From positions 62,001-126,000 of the forward strand of contig NZ_JAJOZK010000005.1 of assembly GCF_022419185.1 (NCBI RefSeq): a DNA stretch of 64,000 nt. The letters run 5' to 3'. The notes under the pieces are model-generated. The model searched no databases, was not told the DNA's origin, and worked only from the letters and a program-made list of their open reading frames with translations. Of the stretch, positions 1 through 64,000 are shown in pieces. How positions within the stretch are numbered: the first letter of the stretch is position 1; each line of letters begins with the position of its first letter. The position numbers and the translations under genes are program-made. The DNA is from Thermomonas flagellata. Lineage in GTDB: Bacteria; Pseudomonadota; Gammaproteobacteria; Xanthomonadales; Xanthomonadaceae.

Positions 1-894
1 GGCGTGCGCGAACGCCTGCGCATCGCCATCCAGAAGAACGGCCGCCTCAGCGAACCGGCGCGCGCGCTGCTCGGCAGCTGCGGCCTGTCCTGGCGCGAAA
101 GCCCGGACAAGCTGTTCTGCTACGGCGACAACGCCCCGGTCGATCTCTTGCTGGTGCGCGACGACGACATCCCCGGGCTGATCGACAGCGGCCTGTGCGA
201 CCTCGGCATCGTCGGCCGCAACGTGCTGCAGGAACAGGCCAGCGAGCGCCGCCGCGCCGGGCGCGGCGCGAACGTGCGCGAGTGGCGCGCGCTCGGCTTC
301 GGCGGCTGCCGACTGGCGCTGGCGGTGCCGCAGGACTGGGCCTGGCAGGGGCCGGCGCAGCTGCAGGGACGCCGGATCGCCACCTCGTACCCGGCACTCA
401 CCCGCGACTGGCTGGACGCCCAGGGCGTGCAGGCGGAGGTGGTGGTGCTGTCGGGCTCGGTCGAGATCGCCCCGCGCCTGGGCCAGGCCGACGTGGTCTG
501 CGACCTGGTCTCCAGCGGCGCGACCCTGGCCGCCAACCAGCTCACCCCGGTGTGCGACCTGCTGCAGAGCGAGGCGGTGCTGGCCGGGCCGGAGGCGGAG
601 CTCGACCCGACCCTGGCCGAGACCGCGCAGATGCTGCTGCGCCGGATCGACGGCGTGCTGCGCATCCGCGACAGCAAGCTGCTGATGTTCCAGGCCCCGC
701 GCGCGGCGCTGGCGGACGTGCTGCGGCTGCTGCCGGACGCCGAACCGCCGACCGCCTATCCGGTCGAGGGCCAGGACCTGCTGGCGATGCAGGCCCTCTG
801 CCATGGGGTGGTGACCTGGCAGCGGCTGGAGGAACTCAAGCGTGCCGGTGCGCGCAGCCTGATGGTGCTGCCGGTGGAGAGGATGCTGGCATGA
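1..894 (+). CDS. hisG: ATP phosphoribosyltransferase HisG (5' end at or beyond window edge)
   Basis: First step of histidine synthesis: joins ATP and PRPP to give phosphoribosyl-ATP in the cytoplasm. The protein opens with [17 protein letters not shown], contains the phosphoribosyl-binding stretch [14 protein letters not shown] and ends with a C-terminal segment (after about residue 225) expected for the long, ACT-domain, histidine-feedback form, which fits the length of about 297 residues. The frame is open to the left edge. The GTG at position 4 is a possible start, but relatives usually carry a few more residues, so the true start may lie outside the window. The stop overlaps the hisD start by four bases. 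Any leader or attenuator of the his operon would be outside the window. Confidence 0.95.
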
Positions 895-2189
895 AGACGA
901 TCGACTGGGATGCGCAGGACGCGGCGGCCCGCGCGCAGTTGCTGACTCGCCCGACCCGCGCGCTGGCGCCGGGCGTGCGCGCGCGGGTGGAGGAGGTGAT
1001 GGCCGACGTGGCCGCGCGCGGCGACGTCGCCCTGCGGGTGCTGACCGAGCACTACGACGGGGTGCGGCTGGAGACGTTCGAGGTCGGCGCGCAGGAGCGC
1101 AGTGCGGCGTTCGCGGCGGTCGGCCCGGCCCTGCGCGCGGCGATCGACGAGGCCGCCGCCCGCATCGAGGCCTTCCACCGCGCCGGCATGCCGCGCGCCT
1201 ACGCGCTCGACACCGCGCCCGGCGTGCGCTGCGAGCGCGTGCTGCGGCCGATCAGCCCGGTCGGGCTGTACGTGCCGGCCGGCAGCGCGCCGCTGCCCTC
1301 GACCGCGCTGATGCTGGCGATCCCGGCGCAGCTGGCCGGCTGCGCGCAGATCGTGCTGTGCACCCCGCCGCGCCGCGACGGCAGCGCCGACCCGGCGGTG
1401 CTGGTGGCCGCCAGCTACGCGCCGAACGCGCGCATCTTCAAGCTCGGCGGCGCGCAGGCGATCGCCGCGATGAGCTTCGGGACCGCCAGCGTGCCGCGCT
1501 GCGAGAAGCTGTTCGGCCCCGGCAACGCCTGGGTGGACGAGGCCAAGCGCCAGGCCGCCGAGCGCCCGGACGGGCCGGCGATCGACATGCCGGCCGGGCC
1601 GTCCGAGGTGCTGGTGATCGCCGATGCCGGCGCCAACCCCGCGTTCGTGGCCGCCGACCTGCTGTCGCAGGCCGAGCACGGCCCCGACTCCCAGGTGATC
1701 CTGCTCAGCGACGACGCCGGCCTGATCGCCGCGGCCGCCGCCGAGGTCGAGCGCCAACTCGAAACCCTGCCGCGCGCCGCGATCGCGCGCCAGGCGCTGG
1801 CGCACTCGCGCCTGATCCGGGTCGCCGACATCGCGCAGGCGGTCGAGCTGAGCAACGACTACGCGCCCGAGCACCTGATCCTGTCGGTGCGCGAGCCGGA
1901 GCGCTGGCTGCCGGCGGTGCGCAACGCCGGCACCGTGTTCCTCGGCGACTACACGCCCGAATCGCTGGGCGACTACTGCAGCGGCAGCAACCACGTGCTG
2001 CCGACCGGCGGCGCGGCGCGCGCCTGGAGCGGGCTGTCGGTGTCGAGCTTCATGAAGTCGCTGACGGTGCAGCGCGCCAGCCGCGCCGGGATCGGCACGA
2101 TCGGCCCGTGCGCGGTCACCCTGGCCGAGGCCGAGGGCCTGCACGCGCATGCGCGCGCGGTCCAGCTGCGCCTGGCGGCTGAGGCATGA
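891..2189 (+). CDS. hisD: Histidinol dehydrogenase HisD
   Basis: Catalyses the last two steps of histidine synthesis, the NAD- and zinc-dependent oxidation of histidinol to histidine. The 432 residues are full length for the family. Recognisable stretches are [31 protein letters not shown], the [10 protein letters not shown] segment, [13 protein letters not shown], and [11 protein letters not shown] followed by [15 protein letters not shown], which carry the conserved Glu/His pair and zinc ligands. The start ATG overlaps the hisG stop (ATGA), and the end overlaps hisC the same way, so translation is probably coupled. Confidence 0.97.
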
Positions 2190-3280
2190 GTACCGCGGCG
2201 AGCACCGCGCAGCGCCTGCTGCGCCCGGACCTGCGCGAGTTCGGCGGCTACCGCAGCGCGCGCAGCAGCCAGGCCAGCGGTCAGGTGTGGCTGAACGCCA
2301 ATGAATCCGCGCAGGCCTCCAGCGCGGATCCCGGCGGCGGCCTGCGCCGCTACCCGGATCCACAGCCGGCGGCCCTGCGCGAGGCGCTGGCGCGGCTGTA
2401 CGCGGTCGCGCCGGCGCAGGTGCTGGCGACCCGCGGCAGCGACGAGGGCATCGACCTGCTGCTGCGCGCGTTCTGCGCGCCGGGGCAGGGCGCGATCGTG
2501 ACCGCGCCGCCGGTGTTCGGCATGTACGCGGTGTGCGCACGCCTGCACGGCGCGCGGGTGGTGGAGGTGCCGGCGGAGGACACCGACGCCGGCTGGCGCA
2601 GCGACCTCGATGCGATGGCGCAGGCCGCGCTCGCTGCCGCCGCCAGCCTGGTGTTCGTGTGCGCGCCGGGCAACCCGACCGGGGAGGCGCTGGAGCCGGC
2701 CGCGCTGGCCGCGCTGGCCGCGCGCCTCGAGGGCCGGGCGCTGGTGGTGGTCGACGGCGCCTATGCCGAGTACGCCGACGCCGCGGCCGGGGCGGACCTC
2801 TTGGCCGCGCACGACAACCTGGTGCTGCTGCGGACCCTGTCCAAGGCGCATGCGCTGGCGGCGGCGCGGATCGGCGCGGTGCTGGCGAGCCGCGAAATCG
2901 TCGGCCTGCTGCAGCGCTGCCAGGCGCCGTATCCGCTGGCGCAGCCGGCGGTCGCGGCGGCGCTGGCGGCCCTGCAGCCGGCGGCGCTGGCGGCCACCGC
3001 GGCGCGGGTGGCGCAGGCGCGCGCCGAGCGCGCCCGGCTCGCGGCGGCGCTCGCGGCGCTGCCGGCGGTGCGCCGGGTGTATCCCTCGCAGGGCAATTTC
3101 CTGCTGGTGCGCTGCGCGCAGGCGCAGGCCGCCTACGACGCGCTGCTGGCGGCCGGGATCGTGGTGCGCGACATGCGCGCCGACCCGCGCCTGGCCGACG
3201 CGCTGCGGATCAGCCTCGGCACCCCGGCCGAGAACGACGCGGTCATCGCCGCGCTGGCGGCGCTGCGGAGGGCGGCATGA
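2186..3280 (+). CDS. hisC: Histidinol-phosphate aminotransferase HisC
   Basis: PLP-dependent fold-type I aminotransferase that converts imidazole-acetol phosphate and glutamate to histidinol phosphate. Visible hallmarks in 364 residues are LNANESAQ near the N-terminus, [16 protein letters not shown], the substrate/cofactor segment [23 protein letters not shown] (the Asp that contacts the PLP pyridine) and [14 protein letters not shown], where the Lys forms the Schiff base. [13 protein letters not shown] near the C-terminus carries the conserved Asn-Phe. It overlaps hisD and hisB by four bases each, inside the his operon. Confidence 0.96.
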
Positions 3281-4362
3281 GCGCGCCGGCGCCGATCCTG
3301 TTCGTCGACCGCGACGGCACCCTGATCGAGGAGCCGGCGGATTTCCAGATCGACGCCTACCCGAAGCTGCGCTTCGTGCAGGGCGTGATCCCGGCGCTGC
3401 TGCGCCTGCGCGACGCCGGCTGGCAGTTCGTGATGGTCAGCAACCAGGACGGCCTCGGCACCCCGGCGTTCCCGGAGGAAGCGTTCGCCGGGCCGCATGC
3501 GCTGATGCTGCAGGTGTTCGAGAGCCAAGGCATCCGCTTCCGCGAGGTGCTGATCGACCGCAGCTTCCCGCACGAGCAGCTACCGACCCGCAAGCCCGGC
3601 ATCGGCCTGGTCCTGCACCTGCTCAAGGACCGCGGGATCGACTGGGCGCGCAGCGCGATGGTGGGCGACCGCGACACCGACCTCGCGTTCGCCGCCAACC
3701 TCGGCATCCGCGGCTTCAAGCTGGCCAGCCCGCAGTTCGGCGACGGCCTGGACTGGGCGGCGGTCGCGCACGCGCTGGTGGATGCGCCGCGCACCGCGCG
3801 CGTGCAGCGGCGCACGCGCGAGACCGAGATCGCGGTGGAACTCGACCTCGACGCCGCCTGCCCGCCGCAGGTGGCCACCGGGCTCGGCTTCTTCGACCAC
3901 ATGCTGGAGCAGCTGGGCACCCACGGCGGCTTCGGCCTGCGCCTGCAGTGCCGCGGCGACCTCCACATCGACGAGCACCACACCGTGGAAGACTGCGCGC
4001 TGGCGCTCGGCCAGGCCCTGCGCGAGGCGCTCGGCGACAAGCGCGGGATCGGCCGCTACGGCTTCACCCTGCCGATGGACGAGGCGCAGGCGAGTGCGGT
4101 GCTCGACCTGTCCGGACGGCCGTGGTTCGCGTTCGAGGGGGGCTTCGCGCGCGAGCGCGTGGGCGACCTGCCGACCGAGCTGGTGCCGCATTTCTTCCAT
4201 TCCCTGTGCCAGGCCGGTGGCATCACCCTGCACCTGGCGGTGCGCGGCGACAACGCGCACCACCAGGTCGAGGCCTGCTTCAAGGCGGTCGCGCGCGCCC
4301 TGCGCCAGGCGCTACGGCGCGAGGCCGGCGGCGCGCTGCCCAGCAGCAAGGGCGTGCTGTGA
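3277..4362 (+). CDS. hisB: Bifunctional HisB: histidinol-phosphatase / imidazoleglycerol-phosphate dehydratase
   Basis: Two-domain enzyme of 361 residues typical of gammaproteobacteria. Residues about 6-165 are a HAD-type phosphatase with the nucleophile motif [11 protein letters not shown] and the late motif [14 protein letters not shown], which dephosphorylates histidinol phosphate. Residues about 170-361 are the metal-dependent dehydratase, with [28 protein letters not shown] and [11 protein letters not shown] supplying the metal-binding His/Glu residues. I chose the ATG at 3277, which overlaps the hisC stop; longer upstream reading frame is only shadow of hisC. Sixteen bases separate it from hisH. 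Confidence 0.97.
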
Positions 4363-4378
4363 GGCGGGGGCGGGCGGC

Positions 4379-4993
4379 ATGAGCGCACTGGTGATGGTGG
4401 ATGCCGGCGGCGCCAACCTCGGCTCGGTGCGCGCGGCGCTGGAGCGGCTGGGCGCCACCCCGGAGCTGACCCGCGACCCGGCGCGGATCGCGGCGGCCGA
4501 GCGCCTGCTGCTGCCGGGCGTGGGCGCGGCGGCGCCGGTGATGGCGATCCTGCGCGAACACGGGCTGGTGCCGGCGCTGCGCGAGGCGGTGTTCGCGCGC
4601 GGGGTGCCGCTGCTGGGCATCTGCATCGGCATGCAGGTGTTGTTCGAGCACAGCGAGGAGGGCGCGGTGGACGGCCTGGGCTGGCTGCCGGGGCGCGTGC
4701 GCCGGCTGCCCGCCGCGCCCGGCCTGCGCCTGCCGCACATGGGCTGGAACGCGCTGCAGCCACGGCGCGAGCATCCGCTGCTGGACGGCATCGCGGCTGG
4801 GCAGCAGGCCTACTTCGTGCACAGCTACGCGGCGGACCCCGGCGCGGACACGCTGGCCACCTGCAGCCACGGGCGCGAGTTCGCGGCGCTGGTGGCGCGC
4901 GCCAACCTCGCCGGGGTGCAGTTCCATCCCGAGCGCTCGGGCGCGGTCGGTGCGCGCCTGCTCGCCAACTTCCTGCGCTGGAGCCCGGCATGA
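4379..4993 (+). CDS. hisH: Imidazole glycerol phosphate synthase glutaminase subunit HisH
   Basis: Class I glutamine amidotransferase (204 residues) that releases ammonia and channels it to HisF. The nucleophile elbow [18 protein letters not shown] carries the catalytic Cys. [13 protein letters not shown] near the C-terminus supplies the His-Glu of the triad. The N-terminus [21 protein letters not shown] is the usual HisH opening. The start ATG at 4379 follows the purine-rich GAGGCGGGGGCGGGCGGC. Its stop overlaps hisA by four bases. Confidence 0.97.
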
Positions 4994-5739
4994 GCTTCGC
5001 CCCCATTCCCGCGATCGACGTGCGCGCCGGCCGCGTGGTGCGGCTGGCGCAGGGCGACTACGCCCGCCAGACCGAGTACGCAGCCGACCCGCTGGCCCAG
5101 GCCGAGGCCTATGCCGCGGCCGGCGCGCGCTGGCTGCACCTGGTGGACTTGGACGCGGCGCGCGCCGGCGGCTATACCCTGCTGCCGCTGCTGCGCCGGA
5201 TCGTCGCCGCCACTGGCCTCCACGTGCAGACCGGCGGCGGCGTGCGCGGCGATGGCGACGTGGCCGCGCTGCTCGAGGCCGGCGCGGCGCGGGTGGTGGT
5301 CGGGTCGCTGGCGGTGCGCGAGCCGCAGCGGGTGGCCGGCTGGCTGCGCGCCCACGGCGGCGGGCGCCTGGTGCTGGCGCTGGACGCACGCTGCGACGCG
5401 GACGGCGTCTGGCGGGTACCGGTGCACGGCTGGACCGAGGCCACCGGCGCCACCCTCGACGGCCTGCTCGGGTTCTACCGCGACCACGGCGCGCAGCACG
5501 TGCTGTGCACCGACATCGACCGCGACGGCATGCTCGCCGGCCCCAACCTCGCACTCTACCGCTGGCTGCGGCAGGCCTGGCCGACGCTGGCGCTGCAGGC
5601 CTCCGGCGGCATCCGCGACGCCGGCGACGTCGCCGCGGTGCGCGCACTCGGCTGCAGCGCGGCCATCCTCGGGCGCGCCCTGCTGGAGGGACGGCTGGCG
5701 CTGGCCGAGGTGCTGGCGGCGGAGGCGGCGGCATGCTGA
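4990..5739 (+). CDS. hisA: ProFAR isomerase HisA
   Basis: Catalyses the Amadori isomerisation of ProFAR to PRFAR, the substrate of HisF. It is a (beta/alpha)8 barrel of 249 residues. [19 protein letters not shown] holds the N-terminal catalytic Asp; [17 protein letters not shown] and [11 protein letters not shown] are the two phosphate-binding loops; [15 protein letters not shown] contains the second catalytic Asp. The gene lies between hisH and hisF with overlaps on both sides. Confidence 0.97.
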
Positions 5740-6506
5740 GCCGGCGCATCATCCCCTGCCTGGACGTGCGCGGCGGGCGGGTGGTCAAGGGCGTGCGCTT
5801 CCGCGACCACGTGGACATGGGCGCGATCGAGGAGCTCGCCCTGCGCTACCGCGACGCCGGCGCCGACGAGCTGGTGTTCTACGACATCGGCGCCAGCCCG
5901 GAGGGGCGCGCGGTGGACGTGGACTGGGTGCGGCGGGTCTCCGACCTGCTCGACATCCCGTTCTGCGTGGCCGGCGGCATCGACGGGGTGGAGCGCGCGC
6001 GCGCGGTGCTGCACGCCGGCGCCGACAAGGTCTCGATCAACACCCCGGCGCTGCAGCAGCCCGGCCTGGTGGACGCGCTGGCCGCCGAGTTCGGCAGCCA
6101 GTGCGTGGTGCTCGGCATCGATTCGGTGCGCGACCCGGACGGGGAATGGCGGGTGCGCAGCTACACCGGCGACCCAGCGCGCACCCGCAGCGAGGGCCGG
6201 CGCACCCTGGACTGGGTGCGCGAGGTGCAGCAGCGCGGCGCCGGCGAGATCGTCCTCAACTGCATGGGCAGCGACGGCGTGCGTGCCGGCTACGACATCC
6301 CCCAGCTGCAGGCGGTGCGCGCGGTGTGCACGGTGCCGCTGGTGGCCTCCGGCGGGGCCGGTGCGCCCGACCACTTCGTCGCGGTGTTCCGCGAGGCCGA
6401 CGTCGATGCCGCGCTCGCCGCCAGCGTCTTCCATACCGGGGCGATCGCGATCCCGGATCTCAAGGACCACCTGTCCGCCCATGGCATCGAGGTGCGCCGT
6501 GCCTGA
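5733..6506 (+). CDS. hisF: Imidazole glycerol phosphate synthase cyclase subunit HisF
   Basis: Cyclase partner of HisH that converts PRFAR and ammonia to imidazole glycerol phosphate plus AICAR. The 257-residue barrel starts with [18 protein letters not shown] (catalytic Asp) and shows [42 protein letters not shown] (second catalytic Asp) and [12 protein letters not shown] chose the ATG at 5733, which overlaps the hisA stop by seven bases. The gene end overlaps the GTG start of hisI. Confidence 0.97.
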
Positions 6507-7122
6507 ATCACCGACCTTCGATCCGGCCGCACTGGCCTGGGAGCGCATGGGCGGGCTGCTGCCCGCGGTGGTGCAGGACGCCGCCAGCCTGCGCGTGCTG
6601 ATGCTCGGCTACATGAACCGCGAGGCGCTGCAGGCCACCCTCGAGCGCGGGCGGGTCACCTTCTTCAGCCGCAGCAAGGGTCGCCTGTGGACCAAGGGCG
6701 AGCAGAGCGGGCATGTGCTGGAACTGGTCGCGATCGCGCCCGACTGCGACGGCGACGCCCTGCTGGTGCAGGCGCGCCCGCGTGGGCCGACCTGCCACAC
6801 CGGGCGCACCAGCTGCTTCCCCGCGGCGCCGGGCGATGCGGTGGCGGAGCTGGACGCGGTGGTCGCCGCGCGCCTGGTCGAGGCGCCGGCCGGCAGCTAC
6901 ACCCGGCGCCTGCTCGATGCCGGCCTGGCGCGGATCGCGCAGAAGGTCGGCGAGGAGGGCGTGGAGACCGCGCTGGCGGCGGTCACCGCGGACGATGTCG
7001 CGCTGCGCGGCGAGGCCGCCGACCTCGTCTACCACCTGCTGGTGTTGCTGCGCGCGCGCGGGCTGGACTGGGACGCGGTGCGCGCGGAACTGGCGCGGCG
7101 GGCGCGGCCGGCGCCCGGCTGA
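6499..7122 (+). CDS. hisI: Bifunctional HisIE: phosphoribosyl-AMP cyclohydrolase / phosphoribosyl-ATP pyrophosphatase
   Basis: Carries out steps two and three of the pathway. The N-terminal half is the cyclohydrolase, with [30 protein letters not shown] and the metal-binding [12 protein letters not shown]. The C-terminal half (from about residue 120) is the all-alpha pyrophosphatase, with [18 protein letters not shown] and [11 protein letters not shown] place the start at the GTG 6499, which gives 207 residues and [19 protein letters not shown] at the N-terminus; the in-frame ATGs further upstream lie inside hisF. Last gene of the his operon; it meets phaR tail-to-tail nine bases on with no obvious terminator. 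Confidence 0.95.
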
Positions 7123-7131
7123 GCAGGCAGA

Positions 7132-7638
7132 TCAGCGCGGCTTGCCGCCGACCCCGGCGTCGCGCGGACGAGGGCCGCTGCCTGCGCCGGGGGCGCCGCC
7201 CATCCCGGACAGCAGGTTCTTCTGGAACTCCTTCCACAGCTCCATGTTGCGCTCGGTGAGCTGGTTGAGCATCGCCCACGGGGTCTGCCCGAGCAGCCCG
7301 CCCATCTGCTGGCGGAACTGCTGCTGCTGGTCCAGGAACAGCTGCATCGAGCGCTCCAGGTAGTTGCCCATGAAGCCCTGCAGGGAGTCGCCGTAGAACC
7401 GGATCAGCTGGCTGAGCAGTTGGGTGGATAGCATCGGCTGCCCCTCCTGCTCGTGCTCGGCGATGATCTGCAGCAGGACCTGGCGGGTCAGGTCCTCCCC
7501 GGTCTTGGCGTCGCGCACCTCGAAGGCCTCGCCGTCCACGATCAGCTGGCGCACGTCCTCGATCGTGATGTAGCTGGAGATCTCGGTGTCGTACAGGCGG
7601 CGGTTCGGGTACTTCTTGATGATCCGGGTCGCGCTCAT
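7132..7638 (-). CDS. phaR: Polyhydroxyalkanoate synthesis regulator PhaR
   Basis: Transcriptional repressor that binds polyhydroxyalkanoate and phasin-gene DNA. The N-terminal DNA-binding domain starts with RIIKKYPNRRLYDTEISSY and continues to about residue 60. The PHB-accumulation domain follows with LSQLIRFYGDSLQGFMGNYL. A Gln-rich tail with LFLDQQQQFRQQMGG and a Gly/Pro-rich end completes the 168 residues. No phaC synthase or phasin gene lies in the window, but a phbB-type reductase is only about 1.2 kb away. It is convergent with hisI. Confidence 0.93.
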   Translation of the reverse strand: MSATRIIKKYPNRRLYDTEISSYITIEDVRQLIVDGEAFEVRDAKTGEDLTRQVLLQIIAEHEQEGQPMLSTQLLSQLIRFYGDSLQGFMGNYLERSMQLFLDQQQQFRQQMGGLLGQTPWAMLNQLTERNMELWKEFQKNLLSGMGGAPGAGSGPRPRDAGVGGKPR

Positions 7639-7800
7639 CGAGCAAACACTCTAGGGACGTGCGCCGCAGCATGGCGCAGTGCAACAGGGGTTGCAAGCGA
7701 CCGCCGCGACGCGGATCCGGCGCGGATACCCGCGGGGGTAAGGCCGCATTGTCCGGCGGTCGGGCCGGGGCTTGGCCGGTGCGGAAAGCGGCCTGCGTTT

Positions 7801-7820
7801 ATGCCGGCGAACGCCGGCAT
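7801..7820. repeat. 20-bp perfect palindrome, REP-like
   Basis: ATGCCGGC-GAAC-GCCGGCAT forms an 8-bp stem with a GNNC tetraloop. It lies in the 207-bp gap between phaR and the NlpC/P60-like gene, just 5' of that gene's ribosome binding site. The form resembles the repetitive extragenic palindromes common in Xanthomonadaceae, but I saw no second copy in this window, so that class is an inference. No T-run follows on either strand that would make it a normal terminator. Confidence 0.4.
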
Positions 7821-7845
7821 CGGCACGCGGGCGTAGGAGACTTCG

Positions 7846-8814
7846 ATGGCGCATTTCCATGTCTGGCCCGCCGGTTCGCGGGTCTCTGGGCAGACGCTGC
7901 AGGTCAGCGGTCCGATCGACATCGGGCTGTGGGGGTATCTCGCCTCGGCGCAGCGCGAATACGAGGTGGTGGTGCGGCAGGGCGCGGCGGCTTGCGAGCG
8001 CGGCCGCATCGCCGGCAACAGCCGCCTGTGGCAGGTGCGGGCGCAGGCAAGCGGACCGGTGCGGCTGGAAGCGCGCGCCCCCGACGGCAGCGTGGTGGAC
8101 TGGGTGGTGCTGGAGTTCATGGCCAGAAATGCGGTCGCCGCGATGCGCCGGCGCGCGCTGGTCGAGGAGGCCCGCCGCCACATCGGCGCGCACTACCTCT
8201 GGGGCGCGGCCGGGGCGCGCCCGGGTTGTAGTGACGGCATGCCGCTGCGCCCCGACGGCGTGACCATGCACCGCCCCCAGCTCGACGCGGCGCGCCCGCG
8301 GCTGCACGCCGCCTGTTCCAACTTCACCGACCTGCACGTGTGCGCCGGGCGTTCGGCGCGGGCCGGCGGGCGCTGGCTGCCGCCGAACGACCGCGCGCTG
8401 GCGCGCTACCTGGACGGCCTGCGCGGACAGCCGCCGGAGGCGTGGACGCCGCTGGAGGGCCGCCTGTGGCCGCGCCATATCATCGGCTCCAGCCTGCGCC
8501 CGACCCCCGGCGAGGGCATCGTGCTGGGCGAGGCCTGCGAGAACATCCGCCACTTCGACTGCGTCGGCTTCATCAATTACTGCATGTCGATCTCGCAGCT
8601 ACAACCAACTCAGAAGTCGATCGCGGCGTGGGACCACAAGACCACGCTGGTGCTGGACGGCACCGCCGAGCCTGGCGATCTGCTGGTCTCGCCGGACCTG
8701 AGGCACATCGGCATCGACGCCGGCAACGGGCGCATGCTGCACGCGGAGGGCTCGCTGTCCGGCGTGGTCGAGACGCCGCAGCCGCGCGGCTGGCGCCGGC
8801 ACCGGGTGATCTGA
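7846..8814 (+). CDS. NlpC/P60-like cysteine hydrolase with a large internal insertion, no signal peptide
   Basis: Predicted thiol hydrolase (peptidoglycan amidase/endopeptidase-type fold), 322 residues. Residues 1 to about 100 are an unassigned, beta-rich-looking segment. ARRHIGAHYLWGAAGARPG (about 107-125) resembles the YxWGG helix-strand motif of NlpC/P60. HFDCVGFINYCM places a nucleophile at Cys239, and GDLLVSPDLRHIGID places the paired His at 287. The usual short link between the first motif and the Cys is replaced by over 100 residues containing three further Cys. There is no signal peptide, so it is either cytoplasmic or delivered by another route such as T6SS. The start follows a clear TAGGAGA ribosome site. 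It is monocistronic between phaR and phbB. Fold assignment is from motifs only; the substrate is unknown. Confidence 0.6.
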   Translation: MAHFHVWPAGSRVSGQTLQVSGPIDIGLWGYLASAQREYEVVVRQGAAACERGRIAGNSRLWQVRAQASGPVRLEARAPDGSVVDWVVLEFMARNAVAAMRRRALVEEARRHIGAHYLWGAAGARPGCSDGMPLRPDGVTMHRPQLDAARPRLHAACSNFTDLHVCAGRSARAGGRWLPPNDRALARYLDGLRGQPPEAWTPLEGRLWPRHIIGSSLRPTPGEGIVLGEACENIRHFDCVGFINYCMSISQLQPTQKSIAAWDHKTTLVLDGTAEPGDLLVSPDLRHIGIDAGNGRMLHAEGSLSGVVETPQPRGWRRHRVI

Positions 8815-8848
8815 GTCTGATCGGAGCTGGGCGGGCGCGACGGCCGCC

Positions 8849-9589
8849 TCACCAGCCCATGTGGTGGCCGCCGTTGATGTCGAGGTTGGAGCCGGTGATC
8901 CAGCCGGCCTGCTCGTCCACCAGGAAGGCCACGCCGTGGGCGATCTCCTCCGGGGTGCCGAGGCGGCCGGTCGGGATGTCGGCGATGATCTTGGCGCGCA
9001 CCTCCTCCGGCACCGCCATCACCATGTCGGTGGCGATGTAGCCGGGGGAGATGGTGTTCACGGTGATGCCGTTGCGCGCGTTCTCGCGCGCCAGCGAGAT
9101 GGTGAAGCCGTGCATGCCGGCCTTGGACGCCGCGTAGTTGGCCTGCCCGTACTGGCCCTTGAGGCCGTTGATCGAGCTGATCTGGATGATCCGGCCCCAC
9201 TTGCGCGCGCGCATGCCCTCGATCACCGGACGGGTGACGTTGAAGCAGGAATTGAGGTTGGTGTTGATCACCTCCAGCCACTGCTGCGCGGTCATCTTGT
9301 GGAAGGTGGTGTCGCGGGTGATGCCGGCGTTGTTGACGAGGATCTCGACCGGCCCGAGCGCCGCCTCCACCGCCTGCACCATCGCCGCCGCCTCGTCCGG
9401 GGAGGTGACGTCGCCGCGCGCGATGAACACCTCGCAGCCCTCGTCGCGTAGCCTCTGCTGCCAGGCGCGCGCCTTCTCCTCGTTGCGGTAGTTGGTGGCG
9501 ACCCGGTGGCCCATCGCCGCCAGGCGCTTGACGATGGCGGTGCCGATGCCGCCGGTGCCGCCGGTGACCAGTGCGACTCGGGACGTCAT
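8849..9589 (-). CDS. phbB: Acetoacetyl-CoA reductase, SDR family
   Basis: Short-chain dehydrogenase that reduces acetoacetyl-CoA to 3-hydroxybutyryl-CoA with NADPH, the second step of polyhydroxybutyrate synthesis. The 246 residues show VALVTGGTGGIGTAIVKRL (nucleotide-binding), NNAGITRDTTFHKM, and the active site with IIQISSINGLKGQYGQ followed by ANYAASKAG (Ser, Tyr, Lys). VNTISPGYIATDMV and the C-terminal GGHHMGW are typical of PhbB rather than FabG. Nearby phaR supports a PHB role. FabG activity cannot be excluded from sequence alone. I chose the ATG at 9589, which follows an AAGGAGC ribosome site. Confidence 0.88.
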   Translation of the reverse strand: MTSRVALVTGGTGGIGTAIVKRLAAMGHRVATNYRNEEKARAWQQRLRDEGCEVFIARGDVTSPDEAAAMVQAVEAALGPVEILVNNAGITRDTTFHKMTAQQWLEVINTNLNSCFNVTRPVIEGMRARKWGRIIQISSINGLKGQYGQANYAASKAGMHGFTISLARENARNGITVNTISPGYIATDMVMAVPEEVRAKIIADIPTGRLGTPEEIAHGVAFLVDEQAGWITGSNLDINGGHHMGW

Positions 9590-9624
9590 GCCGTGCTCCT
9601 TGCGTGCGGAAGGGTGGGCCGATT

Positions 9625-10524
9625 CTAGGGGGCGCCGGTGGCGTCCGTGTTGTGCAGTGCCGCGGATGCCGGCACCGGCCCGCGCGGGATGGCCTCCGCG
9701 CGGAACGCGGCCGGCGCCGCGGCGAGCCAGGCCTCGAGGCGCACGGCCGGAAGCGGGGCCTGGCCCAGCGCCGCCCACAGCGCGCGCAGCAGCGGCAGCG
9801 GCCGCGCGGGATCGACCGCGAGCGCGCCCTCGGACTTGGACAGCTTGCGGCCGTCCGCGCCGACCAGCAGCGGCAGGTGCAGGTAGCGCGGGGTGGGCAG
9901 GCCGAGCGCGCGCTGCAGCAGGATCTGGCGCGGGGTGGAGTCGAGCAGGTCGGCGCCGCGCACCACCTCGGTGATGCCCTGCGCGGCATCGTCTACCACC
10001 ACCGCCAGCTGGTAGGCCCATAGGCCGTCAGCGCGGCGCAGCACGAAGTCGCCCACCGCCAGATCCACCCGCTGTTCGATGCGGCCGTGCACGGCGTCCT
10101 CGAACGCCACCGTGCAGCCGTCCGCGACCCGCAGCCGGATCGCCGGGTCCGGGCGCCGCGCGCGCGCCACGCAGGCGCGGTGGATGCCCCCGGTGGCCGC
10201 GAGGTCCGCACGGCTGCAGTGGCATTCGAAGGCGAGGCCGGCGTCCAGCAGGCGCTCGAGCGCGGCCTGGTAGCGGGCACTGCGCCGGCTCTGCCGGATC
10301 ACCGCGCCGTCCGGGTGCAGGCCGAACGCGGCCAGGGTGGCCAGCTGCACCTGCGCCGCGCCGGGCACCTCGCGCGGCGGGTCGAGGTCCTCGATGCGCA
10401 CCCGCCATTGGCCACCGGCGCGGCGTGCCCGCAGCCAGCTGCCGAGCGCAGCCAACAGCGAGCCGGCATGCAGCGGTCCGGTCGGCGAGGGCGCGAAGCG
10501 GCCGCGGTAGCCGGCGCCGTTCAT
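9625..10524 (-). CDS. gluQ: Glutamyl-Q tRNA(Asp) synthetase
   Basis: Paralogue of glutamyl-tRNA synthetase without anticodon-binding domain; it activates glutamate and attaches it to queuosine of tRNA-Asp. The N-terminus [20 protein letters not shown] carries the HIGH-equivalent motif, [10 protein letters not shown] is the glutamate-binding loop, and [12 protein letters not shown] carries the KMSKS-like motif. A Cys cluster ([10 protein letters not shown] and HRACVAR) fits the family zinc site. At 299 residues it has the catalytic domain only. Start ATG at 10524; the gene is divergent from htpX with an 81-bp gap. Confidence 0.95.
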
Positions 10525-10605
10525 GCCGGGTGCGGCTTGAAGCCGTCGCCGGCCGGCCATACTGTCCGAATACGATCTCCGACGAGCTGCAGAGGACGAG
10601 GGCCG

Positions 10606-11496
10606 ATGTTCAAGCGAGTGTTCCTGTTCCTGGCGACCAACCTGGCCGTGCTGGCGCTGGTCAGTATCGTCATGTCGATCCTCGGGGTGAACCCGCAGGC
10701 GTTCGGTGGGCTGCTGGTGATGGCGGCGCTGTTCGGCTTCGGCGGCGCGTTCGTGTCCCTGCTGATGTCCAAGTGGGTGGCCAAGCGCACCACCGGCGCG
10801 CACGTGATCGCGCAGCCGTCCAACGAGGTCGAGCGCTGGCTGGTGGACACCGTGCGCCGGCAGGCCGAGGCGGCCGGGATTGGCATGCCCGAGGTGGCGA
10901 TCTACGACGCCCCGGAGATCAACGCCTTCGCCACCGGCGCCGACCGCAACAACGCGCTGGTGGCGGTGTCCACCGGCCTGCTGCGGGCGATGGACCGCGA
11001 CGAGGCCGAGGCGGTGCTCGGGCACGAGGTCAGCCACGTGGCCAACGGCGACATGGTGACCATGGCCTTGCTGCAGGGCGTGCTCAACACCTTCGTGATC
11101 GTGCTGTCGCGGGTGGTCGGGCGGGTCATCGACGGCTACCTGGGCAACCGCGACGGCTATGGCATCGGCTACTACGTCAGCGTGTTCGTGCTGGACATGG
11201 TGTTCGGCCTGTTCGCCTCGATGATCGCGATGTGGTTCTCGCGCTACCGCGAGTTCCGCGCCGATGCCGGCGGCGCCGCCCTGGCCGGGCGCCACAAGAT
11301 GATCGCCGCGCTGGAGCGGCTGGCGCAGACCTACGGCGAGAGCACCCTGCCCAAGCAGGTGGCGGCGTTCGGCATCAGCGGCGGGATCGGCCACGGCCTG
11401 CGCCGGCTGCTGATGAGCCATCCGCCGCTGGAGGAGCGGATCGCCGCCCTGCGCAACGCCTCCCCGGAGGCCCTGCGCGAGGGCCTGGCGGCCTGA
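10606..11496 (+). CDS. htpX: Membrane zinc metalloprotease HtpX
   Basis: Inner-membrane M48 peptidase that degrades misfolded membrane proteins. Two N-terminal membrane segments lie at about residues 5-25 and 33-55. The zinc motif HEVSH is in [13 protein letters not shown], followed by two hydrophobic segments around the [10 protein letters not shown] and [14 protein letters not shown] regions, and the distal Glu in [12 protein letters not shown]. The length of 296 residues is normal. The start follows an AGAGGACGAGG ribosome site. A weak promoter-like pair (TTGAAG, 15 bp, CATACT at 10558-10563) lies upstream. A strong terminator follows. Confidence 0.97.
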
Positions 11497-11526
11497 GAGC
11501 CTGCGGCCCCGCTGCGCGTGCACCAC

Positions 11527-11556
11527 GACGCCCGCCACCCGGCGGGCGTCGCGTTT
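11527..11556 (+). terminator. Intrinsic terminator after htpX
   Basis: A perfect 10-bp stem GACGCCCGCC / GGCGGGCGTC with the loop ACCC at 11527-11550 is followed by GCGTTTT. It lies 30 bp after the htpX stop and 30 bp before the convergent fimX stop. Confidence 0.85.
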
Positions 11557-11585
11557 TCGGGCCTAGCGGCGCGGGCGCGGCCGGC

Positions 11586-13670
11586 TCAGCTGAAGTCGTA
11601 GTTCATCTCGGGCCCGCGCGGGGCCAGGAAGTCGCCCTGCACGTAGTCGACCCCGGCGGAGAACAGCAGGGTCATGCTGGCGGCGTCCTGCACACGGTCG
11701 GCGATCACCCGCATGCCCTGCGGCGCGGCGGCCCCGGCGATGCTGCGCACCTGCTGCTGCGACTGCGGATTGCGGGCGAGGTCGGCCATCAGCTGCGGGT
11801 CCAGCCGCACCAGGCCGGGTGCCACGTGCGCCAGCAACTGCAGCGAGTTGAGCCCGGCCCCGAAGCGGTCGAGCGCGACCTGCACCCCGTGCGCGCCGAG
11901 CCCGGCGATGAACTCCTGGCCCTCGCGCAGGCTGGTGAACAGCTTGGATTCGGGAATCGCCAGCACCAGCAACTCGCCGGGAACCCCGGCGGCGGCCAGG
12001 CGCTCGGCGACGTAGCCGGGCAGCAACGGGTCCTGCAGGCTGTCCTGCGAGACCGCCAGCAGCAGCCGGGTGTGGCGGCCGCCCGCCAGCCGCTGTCCGA
12101 TCAGCGCCACCGCGCGCGCGATCGCCCAGCGGTCGATCGCGCCGAGCAGGCCGTGCTCCTCGGCGATCGGCAGGTATTCGTCCGGCGCCACCGGGGCGTC
12201 GTCGCTGCCGCGCAGGCGTAGGGTCAGCTCGTACAGCTCGCGGCCGTCGCCCTGCAGGGCGATGATCGGCTGGAACTCGGGCTCGAAGCCATCCTCTGCG
12301 ATCGCCTGGCGGATGCGCGCGACCCAGGCCGCGATCCGCGCCTGTTCGGCGCGGTCCATGGCGCCGGGGTCGAACAGCTCGATCCGGTTGCCGCCGACCG
12401 CCAGCGCGGCGGCCACGCCCTGGCTGGCGCGCGCCAGCACCTGGCTGGTGCTGGCGATCTTCTCGCCGATCTGCACGCCGCCGAGGCTGACGGTCACATT
12501 GAGCGAATGCTCGCCGACCTCCAGCACGTGGCCGAGGAAGTCCTGGCGCACGCGCTCGGCCAGCGCGCTGGTCGCGGCATGGTCGCTGCCGTTGGCCAGC
12601 AGCGCCAGCTGGCGCTCGCCGAAGCGGGCCACCATCGCGTCGGGGGCGGCCTGCTGCAGGCGCGCGCCGACCGCGGCCAGCAGGCGGTCGGCGGCATCCA
12701 GCCCGATCACGTCGAGCAGGGTGCCCATGTGGTCCGGTTCGACCAGCAGCAGCGCGTGCTGGCCGCCGTGCGCGGCGGCGTCGGCGACCGCCGCGTCCAG
12801 CGCGGCGATGAACGCCGGCCGGTTGTAGAGCCCGGTCGCGGGGTCGCGCTGGCGCAGCTCCTCCAGCTGGCGCGCCAACTCCGGGTCGTGCTCGGCGGCC
12901 TGGCGGCGGAAGATCACCTGCAGGCAGGGCTCGCCCTCGTACTGCGCCGGGGTGAATTCCATCACCGCCGGGAAGTCGCGGCCCTCGGCGTCGCGCGCGG
13001 TCAGCTCGTAGCGCGGTGGCGGCGGTTCCCCGCGCGAGAGCTGCCGGAGCAGTTGCTTGAAGCCGGCCACGTGCGCGGGCGCGACCAGGTCCAGCAGCGA
13101 CATGCCCTCGATGTCCTCGAACGCGGCGAAGCCGAACATCTCCAGGTAGGCCTGGTTGGCGCGGATGTGCATGCCCTCGTGGATGTAGGCGATCGGGTCG
13201 CGCGAGGAGTCGATCAGGGCATCGCAGCGGCGCTCGCTCTCGCGCAGCTGCGCCTCCAGCCGGCGCTGCGAGCGGCGCGCGTCGAGGTCCTGCCAGGCGG
13301 CGCGCACGGCGCGCAGCAGCTGCTGCGGGCGCCCGCGCAGGGCCACCCCGTGCGCGCCCGCGGCCTGGATCGCGTCGAGCAGGTCGTCGTTCACGCCGTC
13401 CAAGACCGCCAGCAGGGGTACGTCGCGCCCGCTGCCGGCGACCACCGCCGCGACCTCTGCGAACGGCAGCTGGTGGGAGGCGTATTCGGCCAGCACCAGA
13501 TCCACCGCGCCGGCCTGCTGGAGGGCGGCGGCGAGGGCGTCGAGGGTCTCGGCGCGGGTCGGGCGCACCGCGATCCCGGCGTTGCGCAGGCTGCTGACGA
13601 TCGCCTCGGCTTCGTTGACCTGGTCGTCCACCAGAAGCAGGCGCAGGGCGGTGTCCTTGCCGATGACCAT
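11586..13670 (-). CDS. fimX: FimX-type REC-PAS-GGDEF-EAL c-di-GMP effector (degenerate domains)
   Basis: Domain order in 694 residues: receiver-like (about 8-130), PAS (about 145-265), GGDEF-like (about 275-425) and EAL-like (about 435-690). The GGDEF signature is replaced by ARFGERQLALL, and the EAL signature by ELTLRLRG where catalytic enzymes have E-A-L-L-R. The receiver has VDDQ near its start but no obvious phosphoacceptor Asp in VDLVLAEYA context. It is therefore predicted to bind c-di-GMP rather than make or degrade it, as FimX does when controlling type IV pili with PilZ and the PilB motor. FimX assignment rests on architecture and family knowledge. Monocistronic, convergent with htpX. 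Confidence 0.8.
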   Translation of the reverse strand: MVIGKDTALRLLLVDDQVNEAEAIVSSLRNAGIAVRPTRAETLDALAAALQQAGAVDLVLAEYASHQLPFAEVAAVVAGSGRDVPLLAVLDGVNDDLLDAIQAAGAHGVALRGRPQQLLRAVRAAWQDLDARRSQRRLEAQLRESERRCDALIDSSRDPIAYIHEGMHIRANQAYLEMFGFAAFEDIEGMSLLDLVAPAHVAGFKQLLRQLSRGEPPPPRYELTARDAEGRDFPAVMEFTPAQYEGEPCLQVIFRRQAAEHDPELARQLEELRQRDPATGLYNRPAFIAALDAAVADAAAHGGQHALLLVEPDHMGTLLDVIGLDAADRLLAAVGARLQQAAPDAMVARFGERQLALLANGSDHAATSALAERVRQDFLGHVLEVGEHSLNVTVSLGGVQIGEKIASTSQVLARASQGVAAALAVGGNRIELFDPGAMDRAEQARIAAWVARIRQAIAEDGFEPEFQPIIALQGDGRELYELTLRLRGSDDAPVAPDEYLPIAEEHGLLGAIDRWAIARAVALIGQRLAGGRHTRLLLAVSQDSLQDPLLPGYVAERLAAAGVPGELLVLAIPESKLFTSLREGQEFIAGLGAHGVQVALDRFGAGLNSLQLLAHVAPGLVRLDPQLMADLARNPQSQQQVRSIAGAAAPQGMRVIADRVQDAASMTLLFSAGVDYVQGDFLAPRGPEMNYDFS

Positions 13671-13705
13671 GGGCGCGGGGCTGTGGGCGTTGCGCGCAGG
13701 CTACA

Positions 13706-14746
13706 TCATTCCGCCGCGCGCGGGGATGGCGGCCACAGCGGGGTCTTGCCCGGTTCGCCGGGGATCTCGCGCACCAGCCGCGGCACCAGGTAGCCGGGCA
13801 GGCGCGCCGCCAGCGCCGCGTGCAGGGCCAGCGCGCGGGCATCGTCCACCTCGAAATGGGCGGCCCCCGCGACCCGGTCCAACTGGTGCAGGTAGTAGGG
13901 CAGCACGCCGGCGGCGAAGCCGCGTTCGCACAGGGCCGCCAGCGCCTCCACGTCGTCGTTCACCCCGCGCAGCAGCACGGCCTGGTTGAGCAGGCTGGCC
14001 CCGGTCGCGCGCAGGCGCGCCAGCGCGGCATCCACCGCGGGGTCGAACTCGTGGGCGTGGTTGGCGTGCAGCACCACCGTGACCGGCCAGGGCAGGTCGC
14101 CCAGCCAGGCCAGCAGGCCGGCATCCACCCGCTCGGGCAGCACCACCGGCAGCCGGGTGTGCAGGCGCAGGCGGCGCACGTGCGGGACCGCGCGCAGCGC
14201 ATCGGTCAGCTCGGCCAGCTTGTGGTCGGCCAGCGCCAGCGGGTCGCCGCCGGAGAGGATGACCTCGTGGATCGACGGATCGTCCACAATCCGCGCCACC
14301 GCCGCGCGCCAGCCGGCCGTCGCGGCGGTGTCCTCGGCGTAGGGATAGTGGCGGCGGAAGCAGTAGCGGCAGTGCACCGCGCAGCTGCCGGTGGCGATCA
14401 GCAGGGCGCGGCCGTGGTACTTGTGGATGACGCCGCCGCCGCGGCGCGCGGCGGCATCGCCGACCGCGTCCAGGGCGAAGCCGGGCACCACCCGCTCCTC
14501 GTCCAGCACCGGCAGCACCTGGCGCAGCAGCGGGTCGTGCGGGTCGCGCGGGCGCATCCGCGCCACGAAGCCGCGCGGTACGCGCAGCGGGAACTGCGCG
14601 GCGGCGGCGTCGGACAGGCCCGCGGCGAGGCGCTCCAAGCCCAGCAGCGCCAGCAGTTCGCGCGGATCGCGCACGGCCTCGCGCCAGGCCTGCTGCCAGC
14701 GGCGCGGGGCGGGAGGCTGCATCGCGGTGGGGGCTGCGGGTATCAT
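13706..14746 (-). CDS. epmB: EF-P beta-lysylation protein EpmB (radical SAM, lysine 2,3-aminomutase family)
   Basis: Converts alpha-lysine to beta-lysine for modification of EF-P. The radical SAM cluster motif is [15 protein letters not shown] (CxxxCxxC). [14 protein letters not shown] is the SAM-binding GGD segment, and [23 protein letters not shown] and [11 protein letters not shown] are typical of the aminomutase family. I chose the ATG at 14746 ([10 protein letters not shown]), which gives 346 residues and agrees with relatives. The next in-frame start is 14722. The gene is divergent from its substrate gene efp, and functional pairing is therefore clear. epmA is not in the window. Confidence 0.93.
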
Positions 14747-14840
14747 GGCGCGTCTGAATGCATCCACGCCCCGCCTTGCGCGGGGCGTTCCTGAATCCAC
14801 CAGTGTACGCCGCCCCTGCGGGTGGCCCCAAGGAGTACCC
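14741..14840 (+). promoter_or_regulatory. Putative efp promoter and leader with hairpin
   Basis: TATCAT at 14741-14746 is a good -10-like hexamer for efp; no convincing -35 is visible. The leader then contains a perfect 9-bp stem ACGCCCCGC / GCGGGGCGT with a 5-nt loop at 14766-14788, and ends with the ribosome site AAGGAG at 14830-14835. The hairpin is not followed by a T-run, so it may stabilise the mRNA rather than terminate it. Confidence 0.4.
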
Positions 14841-15407
14841 ATGGCCTCCCTCGGCATGAACGACGTCAAAGCCGGCCAGAAGATCCTGGTCAACAACGAG
14901 CCCTGCATCATCACCGAGACCGACTACGTCAAGCCGGGCAAGGGCCAGGCCTTCACCCGCGTGCGCTACCGCCAAATCCGCACCGGCCGGGTGCAGGAAA
15001 TCACCATGAAGTCGACCGACTCGGTGGAGGCCGCGGACGTGGTCGACACCGACATGCAGTACCTGTACAGCGACGGCGAGTACTGGCACTTCATGAACCC
15101 GGAGACCTTCGAGCAGATCCAGGCCGACAAGGCCGGCGTCGGCGATGCCGCCAAGTGGATCAAGGGCGAGGAAATGTGCATCGTGACCCTGTTCAACGGG
15201 GTGCCGATCCAGGTGACCCCGCCGAACTTCGTGGAGCTGAAGATCGTCGAGACCGATCCGGGCCTGCGCGGCGACACCTCCGGCGGCGGCGGCAAGCCGG
15301 CGACCCTGGAGACCGGCGCGGTGGTGCGCGTGCCGCTGTTCGTCGGCCAGGACGAGGTGATCAAGGTCGACACCCGCAGCGGCGAGTACGTCTCGCGCGT
15401 GAAGTGA
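14841..15407 (+). CDS. efp: Elongation factor P
   Basis: Translation factor that rescues ribosomes stalled at polyproline. The 188 residues contain the three-barrel fold; the modification loop reads KPGKGQAF with Lys34 as the beta-lysylation site, matching the presence of epmB next door. The C-terminal signature [20 protein letters not shown] is intact. The start ATG follows AAGGAGTACCC. No partner gene follows closely, since mtaD starts 60 bp on. Confidence 0.98.
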
Positions 15408-15467
15408 TGCCCGCACCCGTCCGCGCCGGGCGCGGGCGGGGGGCGTGATGGCGAGGAACCCAACGAC

Positions 15468-16808
15468 ATGACCGAGCCCGCACCGCAGCCTTGCGACCTC
15501 CTGATCGAGGCCGGCTGGGTGGTGCCGGTCGAGCCGCACGGCGTGGTTCTGCATGACCACGCCGTCGCCGTCTCCGCGGGGCGCATCCTGGCCGTGCTGC
15601 CCACCGCCGAGGCGCGCGCCCGCTACGCCGCGAAGGAAACCGTCTCGCGCCCGGACGCCGCGCTGATCCCGGGGCTGGTCAACGCCCACGTCCACAACCC
15701 GATGACCCTGCTGCGCGGGGTGGCCGACGACCTGCCGCTGCAGGTCTGGCTGCAGCAGCACATCTGGCCGATCGAGGGTGCCCTGATCGGGCCGGAGTTC
15801 GTGGCCGACGGCATCGCCCTGGCGATCGTGGAGATGCTGCGCGGCGGCACCACCTGCTGCAACGAGAACTACTTCTTCCCGGACGTGCAGGCGGCGACCT
15901 ACCACCGGCACGGCTTCCGCGCCCGGGTCGGGCTGCCGGTGATCGACTTCCCGACCGCGTGGGCGCGCAGCGAGGACGAGTACTTCGCGCGCGCCGGCGA
16001 GGTGCACGACGCCTGGCGCGACGATCCGCTGGTGGCGACCGCGTTCGCCCCGCACGCGCCGTACACCGTCGGCGACGCCGCGTTCGCGCGGATCCGGATG
16101 CTGGCCGACCAGCTCGACATCCCGGTCCACTTGCACCTGCACGAGACCGCGCAGGAGGTGGCCGATTCGCTGCGTTTGCACGGGCAGCGGCCGCTGGCGC
16201 GGATCGACCGCCTGGGCCTGCTCAACGACCGCCTGGTCGCGGTGCACATGACCCAGCTCACCGAGGCCGAGATCGCCCTGTGCGCGCAGCGCGGGGTGAG
16301 CGTGGCGCACTGCCCGGAATCCAACCTCAAGCTGGCCTCCGGCTTCTGCCCGGCGGCGGCGCTGCAGCGGGCGGGGGTCAACCTCGCGATCGGCACCGAC
16401 GGCTGCGCCAGCAACAACGACCTGGACATGTTCGGCGAGCTGCGCACCGCGGCGCTGCTGGCCAAGGCGGTGGCGCAGGACGCGGCGGCGCTGGACGCCC
16501 ACGCCGCGCTGCGCGCGGCGACCCTCGGCGGCGCGCGCGCGCTCGGGTTCGAGCAGCAGATCGGCTCGATCGAAGCGGGCAAGCAGGCCGACCTGGTCTG
16601 CGTGGACCTGTCGCCGCCGGAGACCCAGCCGTTGCACCACGTGGTCTCGCAGCTGGTGTACGCCGCCGGGCGCCAGCAGGTCAGCGACGTGTGGATCGCC
16701 GGCCGGCGCAAGCTGGCGGACGGGCGCCTGACCGACATCGACCAGGAGGCGGTGCTCGCGCGCGCGCGGCAGTGGCGCGCGCGCATCGCCGCGGTGCGCC
16801 CGGCATGA
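15468..16808 (+). CDS. mtaD: 5-methylthioadenosine / S-adenosylhomocysteine deaminase (TRZ/ATZ amidohydrolase)
   Basis: Metal-dependent amidohydrolase of 446 residues predicted to deaminate MTA or SAH. Metal and substrate motifs are [16 protein letters not shown] (HxH), [22 protein letters not shown] (His-Glu), [15 protein letters not shown] and [17 protein letters not shown] (the metal Asp). The C-terminal segment returns to the composite beta-sandwich with [13 protein letters not shown]. It overlaps ubiG by four bases, which suggests joint expression of SAH disposal with a SAM-dependent methyltransferase. Substrate choice within the family cannot be settled from sequence. Confidence 0.88.
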
Positions 16809-17518
16809 GTACGCCGGCGACCGCCAACGTGCGCCAGGCGGAACTGGCCAAGTTCGAGGCGCTGGCGCAGCGCTGGTGGGATCCGGACGGCCCGCAGAAG
16901 CCGCTGCACGCGCTCAACCCGGCGCGGCTCGGGTATGTCGCCGCGCGGGTGCCGCTGGCCGGCGCGCGCGTGCTCGACGTCGGCTGCGGCGGCGGCCTGC
17001 TCAGCGAGGCGCTGGCGCGCGCCGGCGCCGCCGTCACCGCGATCGACCTCGCCCCGGGCCTGCTCAAGGTCGCGCGCCTGCACGGGCTGGAATCCGGAGT
17101 GCAGGTCGAGTACCGGCAGGTCGCGGTGGAGGCGCTGGCGGAGGAACTGCCGGAGGCGTTCGACGCGGTGACCTGCATGGAGATGCTCGAGCACGTGCCC
17201 GACCCGGGCGCGGTGGTGCAGGCCTGCGCGACCCTGCTCAAGCCCGGCGGGCGCCTGCTGCTGTCCACCCTCAACCGCACCCCGGCCGCGTTCGCGCTGG
17301 CCATCGTCGGCGCCGAGTACGTCGCCCGCCTGCTGCCGCGCGGCACCCACCAGTACCGCGACTTCATCCGCCCGTCGGAGCTGGCGCACTGGCTGCGCGC
17401 GGCCGGGCTGGAGCTGGAGGACGTCAGCGGCCTGCGCTACGACCCGCTGCGCAACCGCGCCTGGGTCGGCGGCCGCCCGGACGTGAACTACCTGGCCTGC
17501 GCGCGCAAGCCGGAATGA
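16805..17518 (+). CDS. ubiG: Ubiquinone biosynthesis O-methyltransferase UbiG
   Basis: SAM-dependent enzyme carrying out both O-methylations in ubiquinone synthesis. The 237 residues show the N-terminal [19 protein letters not shown] typical of UbiG, motif [17 protein letters not shown], acidic motif [19 protein letters not shown] and the late NRTPAAF. The ATG at 16805 overlaps the mtaD stop. The gene end overlaps gph, giving a compact four-gene run. Confidence 0.96.
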
Positions 17519-18180
17519 GCGCCGCGCCGTTCCCGCGGGCGGTGTTGTTCGACCTCGACGGCACCTTGGTCGACAGCGCGCCCGACATGCTGGCCACGGT
17601 CAACCGCATGCGTGCGGCGCGCGGGCAGGGCCCGATGGCGCTGGCGACGCTGCGCCCGCACGTCTCGCGCGGCGCGCGCGCGATGAGCGCGGTGGCCTTC
17701 CCCGAGCTCGGCGGCGAGGTGCCGGCGGCGCTGGTGCAGGAGTTCCTCGCCACCTATGCGCAGGAGTTGGGCCGGCACGGCGGCCCGTTCCCCGGCGTGC
17801 CCGGGCTGCTGCAGGCGATCGAGGCCACCGGCCGCCGCTGGGGCATCGTCACCAACAAGCCCGAAGCGCTGGCACGGCAGGTGCTCTCGGGCCTCGGCTG
17901 GGACGGCCGCTGCGCGGTGCTGGTCGGCGGCGACACCCTGGCCGAGCGCAAGCCGCACCCGCTGCCCTTGCGGCACGCCGCGCAGGCGCTCGGGCTGGCG
18001 GCGGCTGATTGCGTGTACGTCGGCGACGATGCGCGCGACATCGCCGCCGCGCGCGCGGCGGGGATGCCCGCGCTGGTCGCGCTGTGGGGCTACCGCCTGC
18101 CCGACGAGGTGCCGGCGCAATGGGGCGCGGACGCGCTGTGCGCCGCCCCGGCCGCGGTGCAGGCCTGGCTCGGGCGCTGA
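17515..18180 (+). CDS. gph: HAD-IA phosphatase, phosphoglycolate phosphatase / MupP type
   Basis: 221-residue HAD hydrolase with the nucleophile motif [16 protein letters not shown], motif [10 protein letters not shown], motif III Lys in ERKPHPLPL and motif [18 protein letters not shown]. Family members next to ubiG have been shown in Pseudomonas to act as the N-acetylmuramate 6-phosphate phosphatase MupP, while others are phosphoglycolate phosphatases. Sequence alone does not separate the two here. It overlaps ubiG by four bases, and the next gene starts four bases after its stop. Confidence 0.85.
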
Positions 18181-18183
18181 GCC

Positions 18184-18837
18184 GTGCAGGAGCGCCTCGG
18201 CCCGCTGCAGGAGACGCTGCGCGACTGGCGCGCGCAGTGGCCGGAATGGCAGGTCGCGGAGGCGTTCGTGCCGGCGTCGCAGCGCCTGCGTGCGGCGGCC
18301 TGGCTGGCGCTGCGCATGCAGCTGGCGCAGGCCGCGTGGGGCGGCGGCGATCCACGCCCGGGCACGGCCAAGCTCGGCTGGTGGGCGGAAGAACTGCAGG
18401 GCTGGGCGCAGGGGCGCCGGCGCCATCCGCTCGGGCAGGCGCTGCAGCCGGCCGCGGCGCCGTGGGCCGCGCTCGCACAGGCACTGCCGGTGCTGGCCGC
18501 GGCGCGTGCGTCGGCGGACAGCGGCGAGGACGCGCGCCTGCTCGCCGGCTGCGCGGCCGCGCAGGCCGCTGTGGCCGCCGCCCTGTTCGGGGTGGATGCG
18601 GCGGCATCGGACGCGGCCGCCGGCAGGCTGCTGGCCGGCGAGCGTCGCCTGCTGCAGCCGGCGGAGCATGGATCGCTGGCACTGCCGGACTTGCCGGGGC
18701 CGCTGGCCGCCACCCGCCCGGAACGGATCCACGCTGCGTTGGTGCAGGCGCGCCTGCGGCGCCGCGCGCTCGGGCATGCCGGGCCCGTGCCGCTGCCGGC
18801 GGCGCTGCTGCGGGCGTGGCGCGCGGCGCGCGGCTGA
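18184..18837 (+). CDS. Phytoene/squalene synthase-like protein, probably non-catalytic
   Basis: 217 residues, Ala-rich and helical. The stretch KLGWWAEELQGWAQGRRRHP matches the W-W-x-x-E-L segment followed by HP seen in trans-isoprenyl diphosphate synthases of the squalene/phytoene family and in NDUFAF6-like proteins. The Asp-rich catalytic motifs (DxxxD) are not evident, so a catalytic role is doubtful. The start is a GTG at 18184, four bases after the gph stop, making it the last gene of the mtaD-ubiG-gph operon. The true function is not known. Confidence 0.6.
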   Translation: MQERLGPLQETLRDWRAQWPEWQVAEAFVPASQRLRAAAWLALRMQLAQAAWGGGDPRPGTAKLGWWAEELQGWAQGRRRHPLGQALQPAAAPWAALAQALPVLAAARASADSGEDARLLAGCAAAQAAVAAALFGVDAAASDAAAGRLLAGERRLLQPAEHGSLALPDLPGPLAATRPERIHAALVQARLRRRALGHAGPVPLPAALLRAWRAARG

Positions 18838-18883
18838 GGCCCCGCGCACCGCAGCGTTGCGGGGATGCGCACCCCGCTGCGGC

Positions 18884-18889
18884 TAGAAT
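18884..18889 (+). promoter_or_regulatory. -10 element of folE2, consistent with a leaderless transcript
   Basis: TAGAAT ends seven bases before the folE2 ATG, so transcription would begin at or next to the start codon, and no ribosome binding site is seen. A near-palindrome GCGGGG-ATGCGCA-CCCCGC at 18859-18877 overlaps where RNA polymerase would sit and could be an operator. FolE2 genes are often controlled by Zur, but this sequence is too GC-rich to match a standard Zur box. Confidence 0.4.
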
Positions 18890-18895
18890 GCGCGC

Positions 18896-19816
18896 ATGGA
18901 CACCAAGATGCCTGCGCCCGTCCTGCCCGACGTGGCCGACGATGCCGCCGCCGAGGCGCGGCCGCTGGACTGGGTCGGGATGGACGGCCTGGACCTGCCG
19001 CTGCGCCTGCAGGACGGCGAGCCGCCGCTGCTGGTCCCGGCGCGGGTCGACGTGGCGGTCAACCTCGGCCGCGCCGGTACCCGTGGCATCCACATGTCGC
19101 GCCTGTACCTGCTGTTGCAGCAGCAGCTGGCGGGCGAGCCGCTGTCGGCGCCGGCGCTGCGGCGGCTGCTGGAGGCCTGCATCGCCTCGCAGCAGGGGCT
19201 GGCCGACCGCGCCCGCCTGCGCATCCGCTACGAGCACCTGCTGCAGCGGCCGGCGCTGGTGAGCGGCAACCTTGGCTGGAAGCGCTATCCGGTCGAGGTC
19301 GAGGCGCAGCTGCGCGAGGGGCGCCTGCAGCTCGCGCTCGGCTTCGCGTTCGAATACTCCAGCACCTGCCCGGCCTCGGCCGCGCTGTCGCGCCAGGCCA
19401 ATGCCGCGCGCTTCGGCGCCGACTTCGCCGGGGTGCGCCCGCTGTCGAACGAGGCGGTGCAGGCGTGGCTCGCCTCCGAGCGCGGGCTGGCGGCCACCCC
19501 GCATGCGCAGCGCAGCCGCGCGCAGGTGCGGGTCGAACTGCGGCCCAGCTTCGAGGCGCTGCCGCTGGCGGCGCTGGTCGACGCCGGCGAGGCCGCGCTC
19601 GGCACCCCGGTGCAGACCGCGGTCAAGCGCGAGGACGAGCAGGCCTTCGCCCAGGCCAACGCCGCCAACCTGATGTTCTGCGAAGACGCCGCACGCCGGA
19701 TCGCGGCGGTGCTGGCCGCGGATGCGCGGATCGCGGCGTGGCAGGTGCAGGTGGCGCATTTCGAGAGCCTGCATCCGCACGACGCGGTGGCCAGCGTCGC
19801 CGGGCGCAACGCCTGA
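18896..19816 (+). CDS. folE2: GTP cyclohydrolase FolE2 (type IB)
   Basis: Makes dihydroneopterin triphosphate from GTP for folate and queuosine synthesis, using metals other than zinc. The 306 residues carry the family Cys in EYSSTCPASAALSRQ and the downstream Glu in NLMFCEDAARR, plus GIHMSRLYLLL. FolE2 enzymes often back up the zinc-dependent FolE when zinc is scarce. The gene stands alone after the mtaD operon with its own putative promoter. A zinc-free dksA lies 1.3 kb downstream. Confidence 0.95.
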   Translation: MDTKMPAPVLPDVADDAAAEARPLDWVGMDGLDLPLRLQDGEPPLLVPARVDVAVNLGRAGTRGIHMSRLYLLLQQQLAGEPLSAPALRRLLEACIASQQGLADRARLRIRYEHLLQRPALVSGNLGWKRYPVEVEAQLREGRLQLALGFAFEYSSTCPASAALSRQANAARFGADFAGVRPLSNEAVQAWLASERGLAATPHAQRSRAQVRVELRPSFEALPLAALVDAGEAALGTPVQTAVKREDEQAFAQANAANLMFCEDAARRIAAVLAADARIAAWQVQVAHFESLHPHDAVASVAGRNA

Positions 19817-19824
19817 GGGCGGCC

Positions 19825-19849
19825 GGCGTGGCGGCACGCGGGCCACGCC
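19825..19849. terminator. Possible bidirectional hairpin between folE2 and the M23 gene
   Basis: GGCGTGG / CCACGCC forms a 7-bp stem around an 11-nt loop, between two convergent genes. No T-run follows on either strand, so termination is only suggested by location. Confidence 0.3.
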
Positions 19850-19883
19850 CGCGCCGGGGCGGCGGCTGCGTCGGTGGCTTCCG

Positions 19884-20765
19884 CTAGCGCCCGCGTTCGA
19901 GCACCAGCAGCGGGTCGATGCGGGTATCGAACCAGTTCATGCCCCAATGCAGGTGCGGGCCGGTCGCGCGCCCGGTGGCCCCGACCGCGCCGATCACCTG
20001 GCCCTGGCGGACCGCCTCGCCGACCTGCACGTCGATCCGCGACAGGTGCAGAAAGTTGCTGCTGATGCCGCGGCCATGGTCGAGCAGCAGGGTGCCGCCG
20101 GTGAGGTAGAGATCGGGCGCGGCGAAGGTCACCACGCCGCTGGCCGGCGCGCGCACCGGGGTGCCGGCCGGGGCGGCGATGTCCATGCCCGAATGCGGCG
20201 ATCCCGGGGTGCCGTCGTAGATCCTCTGGTTGCCGAAGCGGCCGCTGATGCGCCCCTGCAGCGGCCACTGGAAGGCCTCCGCGAAGCCGGTCTCGTCGCC
20301 GTCGCGGGCGCGCGCGGCGGCCACGCGCGCCTGCTCCTGCGCGATCCGGCGCGCGAGCGCGGGCGGGGGATTCACCGTGGCCGGCGGCGCACCGCGGACG
20401 TGCTCGAGCGGCCATGCGCGCGGGGTCACCGCGATCCGGACCGACTGCGCGGGCCCGGTGGGCGGCTGTACCGCCAGTTCCAGCGGACCGGGCTCGTCGC
20501 GGCCGACCCCGAACACCACGCTGCCGTAGCGGGTCGGCCGCAGCGCGCGGCCGCGGTAGGTCACCGTGCTGCCGGCCGGCACCTTGCCGATCACCATCGC
20601 GCCCTGCGGCACGCTGGCCGGAAACACCACGCCTGCCGCGGTTTCGCGGATGGCAGCGGTGGCGCCGGTTCCCGCCTGCGCCCACACCCGGATCCCCGCC
20701 AGCGGCAGCACGGCCAGCAGCGCGAGCGCAATGCGCGCGGCAGCGCAGGGCGGCGATCGCCTCAT
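19884..20765 (-). CDS. Exported M23 (LytM) peptidase
   Basis: 293 residues. A signal peptide spans about 1-30 ([18 protein letters not shown] then AQA). An all-beta N-terminal domain follows (about 35-135), then a linker rich in Ala/Arg. The LytM domain occupies about 165-285, with zinc ligands in [16 protein letters not shown] and HLHWGMNW. It is expected to act on peptidoglycan in the periplasm as a D,D-endopeptidase or as an amidase activator; all metal ligands seem present, so an active enzyme is favoured. The start overlaps the yidD stop (ATGA). Confidence 0.9.
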
Positions 20766-20980
20766 GGCGGCGGCACCGGATCGTGCCCGCCCGGATGCAG
20801 CGGATGGCAGCGCGCGATCCGCCGCGCGGCCAGCCAGCCGCCGCGCAGGGCGCCGTGGCGGGCGATCGCCTCCATCGCGTATTCCGAGCAGGTCGGGACG
20901 AACCGGCAGCGCGGTCCGAGCAGCGGGCTGATCCAGCGCTTGTAGCCGCGCAGCAGGGCGATGAGCAGGCGGTCGATCAC
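20762..20980 (-). CDS. yidD: Membrane protein insertion efficiency factor YidD
   Basis: Small (72 residues) membrane-associated protein that helps YidC-dependent insertion. The family core [19 protein letters not shown], followed by [10 protein letters not shown] and the [13 protein letters not shown] tail with conserved Cys residues, is intact. The start is a GTG at 20980, since no ATG is available in frame close by. In many gammaproteobacteria yidD sits in the rpmH-rnpA-yidC locus. Here it is displaced and translationally coupled to an M23 peptidase. Confidence 0.92.
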
Positions 20981-21012
20981 GCGGCGTGCAGGTCGCAAGG
21001 GAAGCGGCGCGG

Positions 21013-21041
21013 TTGCCGCTGTGCGGTCGGCAGGGTATAAC
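21013..21041 (+). promoter_or_regulatory. Sigma-70 promoter of dksA
   Basis: TTGCCG (21013-21018), a 17-bp spacer and TATAAC (21036-21041) form the best promoter in the window. Transcription would start near 21048, giving a leader of about 39 nt with the ribosome site AAGGAAG at 21072-21078 before the GTG start. Confidence 0.7.
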
Positions 21042-21086
21042 AGCGCGCTTCCCCGGCTCAAGGGAATCCCCAAGGAAGACGCGCAC

Positions 21087-22022
21087 GTGGCAGCGAAGAA
21101 ACCCGCGAAGAAGGCCGCCAAGACGACTGCCAAGCCCGCCGTGAAGAAGGCGGCGCCGGCCAAGCCAACCGCCAAGGCGGCCAAGAAAGGGCCGGCGAAG
21201 CCGGTGTCCGCGAAGAAGGCGGCGCCCGCGAAGAAGGCCGTCGCCAAGCCGGTGGCCGGCAAGGCGGCGGCGAGCAAGGCCGCCAAGGCGCCGGCTGCGG
21301 GCAAGAAGCCGGCCGCGGCCAAGCCCGTCGCCAGGCCGGCCGCGCCGAAGGCGGTACCGGCCAGGGCGCCCGCGCCCAAGCCTGTGCCAGCGGCCACGGC
21401 CGCGAACAAGCCGGCGCGCAAGCCCGCGCCGGTCGATCCGGCGCCGACCGCGAGCGGGGTGAAGACGGCGCTGGCCGGCAATCCCGCCTCGCCGGTCACC
21501 GCCCCGCGCAAGCCAGGCAAGGTCGCGGTTGCGGTGCTCGCCAAGGCGCCGGCGCCGGCGACCCGTGGCAAGTTCAAGGTGGTGCCGTACCAGATCGACG
21601 AGGCCACCGGGCGTCCGATCCTGCCGCCCGGCTACAAGCCCTCGCCGGACGAGGAGTACATGAACCCGCTGCAGCTGGAGTACTTCCGCCAGCGCCTGCT
21701 GCAGTGGCGCGCCGAGCTGGTCGAGGAATCCAAGCAGACGATCGAGAATCTCAAGGAGGAGGTGCGCGACGTCGGCGACGAGGCCGAACGCGCCACCCGA
21801 GAGACCGAGAACTCGCTCGAGCTGCGCACCCGCGACCGCTACCGCAAGCTGATCGGCAAGATCGATTCCACCCTGAAGCGGCTGGACAACGGTGACTACG
21901 GTTACTGCGTGGACACCGGCGAGGAGATCGGTCTGGAGCGGCTGGAGGCGCGCCTGACCGCCGAGCGCACCTTGGATGCGCAGGAGCGCTGGGAGCACCT
22001 GCAAAAGCAGATGGGCGACTGA
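21087..22022 (+). CDS. dksA: RNA polymerase-binding transcription factor DksA with Lys/Ala/Pro-rich N-terminus and no zinc finger
   Basis: ppGpp co-regulator acting through the RNA polymerase secondary channel. The 311 residues have two parts. About 1-165 is a low-complexity Lys/Ala/Pro tract with repeated PAKKA-like units, perhaps DNA- or RNA-binding. The rest is the DksA fold, beginning at about [19 protein letters not shown], with the coiled coil containing [14 protein letters not shown]. The zinc-finger position reads C-x2-T-x17-T-x2-A instead of four Cys, the pattern described for Pseudomonas DksA2, so zinc-independent function is expected. The GTG start at 21087 follows AAGGAAG. A terminator follows. 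Confidence 0.93.
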
Positions 22023-22046
22023 CTCCGCCGCCATCGATCTGGCATC

Positions 22047-22077
22047 ACGACGGCGCCGCGAGGCGCCGTCGTCGTTT
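22047..22077 (+). terminator. Intrinsic terminator after dksA
   Basis: An 11-bp perfect stem ACGACGGCGCC / GGCGCCGTCGT with the loop GCGA (22047-22072) is followed by CGTTT. It sits 24 bp after the dksA stop and in front of the convergent MFS gene. Confidence 0.8.
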
Positions 22078-22099
22078 CCGCCTCATCCGTGCGCAGCCT

Positions 22100-23326
22100 T
22101 CACTGCAATTGCGCCAGGTCGAGCCGGCGCAGGCGCGGGGCGCGCCAGGCAGTGCCGGCCACCACCGCGATCGTGGTGATGCCGCCGACCACCACCGACG
22201 GCACCAGCCCGAGCAGGCGCGCCATTGCCCCGGAGTAGAACGCCCCCAGTTCGTTCGAGGAGCTGATGAACAGCCCGTTCACCGCCGAGACGCGCCCGCG
22301 CAGGGCGTCCGGCGTGGCCAGTTGCAGGATGGTCGAGCGCACCACCACCGAGACCCCGTCGAACATCCCGGAGACCAGCAGGAACGCCGCCGACAGCCAG
22401 AACGACGTGCTCAGGCCGAAGCCGATCATGCACGCGCCGAAGCCGGTCACCGCAGCCAGCAGGATGCGCCCGGCATGGGCCTGCAGCGGGTGCCGCGCCA
22501 GCCACAGCGAGACCGCCACCGAGCCGAGGGCCGGCGCGCCGCGCAGGATGCCGAGCGCCTCCGGGCCGGTGTGCAGGACGTCGCGGATGAATGCCGGGGC
22601 CAGCGAGATCGCGCCGCCGAACAGCACCGCGAACATGTCCAGCGCCAGCGCGGCGAGCAGGATCTGGTGGCCGAACACGAAGCGCAGGCCCTCGCCGATG
22701 CTGGCCAGTACCGGGCTGCGCTGCGCCGGGGGCGGCGCTTCGCCGACCCGCAGCGTCAGCAGCGCGGCGGCCGCGGCCAGGGCGAAGCCAGCGGCGCTGG
22801 CATAGGCCGCGGCCTTGCCGACCAGCCCGACCAGCGCGCCGCCGAGCGCGGGGCCGGCGACCAGCCCAGCCTGGAACACCACGCTGCCGAGGCCCGCGCC
22901 GCGCGCGAACTGCGCGCGCGCCAGGGTGCGCGCGAACAGCGCGTTGTAGACCGGCCCGAGGAAGGTGCGCGCGATCCCGCCCAGCGCGACTGCGGCATAG
23001 ATCGGCCACAGCCCCTGCAGCGGCAGCCGGCCGCCGGCCAGCAGCGCCAGCAGCAGCGCGGTCAGCGCCAACCCGGCGCAGGCCGCCGCGCCCAGCCGGC
23101 GGCGCGGCAGGTGGTCGACCAAATGCCCGGCGAACGGCGCCACCGCGAAGAACGGGATCACTTCGGCCAGCCCGATCAGGCCGAGCGAGAGCGGATCGCC
23201 GGTCAGTTCGTACACGTGCCAGCCGACCGTGACCGCGACGATCTGGTAGGAGAGCAGGGTGCTGATGCGGTACAGCAGCAGCCGGCGGAAACCGGTGCTG
23301 GCCAGCGGCGAGGCGGCCGCGCTCAT
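22100..23326 (-). CDS. MFS transporter (MFS_3 / EntS-like)
   Basis: 408-residue major facilitator with about twelve hydrophobic segments, running from ISTLLSYQIVAVTVGWHVYE to VVVGGITTIAVVAGTAW. The loop after TM2 carries GHLVDHLPRRRLG, the MFS signature region. The general pattern is that of drug or siderophore efflux proteins of the EntS type; the substrate cannot be read from the sequence. The start at 23326 overlaps the sufE stop by four bases, so it is the third gene of cysS-sufE-MFS. Confidence 0.85.
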   Translation of the reverse strand: MSAAASPLASTGFRRLLLYRISTLLSYQIVAVTVGWHVYELTGDPLSLGLIGLAEVIPFFAVAPFAGHLVDHLPRRRLGAAACAGLALTALLLALLAGGRLPLQGLWPIYAAVALGGIARTFLGPVYNALFARTLARAQFARGAGLGSVVFQAGLVAGPALGGALVGLVGKAAAYASAAGFALAAAAALLTLRVGEAPPPAQRSPVLASIGEGLRFVFGHQILLAALALDMFAVLFGGAISLAPAFIRDVLHTGPEALGILRGAPALGSVAVSLWLARHPLQAHAGRILLAAVTGFGACMIGFGLSTSFWLSAAFLLVSGMFDGVSVVVRSTILQLATPDALRGRVSAVNGLFISSSNELGAFYSGAMARLLGLVPSVVVGGITTIAVVAGTAWRAPRLRRLDLAQLQ

Positions 23327-23763
23327 CCCGCGGCCGCGCGCGCACGCTCCCGGATCAGCGCCAGCAGCGCCGCCAGGCCGTTGTTGCGGGTCGGCGAGAG
23401 GTGCTTGGCAAGGCCGATGTCGGCGATGTAGTCGGCGGGGGTGGCCAGGATTTCGGCCGCGCTGCGCCCCGAATACACCCGCAGTGCGAGGTAGACCAGG
23501 CCGGAGACGATCGCCGAATCGCTGGCGGCGTGGATGTCCAGCCGGGCGGCATCGCCCTCGGTCACCACCCACACCCGCGACTGGCAGCCGTGCAGGCGGT
23601 TGGCCTCGGTCTTCCAGGCCTCCGGGAACGGCGGCAGCTTGCGGCCGAGGTCGATCAGGTACTGGTAGCGCTCCGACCAGTCGCCGAAGAACGCGAATTC
23701 CTCGCGGATCGCCGCCTGCGCGGCGGCGGCGGTGGGTTCGAGCGGGAAGGGCGAGTCGCTCAT
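23323..23763 (-). CDS. sufE: Sulfur acceptor SufE
   Basis: Accepts persulfide from a cysteine desulfurase for Fe-S cluster assembly. The 146 residues include the acceptor Cys60 in [12 protein letters not shown], with [19 protein letters not shown] before it and the C-terminal [13 protein letters not shown]. It overlaps cysS by four bases, coupling cysteine-tRNA charging to sulfur transfer. No sufS/sufBCD genes lie in the window. Confidence 0.95.
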
Positions 23764-25136
23764 GCGCGCTTCCACCTCACGCCCTGCGGGGTGTCCTCCA
23801 GCAGGATGCCTTCCTCGGCCAACTGCTGGCGGATCGCATCGGCGCGGGCGAAGTCGCGCGCCCGCTTGGCCGCGGTGCGTTCCTCGATCAGCGCCTGGAT
23901 GCGGGCGTCGTCGTCGCTGCCCGCGCCGCGCGCGAACCACGCCGCCGGGTCCTGCTGCAGCAGGCCGAGCGCCAGGCCCGCGCCCAGCAGCTGCGCCTTG
24001 AGCGCGGTTTTTTCCCCGATCGAGACGGCCTTGCGCGCCTCGCCGGCGAGCCGGGCGAGTTCGGCCAGCGCCGCCGGGGTGTTGAGGTCGTCGCACAGCG
24101 CGGCCTCGATGCCGGCCGGGATCACCGGCGCGGCCTCCACGTCCGCCAGGTCGCGCAGGGTGCCGTACAGCCGGTCGAGGGTGCGCACCGACTGCGCGAT
24201 CAGGCCGTCCGACCATTCCAACGGCTGCCGGTAGTGCGCGGAGAGCAGGGCGTAGCGCAGGGCCTCGGGCGGGTATGCCTGCACCAGCTCGTGCACGCGC
24301 TGGACGTTGCCGACCGACTTGGCCATCTTGGCGCCGCCGAAGTTCAGCATGCCGTTGTGCAGCCAGAACCGTGCGAACGGCCGGCCGCCGTGCGCGCATT
24401 CGCTCTGTGCGATCTCGTTCTCGTGGTGCGGGAACTGCAGATCCACGCCGCCCGCGTGGATGTCGATGGTCTGCCCGAGGTGGGCCTCGGCCATCGCCGA
24501 GCACTCGATGTGCCAGCCCGGGCGGCCGCGGCCCCAGGGCGAGTCCCAACCCGGCAGGTCGTCGCTGGAGGGCTTCCACAGCACGAAGTCGCCCGGATCG
24601 CGCTTGTACGGCGCCACCTCGACCCGCGCGCCGGCCAGCATCTCCTCGCGGTCGCGGCGCGACAGCTTGCCGTAGCCGGGGAAGCTGGCCACCGCGAACA
24701 GCACGTGGCCCTCGGCCGCGTAGGCGTGGCCGTCGGCGATCAGGCGCTCAATCATCGCGATCATCTGCGGCATGTGCGCGGTCGCCGCCGGCTCCATGTC
24801 CGGTGCGAACGCGCCGGTGACGCCCAGCGCCGCCATGTCCTGGCGGTAGGCGGCGGTGTACTTGTCGGTGATCGCCGCGATCGGCACGCCCAGTTCCTGC
24901 GCCGCCGCGTTGATCTTGTCGTCCACGTCGGTGATGTTGCGGGCGTAGCGCAGCCGGCCGAAACGCCGGCGCAGCAAGGCCGCCAGCACCCCGAACACCA
25001 CCGGCCCGCGCGCATTGCCGATGTGCACGTAGTGGTAGACCGTCGGCCCGCACAGGTACATGGTCGGGCCGCTGGGATCCTGCGGCACGAAGGGTTCGAC
25101 GCGGCGGGTCAGGCTGTTGTAGAGGGTCAGGCTCAT
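23760..25136 (-). CDS. cysS: Cysteinyl-tRNA synthetase
   Basis: Class I aminoacyl-tRNA synthetase of 458 residues. Zinc and HIGH region: [17 protein letters not shown]. Zinc ligands continue in [14 protein letters not shown] and [12 protein letters not shown]. The KMSKS loop reads KMAKSVGN, with Ala in place of the first Ser. I chose the ATG at 25136 ([12 protein letters not shown]), which matches relatives. An in-frame ATG at 25163 overlaps a -10-like TAGAAT and would probably not be transcribed. First gene of the cysS-sufE-MFS operon. Confidence 0.96.
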
Positions 25137-25161
25137 CGGCGCGGCCGGCAGAGGGTTCTCC

Positions 25162-25167
25162 ATTCTA
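25162..25167 (-). promoter_or_regulatory. -10 element for cysS
   Basis: TAGAAT on the minus strand would start transcription about 20 nt before the chosen cysS ATG (25136). It argues against the upstream ATG at 25163, which is built from the last two bases of this hexamer. No clear -35 was found. Confidence 0.4.
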
Positions 25168-25231
25168 GCCAGCGCCGGCGGTGACAGCCGGGGTTCAGTC
25201 GAATCTGCGGGGGCGTCGATAGACTGCGTGC

Positions 25232-25708
25232 GTGCGCCCGTTCCTGCCGCTACCCCTCGCCTGCCTGTGCTGCCTGCTCGTGCCCGCGCTCCCGGTGCGC
25301 GCGCAGGAGCCTGGGCCGGAGGTAACCATCCCGCAGGAATACGTCCGCTACGACTATGCGCAGGTGCTGTCGGTCGAGCCGGTCTACCAGGTGCTGCGCA
25401 CCAGCCGCATGGAGCGGGTCTGCGACGTGGTCGACATGCCTCCCGGCGTGGCCGCGGCGCCCACCCAGGAGAACCCGCTCGAGCGCATGGTCAGCTCGCT
25501 GCGCCAACGCCTGTCGGGCGGCACCACCCGCGAGGAACGCGAAGCCGGCCTGAGCAACTGCCGGATGGCGCCGGTGGTGCGCGAAGTGCGCCGCGCCATC
25601 GCCTACGACGTCGACTACGTCTACCGCGGCAGCAAGTTCCGCACGCGCATGGACCGCGATCCCGGCAACCGGGTGCGGGTGCGGGTCTCGGTCACCCCGG
25701 TGCCCTGA
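25232..25708 (+). CDS. Small exported protein of unknown function
   Basis: 158 residues. A signal peptide covers about 1-24 ([19 protein letters not shown]). The mature part has [19 protein letters not shown] near its start and ends with [20 protein letters not shown] and [12 protein letters not shown]. These two strands recall the outer parts of Xanthomonadaceae proteins that usually carry a glycine-zipper segment between them, but no glycine zipper is present here. Two Cys in the mature region (VCDVV, SNCRM) could form a disulfide. The start is a GTG, with TAGACT at 25220-25225 as a possible -10 very close to it. Confidence 0.75.
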
Positions 25709-25758
25709 CCGCAGTTGCCGGTTGCGCCGGCTGCGCCGGCATGCGAGCATCCGTGGCC

Positions 25759-25860
25759 ATGTCCCTGCACCTGCACGCCCGTCACGCCTGCGCCGCCCGG
25801 ATGGCCTCCGGGATGACCTCGCGCGCGCGCCGACCGCACCGCCGATCCCAGGCTGGGTAG
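25759..25860 (+). CDS. Arginine-rich leader peptide of the arg operon
   Basis: Candidate 33-residue regulatory peptide. It contains seven Arg codons; five fall within eight codons (25822-25845: Arg-Ala-Arg-Arg-Pro-His-Arg-Arg), and two of these are CGA, which appears uncommon in the surrounding genes. It ends with TAG at 25858-25860, directly on the proposed antiterminator strand. Other in-frame ATGs at 25741, 25801 and 25813 would give peptides of 39, 19 and 15 residues that keep the Arg cluster. No strong ribosome site is seen before any of them. A promoter-like pair (TTGCGC at 25722, 17 bp, GAGCAT at 25745) could start transcription close to 25757. See the attenuator entry. Confidence 0.65.
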   Translation: MSLHLHARHACAARMASGMTSRARRPHRRSQAG

Positions 25861-25924
25861 CCGGTCCGCGCCCGCGCGTGCATACCGTCCAGAACCCAGC
25901 CCCGTGCTGGGTTCTTGCGTTTTT
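25851..25924 (+). promoter_or_regulatory. Arginine transcription attenuator: antiterminator / terminator
   Basis: The terminator is AGAACCCAGC (25891-25900) paired with GCTGGGTTCT (25906-25915), a perfect 10-bp stem with a 5-nt loop, followed by TGCG and five T (25920-25924). A competing strand GGCTGGGT (25851-25858) overlaps the leader-peptide stop codon and can pair with ACCCAGCC (25894-25901), an 8-bp helix that would destroy the terminator. A small local hairpin (CCCA / TGGG, 25847-25857) could act as a pause or 1:2 structure. The U-tract ends 44 bp before the argF' ATG. Pairings were read directly; the regulatory role is inferred. Confidence 0.75.
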
Positions 25925-25968
25925 CCGTTCCTGCATCCGTTGCCGATGTGACCAACCGAGCGCCGCCG

Positions 25969-26970
25969 ATGAAGCATTTCCTCAATACCCAGGACTGGAG
26001 CCGCACCGACCTCGACGCCCTGTTGGCGCAGGCCGCCGCGTTCAAGCGCGAGAAGTGGGGCGATGCGATGAAGGGGCGCGCGATCGCGCTGGTGTTCTTC
26101 AACCCGTCGATGCGCACCCGCACCAGCTTCGAGCTGGGGGCGTTCCAACTCGGCGGCCACGCGGTGGTGCTGCAGCCGGGCAAGGACGCCTGGCCGATCG
26201 AGTTCGACTTCGGCACGGTGATGGACGGCGAGGCCGAGGAGCACATCGCGGAAGTGGCACGGGTGCTGGCGCGCTACGTGGACCTGATCGGCGTGCGCGC
26301 GTTCCCGAAGTTCCAGGACTGGACGCAGGACCGCGAGGACAAGGTGCTGCGCGCCTTCGCCAAGTACTCCACGGTGCCGGTGATCAACATGGAGACGATC
26401 ACCCACCCCTGCCAGGAGCTGGCGCACGTACTGGCGCTGCAGGAGCACTTCGGCACCACCGACCTGCGCGGCAAGAAGTACGTGCTGACCTGGACCTACC
26501 ATCCCAAGCCGCTGAACACCGCGGTGGCCAATTCCGCGCTGACCATCGCCACCCGCTTCGGGCTGGACGTGACCCTGCTGTGCCCGACCCCGGAGTACGT
26601 GCTGGACGAGCGCTACCTGGGCTGGGCGCAGGCGAACGTGGCCGAGTCCGGCGGCAGCTTCACCATCAGCCACGACATCGCATCGGCCTACCGCGGCGCC
26701 GACGTGGTGTACGCCAAGAGCTGGGGTGCGCTGCCGTACTTCGGCAACTGGGCCGCCGAGAAGCCGATCCGCGACCAGTACAAGCACTTCATCGTGGACG
26801 AGGCCAAGATGGCGCTCACCAACGATGGCGTGTTCAGCCACTGCCTGCCGCTGCGCCGCAACGTGAAGGCCACCGACGCGGTGATGGACTCCCCGCGCTG
26901 CATCGCCATCGACGAAGCCGAGAACCGCTTGCACGTGCAGAAGGCGATCATGGCGGCGCTGCTGCGCTGA
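25969..26970 (+). CDS. argF': N-acetylornithine carbamoyltransferase
   Basis: Transfers a carbamoyl group to N-acetyl-L-ornithine, giving N-acetylcitrulline, the Xanthomonas-type variant of the arginine pathway. The 333 residues show the carbamoyl-phosphate site FNPSMRTRTSFELG, the conserved HPCQELAHVL, WTYHPKPLNTAV, and the C-terminal HCLPLRRNVKATD in place of the HCLPA form of ordinary ornithine carbamoyltransferases. The adjacent argE-type deacetylase supports acetylated substrate use. A succinyl-ornithine variant cannot be excluded from sequence. The start at 25969 is chosen because it matches relatives (MKHFLNTQDWSR). Confidence 0.92.
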   Translation: MKHFLNTQDWSRTDLDALLAQAAAFKREKWGDAMKGRAIALVFFNPSMRTRTSFELGAFQLGGHAVVLQPGKDAWPIEFDFGTVMDGEAEEHIAEVARVLARYVDLIGVRAFPKFQDWTQDREDKVLRAFAKYSTVPVINMETITHPCQELAHVLALQEHFGTTDLRGKKYVLTWTYHPKPLNTAVANSALTIATRFGLDVTLLCPTPEYVLDERYLGWAQANVAESGGSFTISHDIASAYRGADVVYAKSWGALPYFGNWAAEKPIRDQYKHFIVDEAKMALTNDGVFSHCLPLRRNVKATDAVMDSPRCIAIDEAENRLHVQKAIMAALLR

Positions 26971-27024
26971 GCCGCCCCGCGTCTCCCCATTCTTCACTTT
27001 CCCGCTTCCCCGCCCGGATCCCCC

Positions 27025-28269
27025 ATGACGACCCCCAACGACTCCCGCGACATCGTGCTCGCCTTCTCCGGCGGCCTCGACACCAGCTTCTGCGTGCCCT
27101 ACCTGCAGGAGCAGGGCTGGACCGTGCACACCGTGTTCGCCGACACCGGCGGCGTGGATGCGGAGGAGCGCGCCTACATCGAGGCGCGCGCCGCCGAACT
27201 GGGCGTGGCCAGCCACGTCACCGTGGACGGCGGGCCGGCGCTGTGGGCCGGCTTCGTCAAGCCGTTCGTGTGGGCGGGCGAGGGCTACCAGGGCCAGTAC
27301 CCGCTGCTGGTGTCCGACCGCTACCTGATCGTGGACGCGACCCTGGCGCGCGCGCGCGCGCTCGGCACCAATGCGGTCGCGCACGGCTGCACCGGGATGG
27401 GCAACGACCAGGTGCGCTTCGACCTGGCGATCAAGGCCAGCGGCGACTGGCGCATCGTCGCGCCGATCCGCGAGATCCAGAAGGAGCACACCCAGACCCG
27501 CGCCTACGAGCAGGCCTACCTGGAGGCGCGCGGGTTCGCGGTGCGCACCAAGCAGAAGGCCTACACGATCAACGAGAATCTGCTCGGGGTGACCCTGTCC
27601 GGCGGCGAGATCGACCGCTGGGAGGCGCCGGGCGAGGGCGCGCGCGGCTGGTGCGCGCGTCGCGAGCATTGGCCGCTCGAGCCCTTGGAGGTCGCCCTGC
27701 GCTTCGAACAGGGCGAAGCGGTGGCGCTCGACGGCAACCCGCTGCCGGGCGAGAAGCTCCTGGCCAAGCTCAACACCATGTTCGCCCAGTACGGGGTCGG
27801 GCGCGGGATATACACCGGCGACACCACGATCGGGCTGAAGGGCCGGATCGTGTACGAGGCGCCCGGCCTGGCCGCGCTGCTGGCCGCGCACCGCGCGCTG
27901 GAGGAAGCGGTGCTGACCAAGCAGCAGAACCGCTTCAAGCCGGAGGTGGCGCGCAAGTGGGTGGAACTGGTGTACGAGGGCTTCTACCACGACCCGCTCA
28001 AGACCGACCTGGAGGCCTTCCTCGCCAGCAGCCAGCGCATGGTCAGCGGCGAGGTGGTGCTGCGCACCCCGGGCGGGCGGGTGGATGCGGTGGCGGTGCG
28101 TTCGCCGCACCTGCTGCATGCCAAGGGCGCGACCTACGCGCAGTCGGCCGACTGGGGCGTGGCCGAGGCCGAGGGCTTCATCCAGCTGTTCGGCATGAGC
28201 AGCACCCTGTGGGCCGAGGTCAATGGCGGGCAGAGCGGCGGGCAGGGCCGCGGGCCGCACGGTGGCTGA
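27025..28269 (+). CDS. argG: Argininosuccinate synthase
   Basis: ATP-dependent ligation of citrulline and aspartate. The 414 residues start with the PP-loop [15 protein letters not shown], then [48 protein letters not shown] and [10 protein letters not shown]. The C-terminal tail is Gly/Gln-rich ([14 protein letters not shown]). It starts 54 bp after argF' and overlaps argE by eight bases. Confidence 0.97.
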
Positions 28270-29356
28270 CATGCTCGACGCGGTCCTGCGCCACCTCGAC
28301 GCCCTCGTTGCGTTCGACACCCGCAATCCGCCGCGGCGGATCGGCACCGGCGGGATCTTCGACTACCTGCGTGCGCAGCTGCCGGGTTTCCGGATCGAGG
28401 TGACCGACCACGGCGCCGGCGCGGTGTCGCTGCTGGCCGTGCGCGGCGCGCCGACGCGGGTGTTCAACGTGCACCTGGACACGGTGCCGGCTTCGGACGC
28501 CTGGAGCGCCGATCCGCTGCGCCTGCGGGTGGTGGGCGAGCGCGCCATCGGGCTGGGCGCCTGCGACATCAAGGGCGCGGCGGCCGGCCTGCTGGCCGCG
28601 GCGAACGCCACCCACGGCGATGCCGCATTCCTGTTCTCCAGCGACGAGGAGGCCAACGACGCGCGCTGCATCGCCGCCTTCCTCGCCCGTGACCACGGCT
28701 TCCGCGAGGCGATCATCGCCGAGCCGACCCGCTGCGAGGCGGTGCTGGCCCACCGCGGCATCAGCTCGGTGCTGCTGAAGTTCGAGGGCGAGGCCGGGCA
28801 CGCCTCCGGTGCCCACGCGCTGCAGGCCAACGCGCTGCACCAGGCCATGCGCTGGGGCTGCGCGGCGCTGGCGCTGGTGGAGTCCGAGTCCGGCGCGCGC
28901 TTCGGTGGGCTGACCGGCCTGCGCTTCAACATCGGCAAGGTCGAGGGCGGGATCAAGGCCAACGTGATCGCGCCGAGCGCGGAGGTGCGCTCCGGGTTCC
29001 GCCCGCTGCCGTCGCACGCCATCGAGGCCCTGCATGCGCGGCTGCGCGAGGGAACGCCGGGCGGCGTTCCGGTGCACTACGAGGAGACCTTCCGCGGCCC
29101 GCCGCTGCCGGCCGGCGATCCGGCCGCGGCCGAATCGCGCCGGCTGGCCGCGCGCGACCTCGCCGAGCGTCTGGGCCTGGATATCGGCCCGGCGGTCGAT
29201 TTCTGGACCGAGGCCTCGCTGTTCTCGCAGGCCGGCCTGACCGCGTTCGTGTACGGCCCGGGCGACATCGCCCAGGCGCATACCGCTGACGAATGGGTGG
29301 CGCTCGAGCAACTGCAGCGCTACGCCGCCTCCATTACCCGTCTGCTTGGGACCTGA
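28262..29356 (+). CDS. argE: N-acetylcitrulline deacetylase (ArgE/M20 family)
   Basis: Zinc-dependent M20 deacetylase, expected to release citrulline from N-acetylcitrulline made by argF'. Metal ligands lie in [14 protein letters not shown] (His, Asp), GLGACDIKG (bridging Asp), [13 protein letters not shown] (Glu pair), [11 protein letters not shown] and the C-terminal [13 protein letters not shown] chose the GTG at 28262 because [20 protein letters not shown] aligns with the usual N-terminus; it gives 364 residues. The ATG at 28271 is an alternative. The upstream in-frame extension is inside argG. Confidence 0.9.
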
Positions 29357-29362
29357 ACCACC

Positions 29363-30720
29363 GTGACCCCGACCCTCCGCCCGCATGCCGTGCATGCGCC
29401 GCAGACCCGTCAGACCATCGTCCGCCTGCTCTCCAGCATGGGCAGCGCGAAGGAGATCAGCCAGTACCTCAAGCGCTTCTCGCAGCTCGACGCGGCGCGC
29501 TTCGCGGTGGTCAAGGTTGGCGGCGCGGTGCTGCGCGACGACCTCGACGCGCTGGTGTCCTCGCTCGCCTTCCTGCAGGACGTGGGCCTGACCCCGATCG
29601 TCATCCACGGCGCCGGCCCGCAGCTGGACGAGGAGCTGTCCGCCGCCGGCATCGAAAAGCAGACCCTCGACGGCCTGCGCGTCACCTCGCCGGAGGCGCT
29701 GGCCATCGTGCGCCGGGTGTTCCATGCGCAGAACCTGAAGCTGGTGGAGGCGCTGCAGGCCAGCGACGCGCGCGCCACCAGCATCGTTTCGGGCGTGTTC
29801 GAGGCCGACTACCTGGATCGGGAACGCTACGGCCTGGTGGGCGAGGTCAAGCGGGTGGACCTGGCGCCGATCCAGGCCAGCCTGCAGGCCGGCTCGATCC
29901 CGGTGATCGCGTCCCTCGGCGAGACCGCCGGCGGGCAGATCCTCAACATCAATGCCGACTTCGCCGCCAATGCGCTGGTGCGGCAGCTGCAGCCGTACAA
30001 GATCGTGTTCCTGACCGGCACCGGCGGGCTGCTGGACGCCGACGGCAGGGTCATCGATTCGATCAACCTGTCCACCGAGTACGACCACCTGATGCAGCAG
30101 CCCTGGCTCGAGGGCGGCATGCGGGTGAAGATCGCGCAGATCAAGGACCTGCTGGACGGCCTGCCGCAGGCCTCGTCGGTGTCGATCACGCGCCCGGCCG
30201 AGCTGGCCAAGGAGCTGTTCACCCACAAGGGCTCGGGCACGCTGGTGCGGCGCGGCGAGCGCGTGCTGCAGGGCGAGGCGTGGAGCGACTTCGACCTGCC
30301 GCGCCTGCGCGGGTTGATCGAGTCGGCCTTCGGGCGCCGGCTGGTGCCGGACTATTTCCAGACCACCCGCCTGCACCGGGCCTATGTCAGCGAGCACTAC
30401 CGCGCGGCGGTGATCCTGACCCGCGAGGACGCCGGCCTGTACCTCGACAAGTTCGCGGTGCTGGACGAGGCGCAGGGCGAAGGCCTCGGCCGCGCGGTCT
30501 GGCTGGTGATGCGCGAGCAGACCCCGGCGCTGTTCTGGCGTTCGCGTCACGGCAACCCGGTGAATGCGTTCTACGATGCCGAATCCGACGGCTGCATCAA
30601 GCAGGCCCGGTGGAAGGTGTACTGGTACGGCGAGGCCGGCTTCGACCGCATCGCGCGCTACGTGGCGCTGTGCGCGCAGCGGCCGCCGACGCTGGAAGAG
30701 CCGGGCGGGGAGGCAGGCGC

Positions 30721-30724
<4 letters not shown>
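29363..30724 (+). CDS. argB: Bifunctional N-acetylglutamate synthase / kinase
   Basis: Fusion of an amino-acid kinase domain (about 40-290) and a GNAT acetyltransferase domain (about 300-445), resembling the Xanthomonas and vertebrate-type NAGS rather than E. coli ArgA. The kinase has [30 protein letters not shown] and [12 protein letters not shown]. The acetyltransferase has [19 protein letters not shown] and [12 protein letters not shown], the acetyl-CoA loop. It makes the first two steps of arginine synthesis from glutamate and is a likely target of arginine feedback. Start GTG at 29363; the end overlaps argC by four bases. Confidence 0.94.
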
Positions 30725-31679
<955 letters not shown>

Positions 31680-31683
<4 letters not shown>

Positions 31684-32975
31684 GCGACCTGCTTTGGCAA
31701 AAACCCGGCGTGCAGGTGGATGCCGGCCTCCAGGCCTTCCTGGCCGGCGACGACGTGCTGCTGGACCGCGAGTTCTTCCTGCACGACATCGCCGCCAGCG
31801 CCGCGCATGCCGAGGGCCTGCAGCGCATCGGCATCCTCACCGTGGACGAAGTGGGCAGCCTCAAGCGCGAGCTGGCCACGCTGGCCGAGGACTTCCGCAG
31901 CGGCGCGTTCGTGCTGGACGCGCGCTACGAGGACGGCCACTCCGCGATCGAGGCGCGCCTGACCGAGCGCCTGGGCGATGCCGGCCGCAAGATCCACACC
32001 GGACGCAGCCGCAACGACCAGGTGCTGGTCGCCACCCGGCTGTGGCTGAAGGAACAGCTGGCGCGGTTGATGGCGCAGGCACGCACGATCGCGAAGGTCG
32101 CGCTGGAGCGCGCCGCGGCCGAACACGACCTGCCGATGCCGGGCTATACCCATCTGCAGCGCGCGGTGGTGTCTTCCGCCGGGATGTGGTGGGCGGGCTG
32201 GGCCGAGGCCTTCATCGACGATGCGGTGCGCGCGCGCGACACCCTGGCGCTGGTGGACTGCAACCCGCTCGGCACCGCCGCCGGCTATGGCGTCAACCTG
32301 CGGCTCGACCGCGCGCACACCACGCAGGCGCTGGGCTTCGCGCGCATGCAGGTGTCCCCGGTGTATGCGCAGCTCTCGCGCGGCAAGTTCGAGCTGGCCG
32401 CGCTGGAGGCGCTGGGCAGCGCCACCCTCGACCTGCGCCGGATCGCCTGGGACCTGTCGCTGTTCACCAGCGCCGAGTTCGGGTTCGTGGCGCTGCCGGC
32501 GCAGTACACCACCGGCAGTTCGATCATGCCGAACAAGCGCAACCCCGACGTGATCGAGCTGCTGCGCGCCGCCCATGCCAGCGTGGCGGCGGCGCGCACC
32601 GAGATCGAGCAGCTGCTGTCGCTGCCGTCGGGCTATCACCGCGACCTGCAGGCGTCCAAGGGCGCGATCGTGCACGGCTTCGGCCGCGGGCTGGCGGCGC
32701 TGGCCCTGCTGCCGGACCTGCTGGCCAAGCTCGCGTGGCGGCCGGAGCGGATGCGCGCGGCGATCGATGCCGGCATGTACGCCACCGACGTGGCGGTGGA
32801 GGCGGCGATCGCCGGGGTGCCGTTCCGCGAGGCCTACCAGGCCGCGGCCGCGGATGCCGAGGCGGCCGGGCAGGGCAGGACGCCCGAAGGGTCGCTGGCC
32901 GCGCGCACCTCGCCCGGCGCGGCCGCGGACCTGCGCCTTGCGGAGCTGCGTGCGCGCTGGGAGGCGCTCGCCTGA
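31680..32975 (+). CDS. argH: Argininosuccinate lyase
   Basis: Splits argininosuccinate to arginine and fumarate; fumarase/aspartase superfamily. The 431 residues show [33 protein letters not shown] (catalytic His region), [12 protein letters not shown] and the signature [18 protein letters not shown] with the catalytic Ser. The C-terminus [16 protein letters not shown] is typical of the shorter bacterial forms. It is followed two bases later by proB, showing that arginine and proline synthesis are joined in one operon. Confidence 0.95.
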
Positions 32976-32977
32976 AC

Positions 32978-34111
32978 ATGCAGGGGTTCCCGCCGCAGCC
33001 GCTGCCGCCGTGGTCGCGCGCCGTGCTCAAGGTCGGCAGCAGCCTGCTGGCCGGCGCGGACGGGCTGGACCCGCGGCATGCGCGCGCGCTGGCCGGGTTC
33101 GTGGAGGCGGCGCGCTCGCGCGGGCGCGAGGTCGTGCTGGTCTCCTCCGGCGCGGTCGCGGCCGGGCGCGCGCGGGTGCCGGCGGCCGGCAACGGCCTGG
33201 TCCAGCGCCAGGCGCTGGCGGCGCTCGGGCAGGCCGCCCTGATCGGCTTCTGGCAGGCGCTGTCGCCGCGCGCGGTCGCGCAGGTGCTGCTGACCCACGA
33301 CGACCTGCGCCACCGCCGCCGCTACCTCAATGCGCGCACCGCGCTGCAGGAGCTGCTGCGGCTCGGCGTGCTGCCGGTGATCAACGAGAACGACACCGTC
33401 GCGGTGGACGAGCTCAAGCTCGGCGACAACGACAACCTGGCCGCGGCGGTGGCCTCGCTGGTCGGCGCCGACCTGCTGCTGATCGCGACCGACATCGCCG
33501 GCCTCTACAGCGGGCATCCCGGCCGAGACCCGCAGGTGCAGCCGGTGCCCGAGGTCGCCGCAGTCACGCCGGCGGTGCTGGCGATGGCCGGCCCGCCCGG
33601 CCGGCTCGGCACCGGCGGCATGCGCACCAAGCTCGAGGCCGCCGCCAAGGCCGCGGCCGCCGGCATCCCGACCGCGCTGTTCTGCGGCCGCGACCCGCAG
33701 GCGGTGGCGGCGCTGGCGCAGGACCGCCTGCACGGCACCCTGGTGCGCGCCGCGCCGGTGCGCATCAATGCGCGCAAGCAGTGGCTGCGGCATGCGCCGG
33801 CCGCCGGGCGCCTGCGGATCGATGCCGGGGCCGCGGCCGCGCTGGCGCGCGGGGCCTCGCTGCTGCCCGGCGGGGTGCGCGCGGTGGAGGGCGAGTTCCG
33901 GCGCGGCGACGTGGTCGAGCTGCTCGGGCCGGACGGCGGCTTGCTGGCGCGCGGGCAGGCGCAGTACAACGCCGGCGAATGCGCGCGCCTGGCCGGGCGC
34001 CACAGCCGCGAGATCGAGGCGCTGCTGGGCTTCCGCTACGACGACGTGCTGATCCACCGCGACGACCTGGTGCAGGTCGCCGCGGCCCCGCCCGACCCGG
34101 AGGCCCCATGA
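32978..34111 (+). CDS. proB: Glutamate 5-kinase
   Basis: First step of proline synthesis from glutamate. The 377 residues comprise an amino-acid kinase domain ([56 protein letters not shown]) and a C-terminal PUA domain from about residue 280 ([18 protein letters not shown]). The start ATG at 32978 follows the argH stop by two bases. It overlaps proA by four bases. Confidence 0.95.
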
Positions 34112-35370
34112 GCGGATACGTGCGAGCACTGGCGGAGGCGGCGCGCGCGGCGCAGGCGCAGATCGCCGCGCTCGTCCCGGCAGCGCGGCGCGCGCTGCTG
34201 CAGGACATGGCGGACGCGGTGGCGGACGCCGAGGCGGCGATCCTGGCCGCGAACGCGCAGGACATGCAGCGCGCGGCGGCGGCCGGGACCGGCGGCGCGC
34301 TGCTCGACCGCCTGCGGCTGGATCCGGCGCGGGTGCAGGGCATCGCCCAGGCGCTGCGCGAGGTGGCCGCGCAGCCCGATCCGGTCGGCCAGGTGACCCG
34401 CCGCGACACGCGTCCCAACGGCCTGGTGGTGGAACGCCAGCGCATCCCGCTGGGCCTGGTCGCGATGATCTACGAGGCGCGCCCGAACGTGACCGCAGAG
34501 GCCGCCGCCCTGTGCCTGAAGGCCGGCAACGCGGTGCTGCTGCGCGGCGGGTCGGAGGCGGCCGCCAGCAATGCCGCGCTGGCCGCCTGCCTGCACGCGG
34601 CGCTGCGCCGCGCCGGACTGCCGGAGGCGGCGGTCGGGCTGCTCGCGGATCCGGCGCGCGCGCACGTGCTGGAGCTGCTGCAGCTGTCCGACCTGATCGA
34701 CCTGGCGATCCCGCGCGGCGGCGAGAGCCTGATCCGGTTCGTGGCCGAACACGCGCGGGTGCCGGTGGTCAAGCACTACAAGGGCGTCTGCCACCTGTAC
34801 GTCGACCGCAGCGCGGATCCGGCGCAGGCGCTGGCGCTGCTGATCGACGGCAAGACCTCGCGCCCGGGCGTGTGCAACGCGGTGGAGACCCTGCTGGTGC
34901 ACCGCGAAGCCGCCCCCGCGTTCCTGCCGCAGGCGCTGGCCGCGCTGCGCGCGCACGGGGTGGAGGTGCGCGGCGATGCCGCCACCGCCGCCCATGCCGC
35001 CGAGGTGCGCCCGGCCAGCGAGGCCGACTATGCCGCCGAATTCCTCGACCTGATCCTGGCGGTGCGGGTGGTGGATTCGCTGGAGCAGGCGCTGGCGCAC
35101 ATCGCCCGCTACGGCTCCGACCACACCGAGGCGATCGCCACCGCTGATCCCGAGGCCGCCGAGCGCTTCGTGCAGGGCACCCGCAGCTCGGCGGTGATGG
35201 TCAATGCCTCCACCCGCTTCAACGACGGCGGCCAGCTCGGGCTGGGCGCGGAGATCGGCATCTCCACCACCCGCCTGCACGCCTACGGGCCGATGGGGGC
35301 GGAGGCGCTCACCATCGAGCGCTTCGTGGTGCGTGGCCACGGCCAGGTGCGGCATCCGCCGAGCGGCTGA
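34108..35370 (+). CDS. proA: Glutamate-5-semialdehyde dehydrogenase (gamma-glutamyl phosphate reductase)
   Basis: NADPH-dependent reduction of gamma-glutamyl phosphate, second step of proline synthesis. The 420-residue aldehyde-dehydrogenase fold shows [17 protein letters not shown], the catalytic Cys in [30 protein letters not shown] and [20 protein letters not shown]. Last gene of the arg/pro operon. The 155-bp gap after it has no clear terminator; a TAGACT hexamer at 35465-35470 may belong to the next operon. Confidence 0.96.
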
Positions 35371-35525
35371 ACGCGCCACGCCATCCCGCGCCGCGACCGG
35401 CCAGCCCGGCCTAGCCTGTTCGCCCTATGCCTTCCCGGGAATAGGCCACCCGGCGGGGGCTGCCTAGACTCCCGCCGTCTGCATGGCCGCATGGCCGTGC
35501 GTGTCTTGCGTCGGGGAGCCTGGCC

Positions 35526-37742
35526 ATGCTGCGCCATCCATCCACATCGGCCGTTGCATCGGCGCTGTTGCTGGCGGGCCTGCTGATCGCGCCCGCTGCG
35601 CGCGCCGGCTGCGCCCCGGTCGCGCTGGCCGCGGCCGCGCAGGTGGCGACCCCGGTCGCGGCACCGGTGCAGCCCACGCCCGCTGCGGACACCGCCACCG
35701 CGCAGGAGGCGGTCGCCGCCGAAGCGCGCTCCGCGCTCGCCGCGCTGGCGCGCATCGAGGATGCCGACACCGCGCTGGCGATGGCGGCGGAGGGCGCGGC
35801 CCTGTACGAGCGCGATGCGGTCAAACTCGATGGCTACGCCTACTGCAGCCAGGCGGTGGAACTGGCCGAGAAGGGCGAATTCCGCGAGAGCACCCGGGCC
35901 GCGAGCAAGGCCCTGCACGTGGCCCTGCAGACCGGGAATACCGATCTGCTGGGCAAGGCTTACCGCGACCTCGCGATCGCCTTCAGCTACGGCGGGCAGC
36001 TGACCCGGGCCGAACAGTTCGCGCATCTGGCGCTGAAGTACCCGGGGCAGGACCCGACCCAGGTCAACGGCCCGGCGCGCAAGATCCTGGGCGACGTGCG
36101 CACCCGCCAGAAGCGCTACGACGAGGCGATCGCGCTGTACGAACAGGCCGCGCAGGAGAGCTCCGAGCGCTTCCGCCCGCTGGTGCAGGCCTCGCTGGCC
36201 AACGCGCTGATCCTCGCCGGCGACCTTCCGCGCGCGCGCCGCACCTTGGAGGCGATCCCGACGCCGGCGGGCGCACGCCAGCGCGCGCAGCTGGAGCGCA
36301 CCCGCGGGCGCCTGCTGCTGGCGGAGGGCAAGCCGGCGGAGGCGCTGCAGCTGTACCGGGCGCTGGCGCAGGCCCCGGCCGAGGGCGACGAAACCTTCTA
36401 CCGCGCCTGGGCGCTGGACGGCATCTCCAAGAGCGAGGCGGCGCTCGGCAACCAGGCCGCGGCCGCGGCCGCGCTGGACGAGGCGCTGGACACCTTCGAG
36501 CGCGCGCGCGCGCAGTTCCGCAGCGACGAGTTCAAGATGGGCCTGTTCTCCGACCTGCAGTCGGTGTTCGAGCGCGCGATCGCGCTGCACGGCCAGCTCG
36601 GCGAGGCCGAGCGCGCGTTCGATATCAGCGAGCGCAGCCGCGCGCGCGCGCTGCTGGACGCGGTCGCCGGGCGCGCCGAGCTCAAGGGCGACACCGGCGC
36701 CGCGCTGGATGCGCGCCAGCTGCAGGCGATGCTGGCCGCGGACGAGGCGGTGGTCGCCTACCACAGCCTGCCGGACCGGCTGGTGGCCTGGGTGCTGACC
36801 CGCGACGGCGTGCGCGAGGTGCGCTTCCCGGCCGCGCTGGCGCGCGCCGACCTCAACCGCCTGGTGGATGCCTACCGCGACGCCCTGATCAAGCTCAACC
36901 CGCGCGCACCGGAGGTCAGCGCGCAGATCGGCGCACTGCTGCTGGCACCGCTCGGCGTGGAGCCGGGGCGACGCCTGATCATCGTCCCACACGGTCCGCT
37001 GCACTACCTGCCGTTCCAGGCGCTGCGCCTGGACGATCAGTACCTGATCCAGCGCAATCCGCTCGCGATCGCGCCTTCGATCAGCATCGCCGCGCGCCTG
37101 GCCAGGCGCACCCCCAGCGCGCCGCGCCGGCTGCTCGCGTTCGGCAACCCGACCATCTCGCCGGACGTGGCCGATCCGCTGCCCGGCGCCGAACGCGAGG
37201 TGCGCGAACTGGCGCAGCAGTTCCCCGGGGCGCGCCTGTATTTCAACGCCGACGCCAACAAGACCAACTTCCTGGCGGCCGCCCCCGGCGCGCCGCTAGT
37301 GCACGTCGCCGCGCACGCCACCGCCGACAGCCTGGACCCGCTGCATTCCAAGGTGCTGCTGGCCGACGAGGATGGCAAGCCGAACTACCTGGAGGCGCGC
37401 GAGGTGATCGGCATGGACCTGTCCGGGGTCGCGCTGCTGGCCCTGTCGGCCTGCGAATCCGGGCTCGGCCGGGTCGACGACGGCGACGAGGTGCTGGGCT
37501 TCACGCGCTCGTTCCTGTCGGCCGGCACCTCCAGCCTCCTGGTCTCGCTGTGGCCGGTGTCGGACGCGGCCACCGAGAAGCTGATGACCACCCTGTACGC
37601 GGATCTGGCGCAGGGACGTGAACTGCAGGATGCGATGCGCGACGCGCAGCTGGCGGTGATGGCCGATCCGCAGACCGCCCATCCGTACTACTGGGCGCCG
37701 TTCAACCTGATCGGCAACTGGCGACTGAAGGTGACCCCATGA
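35526..37742 (+). CDS. Exported TPR-CHAT caspase-like protease of the two-partner secretion operon
   Basis: 738 residues. A signal peptide (about 1-28, LLLAGLLIAPAARAG) sends it across the inner membrane. TPR-like helical repeats fill about 95-400. The C-terminal CHAT domain (about 450-735) has the dyad in VHVAAHATADSL (His597) and ALSACESGLGRVD (Cys643), followed by VSLWPVSDAAT. CHAT proteins are caspase-fold peptidases. Its stop overlaps the tpsB start (ATGA) and tpsA follows, so a role in processing or quality control of the secreted TpsA is plausible. This is inference; such clusters are common in cyanobacteria. Confidence 0.85.
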   Translation: MLRHPSTSAVASALLLAGLLIAPAARAGCAPVALAAAAQVATPVAAPVQPTPAADTATAQEAVAAEARSALAALARIEDADTALAMAAEGAALYERDAVKLDGYAYCSQAVELAEKGEFRESTRAASKALHVALQTGNTDLLGKAYRDLAIAFSYGGQLTRAEQFAHLALKYPGQDPTQVNGPARKILGDVRTRQKRYDEAIALYEQAAQESSERFRPLVQASLANALILAGDLPRARRTLEAIPTPAGARQRAQLERTRGRLLLAEGKPAEALQLYRALAQAPAEGDETFYRAWALDGISKSEAALGNQAAAAAALDEALDTFERARAQFRSDEFKMGLFSDLQSVFERAIALHGQLGEAERAFDISERSRARALLDAVAGRAELKGDTGAALDARQLQAMLAADEAVVAYHSLPDRLVAWVLTRDGVREVRFPAALARADLNRLVDAYRDALIKLNPRAPEVSAQIGALLLAPLGVEPGRRLIIVPHGPLHYLPFQALRLDDQYLIQRNPLAIAPSISIAARLARRTPSAPRRLLAFGNPTISPDVADPLPGAEREVRELAQQFPGARLYFNADANKTNFLAAAPGAPLVHVAAHATADSLDPLHSKVLLADEDGKPNYLEAREVIGMDLSGVALLALSACESGLGRVDDGDEVLGFTRSFLSAGTSSLLVSLWPVSDAATEKLMTTLYADLAQGRELQDAMRDAQLAVMADPQTAHPYYWAPFNLIGNWRLKVTP

Positions 37743-39385
37743 TGCCCCGCGCTGGCCGCATCCTTCCCGGCAAGTGGCAGGCCCGCCCGCTGGCCGTCTG
37801 CCTTGCCGCGCTGCTCGCGCCGGTCCCGGCGCTGGCCGCGACCGCCGACGAGGCGCAGCAGGTGCAGCCGCTGCCGGAGCCGGCGCTGGCGGAGCCGGCC
37901 AGCTTCGAGCTGCGGGGCGTGGAGTTCAGCGGCGCCACCGGCGTGCCGGAGGCCGAGCTGCAGGCGGCGGTGGCCGATCGCATCGGCAGCCGCGTGACCC
38001 TGGCCGACCTCGAGCAGCTGGCCGTGCGCATCACCGCGCTGTACCACCGCCGCGGCTTCGCGCTCGCACAGGCGTACGTGCCGGTGCAGGAGGTGGTCGA
38101 CGGGCGGGTGCGGATCGCGGTCAGCGAGAACGCGCTCGGCAGCGTCGGCATCGACATGGCGCCCGGCACCCCGCTGGCGCGCGAGCGGGTCGCGCGCACG
38201 CTCGCGGTGCTGCAGCCGGGCAAGCCGCTGGACGGCCGCCAGTACGAGCGCGCGATGTTGCTGCTGTCGGACCTGCCGGGCATCCGCCCGCAGTCGGCGA
38301 TCGCTGCCGGCAGCACGCCCGGCACCACCGACCTCTTGGTCAAGGTGGATCCGCGCGAGCGCCTGCAGTACGGGCTGGAACTGGACAACCACGGCACCCG
38401 CGATTCCGGCCGCCTGCGCGCCACTGGCAGCCTGCGCTGGGCCAGCCCGCTCGAGCGCGGCGACAACCTCGACCTACGCCTGATGCTGGCGCAGGGCATG
38501 CATACCGCGTTCGGGCGGCTCTCCTACGAGACCCCGCTCGGCTACCGCGGCCTGCGCGTCGGCGCGGGCCTGGCGCGGGTGCAGTACGAACTCGGCGGGC
38601 CGTTCGCGCTGCTCAAGCCCACCGGCGTCGGCGATGTCGCCGACCTGTCCTTCAGCTATCCGATCATCCGCCAGCGCAGCACCAACCTGTTCCTGCGCGG
38701 GGTGGTCGACCACAAGGACCTCACCGACCGCTTCGAGGCGGTGTCCTTCGAGAGCCGCAAGCGGATCGTCGGCGCCGGGCTCGGGCTGTCGTTCGAACAC
38801 CGCGACGGCTGGCTCGGGGGCGGCTACAGCAGCGCCAACCTCATGCTCTACCACGGCGACCTCGACATCCGCGATCCGGTCAGCGAAAGCTTCGACCGCC
38901 CGCCGTTCGGGCACCAGACCGAAGGCGGATTCGGCAAGCTGACCCTGCAGGCTGCCCGCCTACAGCGGCTCACCCAGCGGCTCAGCCTGTTCGTCGGCGC
39001 CGCGACCCAGCGCGCGAGCAAGAACCTCGATCCCTACGAGAAGTTCTCCCTCGGCGGGCCCAAGGCCGTGCGCGCCTATGCCACCGGCGAGGTGCTGGTG
39101 GACGACGGCTGGCTGGCCAGCGTCGAACTGCGCCTGGCGCTGCGGCGCGAGGCCACTGTGTTCCTGTTCTACGACGCGGCGCAGGGCGACGTGTACCACG
39201 ATCCGCGTCCGTTCGACCTGTTCAATACCCGCCGCCTGCGCGGCTACGGGCTGGGCCTGAACTGGGGCAAGCCCGGCAACTACGCGGTCAACCTCAGCCT
39301 GGCCTGGCGCCAGACCGGCCCGGGCCTGACCGACGGTGGCGACCGCAACCCGCGGCTGTTCTGGTCGGTCCAGAAGGCGTTCTGA
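37739..39385 (+). CDS. TpsB outer-membrane transporter (ShlB/FhaC/HecB family)
   Basis: Outer-membrane Omp85-superfamily pore of the two-partner secretion pathway, 548 residues. After a signal peptide (about 1-34), the POTRA region spans about 55-205: FELRGVEFSGATGVPEAEL opens the first domain and KVDPRERLQYGLELDNHG leads into the barrel. The barrel has FSLGGPKAVRAYATGEVLVD, the conserved loop 6 motif region, and ends in Phe as expected for BAM substrates. It lies between the CHAT gene and its presumed cargo, tpsA. Confidence 0.93.
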   Translation: MMPRAGRILPGKWQARPLAVCLAALLAPVPALAATADEAQQVQPLPEPALAEPASFELRGVEFSGATGVPEAELQAAVADRIGSRVTLADLEQLAVRITALYHRRGFALAQAYVPVQEVVDGRVRIAVSENALGSVGIDMAPGTPLARERVARTLAVLQPGKPLDGRQYERAMLLLSDLPGIRPQSAIAAGSTPGTTDLLVKVDPRERLQYGLELDNHGTRDSGRLRATGSLRWASPLERGDNLDLRLMLAQGMHTAFGRLSYETPLGYRGLRVGAGLARVQYELGGPFALLKPTGVGDVADLSFSYPIIRQRSTNLFLRGVVDHKDLTDRFEAVSFESRKRIVGAGLGLSFEHRDGWLGGGYSSANLMLYHGDLDIRDPVSESFDRPPFGHQTEGGFGKLTLQAARLQRLTQRLSLFVGAATQRASKNLDPYEKFSLGGPKAVRAYATGEVLVDDGWLASVELRLALRREATVFLFYDAAQGDVYHDPRPFDLFNTRRLRGYGLGLNWGKPGNYAVNLSLAWRQTGPGLTDGGDRNPRLFWSVQKAF

Positions 39386-39398
39386 AGGAGATATCGGC

Positions 39399-42300
39399 AT
39401 GCGCGCCCACGTCTACGCTGCGCCCACCCGCCAGCTGCGCCGGCGGCGGTTGGCACTGGCCCTGTTCACGCTCTTGGCGGCCTCCACGGCGCAGGCGCAG
39501 AACCTGCCCGGCGGCGGCACGGTGGTCTCCGGCAGCGCCACGATCGGCTATACCGGCACCCAGGCCACCATCAACCAGTCCAGCCAGGGCGTGATCATCA
39601 ACTGGCTGAACTTCGACATCGGCAACGGCTACAGCGTCCAGTTCAACCAGCCCAACGCCAGCGCGGTCGCGCTCAACCGGGTGGTCGGCACCGGCGGCCC
39701 GTCGGTGATCGACGGCACCCTCAGCGCCAACGGCCGGGTGTTCCTGCTCAACACCGCCGGCATCCTGTTCGGCGGCAATGCCCAGGTGAACGTCGGCGGG
39801 CTGGTGGCCTCGACCCTGGCCATGAGCGATGCGGACTTCCTCGCCGGCATCTCCACCGGCCGCTTCCAGTTCACCGGCTACACCGGCAACGCCGGCCTGC
39901 GCAACAACGGCAGCATCCAGGCCGGGGCCGGCGGGGTGGCGCTGGTCGGGCCTTCGGTGGTGAACAACGGCAGCATCACCGCCAACGGCGCCACCATCGC
40001 GGTCGGCGCCGGCACCGCGGTGGCACTGGACTATTTCGGCGACGGCCTGACCCAGGTGCTGGTGGCCGCGCCGGCGGACATCAACTCGGCGTTCGTGCAG
40101 ACCCGGCGCGGCAGCATGACCGCGGATGCGGGCCGGATCCTGCTGCGCACCGCCGCCACCGCCGGCGGAAGCGGGGGCAACCTGTATGTCAGCGGCAGCC
40201 TGCGCGCGCGCACCCTCTCCAACGTCAACGGCCGGGTCGAGCTGACCTCCGACGGCGGGATGGTCATGCTCGGGGCGCCGGGGGTGTTCTCCGATGCCAG
40301 CTCGCCGTTCACCGCCGGCTACATCGACGTCACCGGCGACGGCGGCCAGACCGGCGGCTATGCGCTGCTGCGCGGCAACTCCGTGATCCTGATCAACGAG
40401 GACGACACGCCCTTCGCACCGGGCAACCCGTTCCCGGTGGCCAGCAGGATCGATGCCTCCGGGAGTGGCGGTGGCGGTGCTGTCGATTTGTTGGCGGACA
40501 CCGCCGTGCTGCTGACGGCCAATTCGCAGGTCCTGGCCGAGGCCAGCCTGCGCGGCGATGGCGGCAATGTGCGCATCGCCGGCCAGGCAGTGGGCATGGA
40601 TCGCAATTCGGAGGTCAGGGCCGGTTCCAAGGATGGCGATGGCGGCAGCGTGCTGGCCGTCGCCAGCAGTGCGCTCGCCCTGTACGGCGCGCTGAATGCC
40701 AGTGGCACCATTGCGGGCGGCAGCATCCTGACCGCCACCGCCGGAAACTTTGACGTGCGCGGCCTGCAGGTGAATGCCAGCGGGCTCACCCCCGGCAGCT
40801 GGACGCTGTGGGCACCCAATCTCTCTGTCGTGCATGGCAACGCCCTCGGGTCGCTGGCGTCGCCTGCGGCCGGCCTGAGCCTGCAGGACAACGAGATCAA
40901 CGGCGCGCTGGCCAACGCGACCAATGTCATCCTGCGCGCCGGCACCGGGCCGGCGGATGCCGGCAACGTCGATTTCGCCGCCGGGGTGGACATCCAGAAC
41001 CGGGTCGCCGACCTGTTCCTGCGGGTGGACGCGGACGGTGCGATCACCGGCCGTGACTTCCGCATCGGCGCCAGCCTCAACGGCCGCCTAGCGATGTATT
41101 TCAATGCCGATGCCTCCAGCCGCAGCGGCGGCTATGCCGGCATCCGCTTCGCCAACGCCGACCTCGAGAGCAACGGCGGCGATATCTGGCTGTACGGCCA
41201 GTCCGACCCGCTCTCCGGCTTCGCCAGCAATTTCTCCAGCGGCATTCGCCTGATCGGCGGCAGCGTGCGCACCGGTGGTGGCAGCTTGCTGCTGCGCGGG
41301 GCCAGCACCGCGGCCGATGCGAGCGATGGCGATGCCGGGGTGCGGGTGGACGGCACCAGCCTCGACACCGCCGGCGGCGACCTCACCCTGGTCGGGCAGG
41401 GGGCGGACTTCACCCATGGCGTGGCCCTGGTCGGCGCCAGCCTCACCAGCGCCGGTGGCCGGGTGCGGATCGACGGCAGCAGCAGCGGTAGCGGAACCGG
41501 GGTGCGCAGCAGCGGCACGGCCTTCGCCAGCGGCGGCGGTGCAATCGCCATCACCGGCAGCGGCGATACGGGGGTATGGCTGGACGCGGCGCCGGGGTTC
41601 AGCAGCGGTGGCGGGGCGATCCGGATCGTGGGCAGCGGTGCGGGCCTGGGGGTGTCGCTGCGCGACGGCACGCTGGCCAGCGGCGGCGGGGCGATCGAGG
41701 TGCGCGGCAGCGCGAGCGGGAACGACGGGATCGGCACCGAGCTGGTGGATGCCCGGCTGCAGGGCGGTGCGGGCGACGTGGTGGTGGTCGGCGAGGCGGC
41801 GAACGGGCGCGGGCTGCGCTTTGCGGGTGCGGCGGCGGTGGCGACCACGACGGGCGGGATCGGGTTGACCGGGATCGGGCGCGACGTGGGGCTGGCGCTG
41901 GACAGCGGCCAGGTGACGACGGTGAGCGGCCGCCTAGACCTGCGCGGGCGCGGGACCGGGGCCGGTTCCAGCGGGCTGGTGATCGGCGACGGGGTGAACC
42001 TCACGACCAACGGCGGCGGGATCGCGCTGGCGGGGGAGGGCGTCGGCGGCGCCGGGGTGCGGGTCGGCAACGGCGCGCTAGTGGATGCCGGCAACGGCCT
42101 GCTGGTGCTGCGCGCCGGCAATGCCGGCGGCAGCGACGCGGTGGTGCTGGACGGCCGCCTGCGCAGCAGCTTCGGTATCAACCTGCGCCCGGGAGGCGTG
42201 GATGCCGGCGGCGGGCTGACCGAGCGCACCGGCGATGCGATCCTGCTCGGCGCGGGCAGCGGCGGGTTCGTGCTCGATGCCGGCGAACTCGGGCGCATCG

Positions 42301-43724
42301 AGACCCCGCGGCTGGTGATCGGCAGCCAGCAGCATGCCGGTGCGATCCGGGTGCTGGGCGCGATCGGCCGCACTGGCGATCTGACCCTGCAGAACCAGGG
42401 CGGCAGCGGCGGGATCGATCTGCAGGCCGGGCTGGACGTCGGCAGCGGCACGCTGACCCTCGCCAGCGGCGGCGACATCACCCAGACCGCGGCCGGTGCG
42501 CTGCGCGCCCACAGCCTGCTCGCGATCGCCGGCGGCAACGTGGCGCTGGACGCCGCCCAGAACGACGTGGCGGCAACCACGCTCGCCGGGCGCGCGGGCG
42601 GCAGCTTCCGCTACCAGGACCGCGATGCACTGGCGATCGGGACGGTCGCCGGCGCCGGCTTCGATGCCAGCGGCAACGCCTTCGGCACGCTCTCCGCCAG
42701 CGGCGTGCAGGCCGGCGGCGATGTGTTCGTGCGCAACCTGCAGGGGGATCTCACCCTGCGTGCGGACGTGGCGGGTGCCGACATCGACCTGGTCACCGCC
42801 AACACGCTGCAGAACCCGGTCGGCGCACGCCTGCTCGCCGGCGGTCACTGGCGGGTGTGGGCGCAGACCTGGGTCGGCGAGACCCGTGGCGGCCTGGCCG
42901 GCAGCGGCGCGCTGCCGAACCTGTATGGCTGCCAGTACCAGGGCAGTTGCGGGGTCAGCATCCCGGCCGGCGACGACCACTTCATCTACGTGCAGCAGCC
43001 GGTGGCGACCATCCGCTTCGACGATGCCAGCCGCGAGTACGGCCTGCCCAATCCGGTGTTCACCTTCAGCGTGACCGGCGCGATCCTGGGCGACAGCCCG
43101 GCCGCGGTCGCCAGCGGCAGCGCCGGCACCCCCGCCACCATCGGCAGCGACGTGGGCGCCTATCCCATCAGCGGCAGCTTCACCTCCGCCGCCGGCTATC
43201 GGCTGGTGCTGCTGCCGGGCACACTCAGCATCACCCCCGCCACCCTGCTGTTCACCGCCGACCCGGCGGTGCGCTACCTCGGCGTGGCCAACCCGCCGTT
43301 CACGGGCACGGTCACCGGCTTCCGCAACGGCGACACCGTGGCCAGCGTGTTCGGCAGCGCGCCGATCTGGACCAGCCCGGCCGGGTTGCTCTCGCCGATC
43401 GGGTTCTATCCCATCCTCGGCACCGGCAACCCGCGCAACTACGTGATCACCCAGGCCCCGGGCAATGCCACGGCGCTGCAGATCATCCCGCTGCCGCAGC
43501 TGTCGGCGACGCCCACCGCCTTCGTCAGCGAGCCGGTGAACACCTACGTCTACGACCGCAACATCGCGGGGGCGCCGGTGTGTGCGCTGAACGCCAGCCT
43601 GGACGATCCGGGCCTGGCCAGCGCCGGCGACGACCTGGCCAACGAGTGGGCACGGGTGCGCACCCGCCCGAACCTGAGCAGCTGCTTCGAGAGCGAGCGC
43701 CGCAACGGCTGCAACGAGTTCTGA
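39399..43724 (+). CDS. TpsA filamentous-hemagglutinin-like surface protein with C-terminal MBG-like domains
   Basis: 1441-residue exoprotein. A signal peptide (about 1-33, ALFTLLAASTAQA) is followed by the TPS secretion domain (about 34-290) with INWLNFDIGNGYSVQFNQP and FLLNTAGILFGGNAQVNVGG. A long Gly/Ser/Ala-rich beta-helix covers about 290-1190. Two MBG-like domains follow (about 1203-1283, REYGLPNPVFTFSVTG; about 1282-1375, GVANPPFTGTVTGFRNGD). The tail has three Cys in the last 55 residues. The start follows AAGGAG. TpsB is directly upstream. Adhesin function is expected from the family; target unknown. Confidence 0.9.
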   Translation: MRAHVYAAPTRQLRRRRLALALFTLLAASTAQAQNLPGGGTVVSGSATIGYTGTQATINQSSQGVIINWLNFDIGNGYSVQFNQPNASAVALNRVVGTGGPSVIDGTLSANGRVFLLNTAGILFGGNAQVNVGGLVASTLAMSDADFLAGISTGRFQFTGYTGNAGLRNNGSIQAGAGGVALVGPSVVNNGSITANGATIAVGAGTAVALDYFGDGLTQVLVAAPADINSAFVQTRRGSMTADAGRILLRTAATAGGSGGNLYVSGSLRARTLSNVNGRVELTSDGGMVMLGAPGVFSDASSPFTAGYIDVTGDGGQTGGYALLRGNSVILINEDDTPFAPGNPFPVASRIDASGSGGGGAVDLLADTAVLLTANSQVLAEASLRGDGGNVRIAGQAVGMDRNSEVRAGSKDGDGGSVLAVASSALALYGALNASGTIAGGSILTATAGNFDVRGLQVNASGLTPGSWTLWAPNLSVVHGNALGSLASPAAGLSLQDNEINGALANATNVILRAGTGPADAGNVDFAAGVDIQNRVADLFLRVDADGAITGRDFRIGASLNGRLAMYFNADASSRSGGYAGIRFANADLESNGGDIWLYGQSDPLSGFASNFSSGIRLIGGSVRTGGGSLLLRGASTAADASDGDAGVRVDGTSLDTAGGDLTLVGQGADFTHGVALVGASLTSAGGRVRIDGSSSGSGTGVRSSGTAFASGGGAIAITGSGDTGVWLDAAPGFSSGGGAIRIVGSGAGLGVSLRDGTLASGGGAIEVRGSASGNDGIGTELVDARLQGGAGDVVVVGEAANGRGLRFAGAAAVATTTGGIGLTGIGRDVGLALDSGQVTTVSGRLDLRGRGTGAGSSGLVIGDGVNLTTNGGGIALAGEGVGGAGVRVGNGALVDAGNGLLVLRAGNAGGSDAVVLDGRLRSSFGINLRPGGVDAGGGLTERTGDAILLGAGSGGFVLDAGELGRIETPRLVIGSQQHAGAIRVLGAIGRTGDLTLQNQGGSGGIDLQAGLDVGSGTLTLASGGDITQTAAGALRAHSLLAIAGGNVALDAAQNDVAATTLAGRAGGSFRYQDRDALAIGTVAGAGFDASGNAFGTLSASGVQAGGDVFVRNLQGDLTLRADVAGADIDLVTANTLQNPVGARLLAGGHWRVWAQTWVGETRGGLAGSGALPNLYGCQYQGSCGVSIPAGDDHFIYVQQPVATIRFDDASREYGLPNPVFTFSVTGAILGDSPAAVASGSAGTPATIGSDVGAYPISGSFTSAAGYRLVLLPGTLSITPATLLFTADPAVRYLGVANPPFTGTVTGFRNGDTVASVFGSAPIWTSPAGLLSPIGFYPILGTGNPRNYVITQAPGNATALQIIPLPQLSATPTAFVSEPVNTYVYDRNIAGAPVCALNASLDDPGLASAGDDLANEWARVRTRPNLSSCFESERRNGCNEF

Positions 43725-43740
43725 GCCGGCATCCGCCGGC

Positions 43741-43779
43741 CGGCCCGGTTCGATGCGCGAATGCGTCGGAACCGGGCCG
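43741..43779. terminator. Hairpin between tpsA and the convergent sensor kinase
   Basis: CGGCCCGGTTC / GAACCGGGCCG forms an 11-bp perfect stem with a 17-nt loop in the 60-bp convergent gap. No T-run follows, so it may be a Rho-assisted or weak terminator for both genes. Confidence 0.45.
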
Positions 43780-43784
43780 GGGCC

Positions 43785-45140
43785 TCACGGCGCGCAGGCA
43801 GGCACGGCTGGGCTGGAGGCCAGCAGCGCGCGCAGGCGCGCAGGGGCCGGTGGCAGCGGCCCGAGGCGCGCGCCGAGGCGGGCGCAGCGTGCCAGCAGCT
43901 CCGGCCGCGGCTGCCGGCACAGGACGACCATCTGCGGCGCCGGCCTGTGCCGTCGCTCCTGGTCCAGCAGCAACCAGGCCGGGTCGTCGGCGTCCTCCAG
44001 CGCGCACAGCAGCAGCGCAGGCCGTGCTTCGCCACCAGCGAGGGCGGCCTGCAACTGCGCCGGCGACGTGCAGGCTTGCGCGGCATGGCCCCAGGAGGCC
44101 AGCAATCCGGCCAAGGCCGCGGCGCGCGCGGGATCGCGGTCGTACACCAGCGCGTGCGGGCGGGTCGCCTGCGCATCCGCGCGCGGCAGTGCCAGCCAGA
44201 ACCGGCTGCCGCGGTGCAGGGCCGAGTCCAGTTCCACGCGCGTGCCCAGCAGCGCTGCCAGGCGCGCCGCGATCGCCAGGCCCAGGCCGTAACCGCGGCG
44301 CGGATCGCGCTCCGGGTTGCCGATCTGGAAGAACTCGTCGAACACCCGTGGCTGGTGCACCGGCGCGATCCCGATCCCGCTGTCGCGGACCTCGATGCGC
44401 ACGCCATCGGCGTGCCGGCGCGCGGCCAGCAGCACCCGACCGCCCGGCGGCGTCGCGCGCAGCGCGTTGTCGAGCAGGCGTTCCAGCAGGTCCGCCAGCA
44501 GTGCCGGGTCGGTGTGCACGGCGAAGCGGCCAGCGCGCCAGTGCAGGCCGATGCCGGCACGGGCCGCGGCGGCGGCGTGGCGGTGCACGAGCGCGGCGAA
44601 CAGCGGCTCCAGCGTGCAGTCGGCGGCCTGCGGCTGCACCGCGCCGGCTTCGCAGCGTGCCAGCAGCAGCAGTCCGTCGAGCACGCCGGCGATGTCGGCG
44701 ATGCCCTCGCGCAGCGAGGCGAGTGCGGCCTCGGCCTCGGGGTCGGGCGGCGGCGGCAGACGCGCCAGCGCCAGCTGCATGCGCTGCAGCGGCTGGCGCA
44801 GGTCGTGGCCGGTGGCGTCGAGCATGCGCTGGCGCGCCCGCAGTGCGCCCTCGCCCTGCTGGATCAGGTGCAGCATCTCCACGGCCATGCGTTCCTGCTG
44901 CGCCTGCATGTCGCGCGCCCGGCGCCGCCATTCGACGATCCGCTGCGCCAGTTCCGCCAGCGCGGCCGGGGTGCCGGGTGCTGGCGCACACGCCGTGTCG
45001 TCGTCCTGCGCTGCCGCCAGCAGCGGGGCCAGCGCGCGCGCCTGTGCCTGCCGCAGGCGCCGGCCCTGCAGCGTAAGGCCAGCCAGCAGGCCGAGGCCGG
45101 CCGCGGCCCCCCCCCCCAGCACGGCAGTCAGCATGTCCAT
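43785..45140 (-). CDS. Membrane sensor histidine kinase with degenerate C-terminal receiver
   Basis: 451 residues. One N-terminal membrane segment (about 4-25), a coiled-coil stretch, then the dimerisation/phosphoacceptor helix with LDATGHDLRQPLQRMQLAL (His in HDLRQPL). The ATPase domain shows LLDNALRATPPGG (N box), VRDSGIGIAP (G1) and GYGLGLAIAARLAALL (G2). A receiver-like domain (about 330-451) lacks the phosphoacceptor Asp: the strand reads PALLLCALEDAD. No sensor domain is visible, so it may sense through the membrane segment or a partner. A run of eleven G lies at codons 8-12 (see repeat). Start ATG at 45140; 45134 is an alternative. Possible partner: the T6SS response regulator. Confidence 0.85.
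   Translation of the reverse strand: MDMLTAVLGGGAAAGLGLLAGLTLQGRRLRQAQARALAPLLAAAQDDDTACAPAPGTPAALAELAQRIVEWRRRARDMQAQQERMAVEMLHLIQQGEGALRARQRMLDATGHDLRQPLQRMQLALARLPPPPDPEAEAALASLREGIADIAGVLDGLLLLARCEAGAVQPQAADCTLEPLFAALVHRHAAAAARAGIGLHWRAGRFAVHTDPALLADLLERLLDNALRATPPGGRVLLAARRHADGVRIEVRDSGIGIAPVHQPRVFDEFFQIGNPERDPRRGYGLGLAIAARLAALLGTRVELDSALHRGSRFWLALPRADAQATRPHALVYDRDPARAAALAGLLASWGHAAQACTSPAQLQAALAGGEARPALLLCALEDADDPAWLLLDQERRHRPAPQMVVLCRQPRPELLARCARLGARLGPLPPAPARLRALLASSPAVPACAP
45107..45117. repeat. C11/G11 homopolymer in the sensor kinase coding sequence
   Basis: Eleven consecutive C on the plus strand are eleven G in the sense strand of the kinase, encoding Leu-Gly-Gly-Gly-Ala around residues 8-12. 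It is the longest homopolymer I noticed in the window. A gain or loss of one base would shift the frame immediately after the start of the membrane segment. Confidence 0.9.
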
Positions 45141-45355
45141 CGTGCGTAGGCATGTCCGTTTCGACCCACAGGCTAGGACTCCGCGCCGGGGGCGGCGATA
45201 GGCCGTCGGCGCTATCTGCCGCCTCGTGTATGGGCGGTGGACTACACCGAACGGCGTATCGAATTCGCGGCGCGCGCGGCGCAGACTTCCGCTGTGACCG
45301 CGATGCGCCGCGCTGCGCACCGGTCGGAAGTCCCGATCCGAACCTGAGGCATGCC

Positions 45356-45937
45356 ATGAACACGACTGCTCCGTTCCGTCCGCTGCTGGTGCTGGCGCTG
45401 CTGTCCGCCGCCGGGATCGCCGCGGCCCAGCAGGCGCCGGCGGTGCAGGAATCACCGTCGGTCGATTCCATCATCAACAGCCTGAAGGCCGATCCGCCGG
45501 CGGAAGGGCCCGGCCAGACGCGCGCGCTGCGCCCGGGCGCAGCGGCGATGGCGACCGCGCCGGCGCCGACGCCCGCCCCGGTGGCCAAGCCGAAGCCGGC
45601 ATCGGTCAACATGCGCATCAACTTCGACTACAACTCCGCGCGGATCTCCGAGAGTTCGGCCAAGACCATGGCCACTCTGGCCAAGGCGCTGTCCTCGCCG
45701 CAGCTGGAGGGCCGCCGCTTCACCGTGGTCGGCCACACCGATGCCAGCGGCTCGGCGGCCTACAACAAGGCCCTGTCCGAGCGGCGCGCCAACGCGGTGC
45801 GCCAGTACCTGATCGAGAACGGGGTCGAGGCCTCGCGCCTGCGGGCGGTGGGCAAGGGCAAGAGCGAACTGCTCAATCCCGACGATCCGCTGGGCGCGGA
45901 GAACCGCCGGGTCGAGATCCAGGCCACTGGTGGCTGA
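45356..45937 (+). CDS. OmpA-family peptidoglycan-binding protein
   Basis: 193 residues. A signal peptide (about 1-24, LLVLALLSAAGIAAA) without a lipobox Cys, then a Pro/Ala-rich linker (about 40-80), then an OmpA C-terminal domain (about 82-190) with MRINFDYNSARISESSAKT, VVGHTDASGSAAYNKALSE (the peptidoglycan-binding Asp) and RRANAVRQYLIENGV. It has no beta barrel. Only nine bases separate it from the PAAR-like gene, so the two are probably co-transcribed and linked to T6SS. Start ATG at 45356; an ATG five bases earlier is out of frame. Confidence 0.88.
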   Translation: MNTTAPFRPLLVLALLSAAGIAAAQQAPAVQESPSVDSIINSLKADPPAEGPGQTRALRPGAAAMATAPAPTPAPVAKPKPASVNMRINFDYNSARISESSAKTMATLAKALSSPQLEGRRFTVVGHTDASGSAAYNKALSERRANAVRQYLIENGVEASRLRAVGKGKSELLNPDDPLGAENRRVEIQATGG

Positions 45938-45946
45938 GCCGCGGCC

Positions 45947-46336
45947 ATGCCGCTGCAGGTCGTCAACGGCGCGCAGCTGCTGTGCAGCTTCGGCATGCTG
46001 CCCTCCAGCCTGGTGGTGCTGCCGACGAACCGCGTGTTCTCGGGTAACCAGCCGGCGGCCAACATCCTCGACCACAAGCCCATGCTCAACGTGCAGCCGT
46101 TCGGCATGTGCATGAGCCTGGCCAATCCGCAGGTGGCGGCGGCGACCTCCGCCGCCAGCGGGGTGCTGACCCCGCAGCCCTGCATCCCGATGACGCAGAC
46201 GCCGTGGACGCCCGGCGCCGCCACCGTGCTGGTCGGCAACCTGCCGGCGGTGGACAACACCTGCACCTGCCAGTGCCTGTGGGGTGGGCTGGTGAGCGTG
46301 CTCAATCCGGGCCAGGTGACTGAGCTGATTCCCTAG
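45947..46336 (+). CDS. PAAR-like spike-tip protein (DUF4280)
   Basis: 129 residues matching the DUF4280 PAAR-like pattern: VVNGAQLLCSFGMLPSSL, ILDHKPMLNVQPFGMCMSLA, the CIPMTQTPWTPGA segment and a C-terminal NTCTCQCLWGG. Several Cys and one His could bind a metal at the tip, as in true PAAR. Such proteins cap the VgrG spike in T6SS. It carries no effector extension, so cargo would attach through an adaptor. It is 9 bp after the OmpA-like gene and faces the end of the vgrG operon. Confidence 0.85.
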   Translation: MPLQVVNGAQLLCSFGMLPSSLVVLPTNRVFSGNQPAANILDHKPMLNVQPFGMCMSLANPQVAAATSAASGVLTPQPCIPMTQTPWTPGAATVLVGNLPAVDNTCTCQCLWGGLVSVLNPGQVTELIP

Positions 46337-46584
46337 GCCTGCCGGTACACCCCGGCGGCCCGCGCCGCTGGCCGCAGCGGTGCCGGCCGCAGCGTCGATG
46401 ATTCCCGCGCGATCCCGGCGGTATCCGCAGGCACCCTGTGTCCGCGCTCCCACGCTCCCGCGCATCGTCTGAGGTTGGCGTGCCGTCAGCGCGCGCGTCC
46501 TGTCCTGTGCGAGGTGGCGGCGGCAGCGCACTGTTGGACGAAGAATGCACGGAGCGGGGCAGGACCGCGCCCGCGCGGCGTGCG

Positions 46585-48150
46585 TCAGCCGAGCATCCGT
46601 CCGGCATTTCCGAGCGACTGCGCGGCATTGCCGATCGCGCCGGCAGCACCGGCAGCGGCCGATTGCGCGGCGGCGACGGCGCCCTGGGCGGCCTGGCCGG
46701 CCGCGGCGGCAGCCTCGCCGACCGCAGCCTGTGCCTGCGCGACCGCGGCTTGCGCGGCCTCGCCGGCATTCGCCGCAGCCGACTGCAGGGCCTGCTGCGC
46801 GCTGCCCAGGGCTTGCTGCGCGGCGCCGTTGAGCGCCTGCTGCGCCTGCTGCGCGGCCTGGTTGGCCTGTGCCAACCCTTGCTGCGCGGCCTGGTTGGCC
46901 TGCTGCTGGGCTTGGGCGATCGCCTGCTGGGCGGTGTCGATCGCCTGCTGGGCGGCCTCGCCGACCTGCTGCTGCGCACCGTCGATCGCGGCCATCGCCT
47001 GGTCGATCGCGCCCTGCGCGGCCTGGTTGGCCTGCGTGCGCAGGCCGTTGACGGCATCGCGTGCCTGTGCGATCGCGGCCCCGGCCTGTTCGCGCACGGT
47101 TTGCTGCGCCTGGCGGACGGCGCCACGCGCGGTGTCCAGCGCCTGCTGCGCGGCCTGGTTGGCGACGGCCTGCGCCTGGTCGATCGCATCCAGCGCGCGG
47201 TCCATCGCGTCCAGGGCCTGGTCGGCCAGCCCGTCGGCGCGGTCGAGCAGGGCATCGGCCTGGTCGAGCAGATTGCCTGCGATGTCGTTCAGCGCCCCGG
47301 TGGCATTGGCGAGCGCGTTGTTGGCCTGCGCCGCGCGCCGCGCCAGCTCCTCCTGCAGCGCGCGCACGTACGGACAGTCTGAGGCGGGGAAGTCCACTGG
47401 CAGGTTGGGGAATTCGTTCGGCAGCGCGTCCAGCAGCGCGGCGACCTGGCCGAGCGCGTCGCGCGCCCGCCCCAGCACCTCGCCGCGCAGCTGCTCCAGC
47501 GCGCGGGTGGTGGCATCGCGCAGGGCCGCCTGCGCCTGGTCGATGGCGGTGTTGGCGGCGTCCAGCGCGCGCCCGATGCCGTCCTCGACCAGCGCCATCG
47601 CGTTGTCGACCATGCCCATGGCGCGGTCGATGGCCTCCTGCGCGGCCTGTTCGGCGCAGGCCATCGCCTGGTCGAGGGCCTGGTTGGCCTGCGCCAAGGC
47701 CCCTTCCGCGAGTGCGCGTGCCTGCTGTTGGGCACGATCCACCGCGCCCTGCGCCTGCGCCAGCGCGCCCTGGGCGGCGGCGCCGGCCTGCTGGCTGGCC
47801 TGGTCCAGGGCCTGGTTGGCCTGCGCCAGTGCGTTCTGCGCCAGGTCGTTGGCGCTGGCGCGGGCGGCGTCCAGGGCCTGGTTGGCCTGCGCCAGCGCGC
47901 CCTGGGCCGCGGCCCCGGCCTGTGCGGCGGCCTGCTGCGCGGCCTGCTGCGCCTGCGCGATCGCGCCGTTGGCGGCGCCCGCGGCCGCGGACGCGGCATT
48001 GGCGACCGCGGTCTGGGCCTCGCCGATCGCCGCCTGTGCGGCCTGGCCGGCGCTGGCGGCCGCGGCGCTGGCGGCCTGCTGCGCCTGCTGCACCGCCTGC
48101 CCGGCGCTGGCGCCGATCGACGACAGTCCTGAGGTCAGTCCGTCGAACAT
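46585..48150 (-). CDS. Ala/Gln-rich repeat protein in the vgrG operon, function unknown
   Basis: 521 residues, nearly all helical and amphipathic. Ala makes up about 40% of a stretch I counted, with abundant Gln, Asp and Asn. Residues 85-238 are seven 22-residue units marked by ALAQANQALD at 85, 107 and 151 (exact) and related forms at 129, 173, 195 and 217. Residues about 294-328 switch to heptads (LLDQADA, LLDRADG, LADQALD). The only non-repetitive island is about 243-262 (LPNEFPNLPVDFPASDCPY). No signal peptide. It begins two bases after the 118-aa gene and lies last in the tssF-vgrG-DUF4123 operon, the cargo position. I do not recognise a family; a helical fibre, membrane-active repeat or chaperone-like coil are all possible. 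Confidence 0.75.
   Translation of the reverse strand: MFDGLTSGLSSIGASAGQAVQQAQQAASAAAASAGQAAQAAIGEAQTAVANAASAAAGAANGAIAQAQQAAQQAAAQAGAAAQGALAQANQALDAARASANDLAQNALAQANQALDQASQQAGAAAQGALAQAQGAVDRAQQQARALAEGALAQANQALDQAMACAEQAAQEAIDRAMGMVDNAMALVEDGIGRALDAANTAIDQAQAALRDATTRALEQLRGEVLGRARDALGQVAALLDALPNEFPNLPVDFPASDCPYVRALQEELARRAAQANNALANATGALNDIAGNLLDQADALLDRADGLADQALDAMDRALDAIDQAQAVANQAAQQALDTARGAVRQAQQTVREQAGAAIAQARDAVNGLRTQANQAAQGAIDQAMAAIDGAQQQVGEAAQQAIDTAQQAIAQAQQQANQAAQQGLAQANQAAQQAQQALNGAAQQALGSAQQALQSAAANAGEAAQAAVAQAQAAVGEAAAAAGQAAQGAVAAAQSAAAGAAGAIGNAAQSLGNAGRMLG
47437..47898 (-). repeat. Seven tandem 66-bp units (22-residue helical repeats)
   Basis: Within the Ala/Gln protein, a motif A-L-x-x-A-x-x-A-[LVI]-D recurs every 22 residues from residue 85 to 238. 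A 22-residue (2 x 11) period is typical of apolipoprotein-like amphipathic helices. At DNA level this is an imperfect 66-bp tandem array with GCGCTGGC-type cores. Confidence 0.75.
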
Positions 48151-48152
48151 CG

Positions 48153-48509
48153 TCACGCCCCCTGCATCCGCCGGTAGTCGGCATAGGCCGTGGCGGTCCA
48201 CATCTCGATCATCAGCGCGCGGTCCAGCTGCGGGCTGCCGCGGTCGGCCAGGATCGCGGCGATCGAGGGGTCCTGCGCCACCCGGCGGTTGCCGAACAGC
48301 ACGCAGGCCACGGCGTAGGCCGCGATCGCGCGCTGGCTGCGCAGCCCGGCCTTGCGGCAATAGGCGATCACCGCATCCAACTCGGCGTCGAGCTGGTCCA
48401 GCGGCAGTGGCAGCTGCGCGCCGAAGTGGCGGGAGACGCAGTCGGCCAGGCTGTGGCGCAGGTGGGCCTCGCCGATCGCCGCCATCTGCTTGCGCTTGAT
48501 CGCCAGCAT
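48153..48509 (-). CDS. Unknown 118-aa protein between T6SS adaptor and repeat protein
   Basis: Small helical protein with no signal peptide or membrane segment. It begins MLAIKRKQMAAIGEAHLRHS, contains FGAQLPLPLDQLDAEL and CRKAGLRSQRAIAAYAVAC, and ends with WTATAYADYRRMQGA. The start follows GAGGA at seven bases. It lies 10 bp after the DUF4123 gene and two before the Ala/Gln gene. Proteins of similar size and pattern accompany DUF4123 genes elsewhere, which suggests a structural accessory, chaperone or immunity role. No function can be assigned. Confidence 0.7.
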   Translation of the reverse strand: MLAIKRKQMAAIGEAHLRHSLADCVSRHFGAQLPLPLDQLDAELDAVIAYCRKAGLRSQRAIAAYAVACVLFGNRRVAQDPSIAAILADRGSPQLDRALMIEMWTATAYADYRRMQGA

Positions 48510-48519
48510 GCGCGCGTCC

Positions 48520-49065
48520 TCAGGCCACTGTCGCCAGCATCAGGGTCTGCGGCTCGGGCTGGCCGTCGCGGCTGAAGTACAGCACCGCATCCGGTGCGCG
48601 CGCCTCGACGTAAGCCCCGCGCAGCGGGCCGAAGAACTCGCGCCGCATCGCCGGCTCCAGCACCGGCACCACCGCGCGGAACGCGCGCGGGTCGTAGAAG
48701 CGGAACAGCATCGCGGTGCCGTCCGGGGCGCGCACCCGCAGCACCCGCCGCAGATGTGCGCGGACGGCGCGCAGGTCGTGGCTGGCGTCGGTCTCCAGCA
48801 CGATGCCCCAGTGCCCGTTCCAGCCCTCGGCCAGCACCATGCGCGCGGCGTCGGTGCCCGGCTGTAGGTGCAGCAGCCAGGGGGCGGCGGCGCTCAGCAT
48901 CGGGTCCAGGCTGCCCTCGAATAGGCACATCGCGTCCGGGGCGACCTGCGCCAGACGCGCCGGCAGCCCGTCCACCATCGCCCCGTCCATCACCGCGTAC
49001 ACCGCCCGCCCGGGGGTGGAAAAGATCCTGCGCTGCAATACCTCGAACTGGTTTGGCGGGATCAC
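48520..49065 (-). CDS. T6SS adaptor, DUF4123 family
   Basis: 181 residues matching DUF4123 adaptor chaperones, which load effectors onto VgrG. RAVYAVMDGAMVDGLPARL is the N-terminal beta-alpha unit; WLLHLQPGTDAARM and HWGIVLETDASHDLRAVRAH the central part; FRFYDPRAFRAVVPVLEP the diagnostic R-x-Y-D-P-R motif. I chose the GTG at 49065 because GGAGAG lies eight bases upstream. The in-frame ATG at 49101 has no ribosome site. It sits between vgrG and the 118-aa/Ala-Gln genes, which marks these as the candidate cargo. Confidence 0.88.
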   Translation of the reverse strand: MIPPNQFEVLQRRIFSTPGRAVYAVMDGAMVDGLPARLAQVAPDAMCLFEGSLDPMLSAAAPWLLHLQPGTDAARMVLAEGWNGHWGIVLETDASHDLRAVRAHLRRVLRVRAPDGTAMLFRFYDPRAFRAVVPVLEPAMRREFFGPLRGAYVEARAPDAVLYFSRDGQPEPQTLMLATVA

Positions 49066-49207
49066 CGGTGGGTCTCTCCATGCGGGTGCCTGCGTGCGCA
49101 TCCCGGCGCGCGTGCGTGATTGCCTGAATGCGGTTCCCCACGGCCGCGGTGCGCGCGCGGCACGGGCCGCGTGCAGCCTTCGATACGGCGGAAGCGGGCG
49201 CGACAGG

Positions 49208-51334
49208 TCATGCACGCAGGGCCTCGAGTGCGGCGCGCGCCGCTTCGCATTCGGCACAGAACGGCTGCGCGGCCCGCGCGGCGTTGCGCAGGGCCTGCGC
49301 CTGCAGTTGCTGGATGGAGCTGGTGACCTGGCCGTCGCGGGTGGCCTGGGTGCCCTGCGCCTCCACCAGGCGGGTGCCGACCGAGTCGACCACTGCCGAG
49401 GAGGGGCTTCCACCCGAGTTGATGCGCACCATCGGCCCGACGATCGCCACCCCCGAGGGGTCGATCACGATGCCGCTGCCGCCGACCTTCAGGCTCACCA
49501 GCGTATTCGCCTCCAGCAGCAGCTGCAGGCCGCCGTGGATGTCGATTTCCTGCTTGGAGCCGATGTCCATCTTCTGCCGGCTCAAGTACTTGGCCTCGCC
49601 GCCGGTCTGGAATTCCATCGGGCCGTCCATGATGGCCGCGGTGAGCTTGCCGTCGACCACCCAGGCATGGTCGCCCTTGACGTGCAGGTGCTCGTTGCCG
49701 CCGACCCCGGTCTTGCGGTCGTGCCCGACCTTGAGGTCGAGGTCACCGCCGACCTGGTGGTGCTCGCTGGCCTTGACCAGGACGTTGAGGGCCTTCTGCG
49801 CCTGCAGGAACACCTCCTCGCTGCCCTTCTTGTCCTCGAAGCGCAGTTCGTTGGTGCCGCCGCCGCCCTTGCTCGACAGGGTCTTGAGGGTGGAGCGGGT
49901 GGCGTGCGCGGGCAGGTCGTAGGGTGGCTTGTTGATGCCGTTGTAGACGCAGCCGGTGACCAGCGGCTGGTCCGGGTCGCCCTCGAGGAAGTCGACCACC
50001 ACCTCCATCCCGACCCGCGGGATGAACATCGTGCCGTAGCCGTTGCCGGCCCACAGCTGCGCCACCCGCACCCAGCACGAGCTGCGCTCGTCGTAGCGGC
50101 CCTGGCGGTCCCAGTGAAACTGGACCTTGATCCGCCCGTGGCGGTCGACGTGGATCTCCTCGCCGCTGGGGCCGGTGACCAGCGCGGTCTGCGGGCCGCG
50201 GATGAAGCCGCGCGGGGTGCTCAGCGGGGCGCGCCAGACGGCCTCGCGCGGCTGCAGGGTGAATTCGTTGCCGTAGTCGCCGCCGCCATCGCCCTCGCCG
50301 CCGAGGTTGTTGCGCCCGTGGTGCCAGACCGAGAGCACCACGTACTCGGTGTTGAAGTCGTCGAACGGATGGCCCTCGAGGGTGAAGGTATGCCCCGGGG
50401 CGAGGGTGCGCACCTGGCTGTCGCCGCGCAGGCGCAGGTGGCTGGCCTCCTCGGCCTCCATGATCACCCGCGCGCGGAACTTGCCGACCTCCGGGTCCAC
50501 GAACCCGCCGGGATAGCGGTAGCGCTCGAGGTCGCGGTCGGCGCCGATCTCCAGCACGGTCGGGGTGGTCTCGCGCAGCAGCCGCGTGCGCTCGAAGTCC
50601 CAGTCGCCGAGGGTGACCTTGCGCGTGCGCATCTGCTGGTCCAGCGCGAGGGTGCGCAGGGCGTCGAAGTCCTCGGCGTGGCCCTCGTGGTGGAACGGCA
50701 GGGTCGCCGGCTCCAGCGCCGGGTAGCCACGGTTGTGGTCGGTGAACACCACGATGTGGCGGGCTTCCTCGCCCTCGTTGTGGCGGAAGTAGTAGTGGAT
50801 GCCCTCGCGCTCGAGCAGGCGCGAGAGGAAGGCGAAGGTGGTCTCGTGGTACTGGGTGCAGTACTCCAGCGGCGGGTGGTCCTCCTGCAGGTCGAAGCGG
50901 AAATCGCTGTAGCCGAACTCCTCGAAGATGGTCTCGACGATCTCGCGCACGCCCTTGTTCTGGAAGATCCGGCAGTCCTCGTGCTGGGTCAGGAACCACA
51001 GCCAGGGCACGATGTCGCACTCGTAGGCGTACAGGTCCTCGCCCTCGGCGGAGGCCGCGCGGCCGGTGCGCTGGAAGCGGGAGACAACGCCGTTCCAGTG
51101 GCGCTCGCCGCCCATGTGCGCGCTGTCGTAGGTCTCCACCCGCAGGATCGCGGGCTTGGCGATGATCCGCACCGGGTCGATGTCCTCGCGTGCGGACAGC
51201 AGGCGCAGGCGGAACTCGAACAGCTGCGAGAGCGCTTCGTGGCCGGTCATGTCCGCGATCAACAGGTCGTCCTCCCCGTACTCGTGCAGGGTGAGGAAGT
51301 ACATCCGGTTGCGGGTGGACAGGCTGGCGGGCAT
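49208..51334 (-). CDS. vgrG: T6SS spike protein VgrG (TssI)
   Basis: 708-residue spike: gp27-like domain (about 10-370), with CDIVPWLWFLTQHEDCRIFQ and TQYHETTFAFLSRLLEREG, OB-fold (about 400-480) with VDRHGRIKVQFHWDRQG and VRVAQLWAGNGYGTMFIPR, and the gp5 beta-helix needle (about 500-640). The needle ends with SGIVIDPSGVAIVGPMVRI. A short Ala-rich tail (AQALRNAARAAQPFC) with Cys follows but no recognisable effector domain. It is preceded by clpV (123-bp gap) and followed by the adaptor gene. Confidence 0.96.
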   Translation of the reverse strand: MPASLSTRNRMYFLTLHEYGEDDLLIADMTGHEALSQLFEFRLRLLSAREDIDPVRIIAKPAILRVETYDSAHMGGERHWNGVVSRFQRTGRAASAEGEDLYAYECDIVPWLWFLTQHEDCRIFQNKGVREIVETIFEEFGYSDFRFDLQEDHPPLEYCTQYHETTFAFLSRLLEREGIHYYFRHNEGEEARHIVVFTDHNRGYPALEPATLPFHHEGHAEDFDALRTLALDQQMRTRKVTLGDWDFERTRLLRETTPTVLEIGADRDLERYRYPGGFVDPEVGKFRARVIMEAEEASHLRLRGDSQVRTLAPGHTFTLEGHPFDDFNTEYVVLSVWHHGRNNLGGEGDGGGDYGNEFTLQPREAVWRAPLSTPRGFIRGPQTALVTGPSGEEIHVDRHGRIKVQFHWDRQGRYDERSSCWVRVAQLWAGNGYGTMFIPRVGMEVVVDFLEGDPDQPLVTGCVYNGINKPPYDLPAHATRSTLKTLSSKGGGGTNELRFEDKKGSEEVFLQAQKALNVLVKASEHHQVGGDLDLKVGHDRKTGVGGNEHLHVKGDHAWVVDGKLTAAIMDGPMEFQTGGEAKYLSRQKMDIGSKQEIDIHGGLQLLLEANTLVSLKVGGSGIVIDPSGVAIVGPMVRINSGGSPSSAVVDSVGTRLVEAQGTQATRDGQVTSSIQQLQAQALRNAARAAQPFCAECEAARAALEALRA

Positions 51335-51457
51335 GGCATCGTCGCCTTCGGCTGCGGATATGCTGGCGCGCCGCCGGCGGGCGCGACATTCCCCGGAAGT
51401 GCTAGCCCGCGGCCGCGGCGGGCGGCGGGCTAGCGCGATCGGGCTAGGCGGCCCGGT

Positions 51458-54118
51458 TCAGTGCACGGCGTAGGTGAAGCGGCCGCCGGCATCGGCGCCG
51501 ATCCGGATCGCGTTGATCGCACCGCCCTCGGCCATCCGCTCCAGCACGTGCCCGGACACCTCCGGCAGCACGGTGCCGGTGAGGATGTGGTCGATGTTGC
51601 GGGCGCCGGAATCGACCTCGGTGCAGCGCGCGGCGATCGCGTCCACCACCGCGTCGTCGTACTCGAACGCGGCGCCGTGGTTGGCGCGGATGCGGCGGCC
51701 GATCTTGTCCAGCTTCAAGCGCACGATCTTGCGCAGGTTCTCGTCCTTGAGCGGGTAGTAGGGGATCACCGTGGTGCGGCCGATGAAGGCCGGCTTGAAC
51801 ACCCGGTTCAGCTCCGGGCGCAGCAGCCCGTCCAGTTCCTCGACGGTCGGCGGTGGGTCGCGGTCGCGGCAGGCCTGCATCACCAGGTCGGTACCGGCGT
51901 TCGAGGTGAGGATGATCAGGGTGTTGCGGAAGTCGATCTCGCGGCCCTCGCCGTCCTCCATGCGGCCCTTGTCGAACACCTGGAAGAACAGCTCCAGCAC
52001 GTCGGGATGCGCCTTCTCGATCTCGTCCAGCAGCACCACCGAGTACGGGCGCCGGCGCACCGCCTCGGTCAGCACGCCGCCCTCGCCGTAGCCGACGTAG
52101 CCGGGCGGGCTGCCCTTGAGGCTGGAGACGGTGTGCGCCTCCTGGTACTCGCTCATGTTGATCGTGATCATGCTGCGCTCGCCGCCGTACAGCGCATCGG
52201 CCAGTGCGATCGCGGTCTCGGTCTTGCCCACGCCGGAGGTGCCCACCAGCAGGAACACGCCCTTGGGCTTGTCCGGATCCTCGAGGTTGGCGCGCGAGGT
52301 GCGCACGCGCTGGGCGATCGCCTCCAGCGCGTGGCTCTGGCCGATCACCCGTTCCTCCAGCGATTCCTTCAGGCGCAGCACGGTCTGGATCTCGTCGGCC
52401 ACCATCCGCCCGACCGGGATCCCGGTCCAGCCGGCGATGATCTGCGCGACCGCGGCGGCGTCCACCACCGGCAGCACCATCGGCTCGAAGCCCTGCACGG
52501 CCTTGAGCTCGGCGCGGATGGCATCGAGCTCGGCGCGCACCTCGGCGCGCGCGGGGTCGTCGGCGGTCAGTGCCTCGATCCGGTCCAGCGCGGCGTTGTA
52601 GCGCGCCACCAGCGCCTGTTCCTTGGCGAAGCGCGCCTCGTCGGCGGCCAGCGCGGTCGTGGTCGCCTCGATGTCGGCGGCGATCTCCGCCAGGCGCTTG
52701 CCGTGGTCGGCACCGCCGGCCTGCTCCTGCTCCAGCTGCGCCTGCTCGGTGCGCAGCACCTCCAGCCGCTTGCGCGCATCCTCGATCCGCGCCGGGGTGG
52801 CGTTCTGGCCGATCGCGACCTTGGCGCAGGCGGTGTCGAGCACGCTCACCGCCTTGTCCGGCAGCTGGCGGCCGGGGATGAAGCGCGAGCTGAGCTTCAC
52901 CGCCTCCACGATCGCCTCGTCGAGGATGCGCACCTTGTGGTGCGCCGCCATCGCGCGCCCGACCCCGCGCAGCATCGCCACCGCCTTGGCATCGTCCGGC
53001 TCGTCCACCTTCACCACCTGGAAGCGGCGGGTCAGCGCCGGGTCCTTCTCGAAGTATTTCTTGTATTCGCTCCAGGTGGTGGCCGCGATCGTGCGCATCT
53101 CGCCGCGCGCCAGCGCCGGCTTGAGCAGGTTGGCGGCATCGTTCTGGCCGGCGGTGCCGCCGGCGCCGATCAGGGTGTGCGCCTCGTCGATGAACATGAT
53201 GATCGGCACCGGGCTGGACTTGACCTCCTCGATCACGCCCTTGAGCCGGTTCTCGAACTCGCCCTTGACGCTCGCGCCCGCCTGCAGCAGGCCGAGGTCG
53301 AGCGAGAGCAGCTCCACGCCCTTCAGCTGCGGCGGCACGTCGTCGGCGGCGATCCGCAGCGCCAGGCCCTCGACCACCGCGGTCTTGCCGACCCCGGCCT
53401 CGCCGGTGAGGATCGGGTTGTTCTGGCGGCGGCGGGTGAGTACGTCCACCATCAGGCGGATCTCGGCATCGCGGCCCAGCACCGGGTCCAGCTTGCCCTC
53501 GCGCGCGCGCTGGGTGAGGTTGATGCAGTACTGGTCGAGATTCGGGGTCTTGCTCGGCCGGCCGCCGCCGCCGGCCTGCCCCGGCGCGCCGCCGTCGCCG
53601 GCGGGCGGGGCGGCGGCATCGCCGAGCGCGCGCGCCTCGCGCGCCTCGCTGGAGCCGTCGCACAGGGCGTGGAAGTTGTGGCTCAGGGTCTCCAGGTTGA
53701 TCTTCTCCAGCGCGCGCGCGCTGGCGGCCACCAGCCGGCGCAGCTCGGCGTCCGCCAGCAGCGCGACGAGCACATGCCCGCTGCGGATGCGGGCCTCGCC
53801 GTATTCGATCGAGGCCCAGCCCCAGGCGGCCTCGAACAGCCGCGGGATCAGCGCGGACAGCGCCGGGGTGCGCTGGTTGCCGGTCTTGAAGCCGTCGATC
53901 GCCTTGCCCAGCTCGCGCTCCAGCGTCTCCGGCGCGACCTCGAAGTAGCGCAGGATCCGGCGCAGGTCGGAGTTCTCCACCTCCAGCAGCTTGAGCAGCA
54001 GGTGCTCGACCTCGACCTCGTATTGCCCGCGCGACATGCACAGGCCGGCCGCGCTCTCCATCGCGCCGCGTACGGTGGGGTTCAATCGCGCGATCAGTGC
54101 GCGCAGGTTCAGTGCCAT
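51458..54118 (-). CDS. tssH: T6SS disassembly ATPase ClpV (TssH)
   Basis: AAA+ unfoldase (886 residues) that recycles contracted TssB/TssC sheaths. An N-domain (about 1-160) is followed by a Gly/Pro/Ala linker (about 165-190). The first ATPase has Walker A GEAGVGKT (about 240) and MFIDEAHTLIGAGG. A middle coiled coil spans about 420-530. The second ATPase has GTSGVGKTETA (about 625) and VLLDEIEKAHPDVLELFFQ. The middle domain is shorter than in ClpB, as expected for ClpV. It overlaps tssG by ten bases. Confidence 0.96.
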   Translation of the reverse strand: MALNLRALIARLNPTVRGAMESAAGLCMSRGQYEVEVEHLLLKLLEVENSDLRRILRYFEVAPETLERELGKAIDGFKTGNQRTPALSALIPRLFEAAWGWASIEYGEARIRSGHVLVALLADAELRRLVAASARALEKINLETLSHNFHALCDGSSEAREARALGDAAAPPAGDGGAPGQAGGGGRPSKTPNLDQYCINLTQRAREGKLDPVLGRDAEIRLMVDVLTRRRQNNPILTGEAGVGKTAVVEGLALRIAADDVPPQLKGVELLSLDLGLLQAGASVKGEFENRLKGVIEEVKSSPVPIIMFIDEAHTLIGAGGTAGQNDAANLLKPALARGEMRTIAATTWSEYKKYFEKDPALTRRFQVVKVDEPDDAKAVAMLRGVGRAMAAHHKVRILDEAIVEAVKLSSRFIPGRQLPDKAVSVLDTACAKVAIGQNATPARIEDARKRLEVLRTEQAQLEQEQAGGADHGKRLAEIAADIEATTTALAADEARFAKEQALVARYNAALDRIEALTADDPARAEVRAELDAIRAELKAVQGFEPMVLPVVDAAAVAQIIAGWTGIPVGRMVADEIQTVLRLKESLEERVIGQSHALEAIAQRVRTSRANLEDPDKPKGVFLLVGTSGVGKTETAIALADALYGGERSMITINMSEYQEAHTVSSLKGSPPGYVGYGEGGVLTEAVRRRPYSVVLLDEIEKAHPDVLELFFQVFDKGRMEDGEGREIDFRNTLIILTSNAGTDLVMQACRDRDPPPTVEELDGLLRPELNRVFKPAFIGRTTVIPYYPLKDENLRKIVRLKLDKIGRRIRANHGAAFEYDDAVVDAIAARCTEVDSGARNIDHILTGTVLPEVSGHVLERMAEGGAINAIRIGADAGGRFTYAVH

Positions 54119-55206
54119 GACTGGCCTCCCATTGCAGAGAATCGGAATTCGGTGTCGAAGGTCGGCTGGCGGCTGCGGCGGCCGCGCAGCCAGGTGTTCC
54201 AGCCCAACTGTGGACGGTCGCCGTCGCGTGCGCCCAGCCGCAGCGGCGGCACCTGGTCGGCGCGCAGCGACAGCCGCACGCGCAGGTCCAGGGCGAGCCC
54301 GGTGAGGAAGCGCGCCAGTTCCACGGTGTCGCCCAGCAGCGCGCCGCGCGGCAGCAGGGCGTTGAAGCGGCGGCGGTCGAGCGGCCCGATGGTCAGGCGC
54401 AGGGTGGTCTGGCGGTCCCAGTAACAGCGCCCGAGCACCGCGCCGGCGCCGAGCGCGTGGTTGGCCTGCCCCAGCCGGGTACGCGCCGCCGGGGCGATCG
54501 GCTGCCAGGTGCCGAGGCAGCCGGTGGACTGCACCGGGGCGTCCACCACCGCCGACACCACCTGGGCGATGGTGCGCTCGCCGTGCGGACGCTGCGCGAT
54601 CAGCCCGGCGAAGTAGGCCATCGCCGCGCCCGGCAGGCGCTTGCCGGCGGACGCGCGCCGGCCCGGATGCAGGCGCGCCTGCAGGGCCGGCGTGCCCATT
54701 CCGATCAGGTAGTCGAGGTAGCGCAGCACCGAGTTGTGGAAGCCGAACTGGCGCCCGATCTCCGGCCGGTGCTTGGCCCAGGCCAGCCAGAACAGCGCCA
54801 CCAGGCGGTGGTTGAACAGATCCAGGAAGTCCTGCGCGCTGCGGTCGCGCTGCTGCGCCTGGCGCGCGATCAGCCATTCGGTGTACAGCCGCGGCAGCAC
54901 CCCGGACGGGCCGGTCAGGCCCATGAAGTTGACCGCCATCCGCAGCCCGCCATCGGCCTCTGTCAGCGCATGCAGCTCGGCCGGCGGGAACGCGAGCGAG
55001 GGCGGCACGGTGAAGCGCAGCGGGCCGGGGCGCGCACCGCTGCCGCGGCCGTCGAAGCCGTGCGCCTGGTACAGCAGGCGCACCGCCTGGAAGAAACCGA
55101 AGCGGGCCGGTTCCGCGTGCAGGCGCACCAGCGCCGGCTGCATCGGGTCGCCGGCGGGGATATCCGGGAGCGGCGTGGCGTCGCTGCGGGCGGCGGTGGC
55201 GTTCAT
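54109..55206 (-). CDS. tssG: T6SS baseplate protein TssG
   Basis: 365 residues of the TssG/ImpH family, which forms the baseplate wedge with TssE, TssF and TssK. Diagnostic parts are RFGFFQAVRLLYQAHGFDG, VNFMGLTGPSGVLPRLYTE, FLDLFNHRLVALFWLAWAKH and the C-terminal LGWNTWLRG. The start ATG at 55206 overlaps the tssF stop (ATGA). tssE, normally next to these genes, is absent from the window. Confidence 0.95.
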   Translation of the reverse strand: MNATAARSDATPLPDIPAGDPMQPALVRLHAEPARFGFFQAVRLLYQAHGFDGRGSGARPGPLRFTVPPSLAFPPAELHALTEADGGLRMAVNFMGLTGPSGVLPRLYTEWLIARQAQQRDRSAQDFLDLFNHRLVALFWLAWAKHRPEIGRQFGFHNSVLRYLDYLIGMGTPALQARLHPGRRASAGKRLPGAAMAYFAGLIAQRPHGERTIAQVVSAVVDAPVQSTGCLGTWQPIAPAARTRLGQANHALGAGAVLGRCYWDRQTTLRLTIGPLDRRRFNALLPRGALLGDTVELARFLTGLALDLRVRLSLRADQVPPLRLGARDGDRPQLGWNTWLRGRRSRQPTFDTEFRFSAMGGQSWH

Positions 55207-57038
55207 GCCAGCGGCAGGCTCCCGGCACGCGGCGGGAAGCGCACCAGCCAGTCCTCGCGCTGCTGGGTGCGCACGCTCAGGCGGGTGTAGGAATTGGCGG
55301 TGCAATACAGGCCGAAGAAGCGATCCAGCACGCAGGCGAGCAGGTACACGCCGGAGCCGACGTACTGGTTCTCGTCGAATTCGAGCACGATCTCGGTGCC
55401 GCGCACGAACGCCTGCCGCGGCGCCTGCCCGATCCGGGTCACCGAGGGCTCGCCGCGCACGTCGGTGATGCCGGCGATCTGCTTGCGTACGGTGGCCGAG
55501 TCGGCGAAGTTGTAGAGGCTGAGGATCTCCAGCAGCGCCTCGCGCCCGCCCTCCACGATCGACAGGTGATTCAGCGCCAGGTGCGAGATCAGCCGCCACT
55601 GGTTGGCCAGCCGCATCGGCGCGCGCCAGGTCGCGCTCGGCTTCTTGAGCAGGCGCGCGCTGGCGATCACGCCGCCCTGCTCGGGCTGCAGCAGGCTGTC
55701 CTCGCCGCCGAACGGCAGCAGCGAGGGCAGGTCGCGGTTGGTGCAGGTCAGGCTGAGCGAGAGCGTGTCCACCGCCGGCGCGCGCGGGTTCATGTCGCGG
55801 TCGACCAGGCTGATCACCGCGTCCGCGCCGTCGTCGTTGGGCAGCGGCGAGGGCCGCCGCTGCAGGTACCAGTAGTGGCCATCGCCGTCGTCGTGCAGGC
55901 CGTGGCGCACCGAATAGGCGGGGTGGAACTCGACCACCTCGGTGCCGGCCGGGCTGCGGCTGGACTTGCGCACCCAGTCCACCGAGTAGACCTCGAGCCC
56001 GAGCGGCCGGCGCACGTCCGGCACCACCGGGTATTCGTGGCGCTCCTGCGACACCCGGATCGGCTCGGCCTGCTGCTTGAACAGGTTGACCACCGGGGTG
56101 CAGAACAGGCGGAAGGTGTCGGCGCCGACCGCCTGTTCCAGCCGCGCCAGGCGCTCGGGCCGGCCGAACGCGCCAATCTCGACCGCGATCTCCAGCGCCT
56201 GCCCGAAGCGGCCGGTATCGATTCCGTCGATGTCCACGAACAGGAACTTCTCGGGCAGCACGAAGTATTCCTGGATCAGGCGGTAGCCCAGGAACGAGCG
56301 CGGGTCGTAGTCGAGCAGGCCCTCATCCTCCTCGAACCCGACCGGGCGCAGCGCCGAGGCCGGCAGCCGCAGCGGCGGCACCTGCGGCTGGTCGTCCGGC
56401 GCGCGCAGGGTCAGGCCGGTGGCCGAGTTGAGCAGCAGCTCGTGCAGCGCATGCACCAGCGGGCTTTCGCCGTCCAGGTACAGGCGCAGCCGGCGCAGTG
56501 GCAGCTTGGACAGCGGCAGCGCGCCGGTGCTCTCCATGCGCAGGCGCAGGGTGGCGACGGTATCGCCCTGGGTGAGCGCGAACGCGGAGCGCTCGGCCGC
56601 CTCCAGGCGCGCGTCCGCGATCCGCACCGGCCAGACCTCGACCGGATAGCCGGTGCGATAGCGGACCGGCAGCCCCTGCACCGGCCGGCTCAGCAGCAGG
56701 CTGTGGCGCGGCAGCTCCTGCATCGCGGTGATCTCCGCGCCGGGCGCCAGCTGCAGCTGCACCACCGACATCGACGGCACCGGACGCAGGAAGTGCGGGT
56801 AGAGCACCGACAGCAGGGCCTCGGTGATCTGCGGGAACTCGTCGTCGAGCTTCTTGTGGATGCGCGCGGTGAGGAACGCGAACGACTCGATCATGCGCTC
56901 GACGTGCGGGTCCTCGCAGACCTCGCCGTCCATCTGCAGGCGCGCGGCGATCTTGGGGTAGCGGGCGGCGAATTCCCGCGACAGCCGCCGCAGGTAGGTC
57001 AGTTCGTTCTCGTAGTACGGCAGCAGCTCGTCGAGCAT
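55203..57038 (-). CDS. tssF: T6SS baseplate protein TssF
   Basis: 611 residues matching TssF/ImpG/VasA. The N-terminus LLPYYENELTYLRRLSREFA followed by FAARYPKIAARL is diagnostic. DPHVERMIESFAFLTARIHK, LLSVLYPHFLRPVPSM and YFVLPEKFLFVDIDG continue the family pattern, and the C-terminus has FARG-type RGTEIVLEFDENQY and ANSYTRLSVRTQQRE. It works with TssG in the baseplate. A 123-bp gap separates it from mltA upstream. Confidence 0.96.
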   Translation of the reverse strand: MLDELLPYYENELTYLRRLSREFAARYPKIAARLQMDGEVCEDPHVERMIESFAFLTARIHKKLDDEFPQITEALLSVLYPHFLRPVPSMSVVQLQLAPGAEITAMQELPRHSLLLSRPVQGLPVRYRTGYPVEVWPVRIADARLEAAERSAFALTQGDTVATLRLRMESTGALPLSKLPLRRLRLYLDGESPLVHALHELLLNSATGLTLRAPDDQPQVPPLRLPASALRPVGFEEDEGLLDYDPRSFLGYRLIQEYFVLPEKFLFVDIDGIDTGRFGQALEIAVEIGAFGRPERLARLEQAVGADTFRLFCTPVVNLFKQQAEPIRVSQERHEYPVVPDVRRPLGLEVYSVDWVRKSSRSPAGTEVVEFHPAYSVRHGLHDDGDGHYWYLQRRPSPLPNDDGADAVISLVDRDMNPRAPAVDTLSLSLTCTNRDLPSLLPFGGEDSLLQPEQGGVIASARLLKKPSATWRAPMRLANQWRLISHLALNHLSIVEGGREALLEILSLYNFADSATVRKQIAGITDVRGEPSVTRIGQAPRQAFVRGTEIVLEFDENQYVGSGVYLLACVLDRFFGLYCTANSYTRLSVRTQQREDWLVRFPPRAGSLPLA

Positions 57039-57161
57039 GGCGTCCCCGCGGCGGAGGCAGGGCGCGATCGGGCGCGTCCGGCTGCGCGACAGGCTAGGCA
57101 GGCCATGCGCTGGCGGCCATTCGCCGGAAGGCGTATGCCCTCCGGCGGGACGTTGCCGAGA

Positions 57162-59006
57162 TCAATCCTCGACGCAGAATTCCTCGTCGGGCACCGCGCA
57201 GTCGCGCAGGCCGCCCTCGCCGCGGGTCTTGATGCCGCTGGACGCCGCGCTGCCCGCGACCGCCTTGGGCAGCAGCAGCCACATCCGCACCGGCTGGTTG
57301 GTCGCCAGCGCCATCCGCCCGGCCTTGTCGCCGAAGCCCCAGAAGAAGTCGCCGCGCACGCTGCCGCGGATCGCGCCGCCGGTGTCCTGGGCGAACACCA
57401 GCCGCCGCATCGGGGCGCTGCCGCCGGGCTGGGTGCCGTCGATGAACACCGGCGCGCCGAGCGGGGTCGCGCGTGGATCCACCGCCATCGAGCGGCCGGC
57501 GCTGAGCGGCACGCCGAGCGCACCGATCGGGCCCTCCGGGCCGTCGCCGATGCGGCGGAAGAACACGTAGCTCGGGTCGTTGATGCCGGTGGCCGGCACC
57601 GCCGCGCCGGGACCGATGGCCTGGCCGGCGGCGACGCTGCTGGTCCTGCCCTCGAACTCGGACATGTCGAGCTTGGCAGCGGCCGGCCGCGGCGCCGATT
57701 TCTCCGGGCGCGGCGGTGGCGTGGCCTCTGCGCCGGCGGCTGCCGGCGCGGCGCTAGCCGCGGCCACGGTGACCGGCGTGGCCGCCACGTCGCCGGCGTC
57801 CGGCGCGACGACCGGAGCATGCAACAACAGCTGGATCATGGCCTCCACCTCCGCCGATTCGACCTGGATCGGTGCCACCGCGGTGGCACCCGCGGGCGCG
57901 GAGGGCGGCGGCGGACGCTTGCCGCCCGGCCGCGCGGGCCGCTTGGGCTTGCCCTGCGGGCGCGCTGCGACGCTGCCGGCGCTGCTGGAGCCGCCGGAGA
58001 GCGCGGCCACGATCCGCGCGACCTCGGCATCGTCCGCGCTGCGCGCGCCGCGGCTGGCGCCGACCCCGCGGGTGCCGCCGGGGATCGCCACCGGCTCCGG
58101 CTCCATCAGCGCGCGCGCCTTGATCGCCAGCAGCATGGCGTCGGCATCGCCGCGGGTGGCGTTGGGCAGGAATGGATGCCCGTTCTGCTCGGCATAGGCC
58201 AACCGGATCAGCCCGCCGTCCTTGAGCTGGATCTTGCCCGAGCCCTGGATCTGCATCGAATACAGCTTGAACGGATCGGCCACCCACGCCAGCACCGGGG
58301 CGTCGAGCGCGCTGGCGTCGATCTGCTGGCGGGTGTAGTACGGCCGGATCGCGCCGCCGTCGATCCGCACGCGGTAGCGCTTGTCGCGCGGGTTGGGGGC
58401 GATCCCGCCAAGCTCGATGCGGTATTCGCGCGCGCCCGGCTCCCCCGGCTCGGCGCCGAGCAGGCGGCCGTCCACCGGTTTCAGCCAGCGGCTGGCCAGG
58501 CCCGCGATGGTGCGCGACTCCACCTGGTACATGTCCGCGGGCATCCCGTACACCGGGTAGCGGTAGGCGCCCTCGCGTCGCAGCGAGCCGGCGATCAGCG
58601 GCTCGAAGTAGCCGGTGAGCTTGCCGGTCGCGCTGCGGGTCGGGGTCAGCATCTGGTAGGCGTAGAACTCCTCGCGCAGGAACTTGCGCATGGCCTCGTC
58701 GTCGCGCGGCAGGCGCGCGAACCGGCTGCAGATCGGCGCCCATGCCGGCCGCTTCTGCATCGCCCGGCAATTGGTGGCGAAGCTGGCGCGGGTCTCGGCC
58801 AGGCTTTCCTCCTCCCAGCCGGGGATTTCCTCGAACAGCACCGGCGCATAGGCGGCGTTGCGGGTGGCAAACGCCGGCCCGAGCTCGGGGTTGGTCGGCA
58901 GCTCCGGCGCGCTCTGGGCCGCGGCCAGGCTGGTGCAGGCGATGCCGAGGGCGAGCAGCCAGGCGCGCAGGCCAGGCAACGGGCTGGGGCTGTGGATCGG
59001 GTCCAT
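57162..59006 (-). CDS. mltA: MltA-type lytic transglycosylase with long internal linker, in the T6SS operon
   Basis: 614 residues. A signal peptide (about 1-30, ALGIACTSLAAA) without a lipobox. The MltA domain starts at about 110, with GYFEPLIAGSL, PVYGMPADMYQ and MQIQGSGKIQL. A Pro/Ala/Gly-rich insertion of about 160 residues (about 310-470) separates this from the second part, SYVFFRRIGD, MAVDPRATPLG and FAQDTGGAIRGSVRG, where Asp541 is the likely catalytic residue. E. coli MltA lacks such a linker. It cleaves glycan strands and lies between the response regulator and tssF, so it may open peptidoglycan for T6SS assembly, as MltE does in some E. coli. Confidence 0.9.
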   Translation of the reverse strand: MDPIHSPSPLPGLRAWLLALGIACTSLAAAQSAPELPTNPELGPAFATRNAAYAPVLFEEIPGWEEESLAETRASFATNCRAMQKRPAWAPICSRFARLPRDDEAMRKFLREEFYAYQMLTPTRSATGKLTGYFEPLIAGSLRREGAYRYPVYGMPADMYQVESRTIAGLASRWLKPVDGRLLGAEPGEPGAREYRIELGGIAPNPRDKRYRVRIDGGAIRPYYTRQQIDASALDAPVLAWVADPFKLYSMQIQGSGKIQLKDGGLIRLAYAEQNGHPFLPNATRGDADAMLLAIKARALMEPEPVAIPGGTRGVGASRGARSADDAEVARIVAALSGGSSSAGSVAARPQGKPKRPARPGGKRPPPPSAPAGATAVAPIQVESAEVEAMIQLLLHAPVVAPDAGDVAATPVTVAAASAAPAAAGAEATPPPRPEKSAPRPAAAKLDMSEFEGRTSSVAAGQAIGPGAAVPATGINDPSYVFFRRIGDGPEGPIGALGVPLSAGRSMAVDPRATPLGAPVFIDGTQPGGSAPMRRLVFAQDTGGAIRGSVRGDFFWGFGDKAGRMALATNQPVRMWLLLPKAVAGSAASSGIKTRGEGGLRDCAVPDEEFCVED

Positions 59007-59128
59007 GGTGGGCCTCCGCGGCCGCTTGGGCCGCCGTCGTCGCCGCGCAGGCTGCGCCCGCGCGCAGGCGGCGGCAATACCGCGGAGGCTCTATGGCGGG
59101 CGCAGGGGCGGTGCGCGCCGGCAGCCGC

Positions 59129-59809
59129 TCACAGCCCCTGCAGGCGGCGCGAGGCGACCACCGCCTCGACCCGGTTGCGCACGTTGAGCGCGCGGAAGAT
59201 CGCGGCGAGGTGGATCTTCACCGTGCCCTCGCTGATTCCCAGCTCGCGCGCGATCAGCTTGTTCGGTCTGCCCTGCGAGAGCAGGCGCATCACGTCGATC
59301 TGGCGCTCGGTCAGCAGGCTGCGCAGGCCGTCCAGCGAGGCCGGCGCGCCGCCAGTGCCGGGCGCGGGCGGGCCGGTGGGCGCGGCCGGCTGCCAGCCGC
59401 CGGCCTGGGCGCTGGCCAGCAGCAGCGGCGGGATGTAGACCCCGCCGGCCAGCACCAGCCGGATCGCCGACAGCATCACGTCCGGCGAATAGGCCTTGGG
59501 GATGAAGCCAAGCACGCCGAGGTCGATCAGCGCGCGCATCAGCTCCACGTCCTCCGAGCCGGACAGCACGACCAGCGGCAGCGCCGGCGCGGTCTGGCGC
59601 AGCTGGGCGATGTGCCGGTGGCCCTGGGTGCCAGGCATGGCAATGTCCACCAATGCCAGGTCGAGCGAGTCCGCGTGCGCGGCCACCGCCTGCTCCAGTT
59701 CGGCCAGGGACATCGCCACCACGGTCTCCACCGCGGGGTCGAGTTCGGCGAGCTTGAGCTTGACGCCCTCGATGATCAGGCGATGGTCGTCGGCGATCAG
59801 CACCTTCAT
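59129..59809 (-). CDS. NarL/LuxR-type response regulator of the T6SS locus
   Basis: 226 residues. The receiver domain (about 1-120) has acidic DD at 7-8, phosphoacceptor Asp55 in LALVDIAMPG, the Ser in VVLSGSEDVE and Lys in FIPKAYSPD. A Pro/Gly linker leads to a LuxR helix-turn-helix (about 160-220, LTERQIDVMRLLSQG and NKLIARELGISEGTVKIHL). I chose the ATG at 59809 (MKVLIADDH); 59836 is an alternative nine codons earlier. It is the first gene of the minus-strand T6SS operon and likely controls it. No kinase lies beside it. Confidence 0.9.
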   Translation of the reverse strand: MKVLIADDHRLIIEGVKLKLAELDPAVETVVAMSLAELEQAVAAHADSLDLALVDIAMPGTQGHRHIAQLRQTAPALPLVVLSGSEDVELMRALIDLGVLGFIPKAYSPDVMLSAIRLVLAGGVYIPPLLLASAQAGGWQPAAPTGPPAPGTGGAPASLDGLRSLLTERQIDVMRLLSQGRPNKLIARELGISEGTVKIHLAAIFRALNVRNRVEAVVASRRLQGL

Positions 59810-59931
59810 TCCGCTGGCATCCTCCGGGTCCGCCATCCGTTCCGCCCCTCGCTTGCATCCACGGCCGTCCCGTGCGGCGAATGCGAGCGCGCGGCATCTC
59901 AACGGATGCACGGCAGACAGTATGCCCAGCG

Positions 59932-59961
59932 GCCAACGGCAGAGGCTGCACTGCCAACGGC
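59932..59961. promoter_or_regulatory. Direct repeats between divergent T6SS transcripts
   Basis: GCCAACGGC occurs at 59932-59940 and 59953-59961, 21 bp apart or two helical turns, with a further CAACGG at 59900. They lie in the 238-bp gap between the response regulator gene and the TraB-tssK-tssL transcript, a good place for a shared operator. Confidence 0.4.
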
Positions 59962-60047
59962 CTACTGCGTCCGGCATATGGCTGGCGTGCGGGCCACGCC
60001 GAAGAATGCCGGCCATCGCGCCCACCGGCGCTTCGTGCTGGAACCCG

Positions 60048-61214
60048 ATGCCCGTCTCTACGCCCGCACGCGCCCTGCGCCTGGCCATCATGCTGCTGGC
60101 CAGCACCGGGCTGTTCGCGGGCCTGGCCGCGGCGCAGATGCGGCCGCCGGGCGCAGCGGCGCAGGAGCAGCCCGCCAAACCGGGCACGCCCGCTGCCACG
60201 CCGGCTCCGCAGGCCACACCAGCCGCCCCCGCGCCAGCCGATGCGGATGCGGCGGCGCAGGCCCCGCAGGCTGCCGCGCCCACGCTGCCATCTGCGGCCG
60301 CGTCCCCGCCGCTGCGCGGAATCCTGTTCCGGGTCATCCCCCCGGCGCAGGCGGATGTCCCCGCCGACACAGCCGTGGCAGCCGATGCGGGCGCGCCACC
60401 CGCGCATGGGGGATCGCCTGCAACAGCGCCTGCAACACCGCCGCCGCCGCCGGTCAGCTACCTGCTGGGCACGATCCATTTCGGCACCCCGGAGGAGCAG
60501 GGGCTCGACTACGCGGCCCTGGCCCGCACCCTCGACGAGGTCGCGACCTTCGTCAACGAGGCCGATATCGACAGCGCCTGGCAGCCCGCGTTCGACGGCT
60601 ACCGCTGGCTGCCGCCGCAGCAGCCGCTGTCGCAACTGCTCGGGCGCGAGGACTTCGCGCGCGCGCGCGCCCTGCTGCCGGCGGTACCGGTGCCGGAGCT
60701 GGAGCGGATGAAGCCATGGTCGGTGCTGGCCCTGCTGGAGGCGCGCGGGGAGCGCGCCGGCGAGGCGACCATGGACGCGCGCCTGCAGCGGATGGCGGCC
60801 GCCGCCGGCAAGCGCGTGCAGCACCTGGAGACGCTGGAGCAGCAGCTGCAGGCGCTCGACTGCGTGCCGGCCGCCGAGCAGGCGCAGGTGCTGCAGGACC
60901 GCCTGCGCGCATCGTGGGTGCTGCGGATCGAGTCGGCCAAGGCGATGGCCTACTACCGCGCGCGCACGCTGGAGCCGTGGCTGGCCGACATCGAGCGCAT
61001 GGACGGCCTCGGCGAGGCCGCCCGCGCCAGCGAACTGCGTGCACGTCATTGCCTGCTGGAGGAGCGCAACGCGCGCTGGATCGGCCAGCTGCAGACGCTG
61101 TTCCAGGACGGGCCCTGCCTGGTGGCGGTGGGCGCGGTGCACCTGGTCGGCCCGGACGGGTTGATCGCACGCCTGCGCCGCGATGGCTACCGGGTGGAAC
61201 CGGTGCCGCTGTAA
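60048..61214 (+). CDS. TraB/GumN-family protein in the T6SS locus
   Basis: 388 residues. A signal peptide (about 1-29, LAIMLLASTGLFAGLAAA) is followed by a Pro/Ala/Gln-rich linker (about 30-135). The TraB/GumN domain starts at YLLGTIHFGTPEE, has VATFVNEADID and VLALLEARGERAG in the middle and ends with LVAVGAVHLVGPDGLIARL, the paired His-containing motifs of the family. These are thought to be metal-dependent hydrolases of the Tiki/EreA-like group; the substrate is unknown. It is transcribed with tssK, 30 bp downstream. Confidence 0.85.
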   Translation: MPVSTPARALRLAIMLLASTGLFAGLAAAQMRPPGAAAQEQPAKPGTPAATPAPQATPAAPAPADADAAAQAPQAAAPTLPSAAASPPLRGILFRVIPPAQADVPADTAVAADAGAPPAHGGSPATAPATPPPPPVSYLLGTIHFGTPEEQGLDYAALARTLDEVATFVNEADIDSAWQPAFDGYRWLPPQQPLSQLLGREDFARARALLPAVPVPELERMKPWSVLALLEARGERAGEATMDARLQRMAAAAGKRVQHLETLEQQLQALDCVPAAEQAQVLQDRLRASWVLRIESAKAMAYYRARTLEPWLADIERMDGLGEAARASELRARHCLLEERNARWIGQLQTLFQDGPCLVAVGAVHLVGPDGLIARLRRDGYRVEPVPL

Positions 61215-61244
61215 GGAGCGAGAGATGAGGCGGAGAGGACGGCG

Positions 61245-62663
61245 ATGAGCGGCGAACGGCAGGTCCATTGGGGGCAGGGCGCGTTCCTGAGCCCGCAGCA
61301 CCTGCAGGCGCAGGATGCCTGGCAGCAAGCCGGGCGGCATGCGCTGCACCTGCGGCTGACGCCCTACCCGTGGGGGTTCGAGGAGCTGCGCCTGCGCGAG
61401 GATGCGCTGGCCAGCGGAGTAGTGGATGTCGAGCGTTTCGCGCTGGTGACCCGCGAAGGCGAGCGCCTGCTCGGCGGCAGCCTCGACACCCTGCCCGGCA
61501 ACGCGCGGGTTGCGCCGCGCAACCTCGTCGAGCTCACGGTGACCAGCAGCGATCCGATCCCGCTGTGGCTGGTGTTCAACCGCGAGCGCAGCGTGCAGGG
61601 CCTCGGCGGGCGCGACGGCGGGCGGCTGCCGGCACGCCACCTGCTGGCCAGCGAGGAGGTCGCCGACCCCTACGACCCGCAGGCGCCGGCGGCCGCGGTC
61701 GACTACCTGCTGTACCAGGGCAGCATCGTCAGCGGGCTGGACGAGAACGCCGAGGCGATCGTGCGCGGCGGCGACAGCTACAAGTTCGCCGAGGTGCTGC
61801 CGGCCGGGCCGGGGCGGTTCAAACCCTCGCCGGACTATATCCCGCCGACCACCGCGATCGCCGCCTCCGGCAACCTCGCGCGCTGGACCCGCGCCCTGCG
61901 CGACCTGCTCGTCTCGCGCGGGCAGGACTTCGCCGCGGTCAAGCGCCAGCGCGGCATCCGCGCCGCCTCCACCAGCGCGCAGGAGGTGATGCGGGTGGTG
62001 ATGATGCAGACCTTCGCGCGCTACATCCCGCTGTTCCAGGAGCACGCGCGGCTGGGCACGGTGGGTGCCTACGCGATGTACCAGGATCTGCGCCGTCTGG
62101 TGGCGGAGTTCTCGGTGTTCTCCGAGGACATCGGCTACTTCGGCGGGCTCGCCGCGAACCCGCGCGAGAGCGAGCTGCCGGACTATGACCACGACGACCT
62201 GCGGCGCTGCTTCCGGATCGCGTTCGACCGCGCCGAGGCGCTGATCAAGGCGCTCACGGTCGGCGCCGAGGTCGGCATCACCCTGGCCTACGACGGCCGG
62301 TTCTACCGCGCCGACCTGCCGGCCAACCTGTTCGAGAGCGACAAGACCCGCTTCTACCTCGCGTTCGAATCCGAGCAGAAGGGCGCCGACCTGTTCGCGC
62401 GGCTGTCGCGCACCGGCAAGATCGCCTCCATGGACGAGATGCCGCGGCTGCTGTCGGCCGCGCTGTTCGGGCTGAAGATCGACCTCTTGCCGGTGCCGCC
62501 GGAAGAACTGCCGCAGAAGAGCCCGAACACCACCTACTTCCTCGTCGACACCACCCATCCGTTCTGGCAGATGATCAGGAACGCGCGCAACATCGCGGTG
62601 TTCTGCGACCTGCCGGCGGACTCGACCGTGATCAAGCTGTTCCCGGTCGCCACCCAGGACTGA
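61245..62663 (+). CDS. tssK: T6SS baseplate-membrane connector TssK
   Basis: 472 residues matching TssK/ImpJ/VasE. Diagnostic parts are VHWGQGAFLSPQHLQAQD at the N-terminus, RYIPLFQEHARLGTVGAYAM and LAAFSVFSED-like LVAEFSVFSEDI in the middle, and TTYFLVDTTHPFWQMIRNA and CDLPADSTVIKLF at the C-terminus. It links the baseplate to TssL/TssM in the membrane. The start follows GGAGAGGACGGCG. tssL starts four bases after its stop. Confidence 0.95.
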   Translation: MSGERQVHWGQGAFLSPQHLQAQDAWQQAGRHALHLRLTPYPWGFEELRLREDALASGVVDVERFALVTREGERLLGGSLDTLPGNARVAPRNLVELTVTSSDPIPLWLVFNRERSVQGLGGRDGGRLPARHLLASEEVADPYDPQAPAAAVDYLLYQGSIVSGLDENAEAIVRGGDSYKFAEVLPAGPGRFKPSPDYIPPTTAIAASGNLARWTRALRDLLVSRGQDFAAVKRQRGIRAASTSAQEVMRVVMMQTFARYIPLFQEHARLGTVGAYAMYQDLRRLVAEFSVFSEDIGYFGGLAANPRESELPDYDHDDLRRCFRIAFDRAEALIKALTVGAEVGITLAYDGRFYRADLPANLFESDKTRFYLAFESEQKGADLFARLSRTGKIASMDEMPRLLSAALFGLKIDLLPVPPEELPQKSPNTTYFLVDTTHPFWQMIRNARNIAVFCDLPADSTVIKLFPVATQD

Positions 62664-62667
62664 GCGC

Positions 62668-64000
62668 ATGGCCCGCCTGCTGCAGCACTTCCTTCCGGTG
62701 TTCTCGTTCGGGCTGGCGCTGGACGAGAAGGTCGCGGCCGGGGACCCCGGCGAGCCCGCCGCCGCGGTGGTGGCGCGCGCGCGCGAGCTGATCGAGCGCG
62801 CCAAGGCGGCCGCGCTGGCCGACGGCAAGCGCCCGGAGCAGGTCGATTCGGCCGCGTTCGCGGTGGTCGCCTGGATCGACGAGATCATGGCCCGCAACCC
62901 GGGCTGGCTGGTATCCGGCACGCCGCCGCTGCAGGTGACGCTGTTCAACACCAACAACGCCGGTAACGAGTTCTTCACCCACCTGGCGGCGCTGCGCCAG
63001 GATCAGGACGAGGTGCGCGAGGTCTACTACCACGCGCTGCTGTGCGGGTTCGTCGGCCAGTACTACTACGAGACCGGCGACAGCGGCGAGTTGGGCAAGC
63101 TGAAGGAACTGCACGGCCGCCAGCTGCCGGTCGCGCCGGCACCGATCCACACCCTGCGCGAAGAGAAGATCACCCCGCAGCCGTATTCCGTGCCGGATCC
63201 ACCCGGCCCGCGCCTGCCGCGCCAGTGGGACCGCCTGCTGCTGGCGCTCGGCGCGCTGGTCGCGGTGCTGATCCCGCTGGCCTACCTCGTCTGGATCCTG
63301 CTGGCGGCGCCCAGGCCGGACCTGCGGGTACCGGCGCAGCAGGTGCTGGCCGGCTTCCCCTGCGCCGACCTCAAGCTCGATGCGGTCGACGACGACGCCG
63401 GCCGGCTGCGGGTGTCGGGCTACGTCTCGCGCGCCGACGACGTGCCGGCGGTCAAGCAGAAGCTGTCCGCGCTGGAGGGCGTGAAGGCGGTGCAGGCCGA
63501 CGTGCAGCTGCGGATCTGGCCGCATTGCGAGGTGGTCAAGCTGCTCGAGCCCTACCAGGCGCGCAACGTAGACGGCGGCTTTGGGCTGGCGATCACCCCG
63601 ACCACCGGCCACTCCGACCGCTTCATCGAGGGCGAGAACGTGATCGTCAAGCTGCGCCAGGCCGGCTACGAGGGCTACCTGTACGTGGACTACTTCACCG
63701 TCAACGGCGATGTCGCCCACATCTACCCCAACGCCGGCGAGCCCAACAGCGGGCGCGTGCTGCGCGCCGGCGAGGAGTTCGAGGTCGGCGCCACCAGCCA
63801 GCGCACCTGGACGGTCTGCCCGCCGTTCGGGCAGGAGCTGATCACGGTGATCGCCTCGCCGACCCCGCTGGATCTGCAGGCGCCGGAGGAGGTGCAGGCC
63901 GCGCAGGACTACCTGCCGCTGCTGCGGCGCACGCTCGAGGCCCAGCGCGGCAATCCGAAGCTGGTCGCCGCCTACCTGTTCATGCAGACCGAGCCGGAAA
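62668..64000 (+). CDS. tssL: T6SS inner-membrane protein TssL (DotU) with BON-like and DUF4384-like extension, cut by window end
   Basis: 444 residues are visible and the frame is still open at 64000. The cytoplasmic DotU domain (about 1-180) has FSFGLALDEK, AFAVVAWIDEIMARNPGW, FFTHLAALRQD and ALLCGFVGQYYYETGD. A membrane segment lies at about 190-213. In the periplasm, about 232-291 is BON-like (GRLRVSGYVSRADDVPAVKQ and VQADVQLRIW), and about 312-405 resembles DUF4384 (GYLYVDYFTVNGDVAHIYPN and ELITVIASPTPL). Evolved TssL proteins usually carry an OmpA-type peptidoglycan-binding domain instead. It is four bases after tssK; tssM is expected next. Confidence 0.9.
   Translation, partial: MARLLQHFLPVFSFGLALDEKVAAGDPGEPAAAVVARARELIERAKAAALADGKRPEQVDSAAFAVVAWIDEIMARNPGWLVSGTPPLQVTLFNTNNAGNEFFTHLAALRQDQDEVREVYYHALLCGFVGQYYYETGDSGELGKLKELHGRQLPVAPAPIHTLREEKITPQPYSVPDPPGPRLPRQWDRLLLALGALVAVLIPLAYLVWILLAAPRPDLRVPAQQVLAGFPCADLKLDAVDDDAGRLRVSGYVSRADDVPAVKQKLSALEGVKAVQADVQLRIWPHCEVVKLLEPYQARNVDGGFGLAITPTTGHSDRFIEGENVIVKLRQAGYEGYLYVDYFTVNGDVAHIYPNAGEPNSGRVLRAGEEFEVGATSQRTWTVCPPFGQELITVIASPTPLDLQAPEEVQAAQDYLPLLRRTLEAQRGNPKLVAAYLFMQTEPE

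Follow-up and report, generated by a model that had tools for sequence, protein, structure and literature searches.

The DNA upstream of the argF'GEBCH-proBA operon probably controls it through ribosome-mediated transcription attenuation, with charged arginyl-tRNA as the signal, and, as part of the same reading, its leader would stand in for ArgR, which is absent from this lineage. The putative mechanism begins with transcription about 2 nt 5' of the ATG of a 33-codon ORF, whose translation would follow immediately. Under a shortage of Arg-tRNA, the ribosome is expected to stall at the R-A-R-R codons, chiefly at the slow CGA codon at 25831, with its leading edge stopping a few bases short of the strand GCTGGGT (25852-25858); the free strand would then pair with ACCCAGC (25894-25900) as soon as the latter is transcribed, thereby blocking the terminator and allowing transcription of the operon. 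When Arg-tRNA is plentiful, the ribosome would reach the stop codon and cover GCTGGGT, upon which the terminator would form.

Parts of the argF' leader and its operon

The leader lies in a window of 64 kb (the whole stretch of DNA that was analysed) from a 2.52-Mb genome whose nearest named relative is Thermomonas haemolytica, with an ArgF' that is 93% identical. Matches to NCBIfam give the gene order argF'GEBCH-proBA from 25969 onward (Table 1). We note that proB and proA (32987-35370) follow argH on the same strand; proline synthesis may be co-controlled with that of arginine through the argF' leader. ARAGORN reported a tRNA of unknown type inside proB, at 33083-33175, which is probably a false positive.

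Table 1. Features of the argF' leader and of the operon that follows it, in positions of the window
Feature	Position	Strand	Basis
Candidate promoter: -35-like TTGCGC 25722-25727, 17-bp spacer, extended -10 TGC-GAGCAT 25742-25750	25722..25750	+	Sequence
Leader ORF, 33 codons and TAG, peptide MSLHLHARHACAARMASGMTSRARRPHRRSQAG followed by the stop; start ATG 25759-25761, stop TAG 25858-25860; putatively near-leaderless (~2-nt 5' UTR)	25759..25860	+	Sequence; conserved peptide core
Arg codon cluster CGC-GCG-CGC-CGA (R-A-R-R), putative stall site; CGA 25831-25833	25822..25833	+	Codon conservation, spacing to strand
Antiterminator strand GCTGGGT, which spans the 3' end of the ORF and reaches into its stop	25852..25858	+	Kept relative to the CGA codon even where the stop moves upstream of the strand
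Intrinsic terminator: AGAACCCAGC 25891-25900, loop CCCGT, GCTGGGTTCT 25906-25915, T5 25920-25924	25891..25924	+	Sequence; stem covariation
argF', N-acetylornithine carbamoyltransferase, first gene of the operon	25969..26970	+	NCBIfam NF003384, 626.7 bits (cut-off 288)
argG, acetylornithine deacetylase (argE), acetylglutamate kinase (argB type), argC, argH, proB, proA	27025..35370	+	NCBIfam equivalog matches

The original prediction had described a frame ending at 25860 in which five of eight successive codons are Arg (two being CGA), the complementary strands GGCTGGGT (25851-25858) and ACCCAGCC (25894-25901), and a 10-bp terminator (25891-25915) followed by five T. Each of these parts was found where it had been placed, with the Arg codons at 25822-25845 and the five T at 25920-25924. 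The 5' arm of the terminator doubles as the partner of the antiterminator strand, with ACCCAGC pairing with GCTGGGT, and the hairpin stands ahead of the first structural gene, argF'. Neither Pfam nor NCBIfam holds a family for the leader peptide. The extended -10 element, TGNGANNAT, was found again 5' of the leader in relatives, and in Xanthomonas the equivalent promoter sits immediately 5' of the 5' RACE end of the previously catalogued RNA Xoo5. Placed by this promoter, the transcription start would fall about 2 nt 5' of the ATG at 25759.

Another ORF (25232-25708) ends shortly upstream of the leader, as might be expected if the hairpin were a constitutive terminator, of a common kind, that ends upstream transcription, with the short ORF and GCTGGGT present by coincidence. 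The promoter, however, separates this upstream ORF from the leader, and the order-wide retention of the leader ORF, the strand and their spacing (below) contradicts such a reading, which we therefore regard as improbable in the extreme.

Conservation of the leader peptide, its Arg codons and their spacing

To follow the leader through the order, ArgF' upstream DNA was collected from many genera as 216 regions, among which 186 distinct ones carry a recognisable leader and terminator; the main relatives in this set are not phylogenetically independent of one another. SRARR is encoded in 180 of these 186 leaders, although RARR served as the search key and its invariance is thus partly by construction. 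The M-T-S ahead of RARR, which formed no part of the key, is identical in 180/180, as is A at two earlier positions that were likewise left out of it, and the leader consensus reads ...(L)TSARMA(A/S)GMTSRARRP...AG-stop. The wobble positions of the T, R and A codons vary, with a column entropy by codon position of 0.14/0.02/0.88 bits and a pN/pS of 0.016 over GMTSRARR. This codon-periodic conservation, together with the low pN/pS, indicates that the leader ORF is probably translated and that its amino-acid sequence is under selection. The last RARR codon is CGA in 176 of the 180 leaders, compared with two CGA among 213 Arg codons in the operon genes.

A degenerate MTSRARR(CGA) pattern matched 94 of 99 family genomes, and those match positions that were compared with the ArgF' table lie just 5' of ArgF'; a reversed-pattern control gave one match, and among 369 genomes of the class the matches outside the order look like chance. 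Further leader copies were sought and rejected, the pattern being single in 93 of the 94 genomes and repeated in one. The layout as first described goes far beyond chance, as nearly all of the 180 distinct leaders with the same core also share the same arrangement downstream.

The remaining six leaders (L163, L164, L166-L169) belong to other families of the order; they lack MTSRARR and carry an Arg run of their own, for example GRRARRTRR. In four of these (L163, L164, L167 and L168) GCTGGGT or GCTGGGC occurs at or near the stop together with a matching terminator, while L169 has the strand further from its assigned stop and L166 matches poorly; no leader was visible in L165, L170 or L171. The Arg codons therefore outlast the peptide in distant families, as would be expected if they are the sensor. 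The loss of Arg codons or of the competing strand from homologous leaders had been named beforehand as evidence against an attenuator, and across the order we found the Arg codons, GCYGGGY, the terminator and the spacing kept. We also observed one leader (L192, from the 2.3-Mb genome G034) that retains MTSRARR within a longer peptide without the terminal AG-stop and without a clear GCTGGG at the stop; a terminator-like hairpin still lies ahead of argF', and this may be a decaying attenuator.

The distance between Arg codon and antiterminator strand was counted from the first base of the last Arg codon to GCYGGGY in the 165 leaders with a recognisable strand. It amounts to 21 nt in 140 leaders, 20 in nine, 22 in one, 18 in eight and 24 in five, that is, 18-24 nt in 163 of 165, with two outliers at 9 nt; in this window CGA 25831 is 21 nt ahead of GCTGGGT. 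The stop codon begins at the seventh base of the strand in 149 leaders and ahead of the strand in 15. Since the strand holds its position relative to the Arg codon while the stop shifts, we conclude that it is placed by the Arg codon and not by the stop or by Ala-Gly coding. The leading edge of a ribosome lies ~13 nt beyond the A-site codon; a ribosome whose A site is occupied by CGA would thus leave the strand free, and one at the stop would cover it.

The same measurement bears on which Arg codons matter. The last two codons of the five-in-eight cluster (25840-25845) are specific to this genome and lie only 9-12 nt 5' of the strand, so that a ribosome stalled on them would reach or cover GCTGGGT, and they should not aid antitermination. 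We therefore rejected the five-in-eight cluster as the sensor. The Arg-codon attenuation logic of the original prediction gains support from the order-wide conservation, with its stall site moved from that cluster to RARR with CGA. A key role for the CGA codon is consistent with a Salmonella his-leader assay, in which this codon caused strong ribosome stalling and Arg pairs that contain it gave strong de-attenuation (PMC4046918).

The leader peptide is stricter than a pure codon counter needs, G-M-T-S being dispensable for counting, and the nascent chain may add a pause or sense a metabolite. AGMTSRARR could on this account act in the exit tunnel, where the pause at RARR/CGA would respond to arginine, ornithine, N-acetylornithine or citrulline, or would occur constitutively and so sharpen the sensing of Arg; the RNA switch would be the same, and the signal would not simply be Arg-tRNA. 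Invariant residues around the Arg codons with free wobble positions are what such a sensor predicts, the stall-to-strand distance indicates one defined stall site, and precedents exist in the speF leader, which proved on later study to be an arrest peptide that senses ornithine, and in R-X-R motifs, which drive macrolide-dependent arrest. Distant families, however, keep an Arg run without MTS, as codon sensing predicts, and CGA is held at the codon level, which the peptide alone does not need. On this balance we consider a nascent-peptide sensor unlikely and retain attenuation by Arg-tRNA charging as the preferred reading. We also put forward, tentatively, a hybrid that we regard as possible but short of probable, in which the AGMTSRARR chain causes a pause at the rare CGA (next to CCG) that is tuned by Arg-tRNA or by a pathway metabolite and drives antitermination from a near-leaderless mRNA; such an element would have evolved from simple Arg-run attenuators, of the type seen in the distant families, and replaced ArgR.

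RNA pairing and folding

Covariation, which had been proposed as a check on both helices, is clear in the terminator stem, where 41 two-sided changes compare with 15.3 in shuffles (0/500 reach the observed value). It is weak in the antiterminator, for which 46/500 shuffles reach the observed value, and the pairing there is mostly kept: the strand/arm base pair, in the 163 leaders with both motifs, is T-A in 114, C-G in 31, T-G in 11 and a C-A mismatch in seven. Folding with a stalled ribosome and the 5' arm of the terminator already transcribed predicts formation of the antiterminator, at -17.7 to -22.5 kcal/mol in five leaders, and folding with the ribosome at the stop predicts the terminator alone. 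With the hairpin fully transcribed, the terminator becomes the predicted minimum whether or not the ribosome is stalled, which implies that antitermination must be kinetic.

In the trp and his leaders a protector hairpin gives default termination without translation. A candidate for such a hairpin here, between the Arg-Pro codons and the post-stop sequence, was tempting in single leaders (GACCGT/ACGGTC in L060) and did not rise above shuffles across the set. With no protector hairpin supported, the untranslated or post-release state is left unexplained by the attenuation model. Two further pairings were rejected: a conserved hairpin 5' of the Arg codons (CCCGGA/TCCGGG) was not above shuffles (mean z -0.10), and an extended antiterminator with inner pairs was unconvincing (mean z -0.57).

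Xoo5 and probable arginine control without ArgR

The original prediction knew of no described Arg-leader attenuator of this kind in Xanthomonadaceae; the RNA itself was already known in Xanthomonas oryzae as Xoo5 and had been filed without an arginine function. Matched at an E-value threshold, the Rfam family RF02242 (Xanthomonadaceae sRNA Xoo5; gathering cut-off 50 bits) scores 144.8 bits upstream of ArgF' in Xanthomonas (L070) and 110.8-126.9 bits in Stenotrophomonas and Pseudoxanthomonas loci, the highest of these in L033. The leader in this window scores 33.4 bits, under the cut-off, and is homologous by position and peptide.

Liang et al. 2011 (PMC3039613) located Xoo5 between PXO_00354 and PXO_00353, the latter listed as N-acetylornithine carbamoyltransferase in their Table 4, mapped its 5' end by RACE, gave its length as 124 nt and detected growth-phase-dependent Northern bands near 130 and 100 nt. 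Neither an ORF nor attenuation nor a function in arginine control was ascribed to Xoo5 there, which was filed as an orphan sRNA, and 'leader', 'argF' and 'ornithine' do not occur as separate words in the text (PMC3039613). Aligned on Xanthomonas L070, the RACE end falls 2 nt ahead of the leader ATG; the X. oryzae transcript thus starts at this ATG (PMC3039613), and the mRNA is near-leaderless. The 3' end found by cloning falls short of the terminator arm. Xoo5, in its published extent, thus covers the 5' portion of the leader, perhaps after trimming, and does not directly prove that transcripts end at the hairpin. We note that the RF02242 model (L070:1733-1856) likewise ends just 5' of the terminator arm, and that most leaders of the Lysobacter and Luteimonas types fall below its cut-off. 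A family extended to include the terminator would fit the element better.

That RF02242 is filed as an sRNA, and that its transcript was detected by Northern blot in X. oryzae (PMC3039613), would suit a locus that chiefly makes a trans-acting Xoo5, with argF' a mere neighbour. Against this stands the codon-periodic conservation, which points to a translated ORF, and the true matches to the family lie upstream of ArgF'. Four weak extra matches (L113, L127, L129 and L130), with no argF' nearby, were rejected as apparently ordinary coding DNA. The RNA is moreover Hfq-independent, and its deletion gave no obvious phenotype (PMC3039613). We thus judge a trans-acting role very unlikely and the cis-acting attenuator the better account of the locus. 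As a separate observation, deletion of sRNA-Xoo1 (beside thiC) lowered argininosuccinate synthase 3.25-fold (PMC3039613, Table 4) and is listed as also lowering N-acetylornithine carbamoyltransferase; these are the first two enzymes of the operon.

An argR gene, whose presence had been named as a point to check, was sought with PF01316, which gave no match in this genome or in any of 149 family genomes, while the E. coli control was positive. Across the order the domain was found in 8 of 299 genomes, all of the family f11. In one of these (G158) the argR match at 19.7 kb and an argF homologue (41% identical) at 21.1 kb lie on the same contig, 17, and the upstream region of this argF (L171), the one f11 genome examined, shows no visible leader. 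This suggests a regulator swap within the order. In many gammaproteobacteria these genes are classically controlled by ArgR, a DNA-binding repressor, unlike the RNA leader described here.

Ribosome-mediated attenuation itself is of the classical kind. The trp, his, leu, ilv, thr and phe attenuators of proteobacteria likewise have a short leader frame that contains codons of the amino acid under control, a stop near the antiterminator strand, an intrinsic terminator before the biosynthetic operon and competing pairings; the argF' leader shares with them clustered end-product codons (RARR in 180/186, Arg runs in the other six), the terminator and the competing strand. It departs from them in serving arginine, in being near-leaderless, and in its strict peptide around the Arg codons, its one fixed rare codon and the absence of any protector hairpin that we could find. 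The speF leader (ORF34/SpeFL) of Salmonella and E. coli, whose Arg codons led to its reading as an arginine sensor, is likewise a leader ORF in which downstream RNA folding changes when ribosomes pause on successive Arg codons (PMC6386406); that leader, however, governs ornithine decarboxylase via Rho, RNase G and folding of the ribosome-binding site and not an intrinsic terminator of Arg biosynthesis, and its core is HIRRT, compared with MTSRARR here. Arginine T-boxes of Firmicutes also sense Arg-tRNA charging at the RNA level, but through direct tRNA binding and with no leader ORF, and the window gave no Rfam match at the gathering threshold. For arginine, the literature searched offers T-boxes, ArgR and the speF leader; one source (PMC1262725) lists arginine among T-box cases only, and a survey of premature terminators leaves it unmentioned in its main text (PMC2965389). 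Within the open-licence literature searched, this would be the first biosynthetic operon with a ribosome-mediated attenuator specific to arginine, and an earlier report may exist.

The leader offers a testable answer to how arginine synthesis is controlled without ArgR in a large order of environmental, plant-associated and clinical bacteria, which spans Xanthomonas, Stenotrophomonas, Lysobacter, Pseudoxanthomonas, Thermomonas and their relatives, and it supplies a likely function for the orphan sRNA family RF02242. With its invariant peptide and fixed CGA, it would also make a clean system in which to tell codon sensing from nascent-chain sensing.
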